From Owenweeksia sp. (GTDB lineage: Bacteria > Bacteroidota > Bacteroidia > Flavobacteriales > Schleiferiaceae): a stretch of DNA of 64,000 bases. The stretch lies in the NCBI GenBank assembly GCA_028285465.1, contig JANQPD010000030.1:141673-205672 (forward strand), read 5' to 3'. Shown here piece after piece: positions 1 through 64,000 of the stretch; position 1 is the stretch's first letter, and the number at the start of each line of letters is the position of its first letter. A program made the position numbers and the translations under genes. The notes below the pieces were generated by a model, which was not told the origin of the DNA, searched no databases, and saw only the letters and a list, made by a program, of their open reading frames with translations.

Positions 1-376
1 ATTCCACAAAGTACCTGCTCTTAAACAGCAACAGCAGAATAATTGTATAGGCAACTAGTTCCGCTGTCATGGCAATGTATTTTGTAGCGCTGGTCATGAA
101 CCCAAAGGTTTCTATTACACAAATGGTGAACAACATGCTGTACGCAGCAAGCATAAAGGCAGGGGTTCCCCTCCACCTGAAAAAATACCCGGTTAAAAAT
201 CCAGTTGAGGCAATCATCACGGCACCCCAATGTATGGGCAACAGCCACCTTGGAAAATCTACATTAGTATAAGGTGTCCAGGGCACTTTAACCGGGCTCA
301 TTTCAACCATCCCCCCGGTTGACCACAGCAGTAAAAAGAGGTGCGTGAGCGCTAAAACATATCCTACATATCGCAT
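1..376 (-). CDS. Hypothetical multi-TM membrane protein, C-terminus cut by window edge
   Basis: Manual translation from ATG at 376: MRYVGYVLALTHLFLLLWSTGGMVEMSPVKVPWTPYTNVDFPRWLLPIHWG...; open to the window edge and absent from the ORF track because it has no stop in the window. Confidence 0.7.
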   Translation of the reverse strand, partial: MRYVGYVLALTHLFLLLWSTGGMVEMSPVKVPWTPYTNVDFPRWLLPIHWGAVMIASTGFLTGYFFRWRGTPAFMLAAYSMLFTICVIETFGFMTSATKYIAMTAELVAYTIILLLLFKSRYFVE

Positions 377-508
377 ATTCAATGGTTTTTTTCTGTACCT
401 AATGGCCAATGCTTTGGCCAAACTGCGTTTTAATGCAGTTTAGGCGCTACGCCACAAGGTTTCGCAAGGGTTACCCGTGTTGTATGTAGTTTTTGGTTAC
501 AGGCATTA

Positions 509-1147
509 TTAAAAATCAGGAAATAATTCTTGTGCTCTTTTTTCCATTTCAGCAGCAATAGTGCGGCTGTCTTCATCTTGCTCCTTAAGTCTTCTGATAA
601 TGTTGTGGTAGCTTTCCGCATCCCGGTCTTGGCTTAATTTAAATACCGTGTCGATTTTTTGTATTTCAATTTCGAAACCTACGATTAGTTTTAGCGCTTT
701 CTGCTTAAAACCCGCAGGCAAGTTGCCGTAAACGGTTGTGGATTGTTGATTGTTTCCCTCGAAATGTAAAGACGTTGCTTTTAATATGTTTTCTAATTCG
801 CTATCGTGCACTATTTTGATGACGCCATTTACATATACGCTCATATAGTTCCAGGTTGAAGGCGTATAAGGGTTGCTATACCAGGTGCCACTAACGTAGG
901 TATGTTTACCCGTGAACACTGTGAGCACGTTTTCATTTTGCAAAAAGGCTTTATGATGATCCGTGTTTTTCATTATGTGCCCTCTTAATACTTTTCTCCC
1001 ATCTTTTTCTTCCATAAAAACGGGCACTTGAGTTGCAACAGGCTTGTTTTCCACACTGCATCCGGTTATAAAGGCAAAAGGGTGCTGTTTAATAAAGTCT
1101 GTGATCGTCTGATCATTTTTTTCCTTGTGGTACGGAAGGTTATACAT
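509..1147 (-). CDS. PaiB-like FMN-binding negative transcriptional regulator family protein
   Basis: MYNLPYHKEKNDQTITDFIKQHPFAFITG...VATQVPVF...SGTWYSNPYTPSTWNYMSVYVNG is PaiB-like; internal Met at 1147 preferred over the 1216 start. Confidence 0.8.
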   Translation of the reverse strand: MYNLPYHKEKNDQTITDFIKQHPFAFITGCSVENKPVATQVPVFMEEKDGRKVLRGHIMKNTDHHKAFLQNENVLTVFTGKHTYVSGTWYSNPYTPSTWNYMSVYVNGVIKIVHDSELENILKATSLHFEGNNQQSTTVYGNLPAGFKQKALKLIVGFEIEIQKIDTVFKLSQDRDAESYHNIIRRLKEQDEDSRTIAAEMEKRAQELFPDF

Positions 1148-1230
1148 GGGTTTGATTATTGGTTCTTTCTGAGGCTTATGCTTTGACTGAGCACAAAACA
1201 AATGTACTTTTTTCATCGCCCCTTAATACG

Positions 1231-1989
1231 CTACTGCTCTTTTCGCTCATTTTTCCTGAATGCTTCCAGGCATTTTTCCAGTGGCTTACCATCATGGTGA
1301 ATACACGCACAAAACGCAATACACGATTTGTCGTTTTCCTCGTGGCATTGGGTCTTGCAATCGGCAATCGTATTTCTGGGCATTATCTTGTACAAAAGCC
1401 TTGTATGGAGAACTACTAAGACAACCACCACGAAAACGCCTGCAAAAAACCTGAGGGGAAACTTTTTCGTTAAGTCATTTTTTTGCGGTAGTTCAGATCG
1501 GGCTCTTGATTGGTTGAACGGAAATATATTCCTGAATGTATGATAGTCCCAGCACAACAGGTATAAAACCGCACACACCATTAAAGGAGAAGTAATCTGG
1601 GAACCGTCAAACCGGGTAGCAAGCGAGAGCATGCATATGTTTACGATTATGGGAAGGTAGAGGAAAGCACCTATGGTAACCGTTCGGGGAATGAGCAAGA
1701 GCATGGCGGCCAACACCTGCATTAGCCCTACAAATGAGTAGTAATACCCGGTATGGTAAAACGCCTCTAAATAATTTCCCATGGGATGGTTCACAGCCAA
1801 AACCGTAAATCTTTCGCCAATGACTTTCTGCATTCCCGAAGGGATAAAGCCTGCTGCCAGCGCTACCCGGCAAAACACCGCGAAATACCCGAGCCATTTG
1901 TTTTTCCGGGCGTTGAAATGGAGGTGATCAAGTGTAGTGCCTATACCCATTTGGGTTTCTCGAATTGCGTGCAGCGGGAGTCCCCGCAA
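1231..1989 (-). CDS. DoxX-like membrane protein
   Basis: Multiple TM segments with a DoxX-like layout (FCRVALAAGFIPSGMQKV...); exact start uncertain. Confidence 0.6.
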   Translation of the reverse strand: MRGLPLHAIRETQMGIGTTLDHLHFNARKNKWLGYFAVFCRVALAAGFIPSGMQKVIGERFTVLAVNHPMGNYLEAFYHTGYYYSFVGLMQVLAAMLLLIPRTVTIGAFLYLPIIVNICMLSLATRFDGSQITSPLMVCAVLYLLCWDYHTFRNIFPFNQSRARSELPQKNDLTKKFPLRFFAGVFVVVVLVVLHTRLLYKIMPRNTIADCKTQCHEENDKSCIAFCACIHHDGKPLEKCLEAFRKNERKEQ

Positions 1990-2102
1990 AAATCCCTAAG
2001 GTAAACTAAAAGCACGTGCGCTAGGCACTCCGGGAATTGCCGGCCGGCCTTCTTCTTTTGGAAGGCTTGTGCCATGGCCGCTGTTGTGGTAACCAACGGT
2101 TT

Positions 2103-3209
2103 TCATTCATTTATTACCAAATGTATTTTTTCCCACATTTCATTGTGAAATGAAATTGGAACCAGTGCGCCATCAGGTGCTTCGCCCATTCTAACCACCA
2201 CTAAACCCGCACTTGGAATAACTTCTACAAATTGTCCGTTTTTGCCCATTCCCGCAAACAAATCATTGGGGGCATTTTCAGACAAAGAAGTGTTAAACGC
2301 ATTCGGGAGACCCGGAAAAATGATGGATTCTTTTCCATTTAGCCACCACAAATAACCGTAAGATGGGTTTAAACCCTGTGAGGTATGGACCATCTGATCG
2401 TAATATTCGATATCTGAAAGCACCTCTGTATTATCCCATTTTCCTTTGTTTAGCATTAAAAGCCCAAATCGGGCCATATCTCTGGCTGTACTCCAATACA
2501 CATTATTGAAACCTTGTGACACCCATTGCCCATTCATTCCTATGACAGATCCCAGTTTTTGGTTTGTATATGTATTATAATCGGTACCGGTTGAGTGCTC
2601 AACCACTTTTTTGAGCAGTGTATAAGGTGCATTGTGATAAAACCATTGCTGCCCTGCCTCTGCTTTATAGGTCAGGCAAGAGGGAAGGGTACAGTCAAGG
2701 TCAGTTACATTGTATTCTAAGCCCGTTGTCATCGTCAATTGGTTTTTCACCTTAATCAACTGTTCTTTTTCAGGGTTTACGCTTGTCCAACCGTTACCTA
2801 AATAGTCAGAAGTGGGGTTTTCAATGCTCAGGGATCCCTCCTGCTGAGCAATCCCAACCAATGTGGCAGTTAGTGTTTTGCCTGCAGAAGCCCAATACCA
2901 TTGTGTGTTTTTGTCAAAAGGAGCCGTTCCGAGGATGTTGTTTCCAAGATATTCCTCAACTACAATTTTTCCATCCTTTAAGAGGATAAAGGCTCTTGTT
3001 TGGTTGTTTTCCAGGTAAGTCAACAAATTAGCTAATTCTGAGGCATTCCAGCCCAACTCAACCGGAGCAATGTTCTCCCACTGGTCGCCATTTACCGGTG
3101 GGAAATACAAGGTGGGTTCATCCGGAGGTGTGATGATGTTGTTCTCTTCTTTAGCGCACGCCAATAGGAAGAAGGCCAATACGATCGTTGTAAAATATTT
3201 CATTGGCAT
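2103..3209 (-). CDS. Serine hydrolase (beta-lactamase/class C-like), lipoprotein
   Basis: Lipobox LLACAK; catalytic-like WASAGKTLTATLVG (SxxK), Y-x-N-type motif YHNAPYTLL. Confidence 0.85.
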   Translation of the reverse strand: MPMKYFTTIVLAFFLLACAKEENNIITPPDEPTLYFPPVNGDQWENIAPVELGWNASELANLLTYLENNQTRAFILLKDGKIVVEEYLGNNILGTAPFDKNTQWYWASAGKTLTATLVGIAQQEGSLSIENPTSDYLGNGWTSVNPEKEQLIKVKNQLTMTTGLEYNVTDLDCTLPSCLTYKAEAGQQWFYHNAPYTLLKKVVEHSTGTDYNTYTNQKLGSVIGMNGQWVSQGFNNVYWSTARDMARFGLLMLNKGKWDNTEVLSDIEYYDQMVHTSQGLNPSYGYLWWLNGKESIIFPGLPNAFNTSLSENAPNDLFAGMGKNGQFVEVIPSAGLVVVRMGEAPDGALVPISFHNEMWEKIHLVINE

Positions 3210-3278
3210 TCAATCTTTCTTTTAGACATTCTTTCTTCCTTTTGCTTTCATCAAATTACCCAAGGGTGTCGCATAGCC

Positions 3279-4283
3279 TTACTTATGCTTCTTTTTTAAC
3301 CACCAATCAAGTCTGTTCTCAGGTTTATAATTGGTTGATCTCGGTTTGGTTTCTGCTCTTTCAATTTTCAGCCCATTCAAATTCGCCACAACCGACCATA
3401 TCGTGCCAAATTTTGCTTTTTTCAGGTCTAAGCATACACATTCATCCGAGAGGATCTCTTTGGCTTTTTGCAAATTCATGTGCTTGCTAGTGCTCAATTT
3501 GTCTTCCAATCGATCAGCCCGTTCTGCGCTCTTGCTCCATTCAATCCCCCCACGGTCGAAGGCTTTCATTTCCTTCAACATAAACTGATTTGTAATGTAA
3601 ATGTACTTTTTATCCTGCTTCGGCCTCCTGACAATGCTTTTCTGTGGGGCCGATTCTACTACAGCCACATCGCCTGTTTTATCCGCAATTAAAAAGTTAT
3701 TGGCAGAGGATACACCCGTGCCTTTTATGAGCTGTATTGCCTGCCCTGTTTCGCTACACTCTTCCAACACTTTTCGCACAACAAAATGAAAGCCTATTCC
3801 CGGCTGAACGGCTGTGCCATTCACAAACGACATGGCAATGGATAATCCCTTTTCATTGATCCCATCCGCACGCCCAATGAAAACATCGGATTGACTGATA
3901 TAGGCATATTTGTCTTTAGGAGCAATTAAACTGCTCTCCGTAAACTTTTTAAAGGCAAAAAGCATATCGTAGTTTCTGCCTACAAACACATCCTCAGCAT
4001 CCAGGTAAGCAAAGACACTACATTGCCCGCCGGTATCAAAAATGCCCAGGCTTAAAAGAAAAGCCCCGAGGTTTTCAGGCTTATCGTTTATTCCCTTCGC
4101 AAAGCCTTTTATTTCTTCCACCACCTCGGGATAAAAGCTTTGCAGCGCTCTGTATGATTCAAGTCCAAATGCTGTTTTTTGTTTGTTGATTTTGGGGAGA
4201 ATGAAATGGGCTTTTTCACGAAGCAGTGTTCCGTACTTCAGCCCCATTTCGTAAAAATCTCCATATAGCCTCGGGTGATACAT
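3279..4283 (-). CDS. C45 family / linear amide C-N hydrolase (acyl-CoA:6-APA acyltransferase-like)
   Basis: Internal CSVFAYLDAEDVFVGRNYDMLF resembles an Ntn hydrolase nucleophile region; family-typical ANNFLIADKTGDVAVVESAP. Confidence 0.75.
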   Translation of the reverse strand: MYHPRLYGDFYEMGLKYGTLLREKAHFILPKINKQKTAFGLESYRALQSFYPEVVEEIKGFAKGINDKPENLGAFLLSLGIFDTGGQCSVFAYLDAEDVFVGRNYDMLFAFKKFTESSLIAPKDKYAYISQSDVFIGRADGINEKGLSIAMSFVNGTAVQPGIGFHFVVRKVLEECSETGQAIQLIKGTGVSSANNFLIADKTGDVAVVESAPQKSIVRRPKQDKKYIYITNQFMLKEMKAFDRGGIEWSKSAERADRLEDKLSTSKHMNLQKAKEILSDECVCLDLKKAKFGTIWSVVANLNGLKIERAETKPRSTNYKPENRLDWWLKKKHK

Positions 4284-4293
4284 GGTTTAGCGA

Positions 4294-5370
4294 TTAAAAA
4301 TTTATGCCCAATACAGCTTCAACTCCTACATCAAAGCGATATACTTTGGACGTCTCGAACTGCTGGAAGAAGTCAATACCAAAAACGAGCCCTCTTTTTT
4401 GCCAGGGAATAAACCTCACCCCCTGGCTCGCTCCCGCGCCCACTACAAAATTGAATGAATTAGCGCCCGATAAATCCTCTAACAATTCAAAACCTACCGG
4501 CACATTTGCACTCATAGCCGCATAGGCTCCTTTAAAGAGTCGCTTATAGAAGAAATAAAGCTCGGGACGGAATACAAATGAATTTACTTCTGCGTATCCG
4601 TTCTCTTCTGCTATGTCCCTTCTCGCCCAGCTTACTTCGAAAGATGTTTCATAAGGCCTGATCAACCCCTTTTTACTGTCTACAAAACCGGTATAGCTTA
4701 TTCCATATCCCTGAAAGTACCTGCTTGCCATTCCTTTAACCGTTACCAGGTTAAACCATTGCCCAAGTTTTACATCTATTTTAGCGTTTTCTTTCCTTGG
4801 CATAAAATCGGCATTCGATATGGCCGGCTTTACTTCACCATAGTACTTCAGAAAATAGTGTATGCAGTATTCCAGGGCCGCCCTAATTCTCTTTTCGTGG
4901 GTAGCGTATAGCTCCGCCTTCTCGTAAAGACCAAATACTTCATCTTCGTTGTGCTTGATGGCGTAAATCTCTTTTCGCTGGCCATCTTCCGTTTGAAAGA
5001 ATGACATTTCAACGTGTACCCGGGCCACTTTTACAATACCCTTATTCATCCTTCGCCTGGACTCTTGCACGTTCAGTGCTTTTAATTCAATATAAATGGG
5101 TACCTTATTAAGGCTGTCTTTTCCTAAAGATATTCCGTAAAAATCCTCTATGGCTTTTTCGGCACTGCCTTTTAAAAACAGTTCGGTTTTCTCCCCGTTT
5201 GTTTTTTCCCGGATGCCTAAGCTTTTCACGATTCGCTTATCTAGGACTGATTTTACATAAACCCCTTCACGGCTTTGCGGGATGAAAGGAACGGTTCTAA
5301 GCGACATTCTCTCCTGGGCATTGAGCTTTACGGCCAGGAAGACGAACAAGGCAATGCTTAATGTTTTCAT
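4294..5370 (-). CDS. Hypothetical secreted protein
   Basis: Start chosen at MKTLSIALFVFLAVKLNAQ (signal peptide), overlapping the upstream stop by 4 nt. Confidence 0.65.
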   Translation of the reverse strand: MKTLSIALFVFLAVKLNAQERMSLRTVPFIPQSREGVYVKSVLDKRIVKSLGIREKTNGEKTELFLKGSAEKAIEDFYGISLGKDSLNKVPIYIELKALNVQESRRRMNKGIVKVARVHVEMSFFQTEDGQRKEIYAIKHNEDEVFGLYEKAELYATHEKRIRAALEYCIHYFLKYYGEVKPAISNADFMPRKENAKIDVKLGQWFNLVTVKGMASRYFQGYGISYTGFVDSKKGLIRPYETSFEVSWARRDIAEENGYAEVNSFVFRPELYFFYKRLFKGAYAAMSANVPVGFELLEDLSGANSFNFVVGAGASQGVRFIPWQKRGLVFGIDFFQQFETSKVYRFDVGVEAVLGINF

Positions 5371-5756
5371 TCCCCTTCTGTTAACCGGGATACAAAGTGC
5401 ACCTCCCATATGCGGTATTCATCTGTATCGTAGGTAACTACCATTGACTTATTTGAAAGAAAATGGATGTAAAGTTTTTCCTTTTCTCCCTGAACCGGTC
5501 GCAGTTCAATGTATTTTCCATTGGCGTTGAGCAGCCACGTCCCGCTGCTTTTCTCCCCTTCGGAAACGGCTGTATAGGTCATATCCCGGTTAAAGTGCAG
5601 ATAATCGCCCATTTCCTTTTTAGGAGGAAGGTAATACTGCTCTTCGTCAGAATATTTATCTAAACGCCAAAAGGCATATAAGTCTTCCAGGCTAATTTTT
5701 TGTGCGTATGCACACAACGAAACAAGTGACAGTATGGTAAAGAGTACGCTTTTCAT
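5367..5756 (-). CDS. Small secreted lipocalin-like hypothetical protein
   Basis: Signal peptide MKSVLFTILSLVSLCAYAQ; beta-rich WRLDKYSDEEQYYLPP...; 4-nt overlap with next gene. Confidence 0.55.
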   Translation of the reverse strand: MKSVLFTILSLVSLCAYAQKISLEDLYAFWRLDKYSDEEQYYLPPKKEMGDYLHFNRDMTYTAVSEGEKSSGTWLLNANGKYIELRPVQGEKEKLYIHFLSNKSMVVTYDTDEYRIWEVHFVSRLTEGE

Positions 5757-5759
5757 CTC

Positions 5760-6932
5760 TTATTGGTGTTCTTTTATCATGGTTTCTACACATTGCCGGG
5801 CCGAGTGGATGGCATTGTGCACATTTCCCCAATCGCTACCATCCGTGTAGGCATCACCTGCAAAATAGAGTTTGTTGTCTATGGGTTCTTGTAGTTTGGC
5901 CAGCGTTTTAGGCCCGGTAAAATCACTCACATAGGCGCCCTTTGCAAAAGGTGCTTTTGACCAATTTTGCATAATGTGCTTGCTGTAATACCTGCTTGCC
6001 TTTCCATCAAATATTTCATCCAACTCCTGCAAAAACAGCGCTTTAAACGCTGCATCTGTCAAATCGCCATATTTTTTTGCGGGTACCCCTACAGAAAAAA
6101 GGCCCAGGATGTGTTTTTCACTCTCCTGCCCCCAGGCTGCATCGTACAGAGATACCTGTCCATCTGTTTCGGGTTGTATGCGGTAATCTACGAAGGAGGG
6201 ATAAAACTTTTCTTCAAACTCAAAAAACGCTTTGAAGCCATCCCAATAGTTGACTTTATCAAACGCATTGAGTTTTCCACTGGGCAGAGGGGGATAAAAA
6301 CTGATCTCTTTTGATCTCAGTATGGGCAAAGGTGTCGTGATGATTACCCGGTCTGCCACAAATTCAGCTTCATCAGATTTTAACCTCACTTCATTTGTTG
6401 TGTAGTCTATCGATGTAATCCTTGTGTTGTATTGGATGTTGCTTTCCACCCTGGGTACCACAAAGTTTTTGAAGAAATCGAACCAGGAACTTTCAACGAA
6501 TTTTTTATCTGTGAATGTGTTGAGTGTACTTCGTAGTAATTTGTTATTGTCCCAAACCCAATACACATCATTGGGCAGGTAGTCTGCCGTTTTGATGCGC
6601 TGCAGTACTTTTTCATTATCCGCGAGTATGCTGAAATCAATGTTTTCAGATGAGATCCATTCTGCACCAAGGGGAATAGGGAAATCCGCAAAAGAGGTAT
6701 TGGTTTTCATTCTTCCGCCAAATTGCGTATCCGCTTCGATAATGGTGAAATCAAGTCCCCTTTGTTTTAGAAGGTGTCCGGCAGATAAACCTGCTGCTCC
6801 GGCCCCAACAACAATGACTTTCCCTGGCCCGGAGTATGCTATTAGCGCATTAACCACTGAAAAACCATTAAATGGTATGCTCAGCCCTAAGATCCCGCAG
6901 GCCCTTAAAAATTCTTTTCTGGTCATTCTCAC
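5760..6932 (-). CDS. FAD-dependent amine oxidase-like flavoprotein
   Basis: GKVIVVGAGAAGLSAGHLL dinucleotide-binding motif; C-terminal LYFAGDAYTDGSDWGNVHNAIHSA. Confidence 0.88.
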   Translation of the reverse strand: MRMTRKEFLRACGILGLSIPFNGFSVVNALIAYSGPGKVIVVGAGAAGLSAGHLLKQRGLDFTIIEADTQFGGRMKTNTSFADFPIPLGAEWISSENIDFSILADNEKVLQRIKTADYLPNDVYWVWDNNKLLRSTLNTFTDKKFVESSWFDFFKNFVVPRVESNIQYNTRITSIDYTTNEVRLKSDEAEFVADRVIITTPLPILRSKEISFYPPLPSGKLNAFDKVNYWDGFKAFFEFEEKFYPSFVDYRIQPETDGQVSLYDAAWGQESEKHILGLFSVGVPAKKYGDLTDAAFKALFLQELDEIFDGKASRYYSKHIMQNWSKAPFAKGAYVSDFTGPKTLAKLQEPIDNKLYFAGDAYTDGSDWGNVHNAIHSARQCVETMIKEHQ

Positions 6933-7055
6933 AAGATTAACTTACAGCTGTTAAGCCGGAAGATGGTAAACAAAAGTGATGGCCACCTTTGCATTCCACC
7001 TTCTTAGGGTTTCAGCGGGTAAAAGTATTTTGCAAAAGCCACAAAAAGAATTGAC

Positions 7056-7682
7056 CTATGGTAAGAAAGCCTGGGTGGCCAACTCTTTTCGTATTCGAGA
7101 CAGGCTCTCTGCCGAAATACCTAAATAGGCAGCCAAGTACTTTAATGATATTTGCCGGAGACATTCAGGCTCCTGTTCCAACATTCTTAAATACCTTTCT
7201 TTAGCGGTCAATGTTTTTAAGTCAATGATCTCCTTGTTTTTAAGGATGTAGAGGCTTTCAGTTATAATTCTCCATTTTTTCTCCACTTCGGTTTTAGGTT
7301 TTTGACGGTAAACCTTCAACAAACTGTCAAATGGTATGGATAGAATAGTACAACGCGTAATGGCCCTGATCTCCAGGGCACTCTTTTGTCTGGTAATCAG
7401 TGCTTGATAATCCCCCGAGAACTCACCTGTTAAGCAAATATCTATGCATACAAGTTTGTCTTTTCTGAAAAGGATAGAAGCCGTTGCTCCTTCAATAATG
7501 TAGTAAAGATCCCGTTCTTGCTGGCCCGCAGGCCTAATGACTGCATTTTTCTTATACCCGGTGAGCTTAACCTTGTCAGAAATGACACTCCAATCCAGGT
7601 CGGAGAGGCTAAAATGGGTAGTAAATATTTCCCCCAGCAGTTTTTCAATTTTATTCTTCATAACACGTTGCCAATACCTCAT
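7056..7682 (-). CDS. Crp/Fnr family transcriptional regulator
   Basis: cNMP-binding-like N-terminus; C-terminal helix pair ISLKYLAAYLGISAESLSRIRKEL. Confidence 0.85.
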   Translation of the reverse strand: MRYWQRVMKNKIEKLLGEIFTTHFSLSDLDWSVISDKVKLTGYKKNAVIRPAGQQERDLYYIIEGATASILFRKDKLVCIDICLTGEFSGDYQALITRQKSALEIRAITRCTILSIPFDSLLKVYRQKPKTEVEKKWRIITESLYILKNKEIIDLKTLTAKERYLRMLEQEPECLRQISLKYLAAYLGISAESLSRIRKELATQAFLP

Positions 7683-8314
7683 TTTCTCTTTAGGAGGCTG
7701 TCCAGCCAGGAATCGCGTTTCTTCACCGTTCCCGAATGCTTGTGGTACCTCAATCCGGATGTATCGTGGGATGCGTTTTCCTCTGCAAGTTTCTTAAATC
7801 GTTTGAAGTTTCTTGTATCTCCCCGGCTTTTTGATATTATGGCCAGAATGGAATAGCCACGATGCTTTTCTACCGGGAAAATTGCGTTCTCCAGTCGTTC
7901 ATGCATAAGGTGCTCAACGAAGTCAAAGTGCTTTGACTTTTCCATTTTCACAACTAAATCCGAAAAATCCAGGTCAGCCGTTGTTTTGACATGGGGATGT
8001 TTTTTTTCAAAATCCACTGCTTTCTCGTAGTAATCAAAAGCGGTTTCCAAGTCGTTTCTTCGTTTGTAAATGTTGCCAAGTGTATGAAGCGAGGCACTCC
8101 GGTTAACGGTATCACCAGGATATTCGGAAAGCAGTTGGTTAAGCAGTTGTTCTGCTGCATTCAGCAGTTCAGCCTTTCCGGTTCCTTCAAATTCAATTGC
8201 CTGTATTTTAAGGTATTCAGGCCTGTTGACTTTTCGGGCGCTCTTCAATTTTGCAAAGAATGCTTCCCGGTCATGTTCAGTCCAGCTTTTCCTTCTATAC
8301 CAGTCTGTGCTCAT
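7679..8314 (-). CDS. TPR-like hypothetical protein
   Basis: LHTLGNIYKRRNDLETAFDYYEKAVDFEK TPR; ATGA-type overlap with the Crp-like gene. Confidence 0.65.
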   Translation of the reverse strand: MSTDWYRRKSWTEHDREAFFAKLKSARKVNRPEYLKIQAIEFEGTGKAELLNAAEQLLNQLLSEYPGDTVNRSASLHTLGNIYKRRNDLETAFDYYEKAVDFEKKHPHVKTTADLDFSDLVVKMEKSKHFDFVEHLMHERLENAIFPVEKHRGYSILAIISKSRGDTRNFKRFKKLAEENASHDTSGLRYHKHSGTVKKRDSWLDSLLKRK

Positions 8315-8442
8315 TGGGATTGTGCATATGGTTCCGGCTATAAAACGCAGGAACGGTTCAGTTAGGTCTATTCTTTTTCAAGTCAGTGTGGTCATTAAAT
8401 TTCACAATCATATGAAAGACCTTCGTTGCCTATTGATCATTA

Positions 8443-8952
8443 CTAGAAATTACAATTCTTTTTCATAACCTCCGAACCAGTACTAATCCATTGATCTTTA
8501 TAAACGGATTCGAAACATAACTCCATTTCGAGTTTGTTTTCCATACATGCCATAAACAACAATTCACTCCATTTGGCATCCGTTGATCTAACAAGGTAAA
8601 ATGAGGAATTAGCTGGTAGTACTTTCTTTTGAAAGTCGTTTTTGTAATGCGGTATTTGTGACGTTCCAACAAGCTCAGCAATCAAAGAATCCAAGTTGGG
8701 TTGTACTTTATTGTTTAGCTTAATTCTCTTGTGGGTAATCAATGCAGGGCCTATACCCTTATTAGAAATTACTATTTTGAAACCCTCGTTTTGATTGTAT
8801 GTGTATTGCCATTCTACGTAAGGCCAAACCGATGCTTTCTGTTGTTCTTGCATTAAATCTGTCTGGTAGATGTATACAAAGACGGTTACCAGGTTGATTA
8901 AAATAGCTATTAAGCCGATGATCACTCCGTTGTTTATTGTTTTTCTTGCCAT
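8443..8952 (-). CDS. Hypothetical single-TM membrane protein
   Basis: Start chosen at MARKTINNGVIIGLIAILINLVTVFVYIYQ; the 9036 start is TTG. Confidence 0.55.
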   Translation of the reverse strand: MARKTINNGVIIGLIAILINLVTVFVYIYQTDLMQEQQKASVWPYVEWQYTYNQNEGFKIVISNKGIGPALITHKRIKLNNKVQPNLDSLIAELVGTSQIPHYKNDFQKKVLPANSSFYLVRSTDAKWSELLFMACMENKLEMELCFESVYKDQWISTGSEVMKKNCNF

Positions 8953-9114
8953 GTTAATCGTTTTATCAAAGAAAGTGTATCCCTTTCGAATAGCTTTCCC
9001 TTTAGATGGTTGCTTAGCTCCGTTTGCATTAAACAATCGCTAACGGCCGTGTATATGGCACGTGTCCCGTAGGGAATGTGCTATGCATGGTGTTAGCAGT
9101 TTTTTATTTTTTCT

Positions 9115-9501
9115 TCATTTTAATTTCTTCTCACAAATATCGAAAGTCAATGTGTCTTCTAGATCAGGTGTAAAATGTATTATACAGGCTGAATCCTCGA
9201 TAAATAAAAGGTCATCAACTTTTTTGTTGTCTTTGTACAGATACACAGGATAATAATATGGCCCTGCAAATCCTATACATTTCTTCTCTATAATCACGTA
9301 TTCTTCAATTTCCCATATTTGGTTGTCTTCGCATTTTGCACCGAATGCTTCTGACACTATATGAAGAAATAGATACCATCCCGCAACTATTAGTACGATC
9401 AAGCTACCCACGGTCCATAGTAATGCCTTCCATCTTTTTCGTACTGCAAGCCAAATAATCAAGATCAGTATTGGTATTAGTAAAAGATAGAGTAGTGTCA
9501 T
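9115..9501 (-). CDS. Hypothetical membrane-anchored protein
   Basis: 128-aa ORF with N-terminal hydrophobic region MTLLYLLLIPILILIIWLAV; flanked by palindromic sequences. Confidence 0.55.
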   Translation of the reverse strand: MTLLYLLLIPILILIIWLAVRKRWKALLWTVGSLIVLIVAGWYLFLHIVSEAFGAKCEDNQIWEIEEYVIIEKKCIGFAGPYYYPVYLYKDNKKVDDLLFIEDSACIIHFTPDLEDTLTFDICEKKLK

Positions 9502-9641
9502 TCTTTAAATTGCCGCTAACGTTAGTATAATAGCACCCTCGTTACTATAGTAAGCCATTTGCCCCAGCTACACTCGTCTTTAATTACTTCATAAACAGCA
9601 TCATATGTAGGATTAAGCAACTATAAGCGTTTATTCCCGGC

Positions 9642-10522
9642 TTAGCTCAGGTCCTGCTTCCCTATTTCCTGCCGGATCTGTTCCCGTAGCGCTTCGCTTA
9701 CCTTCCACAAAGGCAGGCGCAAGCCTTCCCCGCAAATGTGCTGCGCCGCCAGAGCCACTTTTACGCCCCCGGGATTGCCTTCGGCAAAGAGCATTTTGGT
9801 TACTTCAAACAGCCGGTAGTGTGCCTTACGGGCCGTGGCAACATCTCCTGCCAGGGCACTGTTTACCATTTGTGTAAATACCCTGGGGAAAGCCTGCCCC
9901 GATACGGAGATCACCCCATCGCCCCCGCAGGCGATCATCGGCAGCGTGAGGTTGTCGTCTCCGCTGATCACCAAAAAGCCTTCGGGCCGTCGGTCGAGGA
10001 TCGTCATTACCTGTTCCAGGTCGCCACTTGCCTCTTTTATGCCGACAATGCGGTCAAAGTCGCGGGCCAGGCGCAAGGTAGTCGCTGCAGAGAGGTTGCT
10101 GGCCGTACGCCCTGGCACATTGTACAAGATAAGGGGCAAAGGACTGGCTTCCGCCAGGGCTTTATAATGCTGGTAAATGCCTTCCTGCGTAGGTTTGTTG
10201 TAATAGGGCGAAGCAGAAAGAATAGCGCTTACGCCATCCAGCTCGGTTTCGGAAAACTCCCGGATCAGGCCTGCGGTGTTGTTCCCTCCTATGCCGTAAA
10301 CGATGGGCAATTTCCCGGCATTCACTTCTTTTACATGCGCCAGCACTTTTGCTTTTTCTGCGGTAGTCAACACCGGGTTTTCGGCCGTGGTGCCCATCAC
10401 CACCAGGTAATTGATCCCTCCTTCCGTACAGTGTTTCACCAGGCGGCTCAATGCGGGGTAGTCTACTTCCCCTTTTTCTGAAAAGGGGGTTACCAGCGCT
10501 ACACCACTGCCTTTTAATTCAT

Positions 10523-10526
<4 letters not shown>
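9642..10526 (-). CDS. dapA: 4-hydroxy-tetrahydrodipicolinate synthase
   Basis: Full-length; MGTTAENPVLT, ILYNVPGRTASNL, IVGIKEASGDL, SGDDNLTLPMIACGGDGVISV. Confidence 0.96.
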
Positions 10527-13179
<2,653 letters not shown>

Positions 13180-13196
13180 CTACCAAAACACAATAC

Positions 13197-13508
13197 ATGA
13201 TCTTTATCTTTGGCTATCAACCCCTTAGCAAAAACCTGGGGCCCGTACAGGAGATCAAATGCCCGAATTGCCACCATGAAAAGCACTGGATACTCCGGTC
13301 TACGACCTATTTTGTTTCTTTCTTTTTTCTTCCTCTCCTGCCTTTAAAAAAGCGCATGGAAAAAACCTGTCCGGTCTGCGGGTTCAGCCAAACGCTGACC
13401 CGGGAGGAGTACAAAACCCACGAAAACCTCGCTAAGCTCAACAAAGAAGCGTTGCGCACCGATATGAACACAGAAGAATACGAAAAACGCCTTTCCAAAC
13501 TGACATGA
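13197..13508 (+). CDS. Zinc-ribbon small protein
   Basis: CPNCHHEKHW ... CPVCGF with a hydrophobic stretch; start at MIFIFGYQPLSKNLGP. Confidence 0.65.
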   Translation: MIFIFGYQPLSKNLGPVQEIKCPNCHHEKHWILRSTTYFVSFFFLPLLPLKKRMEKTCPVCGFSQTLTREEYKTHENLAKLNKEALRTDMNTEEYEKRLSKLT

Positions 13509-14014
13509 GAAGACCCCTGGAAACGGAATACGCCTCTTCCTATGCTCCGTACATAAGGCTCACACGAGGCGCCAATTACCTTCAGTTGTTGCAAGACAGT
13601 AGCGAAGAGTTGCTCCATTTGTTTGATCAACTCACGGATGAACAAGCGAATACGGCTTATGCCGAAGGAAAGTGGACCCTAAAGGAACTGCTTCAGCACA
13701 TCATCGATTCGGATGCTGTTTTTGCCTACCGGGCCTTGTGCATGAGCAGGCAGGACCCTACGCCCCTGCCGGGTTTTGAGCAGGACGACTACGTAGCCCA
13801 AAGCCGGGCCAATACCCGCACTTTGGAAAGCCTAAAAGAGGATTTCCGGCATTTACGTGCCTACCTGATCGGTATGTACAGCAGTTTCGATGCCCGGCAA
13901 CTGGATTTCATAGGCAGCATGAACGGACACCCCGTTTCCGCACTGGCCCTGGCTTACATTATAGCGGGGCATACCTTCCACCACCTGGAAGTGATCAAAA
14001 ACCGCTACTTGTGA
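13505..14014 (+). CDS. DinB-like damage-inducible family protein
   Basis: WTLKELLQHIIDSDAVFAYRAL ... YIIAGHTFHHLEVIKNRY (conserved His pattern). Confidence 0.85.
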   Translation: MRRPLETEYASSYAPYIRLTRGANYLQLLQDSSEELLHLFDQLTDEQANTAYAEGKWTLKELLQHIIDSDAVFAYRALCMSRQDPTPLPGFEQDDYVAQSRANTRTLESLKEDFRHLRAYLIGMYSSFDARQLDFIGSMNGHPVSALALAYIIAGHTFHHLEVIKNRYL

Positions 14015-14466
14015 AAACGAGACTTTTTTTCTGCCTGATCCTGGCAGCGGGTCTGTTCTTTCCTTCCTGTACTACGGATGTACCGCAAAACGAAACGGAT
14101 GCAACAGAGGCCATAAAAAGCATCATGCAACAGCAGGAAAAAGATTGGAACGAGGGAAGCCTGGAGGGCTTTATGTCAGCTTACTGGAAGAGCGACAGCC
14201 TGCTTTTTATAGGCAGCAGGGGCTTAACCTATGGATGGAGCACTACTTTAGATAATTACCGTAAGTCGTACAAAAACAAAGCTTTGATGGGGTACCTGGT
14301 TTTTGAAAACAAGGAAATTGAAACGCTGGGTAACGCGCATGCCTGGGCAGCAGGCCGCTGGCATCTTTTCCGCGAAAGCGACACCTTACAGGGCAGCTAT
14401 ATGTTGGTTTGGGAGAAAATAGAAGGGCAATGGAAAATTGTAGCAGACCACAGCAGTTCTATGTAA
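14011..14466 (+). CDS. NTF2-like/DUF4440-type lipoprotein
   Basis: Lipobox FPSCTT; QQQEKDWNEGSLEGFMSAYWKSDSLLFIGSRGLTYGW; GTG start overlapping the previous stop. Confidence 0.75.
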   Translation: MKTRLFFCLILAAGLFFPSCTTDVPQNETDATEAIKSIMQQQEKDWNEGSLEGFMSAYWKSDSLLFIGSRGLTYGWSTTLDNYRKSYKNKALMGYLVFENKEIETLGNAHAWAAGRWHLFRESDTLQGSYMLVWEKIEGQWKIVADHSSSM

Positions 14467-14527
14467 ATACACCTGTATTTGCAAACTTCTGGCCTGTCCC
14501 GGGGTTAGCACCTTATAATCTGAGCAT

Positions 14528-15868
14528 ATGAACAGTTTAAACGTACCCGAAACCAATATACCCCGTTTGGTGGTGGTAGGCGGGGGCTTTGCAGGCATCA
14601 ACCTGGTAAAGAAGTTGAAAAACAAGCCTTTCCAGGTGGTGATGCTGGACAAGCACAACTACCATACCTTCCAACCTCTGCTGTACCAGGTAGCCACGGC
14701 CGGGTTGGAGCCCGACTCTATTGCGCACCCGATACGCCATATATTCCGCAAGTACAAAAACTTTTACTTCCGGATGGCCCTGGCGGAACGTATTGACGCA
14801 GAAAACAATACACTACATACCAACATAGGCCCCATTGAGTACGACCACCTGATAATCGCTACCGGGAGCAGCACCAATTACTTTGGCAATAGCGATATTG
14901 AAGCCCAAAGCGTTCCCATGAAAAGCGTGCCCGAAGCGCTTAACCTGCGCAGCCTTATGCTGCAAAGTTTCGAATCGGCCAGCCTTACCGATGACCTGAG
15001 GGAGCGGGAGCGCCTCATGACCTTTGTTATTGTAGGAGCCGGCCCTACAGGTGTTGAACTGGCGGGTTCCCTGGCAGAGCTAAAAACACACGTATTGCCC
15101 AACGACTACCCCGACCTGGATTTCAGGCGCATGAGCATACACCTGGTAGAAGCTGCACCCAAAGTGCTCCCTCCGATGAGTGAGGAAGCCTCGGAAAACG
15201 CAGCCAAATACCTGGATAAGCTGGGCGTACACCTTTGGCTGGACACCATGGTGGAAGACTATGACGGAGAAACTGTAAAAACCAATAAGAAAAACCTGGG
15301 TGCCAGTACGCTGATATGGGCGGCCGGGGTAAAAGGGACCATCGTTGAAGGAACAAATAAGGAAGGAGCGGTAGACAAGAGCCGGTACGTAGTGAATACA
15401 TTTAACCAGGTAAAGGGGTATGAGAACATTTACGCCCTGGGCGATGTAGCCGCCATGATCAGCGAGGAAAACCCTAAAGGACACCCCATGCTGGCACAGG
15501 TAGCGATACAGCAGGGTGAAAACCTGGCGCGGAACCTGGAAAACTGGCGCAGGAAAAAAGAAGCCGTCCCTTTTTCGTACAAAGACCTCGGCACCATGGC
15601 CACCATTGGCCGCAACAAAGCCGTAGCCGACCTGGGGAAAGTGAAGTTCGGAGGTTTTATCGGCTGGTTGCTGTGGATGGGGGTTCACCTGATCAGCCTG
15701 GTAGGTTTCCGGAACCGCCTGGTGGTGCTGCTCAACTGGGTGATCAATTACTTTAGCTACGACAAAAAGATACGCCTGATCATACGCCCCGTGCAACGGA
15801 AAAACTTCAGGCAAAGCAAAGCCCTGGAGCTGGAAAAAGGAGAGGAAGCGGTAAAGCCTGCCCCCTGA
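14528..15868 (+). CDS. Type II NADH dehydrogenase-like FAD/NAD(P) oxidoreductase
   Basis: VVVGGGFAGINLVKKL, HNYHTFQPLLYQVATAGL, VIVGAGPTGVELAGSLAE. Confidence 0.93.
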   Translation: MNSLNVPETNIPRLVVVGGGFAGINLVKKLKNKPFQVVMLDKHNYHTFQPLLYQVATAGLEPDSIAHPIRHIFRKYKNFYFRMALAERIDAENNTLHTNIGPIEYDHLIIATGSSTNYFGNSDIEAQSVPMKSVPEALNLRSLMLQSFESASLTDDLRERERLMTFVIVGAGPTGVELAGSLAELKTHVLPNDYPDLDFRRMSIHLVEAAPKVLPPMSEEASENAAKYLDKLGVHLWLDTMVEDYDGETVKTNKKNLGASTLIWAAGVKGTIVEGTNKEGAVDKSRYVVNTFNQVKGYENIYALGDVAAMISEENPKGHPMLAQVAIQQGENLARNLENWRRKKEAVPFSYKDLGTMATIGRNKAVADLGKVKFGGFIGWLLWMGVHLISLVGFRNRLVVLLNWVINYFSYDKKIRLIIRPVQRKNFRQSKALELEKGEEAVKPAP

Positions 15869-15942
15869 TCTATATCCCTTCAGCTTATTTAGTGCTCATC
15901 CCTAAGCGAGGTGCGCCAGGCTTCCATGCCGGTTATTTCAAA

Positions 15943-16149
15943 TCAGGCAAACCTTGTTCGCTTTGAATCATAAGGTATGGTCAAGAAAACCCCGTGGTTT
16001 GTAAAAGCATAGCGCTTATGTCCAATTTTAGGCTGTTCGTAAATTCTGGCTTCGCCAACCATAGTGTAAAGGCTAGCTTTAGGGGTAGTTATCGTGAGCT
16101 CGAGCAAAAGGTCTTGGTAATACAGCAGGTGAAAAGAAGTGACTTGTTA
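15943..16149 (-). pseudogene. Possible 3' gene remnant (no start codon)
   Basis: Manual translation gives ...YYQDLLLELTITTPKASLYTMVGEARIYEQPKIGHKRYAFTNHGVFLTIPYDSKRTRFA*; protein-like composition with an upstream in-frame stop. Confidence 0.35.
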
Positions 16150-16254
16150 CATTAAGAAGTTAAGTTGAATTTCTTTACACGCTAGAGGCTGCTTTTCGCA
16201 ACGTATGTCCTTTTTTGTCGTGCTCACATTTTATTAATTTAATCATGAAATAAA

Positions 16255-16506
16255 ATGAAAAACTCCGTTTTTAAGGTACTGGGTTTAGGCATCTTCTTAG
16301 GTGGGGTGCTCTGCAGTGCCATGTTAACTACTTCTGAGCCGGAAACCAGTGTGCATTACAATCCGGACGATTGCCGTTGCTATCATGACCCTGGCTCTTG
16401 GCAGTTCGAACGAAATGCCGAAAATGTATGGGATAAAGATGGGCAGATCATCTGGGGCATGTGCGAGTTGTGCGATGGCCCCATCGGTCCGGACCCCACT
16501 CCCTGA
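16255..16506 (+). CDS. Small secreted Cys-containing peptide
   Basis: Signal-like N-terminus MKNSVFKVLGLGIFLGGVLCSAM, then DDCRCYHDPGSWQF...MCELCDGP; strong terminator immediately downstream. Confidence 0.6.
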   Translation: MKNSVFKVLGLGIFLGGVLCSAMLTTSEPETSVHYNPDDCRCYHDPGSWQFERNAENVWDKDGQIIWGMCELCDGPIGPDPTP

Positions 16507-16535
16507 TTGCTATAAGAGAAATATCAGCCTCTATA

Positions 16536-16562
16536 AATCCCGCTGTTTGGCGGGATTTTTTT
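16536..16562 (+). terminator. Rho-independent terminator
   Basis: AATCCCGC-TGTTTG-GCGGGATT followed by a T run. Confidence 0.85.
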
Positions 16563-16712
16563 ATGCCCCCTTTTACGAGCCTGCTGGCTTCCCCTTATCA
16601 AACCATCTATTGTCTTACCTTTAACTTTGTGTATAAAAGAACTTATGAGGATTCACGCGTGTAATATCCGGCACGCCCCTACTGAAACACGAGTTCGCAA
16701 AACAGCATCCTG

Positions 16713-17417
16713 ATGTGTACCCTCACCTACCTCCCGCTTTCAACGGGTTTTGTGCTTACCCACAACCGGGACGAGCGCATGAACCGCCCCGCCACGCCCC
16801 ATTTTGTGGAGCAACAGAATGTGCAGGGCGAAACCCTGTATTTTCCGCAGGACCTGGAAGCGCAAGGCAGTTGGTTTGTACATCAAGAGCGCGCCAGCTT
16901 ATGCGTACTCAACGGGGGTACAGGCTATTATACTCCAAACCCACCTTACCGCCACAGCCGCGGCCTGGTGCCTTTGCATTTCTTCTCCTTTGCTTCTGCG
17001 GAAGCCTTTGCCGCGCAGTATAATTTTACCCAATTGGAGCCTTTTACGTTGATCATCGCAGAAAAGAAAAAGCTTTGGAAGCTCATACACGATGAGGCCC
17101 ATACAGGAATGCACCCACTCGATCCAAAGCAAGCGCACATCTGGTCCTCTACCCGCCTCTATAGCCCGGAAGTACGCGCAAAAAGGGAACATTGGTTTGC
17201 AGATTGGTTAGCCACAAAGCCCTCTTTTGAGCCGGAAAACGTCCGGTATTTCCAGCTCAATGCCGGGGAAGGAGACCAGGAGAATGATTTTCGCATGAGC
17301 CGCGGAGGCCTTTTAAAGACCGTAAGCATTACCCAGGTCGCGAAAAACAGAAACTCCAGGCAGCTTTTCTACCACAATTTTGACGCTTCTGCTCCTGATA
17401 AGAGGATTTTGACCTAG
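16713..17417 (+). CDS. NRDE (TANGO2-like) family protein
   Basis: MCTLTYLP...FVLTHNRDERMNRPA motif. Confidence 0.88.
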   Translation: MCTLTYLPLSTGFVLTHNRDERMNRPATPHFVEQQNVQGETLYFPQDLEAQGSWFVHQERASLCVLNGGTGYYTPNPPYRHSRGLVPLHFFSFASAEAFAAQYNFTQLEPFTLIIAEKKKLWKLIHDEAHTGMHPLDPKQAHIWSSTRLYSPEVRAKREHWFADWLATKPSFEPENVRYFQLNAGEGDQENDFRMSRGGLLKTVSITQVAKNRNSRQLFYHNFDASAPDKRILT

Positions 17418-17425
17418 TTTCTCGC

Positions 17426-17932
17426 TTACACCTTCAGCTTTACCGCGCTCCATTTCTTTATTTGCCAGTACGCCATCCCGGTAGCCAGGTGATTGCCTTC
17501 CGTATCCATGATCTTCACGGTACAGGGTAAAGTGATCTTTTCACCTTGCGTGAGCGGTTGCCGTACTTCCTGCTCCAGGAAGTCTTCCGTAAAGGAAAAG
17601 GTAGCCGTAGCGGCTGTTTTTCCCTGGTAGTGGTAATCCATCTCCAAACGTTGCAGAATAAGGCGGTACTTGCGGGCCTCCAGGCGGCTTATCAGCAAAA
17701 AGCCACTGCTTACTTCGGCCAGCGTAGCCAGGGCACAGGCATGCAGCCCCTTTACGTGGTTCAGGTTGCGCTTTTTATAGGGCAGCTTCACCTGCAAGCG
17801 GTTTGCCGAAATATGTTCCACAACAAAACCGTGCGGTTTGTTGAACGGCACCATACGGTTTAGCGCAAAGCTCAACAGCCTGCGGTAAAAACTGCTCTTT
17901 TCGGCTTTTGCCACCCATTTTGTAATGTTCAT
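17426..17932 (-). CDS. DUF4442/hotdog-fold thioesterase-like protein
   Basis: LPYKKRNLNHVKGLHACALATLAEVSSGFLL resembles DUF4442. Confidence 0.7.
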   Translation of the reverse strand: MNITKWVAKAEKSSFYRRLLSFALNRMVPFNKPHGFVVEHISANRLQVKLPYKKRNLNHVKGLHACALATLAEVSSGFLLISRLEARKYRLILQRLEMDYHYQGKTAATATFSFTEDFLEQEVRQPLTQGEKITLPCTVKIMDTEGNHLATGMAYWQIKKWSAVKLKV

Positions 17933-18086
17933 ATATCATGCTTTTGGCCTAAGGTAAAGGAGAATTCTTTATAGCAAACAAACACTACTTTTGAATGGAG
18001 TACCACTTGTTTCAGTTTGGATTTACTAGAAAATATATAGATATAAAATCGACACCTATAAGCTTAAATAAGTTTCAATGTAAGTA

Positions 18087-18905
18087 TTATTCACAGTGGT
18101 TTTTGAAAAACTCTTTTGCTTCTGTATTACCTAAACTTCCTGCCTTAGCCCATTCTGCACAAGCTCCTTTTAGGTCATTCATATAGGTATATATGCTTGC
18201 TCGCATGTAAAAAATACCTGCATGATTTTCTTTTATGGCAATTGCCTTATCGAGTTCTTTCAAAGCATCCCTATATCTTTTTAATTTAATAAGATAATTG
18301 GCTTTAAGGACATAGAAGCTCGCACTACCTGAACGTTTTTTTTCTAAAAAGTCTAAGACTTGCTTAATACCTACCGAGTCACCTATAAGCAGTTTAGCGC
18401 CAACTAATATTTCTATGGCCTCAATGTTCGAGGAATCAGGGTCAAGTTCTAAAGCATTCTCCACATTTACGACCGTGGAGTTAAATTCATCTATCATATA
18501 GTATGAAAGGCCAGAATAGTAGTAGTATTCAGGATTTTTGTCTTCAATTAGTATTGCTTTCTTAAGGTGCTTAACAGATTCTTCATACTCTCCAGTGTTG
18601 TAATTAATCAATCCCATCAAACCCCACATATCACTCTGTAGAGAATCTCTTTTGAGGCTTTTCAAGCAATCAGAGAATGAGGCTTCCCACTTCTCTAACT
18701 CATAATAAAAGTACGCCCTGTTGCTATACAGCAGTTTATTATTTGGGTCAAGAGAAATAGCAGAATCCAGAAGTTCTATAGAGTTTTCAGGATTATTAGC
18801 ATTAAGAGCAAGCTCGTTTAAATGCATCGATAAATGCCTATCATCCATAGTACACGAAGAAATTGTAAGTGATGCATACAAGAGCAAGCCTTTAACTATT
18901 CTCAT
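18087..18905 (-). CDS. TPR-repeat lipoprotein
   Basis: Lipobox ISSCTM; repeated TPRs (LLYSNRAYFYYELEKWEASFSDCLK, PEYYYYSGLSYYMIDEF...). Confidence 0.8.
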   Translation of the reverse strand: MRIVKGLLLYASLTISSCTMDDRHLSMHLNELALNANNPENSIELLDSAISLDPNNKLLYSNRAYFYYELEKWEASFSDCLKSLKRDSLQSDMWGLMGLINYNTGEYEESVKHLKKAILIEDKNPEYYYYSGLSYYMIDEFNSTVVNVENALELDPDSSNIEAIEILVGAKLLIGDSVGIKQVLDFLEKKRSGSASFYVLKANYLIKLKRYRDALKELDKAIAIKENHAGIFYMRASIYTYMNDLKGACAEWAKAGSLGNTEAKEFFKNHCE

Positions 18906-19018
18906 ATTCCGAGTAATCCTATAAAAGATGAAGTATTGGGTATTTAAAGCAGCGAACTTGTTTGCCTCAAATATAGTTGATGCTTTTCTGAAATGCCTTA
19001 TTTTAGCCTAATGTAGCT

Positions 19019-19399
19019 ATGGTCAAAACCATACTTAAATATAGTATAGCGCTGTCCATTGTGGCTTTTACAATAGAATATGCCACGCAGGATACTTCTT
19101 TGGTGGATAAGACCTGGCTCCTGTCCGGGGCTACCTTGTTTATTATACTCGGCTTCTTGATCGGAAAGAGCTATAAGGGCACCTTACAGAGCAGGTACCG
19201 CCAGGGCATGTATTTGTCCAGGCTGAGCCCCCGAGAAGGGGAAGTGGCTCAATTGATATTGAAGCATTATAGCAATAAAGAGATTTGCAGCACCCTGTGC
19301 ATTGAGCAGAGCACCTTAAAAACACACATCAACAAGATATACCACAAGTGCGAAGCGGTTTCGCGCAAAGAGTTTAAAGAGAGGCTCAGCGCCCTATAG
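19019..19399 (+). CDS. Membrane-anchored LuxR-type HTH protein
   Basis: Two N-terminal hydrophobic segments; LSPREGEVAQLILKHYSNKEICSTLCIEQSTLKTHINKIYHK is LuxR/GerE HTH. Confidence 0.85.
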   Translation: MVKTILKYSIALSIVAFTIEYATQDTSLVDKTWLLSGATLFIILGFLIGKSYKGTLQSRYRQGMYLSRLSPREGEVAQLILKHYSNKEICSTLCIEQSTLKTHINKIYHKCEAVSRKEFKERLSAL

Positions 19400-19425
19400 C
19401 CCACACTACATTCAATACGTAAAGC

Positions 19426-19848
19426 ATGGCAAAAGTCGTTTGGCGATACACACTTATATGCTTTTCAGCAACTTTTATATACACAAAAGTTTTAGAGTGG
19501 ACGGGTGGACAAAAAGTACAGGTACTCATTTACCTGACCGCGCTGATCATTCCCATTACCCTCTATTTTGCTTATCGCGAAATGATGCAGAAGCACTGGA
19601 ATTACAAACTCCCTTTCCTAAAGGCGGCAATCCTGGGGTTTTCTGTAGCCGTGCTCTCAGCTGTATTGCTTACCCTATTAAACTATGGGCTGATGTACTA
19701 CAATGCCGAAGCCGAGGTCAAGAGGCAATACACAGGTTGGCGGCTGGTAAAATACCTCTTCGGTTATGTAAAGTGGTACCTCCTCTTTGCTCTGTTTTCT
19801 GTTCCCCTGGTCTACGGTATACTTATTTGGCAAGTAAGGAAGAAGTAA
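19426..19848 (+). CDS. DUF4199-like membrane protein
   Basis: Four hydrophobic segments in a short protein; IPITLYFAYREMMQKHWNYKLPFLKAAILGF. Confidence 0.6.
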   Translation: MAKVVWRYTLICFSATFIYTKVLEWTGGQKVQVLIYLTALIIPITLYFAYREMMQKHWNYKLPFLKAAILGFSVAVLSAVLLTLLNYGLMYYNAEAEVKRQYTGWRLVKYLFGYVKWYLLFALFSVPLVYGILIWQVRKK

Positions 19849-19993
19849 AACCCAATCATCTTCAGTGCTTTACATTTTTATCAACCCTTTTTCAACCCCT
19901 TTTGTAAGCTGCTTTTAACGCATAGCCTGCTCTTTTGTATTGAATAACAGGCAACCCCAGCCTTTGCTACTGCCCCTCTAAACTCAATGCAAT

Positions 19994-20905
19994 ATGAAAA
20001 AGTGCACTACCCTACTCCTTTTGTTGATTGGCTTTGCCTCCTTTAGCCAGGCCTATTACAACTTCGTTCAAAAACAGGCCACCTATACCCCTTTGGGCAA
20101 TAATGCCCTCCAGGTGCCTTATTACCAGCAAGACCCACGCTTTTACCTCGTTACGCTACCCGCACCCATTAAGGCATTTGGGCAGCTCACCAATACAGAC
20201 GTAACCATAGGAAGTGGATTTTTGATCTCTACCACCGCCCAATACTCTTTTGCCTTTGATCCGTTTATTGCGCAATTAGCCGACACCTCGGGAGGTGTGT
20301 ATATGGAATGGGATACCCTGGGTACCGAAAAGCACCTCTATGTGGAATGGCGGAACTTTAAACTGCAGGGGCACCCGGTATCAGATTTTGTACATTTCAA
20401 AATAGATTTTAACCTGGAAAATGAGGTCCTGGAATTTCACTACGGCCCCTCCCGGGTAACGGATACGGCAGGCTTCTATAATGCAAACTCCGGCCCCCAG
20501 GTTATTGCCACCCTATTGTCGCCCGATTTTAGCCAGGTTTTTTTCTACAATGCCCTGGAAGGAGCGCCCGCCAACCCTACGCATCACACCACTCCCGTTG
20601 GTGCTTTTTTAAACGCTGTTCCGCCCGAGGGTACCGTTTACCGGTTTGAACCCATAAACCTTTCACTGGAAGAAAATAAGCAGCAGCTCTACATTTACCC
20701 CAACCCGGTTGTAGGTATACTAAAAGTCGAAAACGTAGCTTCAGGAACGGTAACGGTTCAAAGTATTGGGGGCAAAGAACTGACCACTAAAAAACTGCGG
20801 AACCATGAGGTAGACCTAAGCGATTTGCCTGAGGGGATCTATATACTGAAGGTCAGCGAAAACGGCAACGTCAAACCATTTACTTTGAAGATCGTAAAAC
20901 AATAG
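19994..20905 (+). CDS. Secreted protein with T9SS type A C-terminal sorting domain
   Basis: Signal peptide; C-terminal LYIYPNPVVGILKVENV...VDLSDLPEGIYILKVSENGNVKPFTLKIVKQ. Confidence 0.88.
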   Translation: MKKCTTLLLLLIGFASFSQAYYNFVQKQATYTPLGNNALQVPYYQQDPRFYLVTLPAPIKAFGQLTNTDVTIGSGFLISTTAQYSFAFDPFIAQLADTSGGVYMEWDTLGTEKHLYVEWRNFKLQGHPVSDFVHFKIDFNLENEVLEFHYGPSRVTDTAGFYNANSGPQVIATLLSPDFSQVFFYNALEGAPANPTHHTTPVGAFLNAVPPEGTVYRFEPINLSLEENKQQLYIYPNPVVGILKVENVASGTVTVQSIGGKELTTKKLRNHEVDLSDLPEGIYILKVSENGNVKPFTLKIVKQ

Positions 20906-20970
20906 TACCTGCCCAACTGTGCAGGAGCCGCCTTCTTAAAAGTAGCTCAATGCATCTTTATGTATAGGGT

Positions 20971-21005
20971 AAAGCCCTGATAAGATTTTCTTACCAGGGC
21001 TTTTC
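20971..21005 (+). terminator. Rho-independent terminator
   Basis: AAAGCCCTG-A-TAAGA-TTT-TCTTA-C-CAGGGCTTTT hairpin. Confidence 0.8.
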
Positions 21006-21411
21006 TATTTCTTTTTGGCATGTTCACCTGATTATTTTACCAATTAAAAGATGCTGTTTTATTCTTATTGTTTTAGCTATTACTATTTCTTTATCAGAAA
21101 GCCTGTAGTATAAGCTTTTCCACATCTTTTATTTTTCGTAATGTTTTCACTCAATCATTAGAAGCCACCTAAGGCACGCCGAATAGTCTCGTAAAATTAT
21201 TTTTTGTAGTTTAGAAACGGAAAACTCAAGTGTTGAAAATCATGCAAATACACTATATACATACTTACAGGAATAGTAAACACTCTGCATGCCAAGGCTC
21301 ATATAAATGCAGCCGTTTACATGCTCTTATTGATGGTCTTTTCCGCCCTCCCTGATCTACTTCCTACACCCAAGTTGAATCTTTTTTTTAATTTAAAACA
21401 TTTGAAACATT

Positions 21412-23805
21412 ATGAACACTTCTACTCCTTCTTTACTCAGATTTTTCTGTTTATCTCTTATTTTTTCCCTGCTCTTTCTTCCCGGTAAGACTTTTGCACA
21501 AACGATCAACATCCCTGCCGGTTCGGGCCCTACTATTTCAAATATCCTGGGCGGGCAGTTAACTGATATTTCCGACGCCCCTTACCAGATCTCTATAGAG
21601 GGCAGCAGCGGAAATCACTATTGCGGAGGCTCGATCATTGCCGACCGCTGGATACTTACGGCCGCCCATTGCCTCCAGGGTCAATCCACGTCAAATGTAT
21701 ATGTGCATGCGGGCAGTACCGATCAAACCAATAACAGCGTAGGACAGGTAATACAGGCGCAGACCCTGCATATACACCCAGGCTACAACGCTTCTACCCT
21801 GGAAAATGATGTAGCTTTGATCTACCTGTCGCAAGCTTTGCAGTTTAACCATAATGTAATGCCTATTACGATTGCGGATTCCTGTAATACAGATACGGCC
21901 GAGGTAAACGGCAGTGCCGGGATCAGTGCTTTTTTAACGGGCTGGGGCATCACCTGTAACAGCTGCCCCGTAGCCATAGATCTGCAAGGGGCTACCATGC
22001 CTTTGATCTCCCAAAGCAGTGCCATGGCAACCAATATTAGCTATAACGCCAGCTACACCAATAACATATCCAATAACATGATCGCGTTTTACGATCCGGG
22101 TACAGGTGCAGGACCGGGCGACAGCGGGGGACCTGCAGTTTTAGACAACAACGGCAACCTTATTAATTTAGGGGCATCCAGCTGGGGCTACTGGCCAAAA
22201 GACCAGGTGCCTACCGTATATGCGAATATCCGGAATTATGCCGGATGGATCAACGGCATTAGTGGTGTGCCTTTGAGTTCGTCAACGCTTGACCTGTATA
22301 TGAAGGACCGCCCCTGGGATATGGGGGCAGAAGCCAGTGGCGTGTGGCCATCCTGGGTGAGCGAGGACATCTGGGTGCGCAAGACAAACGATGGGCTTCC
22401 CGGGCATCAAAATCCCGAATACTATGCCCTGGCCGGAAACTACAACTACGTATACGTAAGAGTACGCAATAAGAGCTGTGTTACGTCAAACGGAAACGAG
22501 GTATTGAAATTGTATTGGGCCAAGGCAGCTACGGCTCTTTCCTGGCCAAATCACTGGAACGGCACTATGACCTCCGGTGGCCACCCCCTGGGGGATGAAA
22601 TCGGGCAAGTAACCCTGCCTCCCATAGAACCGGGTGATGCATACATCGCTTCTTTTCAGTGGCAACCGCCCAACCCGAATAATTACGTAGGCCTGTATGG
22701 TACCGATCCCGTTTTCTTTGCGGAAGAACCGCATCACTTCTGCCTGTTGGCCAGGATGGAGTCTTCCGTAGACGTTATGACCTTCCCCGAAACCAGTGAT
22801 CTTTCTTCCAACGTGCTCAACAACAACAACATTGTTTGGAAAAACCTCACGGTAGTGGATAGCAACGTCAACAATATTGCCCCGGGAGGTTGGAATATAG
22901 GAGGGGGTACCATCATGATCGGAGACGCCTGGGCAGATGTAGACCGCACCTTCCACATTGAGTTTAGAAATCCTGACTTTTATGAGGGCACCCCAATCAC
23001 TGCTGAAGCTGAAGTGTTGGTTACCTTGGCTTCAGATACCTGGGACAAGTGGGCCGAGGCCGGTTATGCAGGCCAAAACGTCCGCATCCATGATGCGGAT
23101 CAAAGACAATTGATCATTACCGAAAGCCCTGCCCGCATGGAAAACCTGGAGTTCTCCGATATGGAACGCACGGCCATACACGTAGGCTTTAACTTCAACG
23201 GTGAAAAACAAGATCAGCTGATCGGACGTTCTTTTGAGTACGAAGTCGTTCAGTTGAGGCGCTCGGACGGCAGGGTAATGGGCGGAGAGCAGTACAGGGT
23301 AAACATCATTGCCCCTCCTGAATTCTATGCCGATGCCGGACCCGATGTGTCCATAAACCAGGGGGAATCCGCTACCCTTACCGCTGTCGATATGGGAGAT
23401 CAGGTGAGATACTACTGGTTTAACCCGGCAGGAGACCTGGTAGGAACCGATATTTCGATACAGGTGAGCCCGGAAGAAACGTCAATCTATAGGTTACAAA
23501 TAAGGTCTGACGATGGAAACGAAGACACCGACGAAGTAACGGTTTCCGTTAAAACGCAATGGATTAGCAGCCTGGCCCCTAACCCTGCCGATGAGAGGGT
23601 AACCGTATACTACAACGCGGGAGAAGCCTCAAGCGCAACCCTTGTACTGATACCGGTTTCCGGTGCCGATAGCCAGGAATATCCTGTGGATCCAGCAGAC
23701 AGTGAGTACAGCATTGATGTATCCGACTTCAAACCCGGGGTATATGAAGTGCTGCTGATTTGTGATGGTGACGAAGCAGACAACAGCACCCTTGTAGTAC
23801 AATAA
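21412..23805 (+). CDS. Secreted trypsin-like (S1) serine protease with T9SS C-terminal domain
   Basis: HYCGGSIIADRWILTAAHC, NDVALIYL, GPGDSGGPAV (His/Asp/Ser triad); SSLAPNPADERVTVYY...FKPGVYEVLLICDGDEADNSTLVVQ. Confidence 0.93.
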   Translation: MNTSTPSLLRFFCLSLIFSLLFLPGKTFAQTINIPAGSGPTISNILGGQLTDISDAPYQISIEGSSGNHYCGGSIIADRWILTAAHCLQGQSTSNVYVHAGSTDQTNNSVGQVIQAQTLHIHPGYNASTLENDVALIYLSQALQFNHNVMPITIADSCNTDTAEVNGSAGISAFLTGWGITCNSCPVAIDLQGATMPLISQSSAMATNISYNASYTNNISNNMIAFYDPGTGAGPGDSGGPAVLDNNGNLINLGASSWGYWPKDQVPTVYANIRNYAGWINGISGVPLSSSTLDLYMKDRPWDMGAEASGVWPSWVSEDIWVRKTNDGLPGHQNPEYYALAGNYNYVYVRVRNKSCVTSNGNEVLKLYWAKAATALSWPNHWNGTMTSGGHPLGDEIGQVTLPPIEPGDAYIASFQWQPPNPNNYVGLYGTDPVFFAEEPHHFCLLARMESSVDVMTFPETSDLSSNVLNNNNIVWKNLTVVDSNVNNIAPGGWNIGGGTIMIGDAWADVDRTFHIEFRNPDFYEGTPITAEAEVLVTLASDTWDKWAEAGYAGQNVRIHDADQRQLIITESPARMENLEFSDMERTAIHVGFNFNGEKQDQLIGRSFEYEVVQLRRSDGRVMGGEQYRVNIIAPPEFYADAGPDVSINQGESATLTAVDMGDQVRYYWFNPAGDLVGTDISIQVSPEETSIYRLQIRSDDGNEDTDEVTVSVKTQWISSLAPNPADERVTVYYNAGEASSATLVLIPVSGADSQEYPVDPADSEYSIDVSDFKPGVYEVLLICDGDEADNSTLVVQ

Positions 23806-23813
23806 ACAAAATT

Positions 23814-23851
23814 ACCCGGGCTTTGCTTTGCCGGCAAAGCAAAGCCCGGGT
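23814..23851. repeat. Perfect 38-nt palindrome (19-nt arms, no loop)
   Basis: ACCCGGGCTTTGCTTTGCC|GGCAAAGCAAAGCCCGGGT read directly. Confidence 0.97.
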
Positions 23852-23866
23852 TTAAAAGCCAATGCT

Positions 23867-24499
23867 ATGATCCGAACGTCTTTCGTGATAACCGCTTTTC
23901 TGCTGGTTCACCTTTTACCCGGGCAGATCTCTATTACTTCTGTTGACATCATCAAATCGGATAGCCTGGATTCGTTTTACCTATCCCTGCAGCTGCCCGA
24001 CCTGGATTTAAAAAAAGTCGAGCTCGTCTCGCTAAATGACGGAGAAAACACCCAGGTGTACAGCTTCTACTTTAGCGGCTGCCCGCTCTCCCAGCTCATT
24101 ACCTACTTTGATACAACGATGGAGATCTCTGCTCCCCCCCCTTACCGCCTGGTCATTTACACCGTATACGATACCACAAAACACTGCTCTTTTCCTTCAA
24201 GCCCGCTGGTTACGGATAGCGTCATGCTCTCTTCTGCCGCTATAGGCAGTATAGAAAACCGAATAGCCCCCAGGCTGTTCTCACTATCGCCCAATCCGGC
24301 CGATGACCTGATCCGGCTTCAGTTTAAGGCGAACACAGACATCACACAGATCGAACTGCTGGATGTACAAGGAAAGGTACTGAACACCTATGCCCCGGAT
24401 ACTCGCCTGTTAAAGACCCATGACCTGCCGAAAGGGACCTATTTCATAAAAGTGCATGGTAAGAAAGGCCACCTTATACGTAAGGTAATCGTGCAGTAA
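23867..24499 (+). CDS. Small secreted T9SS sorting-domain protein
   Basis: Start at MIRTSFVITAFLLVHLLPG; C-terminal LFSLSPNPADDLIRLQF...HDLPKGTYFIKVHGKKGHLIRKVIVQ. Confidence 0.83.
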   Translation: MIRTSFVITAFLLVHLLPGQISITSVDIIKSDSLDSFYLSLQLPDLDLKKVELVSLNDGENTQVYSFYFSGCPLSQLITYFDTTMEISAPPPYRLVIYTVYDTTKHCSFPSSPLVTDSVMLSSAAIGSIENRIAPRLFSLSPNPADDLIRLQFKANTDITQIELLDVQGKVLNTYAPDTRLLKTHDLPKGTYFIKVHGKKGHLIRKVIVQ

Positions 24500-24859
24500 A
24501 AAGGGAAAAACAAATAGTGGTTGAAACCTACTCTTTGCTTAGCTCTACACTTCAAGAGATTTTACTAAGGTTATTTCCCTTCCGCAACTCTACCGTGTAA
24601 GGGACCATGTGAAAGCTACTCGTATATAAGCTCCTCATTAAGGGATCGGCTCACATTTGCTGTAACCAGTACTGACGTAGCATGCTTCTTGTTTTCTCAT
24701 CCGTTTGTGCATGTCTTTTCGCATGCATGCCAATGGCCTGGGGTACGCGGTGTAGGGCTTTGGGGCTGTATACATGCTTACCGAAACGGAGCTGGTTAAG
24801 AACCCTGAGCTTTCGGAAGCCGCCCCCGCCCTACCTTTTATGCCTATTGTGGCAGACCG

Positions 24860-25342
24860 CTATTTTATGCTTTTTTTCATGGTCCAGGCAGTCTCTGTTT
24901 CCTCTACAATTTCACAGCCAAGCCGTTTGTAAAGGTTAGCCGCATTATTGGCTTTGTCTACGCTCAACGACAAATGTTCAACCCCAATTTTCTGGTATGC
25001 AGAAGCTATTGCCTTTATCAACTCAGTTCCTATGCCCTTGTTCCGGTATTCGGTTTTGACGGCCATGCTCAATTCCGGTGTGTGGTCGTCCACATAACCA
25101 AATCCTTTGTTCTCTTCCGTGAAAAGGCGCCCCCAGATGGCCCCTACAGCTTGCTCGTCTGCTTCCACCACTAAGGCAATATCAAATTTATCCTTACCCC
25201 AATGGTCAATATACTTTGATAACGACTTATCGGCAATCACCTCCCTGGGTAAGGCTTTATGTCCTTCAGGAACAAAAATCGCTTCGTAGAGCATGTCGGC
25301 TAAAAAGTCTGTTTCTTCTGCTTGTAATTTTCTGATCGTCAT
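24860..25342 (-). CDS. GNAT family N-acetyltransferase
   Basis: LSMAVKTEYRNKGIGTELIKAIASAYQKIGVEHLSLSVDKANNAANLYKRLGCEIV. Confidence 0.92.
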   Translation of the reverse strand: MTIRKLQAEETDFLADMLYEAIFVPEGHKALPREVIADKSLSKYIDHWGKDKFDIALVVEADEQAVGAIWGRLFTEENKGFGYVDDHTPELSMAVKTEYRNKGIGTELIKAIASAYQKIGVEHLSLSVDKANNAANLYKRLGCEIVEETETAWTMKKSIK

Positions 25343-25538
25343 GTTTTTCTAATGCATTCCTGTTAATGGTACCAAACGTGCGCTGACATTTCGCGCTATA
25401 GCTGCCGTTCCTACGAACAACCCACCTATTGAATCGGTAAGCAAACGGGCAATCCCGATCCCGAGCATTACATTTCTATTTACATATTTGTTCGAGCATC
25501 TTATTTCCATGGTGTTTATTATTAGATGTGTAGTAACT

Positions 25539-25586
25539 GTTTGGCTAAGCACAGTAACCTGAAGGACATTGCGCATAGGTTTTGTT
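25539..25586 (-). repeat. Intergenic palindromic repeat R2 (homologous to R1)
   Basis: Minus strand AACAAAACCTATGCGCAATGTCCTTCAGGTTACTGTGCTTAGCCAAAC; aligns with R1. Confidence 0.7.
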
Positions 25587-25596
25587 TGATGCAGTT

Positions 25597-26094
25597 CTAT
25601 TTAATTTCCTTCAGCCCTGCTGCCCTATTTTTCAAATTCCAGATGCCAGCAAGAGGAAAAAGAACAATCCACATAAGCAGTGCCATATCAAAAAAACCGT
25701 CTTTTCTATTTTCTTTCTTTAACCACCTTTTAGAAATTGACCTGCTACGAATTAATTCTGATGCTAAGTAGATAATTAGCCAAACTAATTCTAGGCTGGA
25801 TTCAAAGAATAATAGCTCACCAAAGAAAAAAAGAAGGGTAACAATTGATATGTAAGAAGTTATTCCGGGAAAAGGTACTTTAGTAACTTGGTTTGCTATG
25901 AGCGTTGTGTATAGGATTAAACAAGCTGTAGATATCCATGCACCTATTGCGAATAAGCTTAAAGAAACCCAAAGCTCAAAAGATTTTAAAGTAAAAGCTG
26001 CCGCCATTACTCCAAGAAGCGCTGGGAGCAAAGCAATTGATAGAGCCATATCAGGCTTTAAAGAATAGATCTTTTCTTGAATTGTCCTTCTCAT
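25597..26094 (-). CDS. Hypothetical membrane protein
   Basis: 165-aa ORF with several TM segments (MALSIALLPALLGVMAAAFTL...). Confidence 0.6.
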   Translation of the reverse strand: MRRTIQEKIYSLKPDMALSIALLPALLGVMAAAFTLKSFELWVSLSLFAIGAWISTACLILYTTLIANQVTKVPFPGITSYISIVTLLFFFGELLFFESSLELVWLIIYLASELIRSRSISKRWLKKENRKDGFFDMALLMWIVLFPLAGIWNLKNRAAGLKEIK

Positions 26095-26229
26095 AATTGT
26101 ACCTATCGACTCTGGCTAAAGCTAGTGCAGTAATCATTCAGGTTATAAGTTTACAAGATTAAAGATATAACTTTTGTGCTCTTTCAACTGCTTTGAAACA
26201 TTAGTTTTATACGTTGTTGGGAGTAGTTT

Positions 26230-27183
26230 TTATTTCTTATTGTTGTCTATCCATTTGTAGGATTCCTCAAAAGTATTTTCAGTATCCACAGATACTATTT
26301 CTGGATGAATAGGTCCACCATTGCCTGTTTTATTTCTGTCTGTCATTATACCGCTAGCTATGTTGAATTGAAAACTATCAGGCATTAGTATAGGAGTTAT
26401 GTCTGTTGATACACCATAAGTTGGCTCACCTATCAATCTTGTTTTTGAGTTTCCACGAAAGGCTAAGGCCAGTAATTCACCGGCACTGCCCGTTCTACCG
26501 CCAATGAGAACTGCGGCAGGTAAGGTTTCGTCAAAGGTCCAAACACTATCCGATAGTAAAAGATAGTCGGCATCACTTTTGGCATAGTAGTATTCTTGTG
26601 ATGAACCGTTCGGAAAGAGAGTATAGGCTTTAACACCCCTTCCAAGGATTGGACCTAAACCGGCAAACATGGCAGGAGCCCAGCCTCCATTGTTATACCG
26701 GAGATCAATGATCCACCCGGCCGGCTTCTGTTGGTATAGATTTGAAAGCATGTTCTGGAGGCTGTCGCAATAGTTATCCGCAGCAATAGAATCTCCTCCC
26801 GAAAAACCGTACAGCGAAACAAATGCATATTTCCCATTGATCAGCTTTCCTTGAAACGGAAAAGGATTATTCAGCACCTCCGGATTTTCCCCTTCCAACA
26901 TTTGCACCCACTTTTCCTTTCGCAACACGTAGCTGTGCTTGTCAATAGAGTGTATGGCCTTCTCCAATATATTGTGTAATGCTTCTTGTGATGTAGAGTC
27001 AGACACCGTCAAGAGCAAAGCCTTCTCAAGAGAGTCAAAATTATATGTGGACTGGTAAAGAGAATAATGCTCTAAACTATCAATTGCCTGACTTACATAT
27101 TCCTCCTGGGGGATTGAATCCGGCTGATTTACACAGCTGAGCATACCAAAGCTCAACAAGGGCAGAAGAAACATCTTTTTCAT
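26230..27183 (-). CDS. S41 family (C-terminal processing-like) peptidase lipoprotein
   Basis: Lipobox MLSCVN; GWIIDLRYNNGGWAPAM and LIGGRTGSAGELLALAFRG motifs. Confidence 0.88.
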   Translation of the reverse strand: MKKMFLLPLLSFGMLSCVNQPDSIPQEEYVSQAIDSLEHYSLYQSTYNFDSLEKALLLTVSDSTSQEALHNILEKAIHSIDKHSYVLRKEKWVQMLEGENPEVLNNPFPFQGKLINGKYAFVSLYGFSGGDSIAADNYCDSLQNMLSNLYQQKPAGWIIDLRYNNGGWAPAMFAGLGPILGRGVKAYTLFPNGSSQEYYYAKSDADYLLLSDSVWTFDETLPAAVLIGGRTGSAGELLALAFRGNSKTRLIGEPTYGVSTDITPILMPDSFQFNIASGIMTDRNKTGNGGPIHPEIVSVDTENTFEESYKWIDNNKK

Positions 27184-27198
27184 AAGTAATGCCTGATG

Positions 27199-27252
27199 GT
27201 TTTGCTAAGCGCAGTAGCGTTCCGCAGGACGCTATTGCTTATAGGTTTTGTT
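27199..27252 (-). repeat. Intergenic palindromic repeat R1 (homologous to R2)
   Basis: Minus strand AACAAAACCTATAAGCAATAGCGTCCTGCGGAACGCTACTGCGCTTAGCAAAAC; hairpin AAGC(gc)AGTAGCGT/ACGCTATTGCTT. Confidence 0.7.
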
Positions 27253-27642
27253 GGGGTTTCGTTTTATTTTTTCATTTTTAATGGTGGTTAATACTCCAAG
27301 GAATACCGGAGTCAATAAAATTGCGGTTGCATAAAAGTACATGTTCGCATAAATATTCCATTTAATGAACATAAAAAGGTCGGTTCCTATCATCAATAGA
27401 TATATTCCCAAAGCCATTAGTTGTAGTTTTAAACTTGCCGAACTTCCTGTTCTTGCCAGCTTAATTAATTGAAATACGCGGAAAATCACAGCAACGGTAA
27501 TTCCGATATTTATCAAAACCCTAATCGGTGTTAACTCAAAATAAAATGGGGTCGAGAGTTTTCCGTCAAAACGTCCCCATGCAAAAGCATAAAGTATAAA
27601 TACCAGCAATATAATTTCAAGTATAGTTATCGTTCTTTTCAT
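27232..27642 (-). CDS. Hypothetical membrane protein
   Basis: Start chosen at MKRTITILEIILLVFILYAFAWG; four TM-like segments; 3' end overlaps repeat R1. Confidence 0.6.
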   Translation of the reverse strand: MKRTITILEIILLVFILYAFAWGRFDGKLSTPFYFELTPIRVLINIGITVAVIFRVFQLIKLARTGSSASLKLQLMALGIYLLMIGTDLFMFIKWNIYANMYFYATAILLTPVFLGVLTTIKNEKIKRNPNKTYKQ

Positions 27643-27661
27643 AATGAACCCCAACGTTTGT

Positions 27662-27695
27662 ATAAACGCACCCTGGGTTGCCAGGGTGCGTTTAT
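27662..27695. repeat. Perfect hairpin (15-bp arms, GTTG loop)
   Basis: ATAAACGCACCCTGG-GTTG-CCAGGGTGCGTTTAT. Confidence 0.95.
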
Positions 27696-27776
27696 TTTTA
27701 GTTTCCCCGTCCTGCAATTTACATTTTTCAAAGGACTGCCCACCCCCTATCTTTACCGCCCTTTCACACAGAAAAC

Positions 27777-29912
27777 ATGAGCGCTAGCCTGATCTCTATC
27801 CTTACCCAACAATTGCACCTTCCTTCCTGGCAGGTACAAAACACCATTCAACTGTTTGACGAAGGAGCTACCATTCCTTTTATTGCGCGTTACCGCAAAG
27901 AGAGAACCGGGGGTTTAGACGAAACGCAAGTGGAGGAGATCCAAAAGCAATACAACGGCCTGCAAGAGGTCGAAAAACGCCGGCAAAGCATCATCAAAAG
28001 CATTGCACAGCAAGAGAAGCTCAGCCCGGAGCTATTGGAAAAGCTCAACCACAGCTGGACCCTTACTGCTTTGGAAGACCTGTACCTCCCCTATAAGCCC
28101 AAACGGAAAACAAAAGCGAGCATTGCCCGGGCACAGGGCCTGGAGCCCCTGGCCGGCAACCTGATGAAGCAGCAAAGCGGAGACGTAGAAAGGCTCGCCC
28201 ATCGTTTTTTGAGCCAGGAAGTAGAAAGCATTGCAGATGCCCTGCAAGGTGCCCGCTATATCATAGCTGAATGGATCAATGAACGGGCCTATGCCCGGGA
28301 AAGCTTGCGCAGGCTTTTCCAGCGGGAAGCACAGGTGCTAGCCAAAGCTGTAAAAAAGCAATGGGCAGAAAAACCGGAGGAAGCCCGGAAGTACAGGGAC
28401 TACCAGGCATTCGGTGAGGCCCTGAAGCGCATTCCCAGCCACCGCTACCTGGCCTTGAGGCGGGGAGAAAGCGAGGGCTTTTTAAAGCTGAGCATTGCCC
28501 CGGATACAGACAGGGCGCTGCAAGAGCTGGAGCGCATCTTTATAAAGGGAAATAACGAAGCCAGCAAGCAGGTGCTACAGGCTATTGAGGATGCCTATAA
28601 GCGCTTGTTGCAGCCTTCTTTAGAAACCGAGTGCAGGCAGGCCGCCAAAGCAAAAGCAGATGCAGAAGCGATACGGGTATTTGCCGCCAATTTGCGCCAG
28701 TTGTTGCTTACGCCGCCCATCGGTCCCAAACGGGTGTTGGGAATAGACCCGGGTTTCAGAACCGGATGCAAACTCGTTTGCCTGGATGAAAAAGGCGACT
28801 TGCTACACAATGAGAACATTTACCCGCATCCTCCACAACGCGAGGCCTCCCGTGTAATGAGTAAAATAAACCAGTTGGTAGAAGCCTATAAACTGGAAGC
28901 CATCGCCATTGGCAACGGCACCGCAGGGCGTGAAACCGAAGACCTGGTAAGGAGAATGCGCTTTAAACGGGACGTAGCCGTATACGTGGTAAACGAAGCC
29001 GGGGCCAGTATTTATTCTGCTTCAAAAGTGGCCCGGGAAGAGTTTCCCACCTATGATGTAACTGTGCGTGGTGCCGTGAGCATCGGCCGCAGGTTAATGG
29101 ACCCGCTGGCGGAGTTGGTGAAAATTGACCCAAAGTCTATTGGCGTAGGACAATACCAACACGATGTAGACCAAACCAAACTAAAAGAAAGCCTGGACCG
29201 CACGGTAGAAAGCGTAGTGAACCAGGTAGGCGTAAACCTCAATACCGCCAGTGCTTCTCTTCTGCAGTATGTTTCGGGCATAGGTTCCGGCCTCGCAGAA
29301 AAGATCGTTGCACACCGCCAGGCACACGGGGCCTTCAGTACGCGAGAGGCGCTTAAAGACGTAAGCGGGCTGGGCAATAAGGCATTTGAGCAGGCAGCCG
29401 GTTTCCTGCGCATCCCTGCTGCTAAAAACCCGCTCGACAACAGCGCTGTCCATCCTGAAGCGTATGCCGTAGTAATGCGTATGGCCCGTACGCTTCAACT
29501 TTCGCTGGAAGCACTTGTCGGCAATCAAAAAGCTTTACAAGGCCTGGACCTAAAGGCGTTTGTTACGGAAGGTATCGGGTTGCCCACCCTAGAAGATGTA
29601 GTAAGAGAATTGATCAAGCCCGGACGCGATATCCGGGGTAAAGCCACGGCTTTTGCCTTTGATCCGGGTGTGCGGAAAGTAGAAGACCTTAAACCGGGCA
29701 TGCTGCTAAACGGGCTCGTGAGCAACATCACCAATTTCGGAGCTTTTGTAGACATCGGGGTAAAGCAAGACGGCCTTGTTCACGTTTCCCAGCTGGCAGA
29801 CCGCTTTGTGAGCGACCCGAATGAGGTGGTACACCTCAACCAGCAGGTGCGCGTAAAAGTATTGGAAGTAGACACAGCGCACAAGCGAATACAGTTGAGT
29901 ATGAAAATATAG
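27777..29912 (+). CDS. tex: Tex family RNA-binding protein (YqgF-like, HhH, S1)
   Basis: IPFIARYRKERTGGLDE, VLGIDPGFRTGCKLVCLD, GVGQYQHDVDQTKLKESLD, C-terminal S1 domain. Confidence 0.96.
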   Translation: MSASLISILTQQLHLPSWQVQNTIQLFDEGATIPFIARYRKERTGGLDETQVEEIQKQYNGLQEVEKRRQSIIKSIAQQEKLSPELLEKLNHSWTLTALEDLYLPYKPKRKTKASIARAQGLEPLAGNLMKQQSGDVERLAHRFLSQEVESIADALQGARYIIAEWINERAYARESLRRLFQREAQVLAKAVKKQWAEKPEEARKYRDYQAFGEALKRIPSHRYLALRRGESEGFLKLSIAPDTDRALQELERIFIKGNNEASKQVLQAIEDAYKRLLQPSLETECRQAAKAKADAEAIRVFAANLRQLLLTPPIGPKRVLGIDPGFRTGCKLVCLDEKGDLLHNENIYPHPPQREASRVMSKINQLVEAYKLEAIAIGNGTAGRETEDLVRRMRFKRDVAVYVVNEAGASIYSASKVAREEFPTYDVTVRGAVSIGRRLMDPLAELVKIDPKSIGVGQYQHDVDQTKLKESLDRTVESVVNQVGVNLNTASASLLQYVSGIGSGLAEKIVAHRQAHGAFSTREALKDVSGLGNKAFEQAAGFLRIPAAKNPLDNSAVHPEAYAVVMRMARTLQLSLEALVGNQKALQGLDLKAFVTEGIGLPTLEDVVRELIKPGRDIRGKATAFAFDPGVRKVEDLKPGMLLNGLVSNITNFGAFVDIGVKQDGLVHVSQLADRFVSDPNEVVHLNQQVRVKVLEVDTAHKRIQLSMKI

Positions 29913-29975
29913 CTGTACCTCAGAAAAGCAATACCGAATGCCGCGCACAGGCTTTTAAGCCGGTCCGCTTCTCTC

Positions 29976-30791
29976 CTATTCTTTTTTCCCCGCTGCTTCC
30001 ATAGCCTTGCGCACACTGCCGTGTTTGCGGAGCAAAGCCCCTGCCTCTTCTGCAGAAAGGTGTAGTGCCTCCATGAGCATGCGTGTACCTCGATCGAGCA
30101 GTTTGTGGTTGCTCAGCTGCATATCTACCATGCGGTTGCCCTTTACCCTGCCCAAGCGGATCATTACAGCGGTTGAGAGCATATTGAGGATCAATTTTTG
30201 AGCAGTACCGGCCTTCATGCGCGTGCTGCCCGTTACAAACTCGGGGCCCACCACAGCCACAATGGGATAATCGGCCACGTCAATAAGCGGGGCCTTTTCG
30301 TTACACGTTATACACCCTGTAGCAATCCCCCTATCCTGGCAGTCTTTTAACCCACCTGTAACATAAGGTGTGGTGCCAGAGGCCGCAATGCCGATCACCA
30401 GGTCTTTTTCGGAAACATCAAAAGCTTCCAGGTCTTTAAAAGCCTGTCGGGTATCGTCTTCCGCAAACTCCACTGCTTTTCGTATAGCGCCATCCCCCCC
30501 GGCAATCAAACCGATCACCTGGCCCGGATCTGCCCCAAAGGTTGGTGGCAGTTCGGAGGCATCCAAGATGCCTAAACGCCCGCTGGTACCTGCGCCAATG
30601 TAAAAAATCCGTCCGCCTGCCTTAAGCAGCTCTACCGCTTTTTCAGCCAGGGCTTCTATTTGCGGCAGGGCTTTTTCAACGGCTAGGGGCACAGCCCGGT
30701 CTTCCTGGTTCATGTTGCGCAAGAGGTCTGCCAGAGGCATTTGCTCCAGGTGGTTGTACTTGCTTTCTGATTCCGTGGTTTTTAGGGTCAT
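29976..30791 (-). CDS. murQ: N-acetylmuramic acid 6-phosphate etherase
   Basis: GRIFYIGAGTSGRLGILDASELPPTFG; VVGPEFVTGSTRMKAGTAQKLILNM. Confidence 0.95.
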   Translation of the reverse strand: MTLKTTESESKYNHLEQMPLADLLRNMNQEDRAVPLAVEKALPQIEALAEKAVELLKAGGRIFYIGAGTSGRLGILDASELPPTFGADPGQVIGLIAGGDGAIRKAVEFAEDDTRQAFKDLEAFDVSEKDLVIGIAASGTTPYVTGGLKDCQDRGIATGCITCNEKAPLIDVADYPIVAVVGPEFVTGSTRMKAGTAQKLILNMLSTAVMIRLGRVKGNRMVDMQLSNHKLLDRGTRMLMEALHLSAEEAGALLRKHGSVRKAMEAAGKKE

Positions 30792-30802
30792 CAGCCGTTA
30801 TT

Positions 30803-32029
30803 TCAGGATACCTTTTGCAACAAGGCCATGTAAAAGCCGTCACTGGCCTTTGCAGGGGATATCCTTTGTTCTTCGATAAGTTTAAAACCTGTGTTGCGTG
30901 TAAGGAAGCCGGCTACCTGTTTTTCATTTTCAGAAGGCAAAATGGAGCAGGTGGCGTACACGCACATACCGCCTGTTTTCAACATTTTAGTGTAACTATC
31001 CAGGATGTCTTTCTGGATACTGCGTACCCGGTCTAAATGATCCGGCTGCAGCTTCCATTTGGTATCCGGGTTGCGCTTGATTACCCCGGTACCACTACAC
31101 GGAACGTCCAGCAACAAACGGTCTGCGGTATTATGCAGGCGCTTAATGCTCTTGCTGCTTTCAATGGGGCGCGTTTCTATGTTGTGCACCCCGTTTCTGC
31201 GGGCGCGTTTCTTCAACTCATTGAGCTTCCAGGCTTCCACATCCATGGCAATGATGCTGCCCTTGTTTTCCATAAGAGCGGCCAGGTGTAAAGCCTTGCC
31301 CCCCGCTCCGGCACAGGCATCGATCACCCGCATGCCCGGCTCTACCTGCAAAAAGGGCGCGATTTGTTGTGAGCCTCCATCCTGCACTTCAAAAAGCCCG
31401 TTTTGAAAACTGGGGTTCTTAAAGGTCTGGCTGCGCTCCTGCAGGATGAGACCTATTTCGTTCGCAGGTAGTTCAACAGTAGGCACCCCTTCTTCGGCCA
31501 GTATATCTTTTAAGCTCTTGCGATCGGTTTTAAGGGTGTTGGTTCGTATAACCACCTCAGCAGGCCGGTTTAGCTCTGCCGCCATTTTTGGCCACAGGGG
31601 GCCAAGTTCTTCCGTGGCCAGTTCATCGAACCAGATCGGAAAGGATTGCACAACGCCCGTTTCTTTAGACATGCTGCGCCTGGAGCGGTTCAGGTCATAA
31701 TCCTTTAAATCATCCCACTGATGCCAATCGCTAAGCGTATAGCCCTTTGTGAGCCACCAGAGGCCAAACAGCCGGTATAGTTCCTTTCGCTTCAGGGAAG
31801 GCTCCCGCCCCATTAGTTCCCAGAGGTAGCGCCACCACCTTACGATCTCATAGGTGCTCTCGGCAATAAATGCCCGGTCGCGGGCGCCCCATTTCTTATT
31901 GCTCTTAAGGATGCGCTCCAGCACTTTATCAACATAATAGCCTTTGCCAAAAGAGGTTTCGAGGGCTTCTATTACAGCGGCCACCAGGTTTTTATGCAGC
32001 TTGGGCTGCGCATTCTGCTGTTGTTTCAA
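30803..32029 (-). CDS. RsmB/NOP2-type RNA cytosine methyltransferase
   Basis: VIDACAGAGGKALHLAALM, LLLDVPCSGTGVIKRNPDTKW, YATCSILPSENEKQV. Confidence 0.94.
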   Translation of the reverse strand: MKQQQNAQPKLHKNLVAAVIEALETSFGKGYYVDKVLERILKSNKKWGARDRAFIAESTYEIVRWWRYLWELMGREPSLKRKELYRLFGLWWLTKGYTLSDWHQWDDLKDYDLNRSRRSMSKETGVVQSFPIWFDELATEELGPLWPKMAAELNRPAEVVIRTNTLKTDRKSLKDILAEEGVPTVELPANEIGLILQERSQTFKNPSFQNGLFEVQDGGSQQIAPFLQVEPGMRVIDACAGAGGKALHLAALMENKGSIIAMDVEAWKLNELKKRARRNGVHNIETRPIESSKSIKRLHNTADRLLLDVPCSGTGVIKRNPDTKWKLQPDHLDRVRSIQKDILDSYTKMLKTGGMCVYATCSILPSENEKQVAGFLTRNTGFKLIEEQRISPAKASDGFYMALLQKVS

Positions 32030-32049
32030 GGGAATCCGTTACAAGGGGT

Positions 32050-34452
32050 TTACAGAGCCGGGTACGCTTCCGGGTCGAATTCATGCATAATGTGGTATAC
32101 TTTTTCGAAGACATCATCTGCACTGGGCTTACTGAAATAATCTCCATCCGAGCCATAGGCCGGGCGATGCGCCTTAGCCGTTAACGTCTGTGGTTTACTA
32201 TCGAGGTAAAGGTAGGCACCCTGCTCTTCTACAACCTGTTGCAAAATAAAGGCACTCGCTCCTCCCGGTACGTCTTCGTCTACCACTAACAAGCGGCCGG
32301 TTTTGGCTACACTTTCCTTAATGTAGTGGTTTACATCAAAGGGCAAAAGACTTTGTATATCAATAACTTCAACAGAGATACCAAACTTCTCCAACTCCTC
32401 CGCTGCTTCCATTACTACCCGGCAGGTACTGCCATAGGTCACTATAGTTATGGCATCGCCTTCTTTAATGGTTTCGGGTATACCCAGCGGGGTTCTTAAC
32501 TCCGGCAGGTTATCGGGCATTTTCTCCTTCAGGCGATAGCCATTGAGGCATTCTATGATAAGCGCAGGCTCATCGCTTTCCAGCATGGTATTGTAAAAAC
32601 CTGCAGCCTTGGTCATGTTACGCGGTACTAGTATATGTATGCCGCGTAGCGCGTTGATCACGGTCCCCATAGGAGAGCCGGAATGCCAGATGCCCTCCAG
32701 GCGGTGTCCGCGCGTGCGAATGATCACCGGGGCCTTTTGCCCGCCTTTGGTGCGGTATTGCAAGGTCGCAAGGTCATCGCTCATGATCTGCAAGGCATAG
32801 AGCAAATAATCCAGGTACTGGATCTCAGCTATAGGACGCAATCCGCGCATGGCCATGCCTATGCCCTGCCCGAGAATAGTCGCTTCGCGTATGCCGGTAT
32901 CAAATACACGGTCTTCTCCGTGCTTGTCTTGTAAGCCCTCCAGGCCTTGGTTTACATCCCCGATCTTCCCGCTATCCTCGCCAAAAATGAGCACCTCGGG
33001 GCGGTTGGCCAGCAGTTGGTCAAAGTTATCCCGTAGTATGATCCGGGCATCTACCTCTTCACTCTCCTCAGAGATAGATGCGGGCACTTCCTCTATGGCA
33101 AGGGCATTTTGGGCTGACTCGCTATACAACAGGCTGTTGTACCGGTCGTGGTTTTCGGCCTGAGCTTCCTCCAGCCAATTCTGCAATTCTTGTTTTCGCG
33201 CGGTAGAAGCATGGCGCAGGTATCTCAGCGCTTTACGGCCGGCGCTCACCGCGTCTTTATGCAGGGGTTCACTGATCTTCTTCAATTCAGAAGCCAGGGC
33301 ATTCAGGGCATCCGGGCTGGAAGAGGCGTCTGCCACCCGCTCTATAATAGAGGCTACTCTTACCTGTTCTTCCTTAAGAGGCTCAATAAAGGCTTTCCAG
33401 GCCGCTGCTTTTGCTTCACGGGCTTCCTTTTTGGCTTCCTTTTCCAGGGCATCCATTTCTTCATCGTCGGCCATGCCGTTCATCACTACCCATTCCCTCA
33501 TTTTTTTGAGGCAGTCAAAGTCACGCTCCCAGTTCAGGCGCTGCTCATTTTTGTACCGCTCATGCGACCCACTGGTGCTATGGCCCTGTGGCTGAGTAAT
33601 TTCACGCACATGAATTAATACCGGGATGTGCTTTTCGCGTGCAATTTTATCGGCTTTCTCATACACTTCAATCAACGAAGCATAATCCCAGCCCTTTACC
33701 CGGAAGATCTCGAAGCCCTCCGCATCATCGGTGCGCTGAAAGCCTTTGAGTATTTCCGAAATGTTTTCTTTAGTGGTTTGGTATTTACTGTGTACCGAAA
33801 TGCCATAGTCGTCATCCCATACCGAGATCACCATAGGCACCTGCATTACACCTGCTGCGTTAAAGGTTTCAAAAAACAAACCCTCGGAAGTTGAAGCATT
33901 TCCGATGGTACCCCAGGCTACCTCGTTTCCCTTTTGGGAAAAGGGGTTCTCTCCATGCAGTTTTTCATTTTCCCGGTACACTTTAGAAGCTTCCGCCAAC
34001 CCCAACAAACGAGGCATTTGTGCAGCGGTGGGCGACACGTCTGCAGAAGAATTCTTTTGTTCCCGTACATTCTTCCAGGCCCCGTTTTCATCGAGGCTGC
34101 GGGTGGCAAAGTGCCCGTTCATTTGCCTTCCGGCCGAGGCGGGCTCGTTTTCCAGGCGGGTATCGGCATACAAACTGGCAAAAAATTCCTGTACAGTAAG
34201 TGCGCCAATGGCAAGCATAAACGTTTGGTCGCGGTAATAGCCACTCCTGAAATCTCCATTCTGAAACACTTTTGCCCAGGCAATCTGGGCCACTTCCTTG
34301 CCATCGCCAAAGATGCCGAACTTTGCTTTTCCGGTAAGCACCTCCCGCCTGCCGATCAGGCTCGCTTCCCGGCTACATACCGCTAGTTTGTAATCGGCCA
34401 GTATCCCGGCTTTCACTTCTTCGAATGACAGATGCTCTTTTACGTTGCTCAT
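32050..34452 (-). CDS. Fused 2-oxoacid dehydrogenase E1 alpha/beta
   Basis: E1-alpha half (ThDP region with degenerate motif, TQPQGHSTSGSHERY) followed by E1-beta half (IFGEDSGKIGDVNQGLEGL, VDEDVPGGASAFIL). Confidence 0.93.
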   Translation of the reverse strand: MSNVKEHLSFEEVKAGILADYKLAVCSREASLIGRREVLTGKAKFGIFGDGKEVAQIAWAKVFQNGDFRSGYYRDQTFMLAIGALTVQEFFASLYADTRLENEPASAGRQMNGHFATRSLDENGAWKNVREQKNSSADVSPTAAQMPRLLGLAEASKVYRENEKLHGENPFSQKGNEVAWGTIGNASTSEGLFFETFNAAGVMQVPMVISVWDDDYGISVHSKYQTTKENISEILKGFQRTDDAEGFEIFRVKGWDYASLIEVYEKADKIAREKHIPVLIHVREITQPQGHSTSGSHERYKNEQRLNWERDFDCLKKMREWVVMNGMADDEEMDALEKEAKKEAREAKAAAWKAFIEPLKEEQVRVASIIERVADASSSPDALNALASELKKISEPLHKDAVSAGRKALRYLRHASTARKQELQNWLEEAQAENHDRYNSLLYSESAQNALAIEEVPASISEESEEVDARIILRDNFDQLLANRPEVLIFGEDSGKIGDVNQGLEGLQDKHGEDRVFDTGIREATILGQGIGMAMRGLRPIAEIQYLDYLLYALQIMSDDLATLQYRTKGGQKAPVIIRTRGHRLEGIWHSGSPMGTVINALRGIHILVPRNMTKAAGFYNTMLESDEPALIIECLNGYRLKEKMPDNLPELRTPLGIPETIKEGDAITIVTYGSTCRVVMEAAEELEKFGISVEVIDIQSLLPFDVNHYIKESVAKTGRLLVVDEDVPGGASAFILQQVVEEQGAYLYLDSKPQTLTAKAHRPAYGSDGDYFSKPSADDVFEKVYHIMHEFDPEAYPAL

Positions 34453-34577
34453 ATATATAATCGCTTAGAAAAGGGGGTTAAGAAGGAGTGCAAAGGTAGC
34501 CAAAAAATAAGCGTTTTTTGCGTGGGCTAAGGTATTGATGCTTAACAAAAAGCCGGCCTGGCATCGACATAAATCCA

Positions 34578-35231
34578 TTAGATTTCTTCTAATGGCAAAG
34601 AAACGACCTTCGGAAGCAAAGCTTTGCTTTCCAACACCATAGGCGCCTTCATAAACTGCTCTGCGTAGCGGCTTTCGTAGGTCCCTTTTGTTTCGCCCGA
34701 CAGCAATACCTGTGCTTTTGGAAAGCTTTCCGATACCCGGTACACCATGGTCAACAGCTGATTCCGCAAAACCTTGTTTGCCTTGTGCACTACCAGCATA
34801 CGCATGCTGATCAGGTTGATCCCTTCTATGGAAAGCAATTCATGTACGCGTTTGGGGGTTCCGATCACGATATCGCTGCCAAAGTATATTTTATCTTTTT
34901 GTTCCAGGATGTTTCCTTTTTCCGTAGCAGGCACTATGCGCAAACCCGTTTCGGCTCCCAGCAGTTCCAGCATACCACTAAAATACAACACACCCTCATC
35001 GGTATGCGTAAGGACCAATGCACGGGGCGTATCTCCTTCCGCAGCTTGTAAAACCTGTAAAAGCGAAAGGGCGATTGCCGTGCTCTTACCTGCCCCTGCC
35101 GGGGCAAAGGCCATAAGGTCTCTGCCGCTCTTTATACCCGCTACCAGCTTTTTTTGAAGGGGACTGGCTTGTTCAAGTCCCAGGTTTGCCGTGCGCTTTA
35201 GTAAGACGGGTGACAGTTTTTTTAAAAACAT
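34578..35231 (-). CDS. DEAD-box helicase-like single RecA-domain protein, degenerate motifs
   Basis: Q-motif-like [33 protein letters not shown] position reads VVHKANKV; no second RecA domain. Confidence 0.8.
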
Positions 35232-35313
35232 AGGTGCACTTTTGGCAAAAATAAGGCCTCACAACAATCCGTTAGGCCAAGATGTTGCTGAAAACGTATA
35301 TGCTCTAAAACAA

Positions 35314-35856
35314 ATGAAGATGTTGCCCCTAAAAAGCGTTCTGTTTTCCGTTGCGTTCCTTCTCCCGACCGCTATATGGTTGGCGGCCTGCACGAGCTCC
35401 GGCACTGCCGGTAAAGGTGAGGCTGTAGCCAAACTGGAAGAACAGGAAGTACCGGGTGTTAAAAAAGTGATCAAAAGCGAGGAAGAGTGGAAAGAGGTGT
35501 TAAGCGCAGATGAATACCAGGTATTGCGCGAGGCAGGTACGGAACGTGCGTTTACCGGTGACCTTTGGGACAATAAACAAGAGGGGATTTATGTATGTGC
35601 AGCTTGCGCACACCCTCTTTTTTCCTCCCAAACCAAATTCAGATCGGGTACCGGCTGGCCCAGTTTTTACGAACCCATAAGCGATACGGCCATTATTGAA
35701 AAAACAGACCATTCGTTTGGCATGACCCGTACCGAAGTACTCTGTGCCAAATGTGATGGGCACCAGGGACACGTATTCCGTGATGGCCCCGCTCCTACGG
35801 GCTTGCGTTACTGCATCAACTCGATCAGTATGGATTTTGAAGCTTCCGGATCGTGA
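35314..35856 (+). CDS. msrB: Peptide-methionine (R)-S-oxide reductase, lipoprotein form
   Basis: Lipobox [63 protein letters not shown]. Confidence 0.96.
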
Positions 35857-35938
35857 GCCTTTCCCAATTATAAAGCACCGGGGCGCTCTGGTTATTTTGT
35901 TGCACTTTTGACGGAAATCAAATCTTTGTTTGCCCTTT

Positions 35939-36544
35939 ATGAAAAAAGTTGAAGGCACCCTGCTTGTTATCCTGATACTGTCGCTTATACTGAACCTCTT
36001 CCTGGTTGCGCTTACCGATGTGCTTATCCTTATGAGCTCTATCTTACTAAGCTTTTTTTACTTCCTCTTTGCGTATCTCTTGCTCAACGGGCGGACCCTC
36101 CGAAACCTTTTTCAACCAGGCCTTAAGCGGTCGAGAATTCTGGAAAGCGCCCTGGCAGGAGTAAGTTTTTCCTACGGTATAATGGGTTTGCTGTTTACCT
36201 GGCTCCACCTTCCCGGTGGAGGTACAACCCTTACCATAGGCATGCTGCTTTTTGTTCCGGTATTTGTATTTTCCGGGTTCAGGTACCGCGCCTCCAGGGA
36301 TCCCTTTTACAAACGCGTACAGGGGCGCACATTGTTTTTCGGTGTACTGGGCGGTCTGTTGCTCCTGCTTCCGGAAGGCAGTATCCGCAATTTTAAATAC
36401 CGGGATTACCCGGCTTACCTGGAAGCCGTTAAGGAAGCTGAGGCAAACCCTTCGGACAAAGCGCTTTGGGAAAAAGTAGACCGGGAAGCACAAAAGATCG
36501 GCAAACGAGCAGCGGTTTCATCACAGAAGCAAGACGCCAAATAG
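35939..36544 (+). CDS. Hypothetical multi-TM protein
   Basis: Start MKKVEGTLLVILILSLILNLFLV; several TM segments. Confidence 0.65.
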   Translation: MKKVEGTLLVILILSLILNLFLVALTDVLILMSSILLSFFYFLFAYLLLNGRTLRNLFQPGLKRSRILESALAGVSFSYGIMGLLFTWLHLPGGGTTLTIGMLLFVPVFVFSGFRYRASRDPFYKRVQGRTLFFGVLGGLLLLLPEGSIRNFKYRDYPAYLEAVKEAEANPSDKALWEKVDREAQKIGKRAAVSSQKQDAK

Positions 36545-36626
36545 GTAAGACAGCACTAGGTAAACACAATGCAAAGCTTGTTTTTTTAAACTTTGGCATT
36601 TAAATTTAATGCTCTAAATCCCTGCT

Positions 36627-37265
36627 ATGCTCGGTGGTTTCGGCTCCATACAATCCATGATCACTTCCTTACGCAACAATAGAAACCTGTTGCGCAACCG
36701 CAAAAAATTATTCCAAAAAGACTTTTCATTTGCCGAAGCCAAGGCTCTTTACCAGGAGAAGAAAAGAATCCTCCAATTTAAAGAAAGTACACCTGCACAG
36801 CTCGCCACTATACGGGAGGAAATCAGAAAAGAACGCAGACGCAACACCTTTGTATACTTCATAGCCGCATTTTTTGCGGCCGTTGTAGTTGGTTTCATAG
36901 GGTACAAAGTGTTTTCACCTGCAATTGTTTCCATCAAGCAAAACCATCTGGCCGAAAGAAAGCAAGAGGCAATGGAAAAAGAACGGAAATTTCTTTTTTA
37001 CGTTACCGATGGGGATACGTGGTTTGAGAAAGGTAGATGGCACAATGCCATTTATCAGTACCGCCTGGCCGTAAACCTGTACCCTGCCGACTTCAACGCC
37101 CGATATCGCCTGGCCCAAGCACTTGTGCAGCATTGCGTTCATTCAGGTGAGGATTGCCGAAACGCTCGTATTACGATAAAGCAACTCATTAAAGAGTACC
37201 CGGAGAATAAGGCCTTACTGCAAACGGAAGCTACACTCCGTGAGCTACCTGGAGCACCTCACTAA
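36627..37265 (+). CDS. Single-TM TPR-like protein
   Basis: TM segment TFVYFIAAFFAAVVVGFIGYKVF; TPR WHNAIYQYRLAVNLYPADFNARYRLAQALV. Confidence 0.65.
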   Translation: MLGGFGSIQSMITSLRNNRNLLRNRKKLFQKDFSFAEAKALYQEKKRILQFKESTPAQLATIREEIRKERRRNTFVYFIAAFFAAVVVGFIGYKVFSPAIVSIKQNHLAERKQEAMEKERKFLFYVTDGDTWFEKGRWHNAIYQYRLAVNLYPADFNARYRLAQALVQHCVHSGEDCRNARITIKQLIKEYPENKALLQTEATLRELPGAPH

Positions 37266-37373
37266 ATCTTCACTTCATAAAAGCTTAGAAAAAACATCAT
37301 TGCTGATGTCTCAAAAGAGTGGTGTAAATCCTAAGGATATTGCCTATCTTTATAATCTAAAAATCAGGTAGAT

Positions 37374-37793
37374 ATGCAAAACGCAGGCTACTCAGGCACC
37401 CCTTTGGCGAAGAAACTCGGGATTAAAGAAGGTTTTGTGATACGCCTGGTTAACCCACCCACCCGCTATTTTCAGCTTTTTGAAATATTTCCGGATGTGG
37501 AGCAAAGTGAGGATGCCTCAGTACGAAAAGACTTCATTCATTTTTTCACCAAAGAAAAAGCGGAACTCAGCGGTATGCTGAACGGTTTAAAGGAAGAACT
37601 GAAACCAAACGGGATGATCTGGGTAAGCTGGCCTAAGAAAGCGGCTAAGGTGCTTACCGACCTTACGGAAGATGTGGTACGTGAATGTGCGCTGGTCATC
37701 GGACTTGTGGATGTAAAAGTATGTGCCGTTGATGCGGTATGGTCCGGCCTTAAGCTGGTGATCCCCGTAAAAGACAGGAAAAAGTACCCGTAG
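37374..37793 (+). CDS. DUF3052-like protein
   Basis: YSGTPLAKKLGIKEGFVIRLVNPP...NGMIWVSWPKKAAKVLTDLTEDVVR...VDVKVCAVDAVWSGLKLVIPVKDR. Confidence 0.85.
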   Translation: MQNAGYSGTPLAKKLGIKEGFVIRLVNPPTRYFQLFEIFPDVEQSEDASVRKDFIHFFTKEKAELSGMLNGLKEELKPNGMIWVSWPKKAAKVLTDLTEDVVRECALVIGLVDVKVCAVDAVWSGLKLVIPVKDRKKYP

Positions 37794-37856
37794 CCTTTCC
37801 TCATAGGCAGAATATTCTTACGGAAATAGCCATGACGCAAGGCAAACGAACTACTT

Positions 37857-38043
37857 ATGATAAAGATTATTGGCGTTGTATTGCTTATTGCAGGTGCCCT
37901 GGGATTGATCTTTGGCATCACAGGTGTATTCGAATACAATCTCTAAAAACCCTTGGGCGCTTGGTATTCTGGGTCTGATTTTCTTTTTTAGCGGGATCGG
38001 CATGCTCAAGCGCAGAAAAGATACAGACGAAGTAGACGACTAG
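37857..38043 (+). pseudogene. Small two-TM membrane protein split by an apparent +1 frameshift near 37938-37946
   Basis: Frame 1: MIKIIGVVLLIAGALGLIFGITGVFEYNL*; frame 2: ISKNPWALGILGLIFFFSGIGMLKRRKDTDEVDD*. Confidence 0.6.
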
Positions 38044-38196
38044 CCGTTCTACCACATATTTTCAATTTGAATAGTATGATGCCTCAAAATGGGGCATCAG
38101 GCAACATTTCCTAAAATACAACCACTAAAAATCAACCCTTTACATTTTGGCCTCTTTTTTCTTATTGTTGTATAAATCAATCACAAACTTATCTTC

Positions 38197-39030
38197 ATGA
38201 AAAAAATATTTGCCTCCCTTGCTTTGAGTGGTTTGCTTATAGGCTTAAGCAGCTCCTGCGTATCAAAGAAGAAGTACGTACAGGCACAAACACACATTGA
38301 AAATTTACAACAGGACAGCGCTGCCCTGCATCAAAATGTAAATGCCTTAAAAGCCGATGCAGAAAGGCTTATGAATCAATATGAAGGCTACAAACAAATG
38401 ACAGAAGACCAGAAGGCGGCCCTCATGGCGCAATTGGATGAACAGAGTACCGAACTGGATCAGAAAGACCAGGCCCTGCAATTGCGTGCGCAGCGTCTCA
38501 GAGCGCTGCAAGAGCGCCTGGAACAACAGCAACAAATTGTAAACGACCTGCGGAAAACCGTGGAGGATGCACTGGTCAACTTCAATGCCGAAGACCTGAG
38601 TGTAGAAGTAAAGAACGGTAAAGTATACGTTTCGCTTAGCGATAAGCTGCTCTTCCCCTCCGGCAGTGCTAAGATAAATGCCGAGGGCGAAAAAGCCATT
38701 GCCAAAGTAGCAGAGGTTTTATTGGAAAACCCCAGGATCAACATCAACATTATGGGGCATACGGATGATGTACCGATCAATACCACACGCTTCCCGGACA
38801 ATTGGGAGCTGAGTACCGCACGGGCCACCAGCATCACGCGTTTGCTTACCGATAAATACAATGTACCCGGTGTGCGACTTACTGCTTCCGGAAGCAGTAA
38901 ATATAGCCCGGTAGCCCCCAACGAAACCAAAGAAGGCCGTGCAAAAAACCGCAGAACCGAAATTATTTTAACGCCTAAACTAGAAGAGCTTTTCAAAATA
39001 CTGGAGGGCAATAATTCATCGGGCATGTAG
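38197..39030 (+). CDS. OmpA family lipoprotein with coiled coil
   Basis: Lipobox LSSSCVS; coiled coil; NINIMGHTDDVPINTTRFPDNWELSTARATSITRLL. Confidence 0.93.
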   Translation: MKKIFASLALSGLLIGLSSSCVSKKKYVQAQTHIENLQQDSAALHQNVNALKADAERLMNQYEGYKQMTEDQKAALMAQLDEQSTELDQKDQALQLRAQRLRALQERLEQQQQIVNDLRKTVEDALVNFNAEDLSVEVKNGKVYVSLSDKLLFPSGSAKINAEGEKAIAKVAEVLLENPRININIMGHTDDVPINTTRFPDNWELSTARATSITRLLTDKYNVPGVRLTASGSSKYSPVAPNETKEGRAKNRRTEIILTPKLEELFKILEGNNSSGM

Positions 39031-39063
39031 GTCTTTACCACGTTCCAAATAGCACACGCTAAC

Positions 39064-39097
39064 AAAAAGAGACAGTCCTTTAGCTGTCTCTTTTTTT
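39064..39097 (+). terminator. Rho-independent terminator
   Basis: AAAAGAGACAG-TCCTTTAG-CTGTCTCTTTT then T run. Confidence 0.9.
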
Positions 39098-39492
39098 GTA
39101 TTATACTGTACCCGCCTTTTTCCCAAAACCCATAGCTCTTGTTTTACACCAACCGCAGTGAAATATCTTGATGCTATTAGCTCACTTCTTCAACAATACC
39201 TCTGCCTTGTCCTTGAAACATAGCCAGGTTAATCTAAAACCAGGCAAGCTATTCCTTTAAGGTGAATTTGTCGTTGCCTCCTATGTCGTAACACACGGCA
39301 AAACATGCATCCAGTGCGAGCCGGATCGCGGCTTCTTTTCCCTTTTTGCTGTCGCCACAGGTAAATAGATCAAGAGCCACATCTCAAAGGAGTTTACGTT
39401 AGCCATGGCGCGCGCATGGAAGAGGGTTAGAAGGAAGACAATGCCTAAGCCAGAGAATATGGGGTGGCTGGTAAAGGCCTTGAAAGGCTTTA

Positions 39493-39924
39493 CTAATCAA
39501 TAAACTTTTTGATAAGGCCTGTCACTACCCCCCATATGCGAAAGTCCATAAAGGGAGTGATCTTAATGGGCGCATAATTTTTATTTTCGGGCTGTAAAAA
39601 GAGCTCTTCTCCCCTTTTATACAGGCGTTTTACGGTATAATCCCCGTTGATCACCGCCAAAACGATGTTGTTGTTTTGTGGTTCCAATTCCTTATCTACG
39701 ATCAACAGATCTCCGTCATCGATCCCTGCATCGATCATGGATTGCCCGTTTACACGCACACAAAAAGTAGCGTGTTTGTTTTTAACCAGGGTTTCGTGAA
39801 TGTTGATGCTGCTTTCAAAAAACTCAGAAACGTAACTGGGCGTACCTGCCGCTACTCCCACCTCAAAAAGAGGAATGGATATCCCGTTCTGGTCATTGTC
39901 CGGAAGAAGTTGTGAAAGCTGCAT
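39493..39924 (-). CDS. umuD: UmuD-like S24 autoprotease
   Basis: LFEVGVAAGTPSY (cleavage-site-like AG), CVRVNGQSMIDAGIDDGDLLIVDK (Ser), VNGDYTVKRLY (Lys). Confidence 0.85.
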   Translation of the reverse strand: MQLSQLLPDNDQNGISIPLFEVGVAAGTPSYVSEFFESSINIHETLVKNKHATFCVRVNGQSMIDAGIDDGDLLIVDKELEPQNNNIVLAVINGDYTVKRLYKRGEELFLQPENKNYAPIKITPFMDFRIWGVVTGLIKKFID

Positions 39925-40085
39925 AACACAAAGATTTTAGTTTGTAAAACGCTTCTTAACGCACTTCAACCTCTGTTTATGGGTTGTCAGAGCCCTCAGA
40001 TACGAAAGCGCTAAATAGCTTAACGGCTAAAGTTAAAGAAATTGACAAAGGACTAAAATCCCCTTCTTAAAAAATTATTAACTAT

Positions 40086-40859
40086 TTAGATAACACGCTT
40101 GATCACACGCAAATGATGGGTATGTATACCCTGCTCCGCGTTAAAAATACCGGATTGATCCAACTGGTCGATGCGCACTTCCCCGGAAGCATGAATGATC
40201 CGGTTGTCGTTAAGCATAAGCCCTACATGGCTAATCCTGCCCTCTTCGTTATCAAAAAAAGCCAGGTCTCCGGGCTCTGCTTCTTCGATGAAGCTCAGCG
40301 TTTCGCCCATTTGTGCCTGTTCTCCACTGTCGCGTGGAAGTGCATATCCCGCCAGCCGGTATACCATCTGGGTAAACCCGCTGCAATCGATCCCCAGGGG
40401 AGTACGCCCTCCCCACAGATAGGGGCTGCCCAGGTACTGATAGGCCGTTTCTACCATTTGCGCACGGTTTTGTTTTCCGCTGATGTAGTTTCCCGAAAAG
40501 CTCAGGGAGTAAACGCCCATGTCCAGCCTTTCGTTTTCAGGAAAAGGCAGGTAGCTCCCCATTAATATAGGGAAATACCTGCCTGATTTTTCATGGGCTA
40601 CCAGGTCGATAAGTTCCAGGGAACATAATGGGAGCGCTTTGACCCGGGCAGCAAAATAGCTTTCCGCCACCGCTTCGTATTGTTTGTTGTCTATCCAGCC
40701 CTGGTAGCCATCGTGCTGTAACTTTACAAGGCTCCATTTTTTACCCTTCTCCAGGATCTCGAAACACTCTCCGAAAAGCACCTGATTCACCATTTCTGCC
40801 TTGTCGGATGCTTCTGCCCGAAGCGGTACAATGCTCAAACAACAAATGCCGTATTGCAT
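40086..40859 (-). CDS. NlpC/P60 cysteine peptidase with SH3-like N-terminus
   Basis: GSPYLWGGRTPLGIDCSGFTQMVYRLAG; ISHVGLML; SH3-like VPLRAEASDKAEMVNQVLFGECFEILEKGKKWSLVKL. Confidence 0.93.
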   Translation of the reverse strand: MQYGICCLSIVPLRAEASDKAEMVNQVLFGECFEILEKGKKWSLVKLQHDGYQGWIDNKQYEAVAESYFAARVKALPLCSLELIDLVAHEKSGRYFPILMGSYLPFPENERLDMGVYSLSFSGNYISGKQNRAQMVETAYQYLGSPYLWGGRTPLGIDCSGFTQMVYRLAGYALPRDSGEQAQMGETLSFIEEAEPGDLAFFDNEEGRISHVGLMLNDNRIIHASGEVRIDQLDQSGIFNAEQGIHTHHLRVIKRVI

Positions 40860-40874
40860 GTTGTAGATCGAAGT

Positions 40875-42056
40875 TTAGGCCATACGTTCAATCACCATAG
40901 CAGATGCGCCTCCTCCCCCATTGCAAATACCGGCTGCACCATACTTTCCATCGTTTTGCTCTAAAACGTGGATCAAAGTGGTTAAAATACGTGCTCCGGA
41001 AGCGCCTAAGGGGTGGCCTATGGAAACCGCTCCTCCGTTTACATTGGTTTTAGAAGAATCAATGCCAAGTAACTTCATATTGGCCAGGCCTACTACTGAA
41101 AAAGCTTCGTTCAGCTCGTAGAAATCAATGTCCTCCTTGCTGAGTCCCGCTTTGCCAATGGCTATGGGCACCGCTTTGGCAGGAGCCGTAGTAAACCATT
41201 CGGGTTCATGCGCGGCATCGGCATAGGACACGATCTTAGCCAGGGGTTTTAATTCCAGTTCCTTGGCTTTTTCGGCACTCATAAGCACCATTGCCGCGGC
41301 TCCGTCATTCAGGTTACTGGCATTGGCTGCCGTAACGGTCCCTGCTTTGTCAAAAACAGGCCTAAGCTGCGCCATTTTTTCAAAATTTACCTTTTTATAG
41401 TCTTCGTCTTCGCTAATTACCAGGGGCTCTCCTTTGCGTTGGGGCACTTCTACCGGCACTACTTCGGCTTTAAAGCGCCCATTGGCCCAGGCATCTGCAC
41501 TGCGGGTATAACTATCCATAGCAAAAGCATCCTGCTCTTCACGACTGAACTCCATGTCTTTGGCACACAACTCTGCGCAGTTGCCCATGTGTACGTTGTT
41601 GTATACATCGGTTAGGCCATCCCGCAAAAGACCGTCAACCAGGGGCATATTGCCCAATTTTTGCCCGTTGCGGCCATTTGCCAAGTAATGCGGAACACTG
41701 CTCATGTTTTCCATACCTCCGGCAATCACTATATCGGCATCACCGCATTTTATAGCCTGGGCGCCTTGCATAATCGCCTTCAAGCCGGAAGAACACACTT
41801 TGTTTACCGTAGTACAGGGCACATCATTGGGTAAACCGGCCCCTTTGGCGGCCTGCCGGGCCGGGGCCTGCCCGTTGTTGGCCTGCAATACATTGCCCAT
41901 CAGTACCTCTTGTACTTTTCCGGGCTCCAATCCTATGCGTTCCAAAGCTTCTTTAATGGCAATGGCTCCCAACTGGGTAGCCGGTATACTGGAAAGTGCT
42001 CCGCCAAAAGAGCCTATAGGGGTTCTTACGGCTGAAACAATGACTACTTCTTTCAT
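40875..42056 (-). CDS. Acetyl-CoA C-acyltransferase (thiolase)
   Basis: TTVNKVCSSGLKAIMQGAQAI, NVNGGAVSIGHPLGASGARIL, GICNGGGGASAMVIER. Confidence 0.96.
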   Translation of the reverse strand: MKEVVIVSAVRTPIGSFGGALSSIPATQLGAIAIKEALERIGLEPGKVQEVLMGNVLQANNGQAPARQAAKGAGLPNDVPCTTVNKVCSSGLKAIMQGAQAIKCGDADIVIAGGMENMSSVPHYLANGRNGQKLGNMPLVDGLLRDGLTDVYNNVHMGNCAELCAKDMEFSREEQDAFAMDSYTRSADAWANGRFKAEVVPVEVPQRKGEPLVISEDEDYKKVNFEKMAQLRPVFDKAGTVTAANASNLNDGAAAMVLMSAEKAKELELKPLAKIVSYADAAHEPEWFTTAPAKAVPIAIGKAGLSKEDIDFYELNEAFSVVGLANMKLLGIDSSKTNVNGGAVSIGHPLGASGARILTTLIHVLEQNDGKYGAAGICNGGGGASAMVIERMA

Positions 42057-42164
42057 AGAAAACTCGCTTAATTTTTGAGAGATAGAGCCGCGAAAGTACA
42101 GAAAATATAGCCGAATTTGTACGTGCTCTACTTATGGTTACTTTTGGTTCATCGATGAACGTCT

Positions 42165-44249
42165 ATGAATAAATTGCTCCTCTTCCTGCAAAACAAGCAG
42201 TTGCAGATCGCCTCGGTGTTCATGTTGGTGGTATCCATTGCTTTTGTGGTGTATTTGTACCCGCGGGAAGCTAAGTTTAAGTATGAGTTTACCAAGGGAA
42301 AACCGTGGCTTTACGAAGACCTGGTAGCCCGCTTTGATTTTCCTATTCTCAAAACAGAAAGTGAGCTTAAAGAGGAAAAGCGCGCCTTATTGGAAAACCG
42401 TACCCTTTTCCTGGTGAAACGCAATGACGTAGAAGAGCAAAACATTCAGAGCTTCCAATCCCAGCTAAAAAGCAATTGGCTGGAGTGGGAACAGGACACA
42501 CTGCCCCCGGCTTTGCAGGGTCTTAACCTGGAAGGGCTTCAAAAAACGGGGAGTAAAATACTCCGGCAGCTCTATAAACAGGGCATCTTAAAACCTTTTG
42601 AACTAGGCGAAGAGGGAGTATACGGAGATGTAATGCTCAATGAAGGCAACATCAGCAAGCCCGTTGGCCTGAGTAATTTTTTGAGCATTAACGAAGCAGG
42701 TAAGTTGTTGATGGAAAGAATTGAGGAGCATCCCAGGCGGGAAGCCCTTTCCAACATCAAGAGTTTGTTGATCAACAACCTGGGGTACAACGTCTTTTAC
42801 AATCCCACCCTAACCGAAAAATACTTTAAGGAAGAGCTCAACAACATTTTGCCCGTGAAGAGCATGGTGCAACGCGGAGAGCTCATCATCATTAAAGGTT
42901 CTTTGGTGGATGACGAAAAATACGCCAAGCTGGACTCCCTGCGGCAAACCTATTCCGGCCCATTAAAAAACCGGGCACGCCTTTGGTTTATCCTGCTGGG
43001 GCAGATCCTTATTGTAACTGTACTGTACATGGCCTTGTTGTTTTTCCTTTTGCAATACCGCAGGCAGATCATGGAGGATATATCCAAGCTTACCTTCATC
43101 CTGCTGAATATTGCCCTTATCGTACTTATGGGAAAATTTACCTTATCCTTTGGCCTTGAGTATATGTACCTGGCTCCCTTCCCCATTTTGCCCATCATCC
43201 TGCGCAGCTTTTTTGATACGCGCCTGGCCCTGTTCGTACACATGATCGCCATTATGCTGGTGGGCTTTTTTGTGCCCAACAGTTTCGAGTTTATCTACCT
43301 GCAGTTTGTGGCAGGCACCTTTGCCATTATCCTGGTAAATAACCTGTACAAACGCAGCCAGCTTTTCTTTACCGCCTCTAAGATCATTGCCATTTATTGC
43401 GTGAGTTACCTGAGTCTCGCGCTGATCCAGGAAGGTACCTTTGAGCAAATAGAGTGGGAAAACCTGGGGTATTTTGTGGGCAATGGCTTCCTGACCCTCG
43501 TCTCTTTTCCCCTTATTTATTTCCAGGAAAAGCTCTTTGGCTTTGTTTCCGACATTTCCCTTCTCGAACTCAGCGATACCAATAATCCGCTTTTACGGGA
43601 AATGGCGCAAAAGGCACCCGGTACTTTTCAACATTCGCTTCAGGTCGCTAATCTTGCCGAAGCCGCCATTCTAAAAATTGAGGGAAATGCCTTATTGGTG
43701 CGTACCGGGGCCCTGTATCACGATATTGGGAAAACAACGCACCCTATGTACTTTATTGAAAATCAGCACACCGGCCTTAACCCGCACGATGAGCTGAGCT
43801 TTGAGGAAAGCGCCCAAATGATCATCGGGCACGTGAAGGAAGGCATTAAAATGGCGAAGAAGCATAACCTTCCCGACCTTTTGGTGGATTTTATTCGCAC
43901 ACACCACGGCACGTCTACGGTGATGTACTTTTACAGGCAGTTTATCAAGAATTTTCCCGAAGAAGAGGTAGACCTGGAAAAGTTTACCTATCCCGGGCCG
44001 AAACCCTTTAGCAAAGAAACAGCCGCATTGATGATGGCAGACAGCGTGGAAGCCGCCAGCCGCAGCCTGTCCAAACCCGATGCCCAGTCTATCGACAAAC
44101 TGGTCGAAAACATCATTGACCACCAAATGGAAAGCGGCCAGTTTGAAAATGCCGCCATCACCCTAAAAGAAATAAAGGAGATCAAAAAGATCTTTAAAAA
44201 GATGCTGATGAACATCTACCATGTGCGCATACAGTATCCCGATCAATAA
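42165..44249 (+). CDS. 7TMR-HD family membrane HD phosphohydrolase (PgpH-like)
   Basis: N-terminal extracytoplasmic 7TMR-HDED-like region, multi-TM segment, HD motif LVRTGALYHDIGKTTHPMYF. Confidence 0.92.
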   Translation: MNKLLLFLQNKQLQIASVFMLVVSIAFVVYLYPREAKFKYEFTKGKPWLYEDLVARFDFPILKTESELKEEKRALLENRTLFLVKRNDVEEQNIQSFQSQLKSNWLEWEQDTLPPALQGLNLEGLQKTGSKILRQLYKQGILKPFELGEEGVYGDVMLNEGNISKPVGLSNFLSINEAGKLLMERIEEHPRREALSNIKSLLINNLGYNVFYNPTLTEKYFKEELNNILPVKSMVQRGELIIIKGSLVDDEKYAKLDSLRQTYSGPLKNRARLWFILLGQILIVTVLYMALLFFLLQYRRQIMEDISKLTFILLNIALIVLMGKFTLSFGLEYMYLAPFPILPIILRSFFDTRLALFVHMIAIMLVGFFVPNSFEFIYLQFVAGTFAIILVNNLYKRSQLFFTASKIIAIYCVSYLSLALIQEGTFEQIEWENLGYFVGNGFLTLVSFPLIYFQEKLFGFVSDISLLELSDTNNPLLREMAQKAPGTFQHSLQVANLAEAAILKIEGNALLVRTGALYHDIGKTTHPMYFIENQHTGLNPHDELSFEESAQMIIGHVKEGIKMAKKHNLPDLLVDFIRTHHGTSTVMYFYRQFIKNFPEEEVDLEKFTYPGPKPFSKETAALMMADSVEAASRSLSKPDAQSIDKLVENIIDHQMESGQFENAAITLKEIKEIKKIFKKMLMNIYHVRIQYPDQ

Positions 44250-44268
44250 CATTTAACCTTTTCACAAG

Positions 44269-44802
44269 ATGAACAACCACCCCTGGCACAACGTAAGCAT
44301 CGGCCAAAATGCCCCCGAAGTGGTAAACGGCATTATAGAGATCCCTAAAAACTGCCGGGCGAAGTATGAACTTGACAAAGAATCCGGCCTGTTGATGATG
44401 GACCGCGTGCTTTATTCCTCTATCAACTACCCGCACAATTACGGGTTTATTCCCAAAACCTATTGTGATGACGATGATCCCCTGGATATTTTGGTGCTTT
44501 CGCAAATAGAAGTAGTGCCCATGTGCCTCATAAAAGCCAAGGTAATTGGCGTAATGCGCATGCTGGACAGTGGCGAAAAAGACGACAAGATCATTGCCGT
44601 AGCCGCCAATGACATGAGCGTAAACCACTTCAAAGACATCTCCGAGCTGCCCCCCCACAGCATAAAAGAGCTCCGTAGCTTTTTTGAAGATTACAAAAAA
44701 CTGGAAGAAAAGAGCGTGGTAGTAGAGGAATTCCAGGGAAGAGAAGTAGCCTTAGAGGTAATTGAACAGGCGATAACCGATTATCACAAGAAATTCCGGT
44801 AA
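44269..44802 (+). CDS. ppa: Inorganic pyrophosphatase (family I)
   Basis: [45 protein letters not shown]. Confidence 0.96.
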
Positions 44803-44803
44803 C

Positions 44804-44826
44804 ACCGCCCTTGGCTGGCGGTTTTA
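44804..44826 (+). terminator. Rho-independent terminator
   Basis: ACCGCC-CTTGGCT-GGCGGTTTT. Confidence 0.75.
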
Positions 44827-44919
44827 GAAAAATTCAATAATCCGAAGCAGCTTACTGGGAAAAACCAATTTACCCTGCCCGGGTGCCTTTAGTATTTTGG
44901 TCTTCTAAAGCTGCTACTC

Positions 44920-47109
44920 ATGCCCAGGCATTTTATTTGGTACATGCTCTTTTGCGGACTGCTGCCCTTTTCGGGAAAAGCAGCGCATTTGGTAGGAGGC
45001 GAGATCAGTTATACCTGCCTGGGCAATCACAATTACGAAGTAACCCTGACCATTTACCGGGATTGCTTTTCTAGCGGAGCACCTTTTGACAACCCGGCGG
45101 TTTTAACCGTTTATGAAGGTACGGGAAATGTATTTCTCAATACCGGGGTACCAAGGGTCGCCCAATCCAGGTTACCCCTGATCCCGCCCAATAGCTGCAC
45201 TACCTTTCCAGCTAATGTGTGTACGGAAAAGGCCATTTACCAGACCATCGTGCACCTGCCGCCCAACAGCAGTGGCTATACCCTTACCCATCAACGTTGT
45301 TGCCGGAACAATTCCATCAGCAATATTGCTACCCCTGACCATTGGGGAAATACCTATACCATTTCTGTACCTCCAAATGACACCAGCTGCAACAGCAGCC
45401 CCAGTTTCAATGTTGACCCGCCGGTAGTACTGTGCCTTAATCAAATGATCAACCTCGACCTAAGCGCTACCGAACCTGAGGGAGATAGTGTACACTATAG
45501 CCTCTGCGGGATCATGCACGGTGGTGGACGAGTATCCGGTACCGGGTTCAACAGTACAGCCCCAAGCCCTGCAGCTCCCCCTCCCTATAGCCTCATCAAT
45601 TTTATTCCACCGCTCAACGCACAATACCCGATACCGGCTAGTCCGGCTTTTAGTATAGACCCACATACGGGAATATTGAGCGGGAGACCTACCCAGGTAG
45701 GACAGTATGTATTTGCCATTTGCGTGGAAGAGTACCGGAACGGTATTTTGCTCAGTACGTTAAGACGTGATTTTCAATTCAATATTTCCGGAAATTGCTT
45801 GGTTACACTGAGTTTTATAGAAGAACAAGCGGAAAACCCGTCAAATATTTGCTCCGGAAAAACCGTACACTTTAAAGAACGCTGTCTCAATACTTCCTCT
45901 TACTACTGGGATTTTGGCGTAGCCGGTATGCTTTCCGATACCAGCCGTGCACAAAACCCGGTGTATACCTACCCGGATACAGGAAGTTTTACTGTAATGC
46001 TGGTGGCCAACCCGCGAACGGCCTGTGCGGATACCTCTTACGAAGTATATGTAGTGAGAGAACCCGGAAACGTTTCTTTTACCCATACCGGGGCGCTTTG
46101 TTTTGCCAGGCATGCGCTGGATTTTTACCCTTCCGGCCCTTTTAGCCACAACGCCCGGTATACGTGGACCTTTGGAGGAAATACGGTGGGGGCAAACAAC
46201 AGCAATGACATGGAACCAAAGCAAGTACGGTGGAATACTCCCGGTACTTATTGGGTTACGCTTACGGCAGAAGAAGACGGCTGTTTTTCCGCTTATTCCG
46301 ATAGCATTAGCATTTACCCCGATCCTGAATTGAGGCACAAAGCGCCAATAGTAAGCGGTTGCACACCACTTAGTGTGCAATTCAGGGACAGCAGCCTTAC
46401 CCACGGTCAACCCCACTTGCATACCTGGGATTTCGGAGATCAACATACTTCCAGTAGTGCTTCCCCCAATCATGTGTATACCTCCCCCGGGCTCTATACG
46501 GTTAGTCACCGCCTGATCACCTTAGGTGGTTGCCAGGACACACTTTTTGAAGAATTCCCGCTTTACATTGAGGTGTGGCCGGTACCCAAGGGACATCTGC
46601 AAGTTACCCCTCGCGTAACCAGCATTTTTGAGCCCTTTATAAGCATTATGGATACTTCCGAGCAATTGCGAACCGAAACCTACGTGCCCACAAGGGGGAT
46701 CTTAACGGATCTTGACTCTGTGGGAATCGCAGTAAAAGACACAGGTTTGTTTAAGGTAACCCATATCACGTACAACGGCTACGGTTGCAGCGATACCCTG
46801 GTAATGGATTTCAGGATTAAGGCGCCCTTGAAATTTTACATCCCCAACGCATTTACACCAAATGGTGACGGGCTTAACGATGTCTTTCAGGTTTCTGTAC
46901 TGGGTATCAAACAGTATCTGTTACAGATCTTCGACCGTTGGGGTAAAAGGATCTTTGAAAGCAACCACCCAAGTTACAGTTGGAATGGAAGAATAATGAA
47001 CCAGGGAAAAGCATCGCCTATCGGTTATTATACATACTTGATCCGGGTAGTTGATGAAGAAAGCGGTATGGAGCACCTGAAGCAAGGTACATTAACGCTA
47101 TTGCGTTGA
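44920..47109 (+). CDS. PKD-domain protein with gliding-motility-associated C-terminal domain (paralog 1)
   Basis: PKD YYWDFGVAG..., C-terminal FYIPNAFTPNGDGLNDVFQVSVLGIKQYLLQIFDRWGKRIFES...YYTYLIRVVD. Confidence 0.92.
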   Translation: MPRHFIWYMLFCGLLPFSGKAAHLVGGEISYTCLGNHNYEVTLTIYRDCFSSGAPFDNPAVLTVYEGTGNVFLNTGVPRVAQSRLPLIPPNSCTTFPANVCTEKAIYQTIVHLPPNSSGYTLTHQRCCRNNSISNIATPDHWGNTYTISVPPNDTSCNSSPSFNVDPPVVLCLNQMINLDLSATEPEGDSVHYSLCGIMHGGGRVSGTGFNSTAPSPAAPPPYSLINFIPPLNAQYPIPASPAFSIDPHTGILSGRPTQVGQYVFAICVEEYRNGILLSTLRRDFQFNISGNCLVTLSFIEEQAENPSNICSGKTVHFKERCLNTSSYYWDFGVAGMLSDTSRAQNPVYTYPDTGSFTVMLVANPRTACADTSYEVYVVREPGNVSFTHTGALCFARHALDFYPSGPFSHNARYTWTFGGNTVGANNSNDMEPKQVRWNTPGTYWVTLTAEEDGCFSAYSDSISIYPDPELRHKAPIVSGCTPLSVQFRDSSLTHGQPHLHTWDFGDQHTSSSASPNHVYTSPGLYTVSHRLITLGGCQDTLFEEFPLYIEVWPVPKGHLQVTPRVTSIFEPFISIMDTSEQLRTETYVPTRGILTDLDSVGIAVKDTGLFKVTHITYNGYGCSDTLVMDFRIKAPLKFYIPNAFTPNGDGLNDVFQVSVLGIKQYLLQIFDRWGKRIFESNHPSYSWNGRIMNQGKASPIGYYTYLIRVVDEESGMEHLKQGTLTLLR

Positions 47110-47194
47110 AGCAACTGATAAAAAAGGATCAAAAGGCCGTTTACTCAAAAGAGGCTACCCCTCATCATTAAATACATTTTGGCCGCAACGCTTT

Positions 47195-49414
47195 TTGTAC
47201 TTTAGTAGCACCAATGCAGGCAAAGTGGTGAAACGGCTACTCTTTTTACTTTTCTTTCTATTCGTGGGCGGCTCCCACCTTGATGCAGCACATCTCGTAG
47301 GTGGTGAGATCAGCTACCGTTGCATAGGGAATCACAATTATGAGATCAGCCTTACCATTTACCGCGACTGTCTGTCGCAAGGGGCTCCTTTTGATTCTGC
47401 GGCTTCCATCACCATATACACGGCTAATAATACCCTGCTGGCGAATCTTGAACCCGTGCCCTTAAGCCAGAACAATTTGCCGATAATAGCCCCCAACAAT
47501 TGTACTACGCTTCCCAATAATGTATGTACGGAAAAAGCCATATACCGTACTACCATCAACCTCCCACCCGTTCCGGGAGGCTATATCCTCACACATCAAC
47601 GTTGCTGCCGCAACCAGACGATCAGCAATATACCCAGCCCGGACAATTGGGGCAACACCTATTCTATTGCCATTCCTTCTAATGATGTGGCCTGTAACAG
47701 CAGCCCCCGCTTTAATGCCGATCCTCCCGTAGTACTTTGCCTGAACCAAAGCATAAGCCTTGACTTAAGCGCACATGAAGACGATGGAGACAGTTTGTAT
47801 TACAGCTTGTGTTACCCCCTGCATGGCGGGGGCAGAGACCAGACGGGAGGTACGGGTTTCAACTCTCCCAGACCGAGCCCGGCCGCCCCGCCCCCGTATG
47901 CCGAGGTACCTTTTATGGGGGTTTTCTCACCTGTATTCCCTATGCCTGCCTCTCCTCCCCTTAACCTGAATGCCCGTAACGGCCGCCTTACAGGGAGGCC
48001 CACCCAGGTGGGGCAATATGTATTTGCCGTTTGTGTAGAAGAGTACCGGAATGGAGTTTTGTTGAGCACCTTAAGGCGGGATTTTCAATTCAACATTTCA
48101 GGAAGCTGCCGGGCGATCATAAGCCGCATTGAGGCACAGGTAAATAGCTCCCGGGATCCTTGCGCCGGTAAAACGGTGCATTTTGAAGAAGACTGCATCA
48201 ACGCCAGCACCTATTACTGGGATTTTGGCGACCCGCTCAGCACTACAGACGTTAGCACGGACCCCAATCCCATCTACACTTATACCAATGCCGGAAGTTA
48301 CACGGTTATGCTGGTAGCGGACCCCAATACCAGTTGTGCCGATACCTCTTATGAGGTGTTTACCGCGCAGGACCCGATCTCTGCGCAGTTTACCTTAGGT
48401 GGTGATTTTTGCTTCGATACCCATTCGGTTAGCTTTGAAGCATTTGGAAATTTCAGCAGTCAGGCCGCTTTTAGCTGGGATTTCGGGGGAAATGTAAGCC
48501 AAGGAAATGCAAGCGTTCAAAATCCAAGGAATGTACGCTGGGGTGCATTGGGTGCTTATTTGGTGAGGCTTACCGTGAGCGATGCAGGTTGCGAATCGAT
48601 TTATGAAGACAGTGTATACATATACCCGGCTCCCATTCTGAAACATTATGTTCCGGATGAAGAGGCGTGCGCCCGCTCGAGTGTTTCTTTTACCGACAGC
48701 AGTGAGGCCTATGGCCAGGTGCTGCACAAATGGGATTTTGGCGATGGCAACACTTCTTCTCTCGCCTCTCCCTCGCATCAATACACCCAGGCAGGGGTGT
48801 ATAGCATACGTCATACGCTTATTACCCTACAAGGGTGTACGGATACGTTAAGTGAATTTTTCCCGCAGATGATCCGTATAAACCCTGTTCCGGAAGGAGA
48901 GCTATCCCTGAAGCCTAGCCTGGTGAGTGTTTTTGAACCTTTTATTACGGTAAAGGACAGTTCTGAACAAGTCCGCACCGAAACGTTTATTCCCGGAAAG
49001 GGCATGGTAGCAGATCTTGATGAGCTTACCTTTAAAGGCAACGATACCGGGAACTTTAAAGTTACACACATTACCTACAATGCATTCGGCTGTACGGATA
49101 CCCTGGAGCTGTTCTACCGTGTTGTGGCCCCACTTAATTTTTATGTTCCCAATGCTTTTACCCCTAATGCGGACGGGCTAAACGAAACCTTTAAAGTATC
49201 CGTAACCGGCATCAGGCAATATGCCATACAGATATACGACCGCTGGGGAGGCCTTGTCTTTGAAAGCACCGATCAAGAGTACAGTTGGAACGGACGAATA
49301 ATGAACCATGGAGCACCTGCACCCCTCGGTTACTACACTTATTTAATTGAGGTTACGGAAAACGAAACGCGCTTAACCCATCGCAAACGGGGCACTATTG
49401 CGCTGCTGCGCTGA
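47195..49414 (+). CDS. PKD-domain protein with gliding-motility-associated C-terminal domain (paralog 2)
   Basis: Collinear with 44920..47109; AAHLVGGEISYRCIGNHNYEISLTIYRDC...FYVPNAFTPNADGLNETFKVSVTGIRQYAIQIYDRWGG. Confidence 0.92.
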   Translation: MYFSSTNAGKVVKRLLFLLFFLFVGGSHLDAAHLVGGEISYRCIGNHNYEISLTIYRDCLSQGAPFDSAASITIYTANNTLLANLEPVPLSQNNLPIIAPNNCTTLPNNVCTEKAIYRTTINLPPVPGGYILTHQRCCRNQTISNIPSPDNWGNTYSIAIPSNDVACNSSPRFNADPPVVLCLNQSISLDLSAHEDDGDSLYYSLCYPLHGGGRDQTGGTGFNSPRPSPAAPPPYAEVPFMGVFSPVFPMPASPPLNLNARNGRLTGRPTQVGQYVFAVCVEEYRNGVLLSTLRRDFQFNISGSCRAIISRIEAQVNSSRDPCAGKTVHFEEDCINASTYYWDFGDPLSTTDVSTDPNPIYTYTNAGSYTVMLVADPNTSCADTSYEVFTAQDPISAQFTLGGDFCFDTHSVSFEAFGNFSSQAAFSWDFGGNVSQGNASVQNPRNVRWGALGAYLVRLTVSDAGCESIYEDSVYIYPAPILKHYVPDEEACARSSVSFTDSSEAYGQVLHKWDFGDGNTSSLASPSHQYTQAGVYSIRHTLITLQGCTDTLSEFFPQMIRINPVPEGELSLKPSLVSVFEPFITVKDSSEQVRTETFIPGKGMVADLDELTFKGNDTGNFKVTHITYNAFGCTDTLELFYRVVAPLNFYVPNAFTPNADGLNETFKVSVTGIRQYAIQIYDRWGGLVFESTDQEYSWNGRIMNHGAPAPLGYYTYLIEVTENETRLTHRKRGTIALLR

Positions 49415-49784
49415 AGTTTTTAGCCACCACTATAAAGCACAGGAGCCCTATGCCTACGCTCAACAAAACATTAAGTGCAAGCCAAAGAAAATCCCCGTTT
49501 TTATACAATTGCCAGTTTTCCATACTAAAAGTGGAAAAGGTGCTAAAGCCACCACAAAAACCCACCATCCAGAAAAGGGCCTGGTTTTGACTTAGCCCTT
49601 TTTGCTGCAAGCTCATCCCAACCAGCAAGGCCAATAAAAGAGAAGCTACCATATTGCTGGTGAAAGTAGCGAGCGGTAAAGAAAGGGGAAGCCTGAACCC
49701 GGCAAACAAACGGCTTAGGGCATAGCGTATTACACTGCCCAGGCCACCGCCCAAAAAAACATATATGAAAGGCAGGAGTTTCAT
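49395..49784 (-). CDS. crcB: CrcB fluoride channel
   Basis: GGGLGSVIRYALSRLF; WMVGFCGGFSTFSTFSMEN. Confidence 0.95.
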   Translation of the reverse strand: MKLLPFIYVFLGGGLGSVIRYALSRLFAGFRLPLSLPLATFTSNMVASLLLALLVGMSLQQKGLSQNQALFWMVGFCGGFSTFSTFSMENWQLYKNGDFLWLALNVLLSVGIGLLCFIVVAKNFSAAAQ

Positions 49785-50341
49785 CCGCGTTTCAATACCT
49801 GCCGGAACAAATAGTATACAATGTTGGCACAGGCCACACCCAACAAGGCGCCAGCGGCCACATCCAACGGGTAGTGTACCCCCAGGTAAATGCGGCTATA
49901 TCCCACCATACCCGCCCAAAAAAAGAGCAGCAGGCCATACGCTACGGAGTGTTTCTTCAAAACGAGGAAAATAAGTGTGGCCAGTCCAAAAGTGTTGGCT
50001 GCATGCGAAGACACAAAACCGTAGGCACCTCCGCAATGTCCTTTTACCAACCTGAGCTGGGAAAGCAATTCATCTACATGGCAGGGCCTTGGCCGTTCAA
50101 ATACTTCTTTAAACAACCATACACTACTCTTATCCGTGAGAAAAACGTTGATGATTAAAAAAAAGAGCATCCAGACAAATTGCTGCATAGGCAGCTTCTT
50201 ATACAAGAGGTATGCAATCAACGCGTAGAGCGGTATCCATATGGATACGCCTGATACCTGCAGCCAAAACCAATCCCAGCTTTCAGTGCCCAACTGGTTC
50301 AGGTAAAGAAAAAGCGTGCTGTCCCACTCAGGCCATTTCAT
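49781..50341 (-). CDS. PAP2 family phosphatase
   Basis: [45 protein letters not shown]. Confidence 0.93.
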
Positions 50342-51347
50342 CCTCTTCTTTGTTTAGTGTTTCCCAAACAAGGTCTTTAAGCGCGGTAAGACCCTTTCCC
50401 GCTACGGAAGAGATAAACAAATGCTTAAGTCCCCTGGGCAGGGTTTTATCCAGTTCCGCCTGCATTTCTCTTTCCAGTTCTTCATCCAGCATGTCGCTTT
50501 TAGAAATAGCCAGTATGCGCTCTTTGTCCAGCAACTCGGGATTATAGGCCTTCAACTCATTCAGCAAAATATCGTATTCCTTTCGGATGTCCTCCGCTTC
50601 GGCCGGTACTAAAAACAACAGGATGGAGTTGCGCTCAATGTGTCGCAGGAAGCGGTAACCCAGGCCTTTTCCTTCGCTGGCGCCTTCAATAATCCCCGGA
50701 ATATCTGCCATTACAAAAGAGCGGTAATCCCGGTACGACACAATGCCCAGGTTCGGTACAAGGGTGGTGAAGGGATAATCTGCAATTTCCGGCTTGGCTG
50801 CGGAAAGCACGGATAATAAGGTGGACTTACCGGCATTGGGAAAGCCTACTAGTCCTACATCGGCCAGCACTTTCAGTTCCAGGATCACCCACCCCTCTTC
50901 TCCGGGTTCTCCGGGTTGGGCAAAACGGGGGGTCTGGAAAGTAGACGACTTAAAGTGGGTGTTGCCAAGGCCGCCTCGTCCCCCCTGGCGCAAAATTTTT
51001 TCCTCCCCGTTTTCGGTAATCTCGAAGAGTATCTCGTTGGTTTCCTCATCGCGCGCTACTGTCCCCAGGGGCACTTCGATAATCTCATCGGTGCCCTGGG
51101 CTCCCGTACTCTGGCTTTGTCCACCGTTGCCGCCTTGTGCCGCCTTGATGTGTTTGCGGTATTTGAGGTGCAATAAGGTCCAGTAGTTGCTGTTGCCTCG
51201 TAAAATCACATGACCGCCCCGGCCGCCATCTCCTCCGTCCGGTCCCCCTTTTGAGGTCATACGGTCGCGGTGCAGGTGTGTAGACCCGGCTCCTCCCTTA
51301 CCCGACTTGCAGTAAATTTTTACGTAATCAACAAAGTTGCTGTTCAT
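50328..51347 (-). CDS. obg: Obg family GTPase
   Basis: N-terminal Gly-rich Obg fold; [55 protein letters not shown]. Confidence 0.97.
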
Positions 51348-51928
51348 CAGGCGTGTGCCTTTTCATCTATTTCTGCGCAAAGCCGGTCAAAAACCTCTTC
51401 TATGCTGCCCACGCCATTTACAGCGGTAAATTTTCCCTGTGCATTATAATAATCCGCCACTACAGCCGTATCGCGCTGGTACACCTGCAGCCGGTTTTTG
51501 ATCACTTCTTCGTTGGCATCATCAGGGCGGCCGCTGCTCTTGCCTCTCTCCAGCAGGCGGTTCACAAGTTCCCGCTCAGCCACTTCCAGGGCCAGCATAG
51601 TTGCAATAGAAGTATGGTGTTGTTCCAGGAGCGCATCCAGTGCTTCGGCTTGTGCGGTGGTGCGGGGAAACCCATCAAATATGAAGCCCCCGGCCTCCTT
51701 ATTGGCCGCCAGTTTGTTTTCGATCATCCCGATCACCACTTCATCCGGCACCAAAGAGCCCTGGTCCATCAGTGCCTTGGCCTTTACGCCCAAAGTGGTG
51801 CCCGCTTTTATTTCTGAACGGAGCAAGTCTCCCGTACTTAAATGCACCAGTTTGTATTGGGCTACTAATTTTTCGGATTGGGTACCCTTTCCTGCACCGG
51901 GAGGGCCAAAGAGAACTATATTCAGCAT
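51347..51928 (-). CDS. adk: Adenylate kinase
   Basis: [52 protein letters not shown]. Confidence 0.97.
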
Positions 51929-52154
51929 ACATATTTTTTGTTAAGAAGTGTGGCGGCAAGACAGGTTTCATCCTATAGATCTTCACAAAAGGCAGGGGGT
52001 TTCTTCTTCTCCAAAAAACCCGCTTCCGGACTTTTTACAACCCACCCCTCTCCAAACTTCTTTTGTTACAAGAAGCGGCAAATTTAACAAATAAGAAATC
52101 CTCCTTCCCCACCTTTATTCACGATATTCATATTTTTGCCGCTCAATAATTCTT

Positions 52155-53240
52155 ATGAGCCACATCCATTGCGTTATTATGGCCGGAGGTATAGGAAGCC
52201 GTTTCTGGCCTGTCAGCACCTCCCGTTTTCCCAAGCAATTTCACGATATACTGGGTACAGGAGAAACCCTCATACAACAAACCTTCAGAAGGCTGTTGAA
52301 AATAACACCGGCCGAAAACATTTACGTAGTTACCCATAAAAATTACAAAGGCCTGGTAGCCGAACAGCTTCCCGGACTCCCGGAAGTGAATATCATACTG
52401 GAGCCGGCCCGCAGAAATACGGCTCCCTGCATTACATATGCCGCTTACCGTATCCTCAAACAAGATCCCAAGGGGATTATGCTTATCGCCCCCAGCGACC
52501 ACCTGGTAAGCAATGAAGAAGAATTTACACGTGTAGCGCGCTTAGCCCTGCAGGAGGCAGCGGCCCACAACCGGCTGTACACCCTGGGTATAAAGCCACA
52601 TCGCCCCGATACGGGATACGGTTACATCCAGTACATCAACCAGGAAGAAGCCCCCGGCTCGGAGATAAAAAAGGTGAAGACCTTTACCGAAAAACCCGAC
52701 ATAGAATTGGCCAAACAGTTCCTGGAAAGCGGGGATTTTATCTGGAATTCGGGGCTTTTCATTTGGTCTGTCAGTTATTTCCTGGAAGAAATAGGTCAAC
52801 ACCTGCCTGATCTTAAGACTACTTTTGACCAGGGCAAAGCGCTAATGGGCACCCCTGAAGAACAAGCTTTTCTGGCGCGCGTATATCCCGCTTGTGAAAA
52901 TGAGTCTATTGATTACGGGCTCATGGAAAAATCATCGGAAGTATATGTGATCCCGGCAGATTTTGGCTGGAGTGACCTCGGCACCTGGGGAAGCCTTTAT
53001 GAGCACCTGGATACCGATAAAAATGGGAATGCACTGGTGGCGCAAAAGGCGCTTGCCTACGACAGCCACAACAACCTGATCCGTATACCGAAAGAAAAAC
53101 TTGCGGTGATAGAAGGGTTAGAGGGCTTCATCGTGGTAGACGATGACGATTCCCTGCTCATCTGCCGGATGGAGAACGAACAATTGATCAAGGCTTTTGT
53201 GAATGACGTAAAGCTGCAATTTGGCGACAAGCACCTTTAA
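52155..53240 (+). CDS. Mannose-1-phosphate guanylyltransferase-like nucleotidyltransferase
   Basis: IMAGGIGSRFWPVSTSRFPKQF, LIAPSDHLV, GYIQY, EKPD, FIWNSGLFIW. Confidence 0.95.
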   Translation: MSHIHCVIMAGGIGSRFWPVSTSRFPKQFHDILGTGETLIQQTFRRLLKITPAENIYVVTHKNYKGLVAEQLPGLPEVNIILEPARRNTAPCITYAAYRILKQDPKGIMLIAPSDHLVSNEEEFTRVARLALQEAAAHNRLYTLGIKPHRPDTGYGYIQYINQEEAPGSEIKKVKTFTEKPDIELAKQFLESGDFIWNSGLFIWSVSYFLEEIGQHLPDLKTTFDQGKALMGTPEEQAFLARVYPACENESIDYGLMEKSSEVYVIPADFGWSDLGTWGSLYEHLDTDKNGNALVAQKALAYDSHNNLIRIPKEKLAVIEGLEGFIVVDDDDSLLICRMENEQLIKAFVNDVKLQFGDKHL

Positions 53241-53270
53241 GGCAGCCAACCGCCTTTTAACACCCTGGAG

Positions 53271-53627
53271 TTAAAACAATACCGGCTCAAAGCCCAGCAC
53301 TACCTGCCACAAAACAGTTACTAAAGAAAGTATGATGTACAGGTAACGCCTTACGATGAGCTTAAGCGTTTTACGATTTGGGTAATACCCTATTTGCTCA
53401 AAGAGGTAAGAATAAAAAGTTGTTTCCTTGTCGGTTTCCGTATCCAGGGCATGCCGGGCATTGAGCAGGCAACGGTTAAAGATCAGGAACTGCAGCAACA
53501 CCAGGCCGTAAGCCGTAACCATGAGGTACCACGAAAACAAAAACGGGCCCACCCAGGCCAAAATGGTAATCAATAAATGAAACCAAAAAGCAAAGTTGTG
53601 TGTACTGCTTACTTTTACCTCCGACAT
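53271..53627 (-). CDS. Hypothetical membrane protein
   Basis: 118-aa ORF with three TM-like segments. Confidence 0.6.
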   Translation of the reverse strand: MSEVKVSSTHNFAFWFHLLITILAWVGPFLFSWYLMVTAYGLVLLQFLIFNRCLLNARHALDTETDKETTFYSYLFEQIGYYPNRKTLKLIVRRYLYIILSLVTVLWQVVLGFEPVLF

Positions 53628-53664
53628 ATTTTGTTAAACACATTAAATTTGTGAGATCAATATT

Positions 53665-54282
53665 ATGAAAAAGCTTTTAAATACGCTTAGCCTGTTTTGC
53701 TTGTTGGCGTTCATGCTTCTTTACAATGGGACACATGCACAAGAGGATAAACCCGACTCAAAGGCCTCCCAGGCAAAGCAAAACCTGCGGGTACTGCGCG
53801 ATCATGCGCTCTTAGTGCGCTTGCCAAACTATACACTCAAGAGGGAAGCTTTACAAAAAGCCGGCAGGGACAAGGAAATGCGGGAACTCGAGCTACAGAT
53901 AAAAACCGAGAAAAAAGACATTCGCCTGGCCTTTCTGAAAACGTACACCTTTGGCAAGATCTATTTTTACGAAGACTATGACTATAAAGCTATAGAAAGT
54001 GGAAACCTGGAAGGTGTGCTCACTAATTTTGAAGGAGAAACCATCGTAAAAGAAGCGCTACCCAAACAATACCTGGTAGGCTCTTTTAGCGCCACGGAAA
54101 AATTAGACCTGGATGCCTTTGTCGTTATGGACAAAAACTTCATCTTACTCGACCCTCCCTTCCCCTATTACCAACGCACACGCTACTTTCTGTCGCTTCT
54201 TACCTATAGCAAGGCCCAGGTAATAGAGCTGTGGAACAGGCGCCTTTTCTCAAAATACGCAGCCTGGTTTGGTGTAAATTAA
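53665..54282 (+). CDS. Hypothetical secreted protein
   Basis: Signal peptide MKKLLNTLSLFCLLAFMLLYNGTHAQ; 205 aa. Confidence 0.7.
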   Translation: MKKLLNTLSLFCLLAFMLLYNGTHAQEDKPDSKASQAKQNLRVLRDHALLVRLPNYTLKREALQKAGRDKEMRELELQIKTEKKDIRLAFLKTYTFGKIYFYEDYDYKAIESGNLEGVLTNFEGETIVKEALPKQYLVGSFSATEKLDLDAFVVMDKNFILLDPPFPYYQRTRYFLSLLTYSKAQVIELWNRRLFSKYAAWFGVN

Positions 54283-54359
54283 CAATACATTAAAGAAAAC
54301 GAGCACAACAAAAGGCCCGGTATTGCATTTATAAGGCTTACTTCAATACTATATCTTCT

Positions 54360-55703
54360 ATGAACAATCCCGTAAAAGGTTTTTCAAAACTCAGCAAAGA
54401 AGGAAAAATGGAATGGCTGATAGCACACTATTTCAGTGGCGACAGCCGTGCCCTGGATACTTTGAAAAGTTACTGGCACCATGATGAAAAACGACAAAAG
54501 CTACACGATGAATTCATAGAAAACACGCTGAGCAACTTTTACCTGCCTTATGGAGTAGCCCCCAACTTTAAAATAGACGGCAAACTGTACACCCTGCCCA
54601 TGGCCATTGAAGAAAGCTCGGTTGTAGCAGCAGCGGCTAAAAGCGCAAGTTTCTGGCTAGCCCGCGGAGGGTTCAAAACCACTGTGGTGTCTACCACTAA
54701 AATAGGGCATGTACATTTTATATATGAAGGGGAACACCGCCAGCTGGAAAGGCTTTTTGAAGAAAACCGCAGCCGCTTTTATAAAGAAACGGAAGACATT
54801 ACCGCCAATATGCGGGCGCGTGGAGGCGGGATCACTTCGCTGGAATTAAAAGCAAAAACAGACGAGATCGAGCATTACTTCCAGCTGGAAGCAGAGTTTG
54901 AGACCTGTGACTCTATGGGCGCCAACTTCATAAACTCCTGCCTGGAGCAATTTGCCACTACCTTAAAAGCGGTAATGGCAGAGGCCAACGCGGGAGAAGC
55001 CGATGAGCAGCTTGAGATCGTAATGTGCATCCTCTCTAACTACACCCCCGAATGTTTGGTACGCAGCGAGGTAAGCTGCCCCGTAGAGCAAATGGCAGAC
55101 GGAGAAGTAAGCGCAGAAGAATTTGTACGCAAGTTCCAGCGGGCCGTGCGCATTGCAGAAGTAGAGCCTTACCGGGCCACTACCCACAACAAGGGCATTA
55201 TGAACGGTATCGATGCCGTGGTATTAGCCACCGGCAACGACTTCAGGGCTATTGAAGCAGCCTGCCACACCTATGCCTCACGCAAGGGCAGGTATAGCAG
55301 CTTAACGCATTGTGAAGTAAAAGACGGGACTTTTCGTTTTTGGATCGAAGTACCCCTGGCCCTGGGCACAGTAGGTGGGTTAACCACCCTGCACCCTTTG
55401 GTGAAGTTTTCCCTGCACATGCTGGATCAGCCGAATGCTGCGGAGTTAATGGGCATCATAGCCAGCAGTGGTTTAGCACAAAACTTTGCCGCGTTGCGCG
55501 CCCTGGTTACTACGGGCATTCAAAAAGGGCATATGAAAATGCACCTGCTCAACATCCTGAACCAGCTGGAAGCGACTGATGAAGAAAAGGGAACCATTAT
55601 CCACTACTTTAAAGATAAAGTAGTTTCTCACTCTGCTGCCGTAAACAAGTTCTGTGCCTTACGTGGCATAAAAAGCCCGGCAGAGGTAAAGAAACAGCCT
55701 TAA
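54360..55703 (+). CDS. Hydroxymethylglutaryl-CoA reductase (class II-like)
   Basis: MAIEESSVVAAAAKSASFW, CDSMGANFINSCLEQ, NKGIMNGIDAVVLATGNDFRAIEA, GTVGGLTTLHPLVK. Confidence 0.93.
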   Translation: MNNPVKGFSKLSKEGKMEWLIAHYFSGDSRALDTLKSYWHHDEKRQKLHDEFIENTLSNFYLPYGVAPNFKIDGKLYTLPMAIEESSVVAAAAKSASFWLARGGFKTTVVSTTKIGHVHFIYEGEHRQLERLFEENRSRFYKETEDITANMRARGGGITSLELKAKTDEIEHYFQLEAEFETCDSMGANFINSCLEQFATTLKAVMAEANAGEADEQLEIVMCILSNYTPECLVRSEVSCPVEQMADGEVSAEEFVRKFQRAVRIAEVEPYRATTHNKGIMNGIDAVVLATGNDFRAIEAACHTYASRKGRYSSLTHCEVKDGTFRFWIEVPLALGTVGGLTTLHPLVKFSLHMLDQPNAAELMGIIASSGLAQNFAALRALVTTGIQKGHMKMHLLNILNQLEATDEEKGTIIHYFKDKVVSHSAAVNKFCALRGIKSPAEVKKQP

Positions 55704-55707
55704 ACTC

Positions 55708-56613
55708 ATGCAAGAATATTATGCGCACGGCAAGTTGCTGCTCAGTGCAGAATACACCGTGCTGCAAGGTGCACAGGCCCTGGCCTTCCCTACCCGCCAG
55801 GGGCAACGCCTTATTGCGGTACCGCATGAAAAGGAAGGCATACATTGGCAAAGCTTTGACTTACACGGCAACTGTTGGTTCTCGGTTGTTTTTGATGACG
55901 CCTATGCGGTAATGCGCACCGAGGATCCTGCAAAAGCTGATTTTCTGCAACGCCTCTTTAAAAACGCCCGCAAGCTTGGAGGAAAAGAAATTAAACAAGT
56001 ACAACTTTCCTCTTACCTTGAGTTTGACGCAAGCTGGGGCCTGGGCAGCAGCAGCAGCCTTATAGCGTTGGTTGCGCAACTCTTTGAAGTGGATGCCCTT
56101 ACGCTCTTTTTTAAAAGCACCCGGGGAAGCGGGTATGATGTAGCCTGTGCACAAGCTTCTTCTCCCATTTTGTACCATTTGAAAGAACCGCAGAAGGCTT
56201 TTTGGGAAAAAACCAGTCTCCCTGCTCCTTTTTATGAAGCGCTTTTTGTGCACTTAAACCAGAAGCAACGCAGCCTCCCCGAGGTAAACCGCTTTCTGCA
56301 ACAGGCCAAAGATGCTGAATTGATCAAAACAATCAGCGCGCTTACCCGCGCTTTTTTGTCGGTTTCTACCATTGGTGCCTTACAAGAACTGATAGAAGAA
56401 CATGAAGCGCTTACCTCAAGGGCTGTGGGCCTGCCTACCGTAAAATCCTCCTTGTTTACCGATTTCAGGGGCAGCATAAAATCCTTAGGCGCATGGGGGG
56501 GAGATTTTGTTATGGCCCTGGGTGAGGAAGGTACTTCTTATTTTTCCCGACGCGGGTATTCTACTGTACTGCGCTTAAGCGACTTGCTATATATGGAGTC
56601 CCCTAGCCCGTAA
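55708..56613 (+). CDS. GHMP kinase (mevalonate-pathway kinase-like)
   Basis: AHGKLLLSAEYTVLQGAQALAFPT; SWGLGSSSSLIALVAQ; GSGYDVACA. Confidence 0.88.
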   Translation: MQEYYAHGKLLLSAEYTVLQGAQALAFPTRQGQRLIAVPHEKEGIHWQSFDLHGNCWFSVVFDDAYAVMRTEDPAKADFLQRLFKNARKLGGKEIKQVQLSSYLEFDASWGLGSSSSLIALVAQLFEVDALTLFFKSTRGSGYDVACAQASSPILYHLKEPQKAFWEKTSLPAPFYEALFVHLNQKQRSLPEVNRFLQQAKDAELIKTISALTRAFLSVSTIGALQELIEEHEALTSRAVGLPTVKSSLFTDFRGSIKSLGAWGGDFVMALGEEGTSYFSRRGYSTVLRLSDLLYMESPSP

Positions 56614-57040
56614 AAGCGGTATCAGCCTCCACAAAACAAAGCCGGTTGCCAAAAGGGTCTGTGCCATAAAAGCTGCGCTCTCCCCAGGGCCGGGTTTCGA
56701 TTGCCGGGTCTAACGCATGAACGGGCAATTGCTTTGCCCGTTCAAAAACTTCTTCCAGGGCGTCAACACTGAAATATACATGTTCGGGATTAGACCTGAA
56801 GGATTGTGTATCTCCGTCTGCCCGGGCATCGTAACATGCCAGCAGGGTTCCCCCGCAATCAAAATAATGCCGGCCTCCGGAAACGCGCGTGCCTTTTAGG
56901 CCCAGTAAGCCGGCGTAGAACTTTGCTGCGGCTTCAATGTTGTGCACCGGCAGTATAACCCGGAATAATTTTGGGGTGTTTTTCAGAGCGATGGATTTAA
57001 GAGCGTTGTTCAAAGGGAATAATTTCTCCCGTTTCTGCAT
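56603..57040 (-). CDS. VOC/glyoxalase-like protein
   Basis: FRVILPVHNIEAAAKFYAGLLGLKGTRVSGGRHYFDCGG...YGTDPFGNRLCFVE. Confidence 0.88.
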   Translation of the reverse strand: MQKREKLFPLNNALKSIALKNTPKLFRVILPVHNIEAAAKFYAGLLGLKGTRVSGGRHYFDCGGTLLACYDARADGDTQSFRSNPEHVYFSVDALEEVFERAKQLPVHALDPAIETRPWGERSFYGTDPFGNRLCFVEADTAFTG

Positions 57041-57422
57041 ATTTTTTTAGCCCATTAAGGAGCAACGCCCAGCAAAAAGCCGCCTTGCGGTAGGCATGGT
57101 TGGAGGCCAGCCAGTTTTTGTGCCAAAACTGTACTTGCGTGCCTATGGAAACCGGCAAGAGATCAAAACCAAAAGAAGTGAAGCTCCAGTCTGCATCCGC
57201 CTTGGTCATTTCCATGTAAAAAGCCTTGTTTTCCACACTGTGGCTTACTCGGCCCTGCCAGTCGTACTCCGGACCGAAATAAAAGCGATAGTGTGCACCT
57301 ACCTCGGGCTTTCCGCTGCATTGTTGCGGCCACCAGTGTTCGAGTTCTTCAGGTAGGCTTATTGCTTTAAATACTTGAGCCGGGGTAGCTTCGATCGTAA
57401 AATCGTGATAGATGTTTGGCAT
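56997..57422 (-). CDS. SRPBCC/AHSA1-like protein
   Basis: FTIEATPAQVFKAISLPEELEHWWPQQCSGKPEVGAHYRFYFG. Confidence 0.85.
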   Translation of the reverse strand: MPNIYHDFTIEATPAQVFKAISLPEELEHWWPQQCSGKPEVGAHYRFYFGPEYDWQGRVSHSVENKAFYMEMTKADADWSFTSFGFDLLPVSIGTQVQFWHKNWLASNHAYRKAAFCWALLLNGLKKYAETGEIIPFEQRS

Positions 57423-57605
57423 TGGAAATAGGGGGTTTTAACATTTTATGCTGTTCTCATATCAAAAGAAGTGCCTTTTTTCGTTTCTACCGCTACATTT
57501 AACAAGAATATGAGTGGTGATTTAGGGAGCGGTGGCTTTTCAGGTTTGTAGTATCTTTCTTTAAAAGCCCGCATGCTATACGCTCCTGATACCCCGCCCT
57601 TTGTT

Positions 57606-58577
57606 CTAATGTATTTTGACTACGATTTTGCCCCTATGCTTCCCCTCCCCGAAGTATTGTATCAGGCGGGGAATGTCTTCCAGGACATAAGGACCATCCA
57701 TAACACAGCTTAGCTTTTTCCGGGCAAAGAGATCCTCAATGAAATCCAGCCCTCTATTTGGTTTTAAGCCAACTATACGGAGTGTTTTTGATGAAAAGAG
57801 GGGCAGTATTTTGCTCCAAAACAAAAGCCTGAGCAAATGAGCAGGGGTACCGCCTATGGTCACGTATTTCCCTCCCGGCTTCAAGGCGCGCAGATAGGAA
57901 AGAGCCGGTTTATTGGTCTTACAATCCAGGATCAGGTCGTATTGCGCTCCCCTCCGGGTAAAGTCTTCTTCGCGGTAATCTACTACCCGGTCGAAACCAT
58001 TTGTACGCAGCATATCCAGCTTTTCTCCCGCATCCACCCCCGTTACTGGGCAACCGTAAAATTTAGCCAGCTGCAGCCCTATGCTGCCTACTCCTCCCCC
58101 GGCTCCATTGATCAAAATACTTTGCCCCGGTTCAATTTTCCCCACATCCCGCAAAGCCTGCAAAGCAAGCACTGCCGCATGTGGAAGCGCAACCGCTTCT
58201 TCAAAACCTATGGCGTTTGGCTTACGCACTACGGCTTGCTCATGGATGCATAGATACTCGGCAAATGTCCCGAAACCATAATCGGATATGTCGCCATACA
58301 CGGCATCCCCCGGTTTAAACTTTGTTACGCCTGCTCCTACCCCTTCAACGATGCCCGAAACCTCCATACCGGGGACCTTTTGTCTGGGTTTGAATGCGCC
58401 AAACATCAAGCGATAGAGATAGGGTTTGCCTCTTACCAGGCTCCAATCATAATCATTTATGGTAGTGGCCCGCACTTTTACAAGCAGTTGTTTATTTTTT
58501 GGAACGGGCTTTTTCACGTCCGCCAGAGCGAGCACCTTTTCAGGAGGCCCATATGTGTTGAATACAAAAGCTTTCAT
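57606..58577 (-). CDS. Zinc-type/quinone-oxidoreductase-like MDR alcohol dehydrogenase
   Basis: GYGPPEKVL-like start, LINGAGGGVGSIGLQLAKFYGCPVTGVD. Confidence 0.93.
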   Translation of the reverse strand: MKAFVFNTYGPPEKVLALADVKKPVPKNKQLLVKVRATTINDYDWSLVRGKPYLYRLMFGAFKPRQKVPGMEVSGIVEGVGAGVTKFKPGDAVYGDISDYGFGTFAEYLCIHEQAVVRKPNAIGFEEAVALPHAAVLALQALRDVGKIEPGQSILINGAGGGVGSIGLQLAKFYGCPVTGVDAGEKLDMLRTNGFDRVVDYREEDFTRRGAQYDLILDCKTNKPALSYLRALKPGGKYVTIGGTPAHLLRLLFWSKILPLFSSKTLRIVGLKPNRGLDFIEDLFARKKLSCVMDGPYVLEDIPRLIQYFGEGKHRGKIVVKIH

Positions 58578-59007
58578 GCTTCAGTGCTAAAATGTATAGA
58601 TACCCGCCAGAAACGGCCCCAGCTTCCCGAAACCAAAGGCTATGGAGTACAAAGCTACTCACGGGAAGCCGCTGCTATATAAAGCACACATCCGTGTGTG
58701 TTCCTGTCTGGTGGCCATTGGCCCAAATTTAATCACTTAGAGCTATAGGCCTTTAAAGAATCTGATTTTCTCTTTCATGGTGTAAAGCGGGCGCCAACCT
58801 CTATTCCCTTTGGGCGTATTATAGTTTATGCATCCTGCTCACCTTGGGCTTTATACCCATCATCTACTCTTTGCCAAGCGCATGCTTTATTACCCGGTAT
58901 TATCGGGTATCTCATTATTATTTAATCATTAGGCTTAACAATTTTTTAAACTTCCCTTTTCGCAGAATGCGGCACAGCGGGTTTTATTAGCCGCTTTTAT
59001 TTTCACT

Positions 59008-62000
59008 ATGCGTCATATTTCCGTCCTGGTCTTTCTAGCCCTTATGCTCAGCGGGCTAACCGCTTTCGCCCAGACCAATAGTTTTCGCCTGGCCAGCTAC
59101 AACAGCTTGCGGTATTCTACCTCCAACATCGATCAGCGCCATCCCGATTTCCGGTTGATCATCAACGAGATTGACCCGGACATCCTCGTACTACAAGAAC
59201 TATCCGGGCGGTCTGCTTCGGCCATGTTCCTGGACAGTGTTATGAACTTCAGCAATATGCAATACGATACGGCTTCTTTTGTGGATGGGAACGACCTGGA
59301 TATTTCCCTCTTTTATAAAACTGCCAAATTCCAGTTCATCCGCACGCAAACGTACGGCACCGCCCTGCGCGATATTTACCATTACCAGTTAAGACCGGTA
59401 AACAGCGCAGATACGCTCCATGTTTTTGGGGTGCATTTAAAAGCCAGTCCCTCTTCGGCAGATGAAGCCTTACGGGCGGCCGAGGTGGATACCCTGCGCA
59501 AGTATACCGATCAGCTGCCTCATGGCGCGTACAGCATTGTATGCGGAGATTTCAACATCTACGGCAGCACCGAAGCCGCTTACACCCGCTTGCTCGACAA
59601 TACGGCCGGCAATGACGGACATTTTATTGACCAGATCAACCTTAGCGGTACCTGGAACAATGCTGCATATGCCCCCTACCATACGCAATCTCCCAGAACT
59701 ACCCAGTTTAACGGGGGTGCCAGCGGGGGTATGGACGATCGTTTTGACCTTATCCTCATGAGCCGTGCCATAGACAGCAGCGGAGGCATTAGCTATACGC
59801 CCGGCTCTATGACGGCCTTCGGAAATGACGGACAACACTACAACCTGGCCATAAATAGCGCGCCTACCAACAGCGCAGTGAGTGCCTCTGTGGCCAATGC
59901 CCTGCACCAGGCCAGCGACCACATACCGGTATTTGCCGATTTTCAATACGACAGCACCGGAAGCAACACAACCGCCACTCCTATAGACACCATCCTCCTG
60001 GCAGAGTTTGACCGGGAAAACAACACAACGGGCAACTGTGTAGCCTCCGCACAAAACACCTATCAGCTAAGTGATCTTACTACAGTAGCGTTATGCCGCA
60101 GCGGGGTGACGGCCAATACAGGGGGTGATTTTAATAGCCGGGGATGGCCACAAACCAACGCCATCGACCTGAATGCCTACTATAGTGTTACCGTGACGCC
60201 CAACACCGGCCGGAAAGTGTTCCTAAGCCAAATAAAAATACGGCTCGACAGAAGCAACCAGGGACCGGACGAGGTGCGCATTCGGAGCAGTATAGACGGG
60301 TACGGTGCAGACATCGCCAATATAAACGGGCTTTCAGCCAGTGGAGAGACCCGGGCGTTCCATATAGACCTGGAAAGCACTTCTGCCGTAGAATTCCGGA
60401 TATATGCCTTTAACGCCTCCGGTAGCGCGGGCACTTTTGATGTAGAAGGCTTTGCCGGGGAACAGCTTACCGATCCGGGCATAGCCCTTTATGGTTACGT
60501 TTTACCGGAAATTGTATGGGATGGCACCCAGTGGAATACCGGCAGCAGTCCTGCCGGAAACCTCGCCAATGGTAAAATTATAGTGCAAAAGGGAAATAAA
60601 GCGCAGGTTACCGCCACGGTTAGCGAAGTAGGCAGCATAGAAGTGCAAGCCGGCGCTAAGTTGGAAGTGGCGAGCGGGAACAGCATCACCCTTACCGATA
60701 CCCTCTATATTGAAGCAGACGGTACTAACGGCCCGGGGCAGGTATCGGGCGACATCAATGCCCACCTGAAGTATACAGGTATTGTTAGGGGGAGTACCGC
60801 TCGTTGGCATAGTCTTGCTTTTCCCGTTACGGGCACTTTAACCGATGTGAGCCTGGGCAATGCCGCTCTAAACACTTCTGCCAATAGTGCGGCCAGCCAG
60901 GTGAATGTATGGTACTACGATGCCCAAACCACCGATCCCAATACCGACCAGGGCACCTGGACAAGGGCAGAAAACCTGAATAAAGGTACCGGCATTGGCT
61001 ATGGGGTATACCTGGGGCCTCCCCACTTTGGGAATTATCCCTTGTTCTTTGAGGCCAGGGGAACCTACAGCCGTTCCGGGGCGGTAAGTGTTTACCTGGA
61101 CAATGGTGTAGCCGCCGCAGACCAGGGTTGGAACCTGGTACCCAACCCCTTTACCGCGCCCCTCGATTGGACTGCCTTAAAAAACGACAACGCCACGCTA
61201 AACGCTACCTTTTATGTAGACAGTGCCCATACCTGGAAGTTTCACAACGGCAGTACGGGCAATGCCAGTCGCTATATACATCCGGGGCAATCCTTCTTCG
61301 TTAAGGTAAGCAGTGCCGGAACACTTAACTACAACCAAACCCAGGTAACCCTCGATCAAAATACCCGCCTGTACAAAAACGGGCTGGCCCAGATAACCAT
61401 CGCGGCCAACAACGGCCTCCGCAAAGATGCACACTATATCGCACTGGAAAACGGCTTAAGCCAGGCGGTTGACCCTGGTTTTGACGGCTTGAAAAAGAAA
61501 AACACAGGCAAAGGCGCCTTGAATGTGTACAGCACAGACCCCACCGGTAACAGCTATGCGATAAACGGTTTACCCCCGCAGGGGGTTGAACGCATTCCCT
61601 TGGTGCTCGAAGCAGACCGGGACACCCTGGTGGAAATGCGTTTCAGCCTGGAGCAGCTTTCGCATTTCACCATCCGGTGGGTTGACCCGGCTAAAGGGGA
61701 TACGCTCGTATTGACGGATGGGCTGCATATATCCGTACCTGTATTGTCTGGAAACAACCCTTTTTTGTTGCTGCTGGACCAAAACGGACAGATCGGGATG
61801 GCAGAAACAAGTCTTTCCAAGGTGAAGATCAGGAACGAGCTCCACCGGGTAGTGATAGAAAATGGCTCCGGCCTTCCGCTTACGGCAGCAATATTTGACT
61901 TAAGCGGCCGTAAGCTTAAGGAGTATGCCTTTACAGAAGCGTTGGTATTGCGAGGCCTGCAGGGCATGTACCTGTTGCACATCCTTAACGCATCCCATGA

Positions 62001-62034
62001 AGTGTTGAAGAGTAAGGTTGTAGTGATACCCTAG
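59008..62034 (+). CDS. Secreted endonuclease/exonuclease/phosphatase-family protein with T9SS C-terminal domain
   Basis: FRLASYNSLRYST, DILVLQELSG, YSIVCGDFNIYGSTEAAY, SDHIPVFADF; C-terminal AAIFDLSGRKLKEYAF...LQGMYLLHILNASHEVLKSKVVVIP. Confidence 0.92.
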   Translation: MRHISVLVFLALMLSGLTAFAQTNSFRLASYNSLRYSTSNIDQRHPDFRLIINEIDPDILVLQELSGRSASAMFLDSVMNFSNMQYDTASFVDGNDLDISLFYKTAKFQFIRTQTYGTALRDIYHYQLRPVNSADTLHVFGVHLKASPSSADEALRAAEVDTLRKYTDQLPHGAYSIVCGDFNIYGSTEAAYTRLLDNTAGNDGHFIDQINLSGTWNNAAYAPYHTQSPRTTQFNGGASGGMDDRFDLILMSRAIDSSGGISYTPGSMTAFGNDGQHYNLAINSAPTNSAVSASVANALHQASDHIPVFADFQYDSTGSNTTATPIDTILLAEFDRENNTTGNCVASAQNTYQLSDLTTVALCRSGVTANTGGDFNSRGWPQTNAIDLNAYYSVTVTPNTGRKVFLSQIKIRLDRSNQGPDEVRIRSSIDGYGADIANINGLSASGETRAFHIDLESTSAVEFRIYAFNASGSAGTFDVEGFAGEQLTDPGIALYGYVLPEIVWDGTQWNTGSSPAGNLANGKIIVQKGNKAQVTATVSEVGSIEVQAGAKLEVASGNSITLTDTLYIEADGTNGPGQVSGDINAHLKYTGIVRGSTARWHSLAFPVTGTLTDVSLGNAALNTSANSAASQVNVWYYDAQTTDPNTDQGTWTRAENLNKGTGIGYGVYLGPPHFGNYPLFFEARGTYSRSGAVSVYLDNGVAAADQGWNLVPNPFTAPLDWTALKNDNATLNATFYVDSAHTWKFHNGSTGNASRYIHPGQSFFVKVSSAGTLNYNQTQVTLDQNTRLYKNGLAQITIAANNGLRKDAHYIALENGLSQAVDPGFDGLKKKNTGKGALNVYSTDPTGNSYAINGLPPQGVERIPLVLEADRDTLVEMRFSLEQLSHFTIRWVDPAKGDTLVLTDGLHISVPVLSGNNPFLLLLDQNGQIGMAETSLSKVKIRNELHRVVIENGSGLPLTAAIFDLSGRKLKEYAFTEALVLRGLQGMYLLHILNASHEVLKSKVVVIP

Positions 62035-62161
62035 AAGCGCATGCAAAAGGGAAACCCGATCCGCAAGACTTTGCCGAACCGCTATTGCCATTTAGCCGGT
62101 TGTACCTTAGCTTTATATTTCGTTTTTAAAACACAGTATCATAACTTTAAAATATATCCAG

Positions 62162-62578
62162 ATGAAGCAAACAGGTGTATGGATAGATGGCTCCAAAGCC
62201 GTGATCATTACCATAGAAAATAACAAAGTGAACATTAATACCCTTGCAGCTAACATAGAGCATAGAGGCAATCTTAATGATGATGAAGGCGACCGGGGCT
62301 CTTTTATGGGGCAACAACACATCAGCCGGGAAAACACATTTAAAAGGCGTGAGCGACAGGACGTGAAACGTTATATAAATGAGGTAGCCGGCCAGTTAAA
62401 CCATGCCGATGAGCTATACATTTTCGGGTCCGGGGAAATGCGCATGGAACTCAAAAAACACATTGAACAAGATAGTCAGATTAAAACTGAAATGATAAAG
62501 GCCGTTGAGCCTGCCCAGGACATGACCGAAAACCAAATGGTGGACCGGGTGAAGCGGTTTTACGATATCCCTACCTAG
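62162..62578 (+). CDS. eRF1-domain/host-attachment-like hypothetical protein
   Basis: MKQTGVWIDGSKAVIITIEN...LNHADELYIFGSGEMRMELKKHIEQD architecture. Confidence 0.55.
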   Translation: MKQTGVWIDGSKAVIITIENNKVNINTLAANIEHRGNLNDDEGDRGSFMGQQHISRENTFKRRERQDVKRYINEVAGQLNHADELYIFGSGEMRMELKKHIEQDSQIKTEMIKAVEPAQDMTENQMVDRVKRFYDIPT

Positions 62579-62602
62579 GGACAGGGATAGCAAACGCCTA
62601 CA

Positions 62603-62662
62603 GGACCTGTACCCGCCAGGATATTGCCTTGCCCTAAAGGGATTCCCGGCGGGTATAGGTCC
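62603..62662. repeat. Long inverted repeat between convergent genes
   Basis: GGACCTGTACCCGCC ... GGCGGGTATAGGTCC (15-nt arms, one G/T wobble). Confidence 0.85.
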
Positions 62663-62740
62663 GGCTAAAAGGCCAGAAAGCCAGGAACTCCACAAATGCG
62701 CTGCACAGAAAACAGGCTAGTATGAAAGCTCTCGTTGACA

Positions 62741-64000
62741 TCAGCGTTGTACCATAAACCGCTGTACGGCAGGTTGGCCTGATGCAGGGATGAAGTGCAA
62801 TACATAGATGCCCGCATCCCAATTGGCGGTGTGTAGCCTATAGCGCCGGATATGATTGGGCAACCTTTTCTTTAGCATACGGTTTCCCGCTATATCGCTT
62901 ACCTCTACAGTGCAGGCTCCTATGTCCGTATGTTCCCATTCCAAAAGCGTATAGGCATCTGCCGGGTTGGGGAACAGGCGCATAGAGGCAGGCACACCCG
63001 GGGCTTCGGGGATACTGAAATACTGCCCGCAGCTATCCGGCTTTACGCAACCGTTCTCGTCTATGCTCAGCAGCCATTGGAATTTATCCCCGTTGTTGGA
63101 AAACCTGCGCTCTGCATCAAAGACCTGCCCGACCGCCAATAGTCCGTTGCCGGCCAGCTTGAAGTTCTCCAGATAACAAGCTTCCCGCTCATAGGCGTAA
63201 AAGTAGCGGTGGTGCCATACCGTATTCCCGTCTTCATCAAAACAAAAAAGGTGCGCAATAAAACGCCCGTTGTTTAGCGTACGTCCGCCTATTACTTAAT
63301 GGCCATTAGACAGGCGTGTAAAGCCATCTAAACCGAAGTAGTTCATCAAGGGGCCTATTTCTTTTTCATCGATCAGGTTGCCCTGAAGATCAAAACGACC
63401 CAAAAGCAGCCGGTCCGGGTTTCTGTAAGCGTATATCACCGTATCCAACTCATAATTGCCTACGTACAAATAATCCCCACTTGAATGGCGGCCTATCCTT
63501 AGCGCTGAAACGCTTTTTGTCCGGTCGATCAGGCGCTTCCACTTAAGGTTTCCCTGTCTGTCGATCAAGGCATAGAGCCCCTGGTTCGGTAAGGGGCCTC
63601 CAATATAATAGCTTCCGCCACCTATCAGATAACCACTGTCCACAGGCAAAAGATGGATTCCAAAATACCCACCCAGGTCGCTTACCGGATCATCTATCTG
63701 GCTTTCCCAAACCACATTAAAGTCCAGGTCGAATTTCACCAGGGTTAGGATTATTTTACGGGTATCCCTTCTATAAGCTTCCCCGGTGAGCACAATATTG
63801 CTGTCTCCGTCCATCTTCAGGCTATAGAAGATGGTCTGCAGGCTGTCCTGGAACTGGTACAGCCGGGTGTAAAGGGTATCCCATTGGCGGTTGAAGCGCA
63901 ACAGCATAACGCTTTGGTCATACGACTGGGCCAGGATGTAATCCGTGCTGTTGGGCACCTTTACCAGGTTGTCGCCCCCATTGTCTACAAAGTCCCCGAA
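62741..64000 (-). pseudogene. Secreted T9SS-type protein interrupted by an in-frame TAA at 63296-63298; N-terminus beyond window
   Basis: ORF 63296..63958 (extends beyond window) ends GFTRLSNGH*; same frame continues VIGGRTLNNGRFIAHLFCFDEDGNTVWHHRYFYAYE... to MRLFPNPADAYTLLEW...GIYVLHFIPASGQPAVQRFMVQR*. Confidence 0.8.

Follow-up and report, generated by a model that had tools for sequence, protein, structure and literature searches.

What are the four unrelated minus-strand ORFs that lie side by side in an Owenweeksia sp. genome (Schleiferiaceae, Bacteroidota), and what could have assembled them? The window analysed here is the whole stretch of 64,000 nucleotides that contains them. The initial annotation took the ORFs and the structured DNA between them for an integrase-less, CALIN-like cluster or for an uncharacterised Bacteroidetes cassette system. 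We suggest that both descriptions apply. The cluster is very probably a short, integrase-less and partly decayed cassette group of a Bacteroidota integron-like system, and the enzyme behind it is most likely a recombinase related to XerA and IntI that is encoded on another contig of this genome, C80.

Cassettes and attC-like sites in the window

ORF and Pfam calls confirm all four genes (GNAT, 165-aa, S41 and 137-aa), and the motifs CCCCAAC (27250-27256), TCCCAAC and GTTGGGG (27649-27655) are found on the minus strand where they had been reported (Table 1). Bare heptamers are not evidence, because YYYAAC occurs 228 times in the 64-kb window; the evidence lies in whole sites. A simple pattern, CCCAAC..TATAA, did no better than its reversed control and was rejected. 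Rfam gave zero matches within the window. Three covariance models were used: R1, made of four copies (two from the window, two from further contigs of this genome); R2, for the long site type, with 24 training sites picked largely via chain detection; and R3, from 24 short-type sites. None of the R3 training sites comes from the window, because circularity was to be avoided. Over the window R3 finds three sites, and the next match is noise (E 0.89).

Table 1. Genes and sites of the two cassette clusters in the window
Feature	Position	Strand	Details
Cassette gene 4, GNAT acetyltransferase	24860..25342	-	160 aa; Pfam 3.5e-14
Probable decayed site E7	25343..25420	-	CGTAGGAAC..TATAGCGC..GCGCACGTTTGGTACC; inspection only
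attC-like site E4 (short type)	25526..25594	-	R3 E 2.8e-11
Cassette gene 3, membrane-like ORF without family	25597..26094	-	165 aa; no Pfam match
Weak attC-like site E5 (long type)	26099..26224	-	R2 15.3 bits; TCCCAAC at 26216-26222
Cassette gene 2, S41-family peptidase	26230..27183	-	317 aa; Pfam PF03572 1e-21
attC-like site E1 (short type)	27186..27260	-	R3 E 3.0e-11
Cassette gene 1, small membrane-like protein	27232..27642	-	136 aa from ATG ("137-aa gene")
Complete cassette 1	27250..27655	-	GTTGGGGTT at 27655-27647, AACCCCAAC at 27258-27250
Outer site E6	27640..27710	-	hairpin arms 27662-27676/27681-27695, terminating ..TTATACAAACGTTGGGG
Second cluster, 197-aa ORF	8443..9036	-	
Second cluster, attC-like site	9033..9102	-	R3 E 1.7e-4; R2 23.9 bits
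Second cluster, 128-aa cassette ORF	9115..9501	-	
Second cluster, decayed long site	9525..9640	-	terminating ..TTATACTAACGTTAGCGG; inspection

The best-preserved unit is cassette 1, whose start GTTGGGGTT and end AACCCCAAC are reverse complementary at 9/9 nt. The stop codon of the 137-aa gene lies inside E1, a site with a copy on contig C43 of the same genome (82% identical, E 1.7e-9). E6 marks the start of this cassette (GTT at 27655). Its hairpin (27662-27695) is perfect over 15 bp, with a fold z of -4.8, and the site is similar to the right half of attC/attI sites, with the left R'' box not recognised. The TCCCAAC boundary is only weakly attC-like (E5, R2 E 0.005 in 4.5 kb and 0.3 in 266 kb), and a recognisable end of the GNAT cassette was not found. 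Likewise, the gap between the GNAT and 165-aa genes holds one clear site, E4, while the second, E7, is decayed and seen by eye, with no covariance model picking up its interval. A perfect start/end match in 1/4 of the window cassettes, together with the weak E5 and the missing GNAT end, counts against our explanation. Even so, with E1 and E4 strong, E5 weak and E6 at the outer edge, the cluster has the at least two attC sites and the lack of a nearby integrase by which a CALIN is defined. Beyond the GNAT gene, at 24745-24862 on the minus strand, a strong fold (z -3.98) is present that is not attC-like.

The palindromes set apart single small ORFs. The cassette genes have a GC content of 0.34-0.44 vs 0.51-0.55 in neighbouring housekeeping genes and, where tested, almost no homologues among 395 class genomes. 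The 137-aa gene has matches in 3/395 of these, its own genome included, and its best homologue (53% identity, in genome G318) lacks attC-like flanks. For the S41 peptidase, no close relative was found among 59 relatives, only distant ones. The S41, 137-aa and 165-aa genes showed no useful synteny in the relatives compared, all from other genera, and no cassette elsewhere was seen to carry any of the window genes, which also counts against the cassette reading. That YYYAAC is common and E5 weak could be taken to mean ordinary operon-like accessory genes with motifs by chance. We regard this as extremely unlikely, since R3, trained outside the window, matches window sites at 3e-11, and the genes are unrelated, low in GC and nearly devoid of homologues.

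A second cassette cluster (8443-9640, minus strand), absent from the initial annotation, lies downstream of dapA.

The recombinase of the same genome

The statement that no integrase is visible holds for the window but not for the genome. Contig C80 encodes a 381-aa tyrosine recombinase (L070:3674-4819, minus strand), followed by an array on its own strand. Five successive barcoded cassettes (GTTGGCAGCA, GTTGGCAAC, GTTGTAAGGC, GTTGTAGCAT and GTTGTGTGT) show perfect 9-10 nt start/end complementarity. The palindromes recur as the initial annotation proposed: R2 matches 17 places at E <=1, spread over several contigs of the genome (12 have E <1e-4), and R1 has matches in 18/60 relatives, in some of them clustered on one strand. 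R2 places further sites on C34, C43, C57, C67, C37 and C47. Scattered cassettes are therefore nothing unusual for this genome, and the cluster in the window is one of these satellites.

Every catalytic residue is conserved in the Bacteroidota integrases. The KGxxDR-HxLRHS spacing is 65-66 aa in most of them vs 107 in most canonical IntI: the IntI-specific insert of ~42 aa is missing, and a counterpart of IntI4 residues 185-245 is absent. The TIGR02249 score, 236.5, is under the 265-bit cut-off, while the C80 integrase clears that of NCBIfam NF040815 (227 vs 220 bits). In a quick maximum-likelihood tree, computed with no bootstrap and with a long-branched XerC/D outgroup, the IntI proteins group in one clade (SH-aLRT 100), outside which the Bacteroidota integrases form a group of their own (90); archaeal and CPR XerA-like proteins are nearer to IntI (82). 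XerA proteins function in chromosome dimer resolution. The C80 integrase shares with XerA-type recombinases the NF040815 cut-off and the core fold of 5hxy, but its gene heads cassette arrays and it carries an added N-terminal domain.

The ~90 N-terminal residues have the fold beta-beta-alpha-beta-beta-alpha. This domain resembles HARP below the usual thresholds, in three weak and related lines: 2/10 proteins match Pfam HARP (PF07443) with 18.3-18.5 vs the 25-bit cut-off (E 0.0015-0.0017), the profile comparison with 4o66 (SMARCAL1 HARP) gives E 0.13, and the best PDB fold match is again 4o66 (E 0.095, prob 0.84). The integrase profile matches 206/395 class genomes at 1e-60, a count of profile matches and not of arrays, and some of these genomes have an integrase without the N-terminal domain.

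Array geometry, barcodes and a shared cassette

Scanning the integrase alignment against GTDB species genomes yielded named Bacteroidota isolates, among them Seonamhaeicola, Winogradskyella, Algibacter, Rufibacter and Aquiflexum. In every Bacteroidota array locus examined the recombinase adjoining the array is insert-less. Among the 21 testable loci, 15 have barcoded chains of at least 2 cassettes downstream of the integrase and 1 has them upstream; canonical IntI loci of the same scan show the reverse pattern (6/8 upstream). Of the model-defined sites in integrase loci, 87/89 are downstream on the integrase strand. Both exceptions belong to L127 (82-218 and 1556-1693, minus strand) and are upstream on the opposite strand, like those of canonical integrons. 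At about 962-1010 kb of G028:C1 (L064-L066), several tens of small ORFs with attC-like sites between them form an array on one strand, and no integrase of the C80 type is among the matches of that genome. Because of this array and the upstream sites of L127, the linkage of integrase and array is not universal. Draft contigs stop within 5 kb of the integrase on its 3' side in 51/82 cases and on its 5' side in 7/68 (Fisher p 4e-11), which fits an array side that is repetitive or differs between strains.

Since detecting sites by chains alone is circular with respect to complementarity, sites were redefined by covariance models and training sites excluded. In cassettes with a model-defined site on either side (n = 79), the six variable start and end bases match at 6/6 in 79.7%; the figure is 1.0% when both ends of a single site are compared and 1.3% in random pairing. 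R2 training sites being mostly chain-detected, a recount was made without any training site, and the match persists in 35/50 (70%). Both halves of a cassette's own site are thus found on that cassette, which is what one would expect of units that circularise. The long-site stem shows a covariation of 0.549 vs 0.161 when shuffled (0/500), and 91% of its cells are paired vs 28-35% in slid controls. Thus, the sites are imperfect hairpins with AAC/GTT ends, as in attC, and a barcoded first cassette starts ~25-150 nt after many integrase stops, as expected of an attI beside the integrase, though at another position than in IntI integrons. A very uniform short site, with ~54 nt between boxes and a GGCCGACGGCC loop, is found in L108 (Rufibacter), compared with a 118-nt type elsewhere.

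Two genera belonging to one family share a cassette with exact boundaries. A 664-nt stretch with 90% DNA identity is common to the G028 array (G028:C1:994584-995247) and an array of G018 (L090), where the sites flanking it differ in type. On one side the similarity stops at AACA, on the other just past the GTT box; the end boxes are GCAGCTAAC and GCAGGTAAC. In G018 the start box, GTTACCTGC, is a full match to its own end; that of G028, CTTAGCTGT, is decayed at two positions, and its base at the position differing between the copies still matches its own end. Presence and absence bounded at the sites, proposed as a check by the initial annotation, is hence observed between two genera, for this shared cassette and not for the window's own genes.

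These data bear on whether the sites could be MITE-like or REP-like intergenic repeats, or terminators, rather than recombination sites. Short-type sites are indeed near-palindromes that recur in intergenic DNA. However, the cassette-specific barcodes pair across the gene and not across the repeat, nearly all sites are on the integrase's strand, and the similarity of the shared gene stops at AAC, so we consider this explanation very unlikely.

A less remote, though still improbable, explanation is that canonical IntI integrons gave rise to an ordinary CALIN here, with classical attC sites moved by a canonical IntI that is elsewhere or lost. Reviews already list Bacteroidota among the integron-bearing phyla (PMC8618304), and the site logic is shared, as canonical IntI loci show the same extended barcodes (a Paraglaciecola chain of 7). 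Upstream of intI in that genus's canonical integron (L176), start/end complementarity of 8-12 nt exceeds the 7-nt core. As a distinguishing feature of the Bacteroidota system, barcodes were rejected, since canonical IntI arrays share them. Against a canonical origin, the integron-integrase cut-off is passed by none of the window's genome and 59 relatives, the recombinase beside the arrays is insert-less, and the array geometry is reversed. Moreover, the core that the initial annotation had called an imperfect match is GTTRRRY in only 10/104 sites and GTTR in 101/104; canonical IntI arrays in the scan also stray from RRRY at times.

A possible second kind of integron

The Bacteroidota system shares with canonical integrons the one-ORF cassettes, one-strand arrays, GTT/AAC core, attI beside the integrase, hairpin sites with a variable terminal part, and start/end complementarity within the cassette. 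It differs in the integrase, which lacks the IntI insert, branches outside IntI and has the extra N-terminal HARP-like domain; in the array, which extends downstream of the integrase 3' end on the same strand, whereas that of IntI diverges from the 5' end; and in the core, GTTR without RRRY. Like a CALIN, the window cluster combines several sites and cassettes but has no integrase close by; unlike it, the cluster is related to an insert-less system and some of its sites are decayed. We favour, with reservation, a second and widespread kind of integron in Bacteroidota, with a non-IntI integrase whose HARP-like domain may read the folded attC in place of the insert.

Parts of this have been anticipated. 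The name of NCBI NF040815 already couples a XerA-like recombinase with integron integrase. For Bacteroidetes, the IntegronFinder 2.0 paper gives nothing beyond In0 elements from earlier work and a single complete integron, that of Salinibacter (PMC9024848), and the work on archaeal integrons relies on the additional domain for its definition (PMC9668308). The available text of PMC8138268 mentions no cassette arrays for members of its 'integron-like' recombinase subgroup. A description of an insert-less Bacteroidota integron, and of its array linkage, geometry and barcodes, was not found in the open-access literature; to this extent the system is uncharacterised, as the initial annotation supposed.

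By analogy with integrons, we suggest the following mechanism. The recombinase would insert circular cassettes by a cut within the GTT core, at an attI directly past its own stop codon (TATAnACnAGTT|R...). Each attC would be recognised as a folded single-strand hairpin, and the HARP-like domain would perhaps bind the ss/ds junction, as the insert does in IntI. Cassettes would then build up downstream, on the same strand as the integrase. Satellites such as the window cluster may be left behind when cassettes occasionally enter secondary sites or when the integrase is lost.

In the integron literature the extra IntI domain is taken to be both defining and essential, and few complete Bacteroidota integrons have been reported. 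The recombinase being of a different kind, current integron rules may overlook the Bacteroidota system. If our reading is true, a different type of gene-capture integrase is present in about half of the sampled class genomes, together with large pools of uncatalogued cassettes, and recognition of attC without the IntI insert would seem possible. If these are indeed a second kind of integron, they would represent a parallel solution to single-strand cassette recombination.
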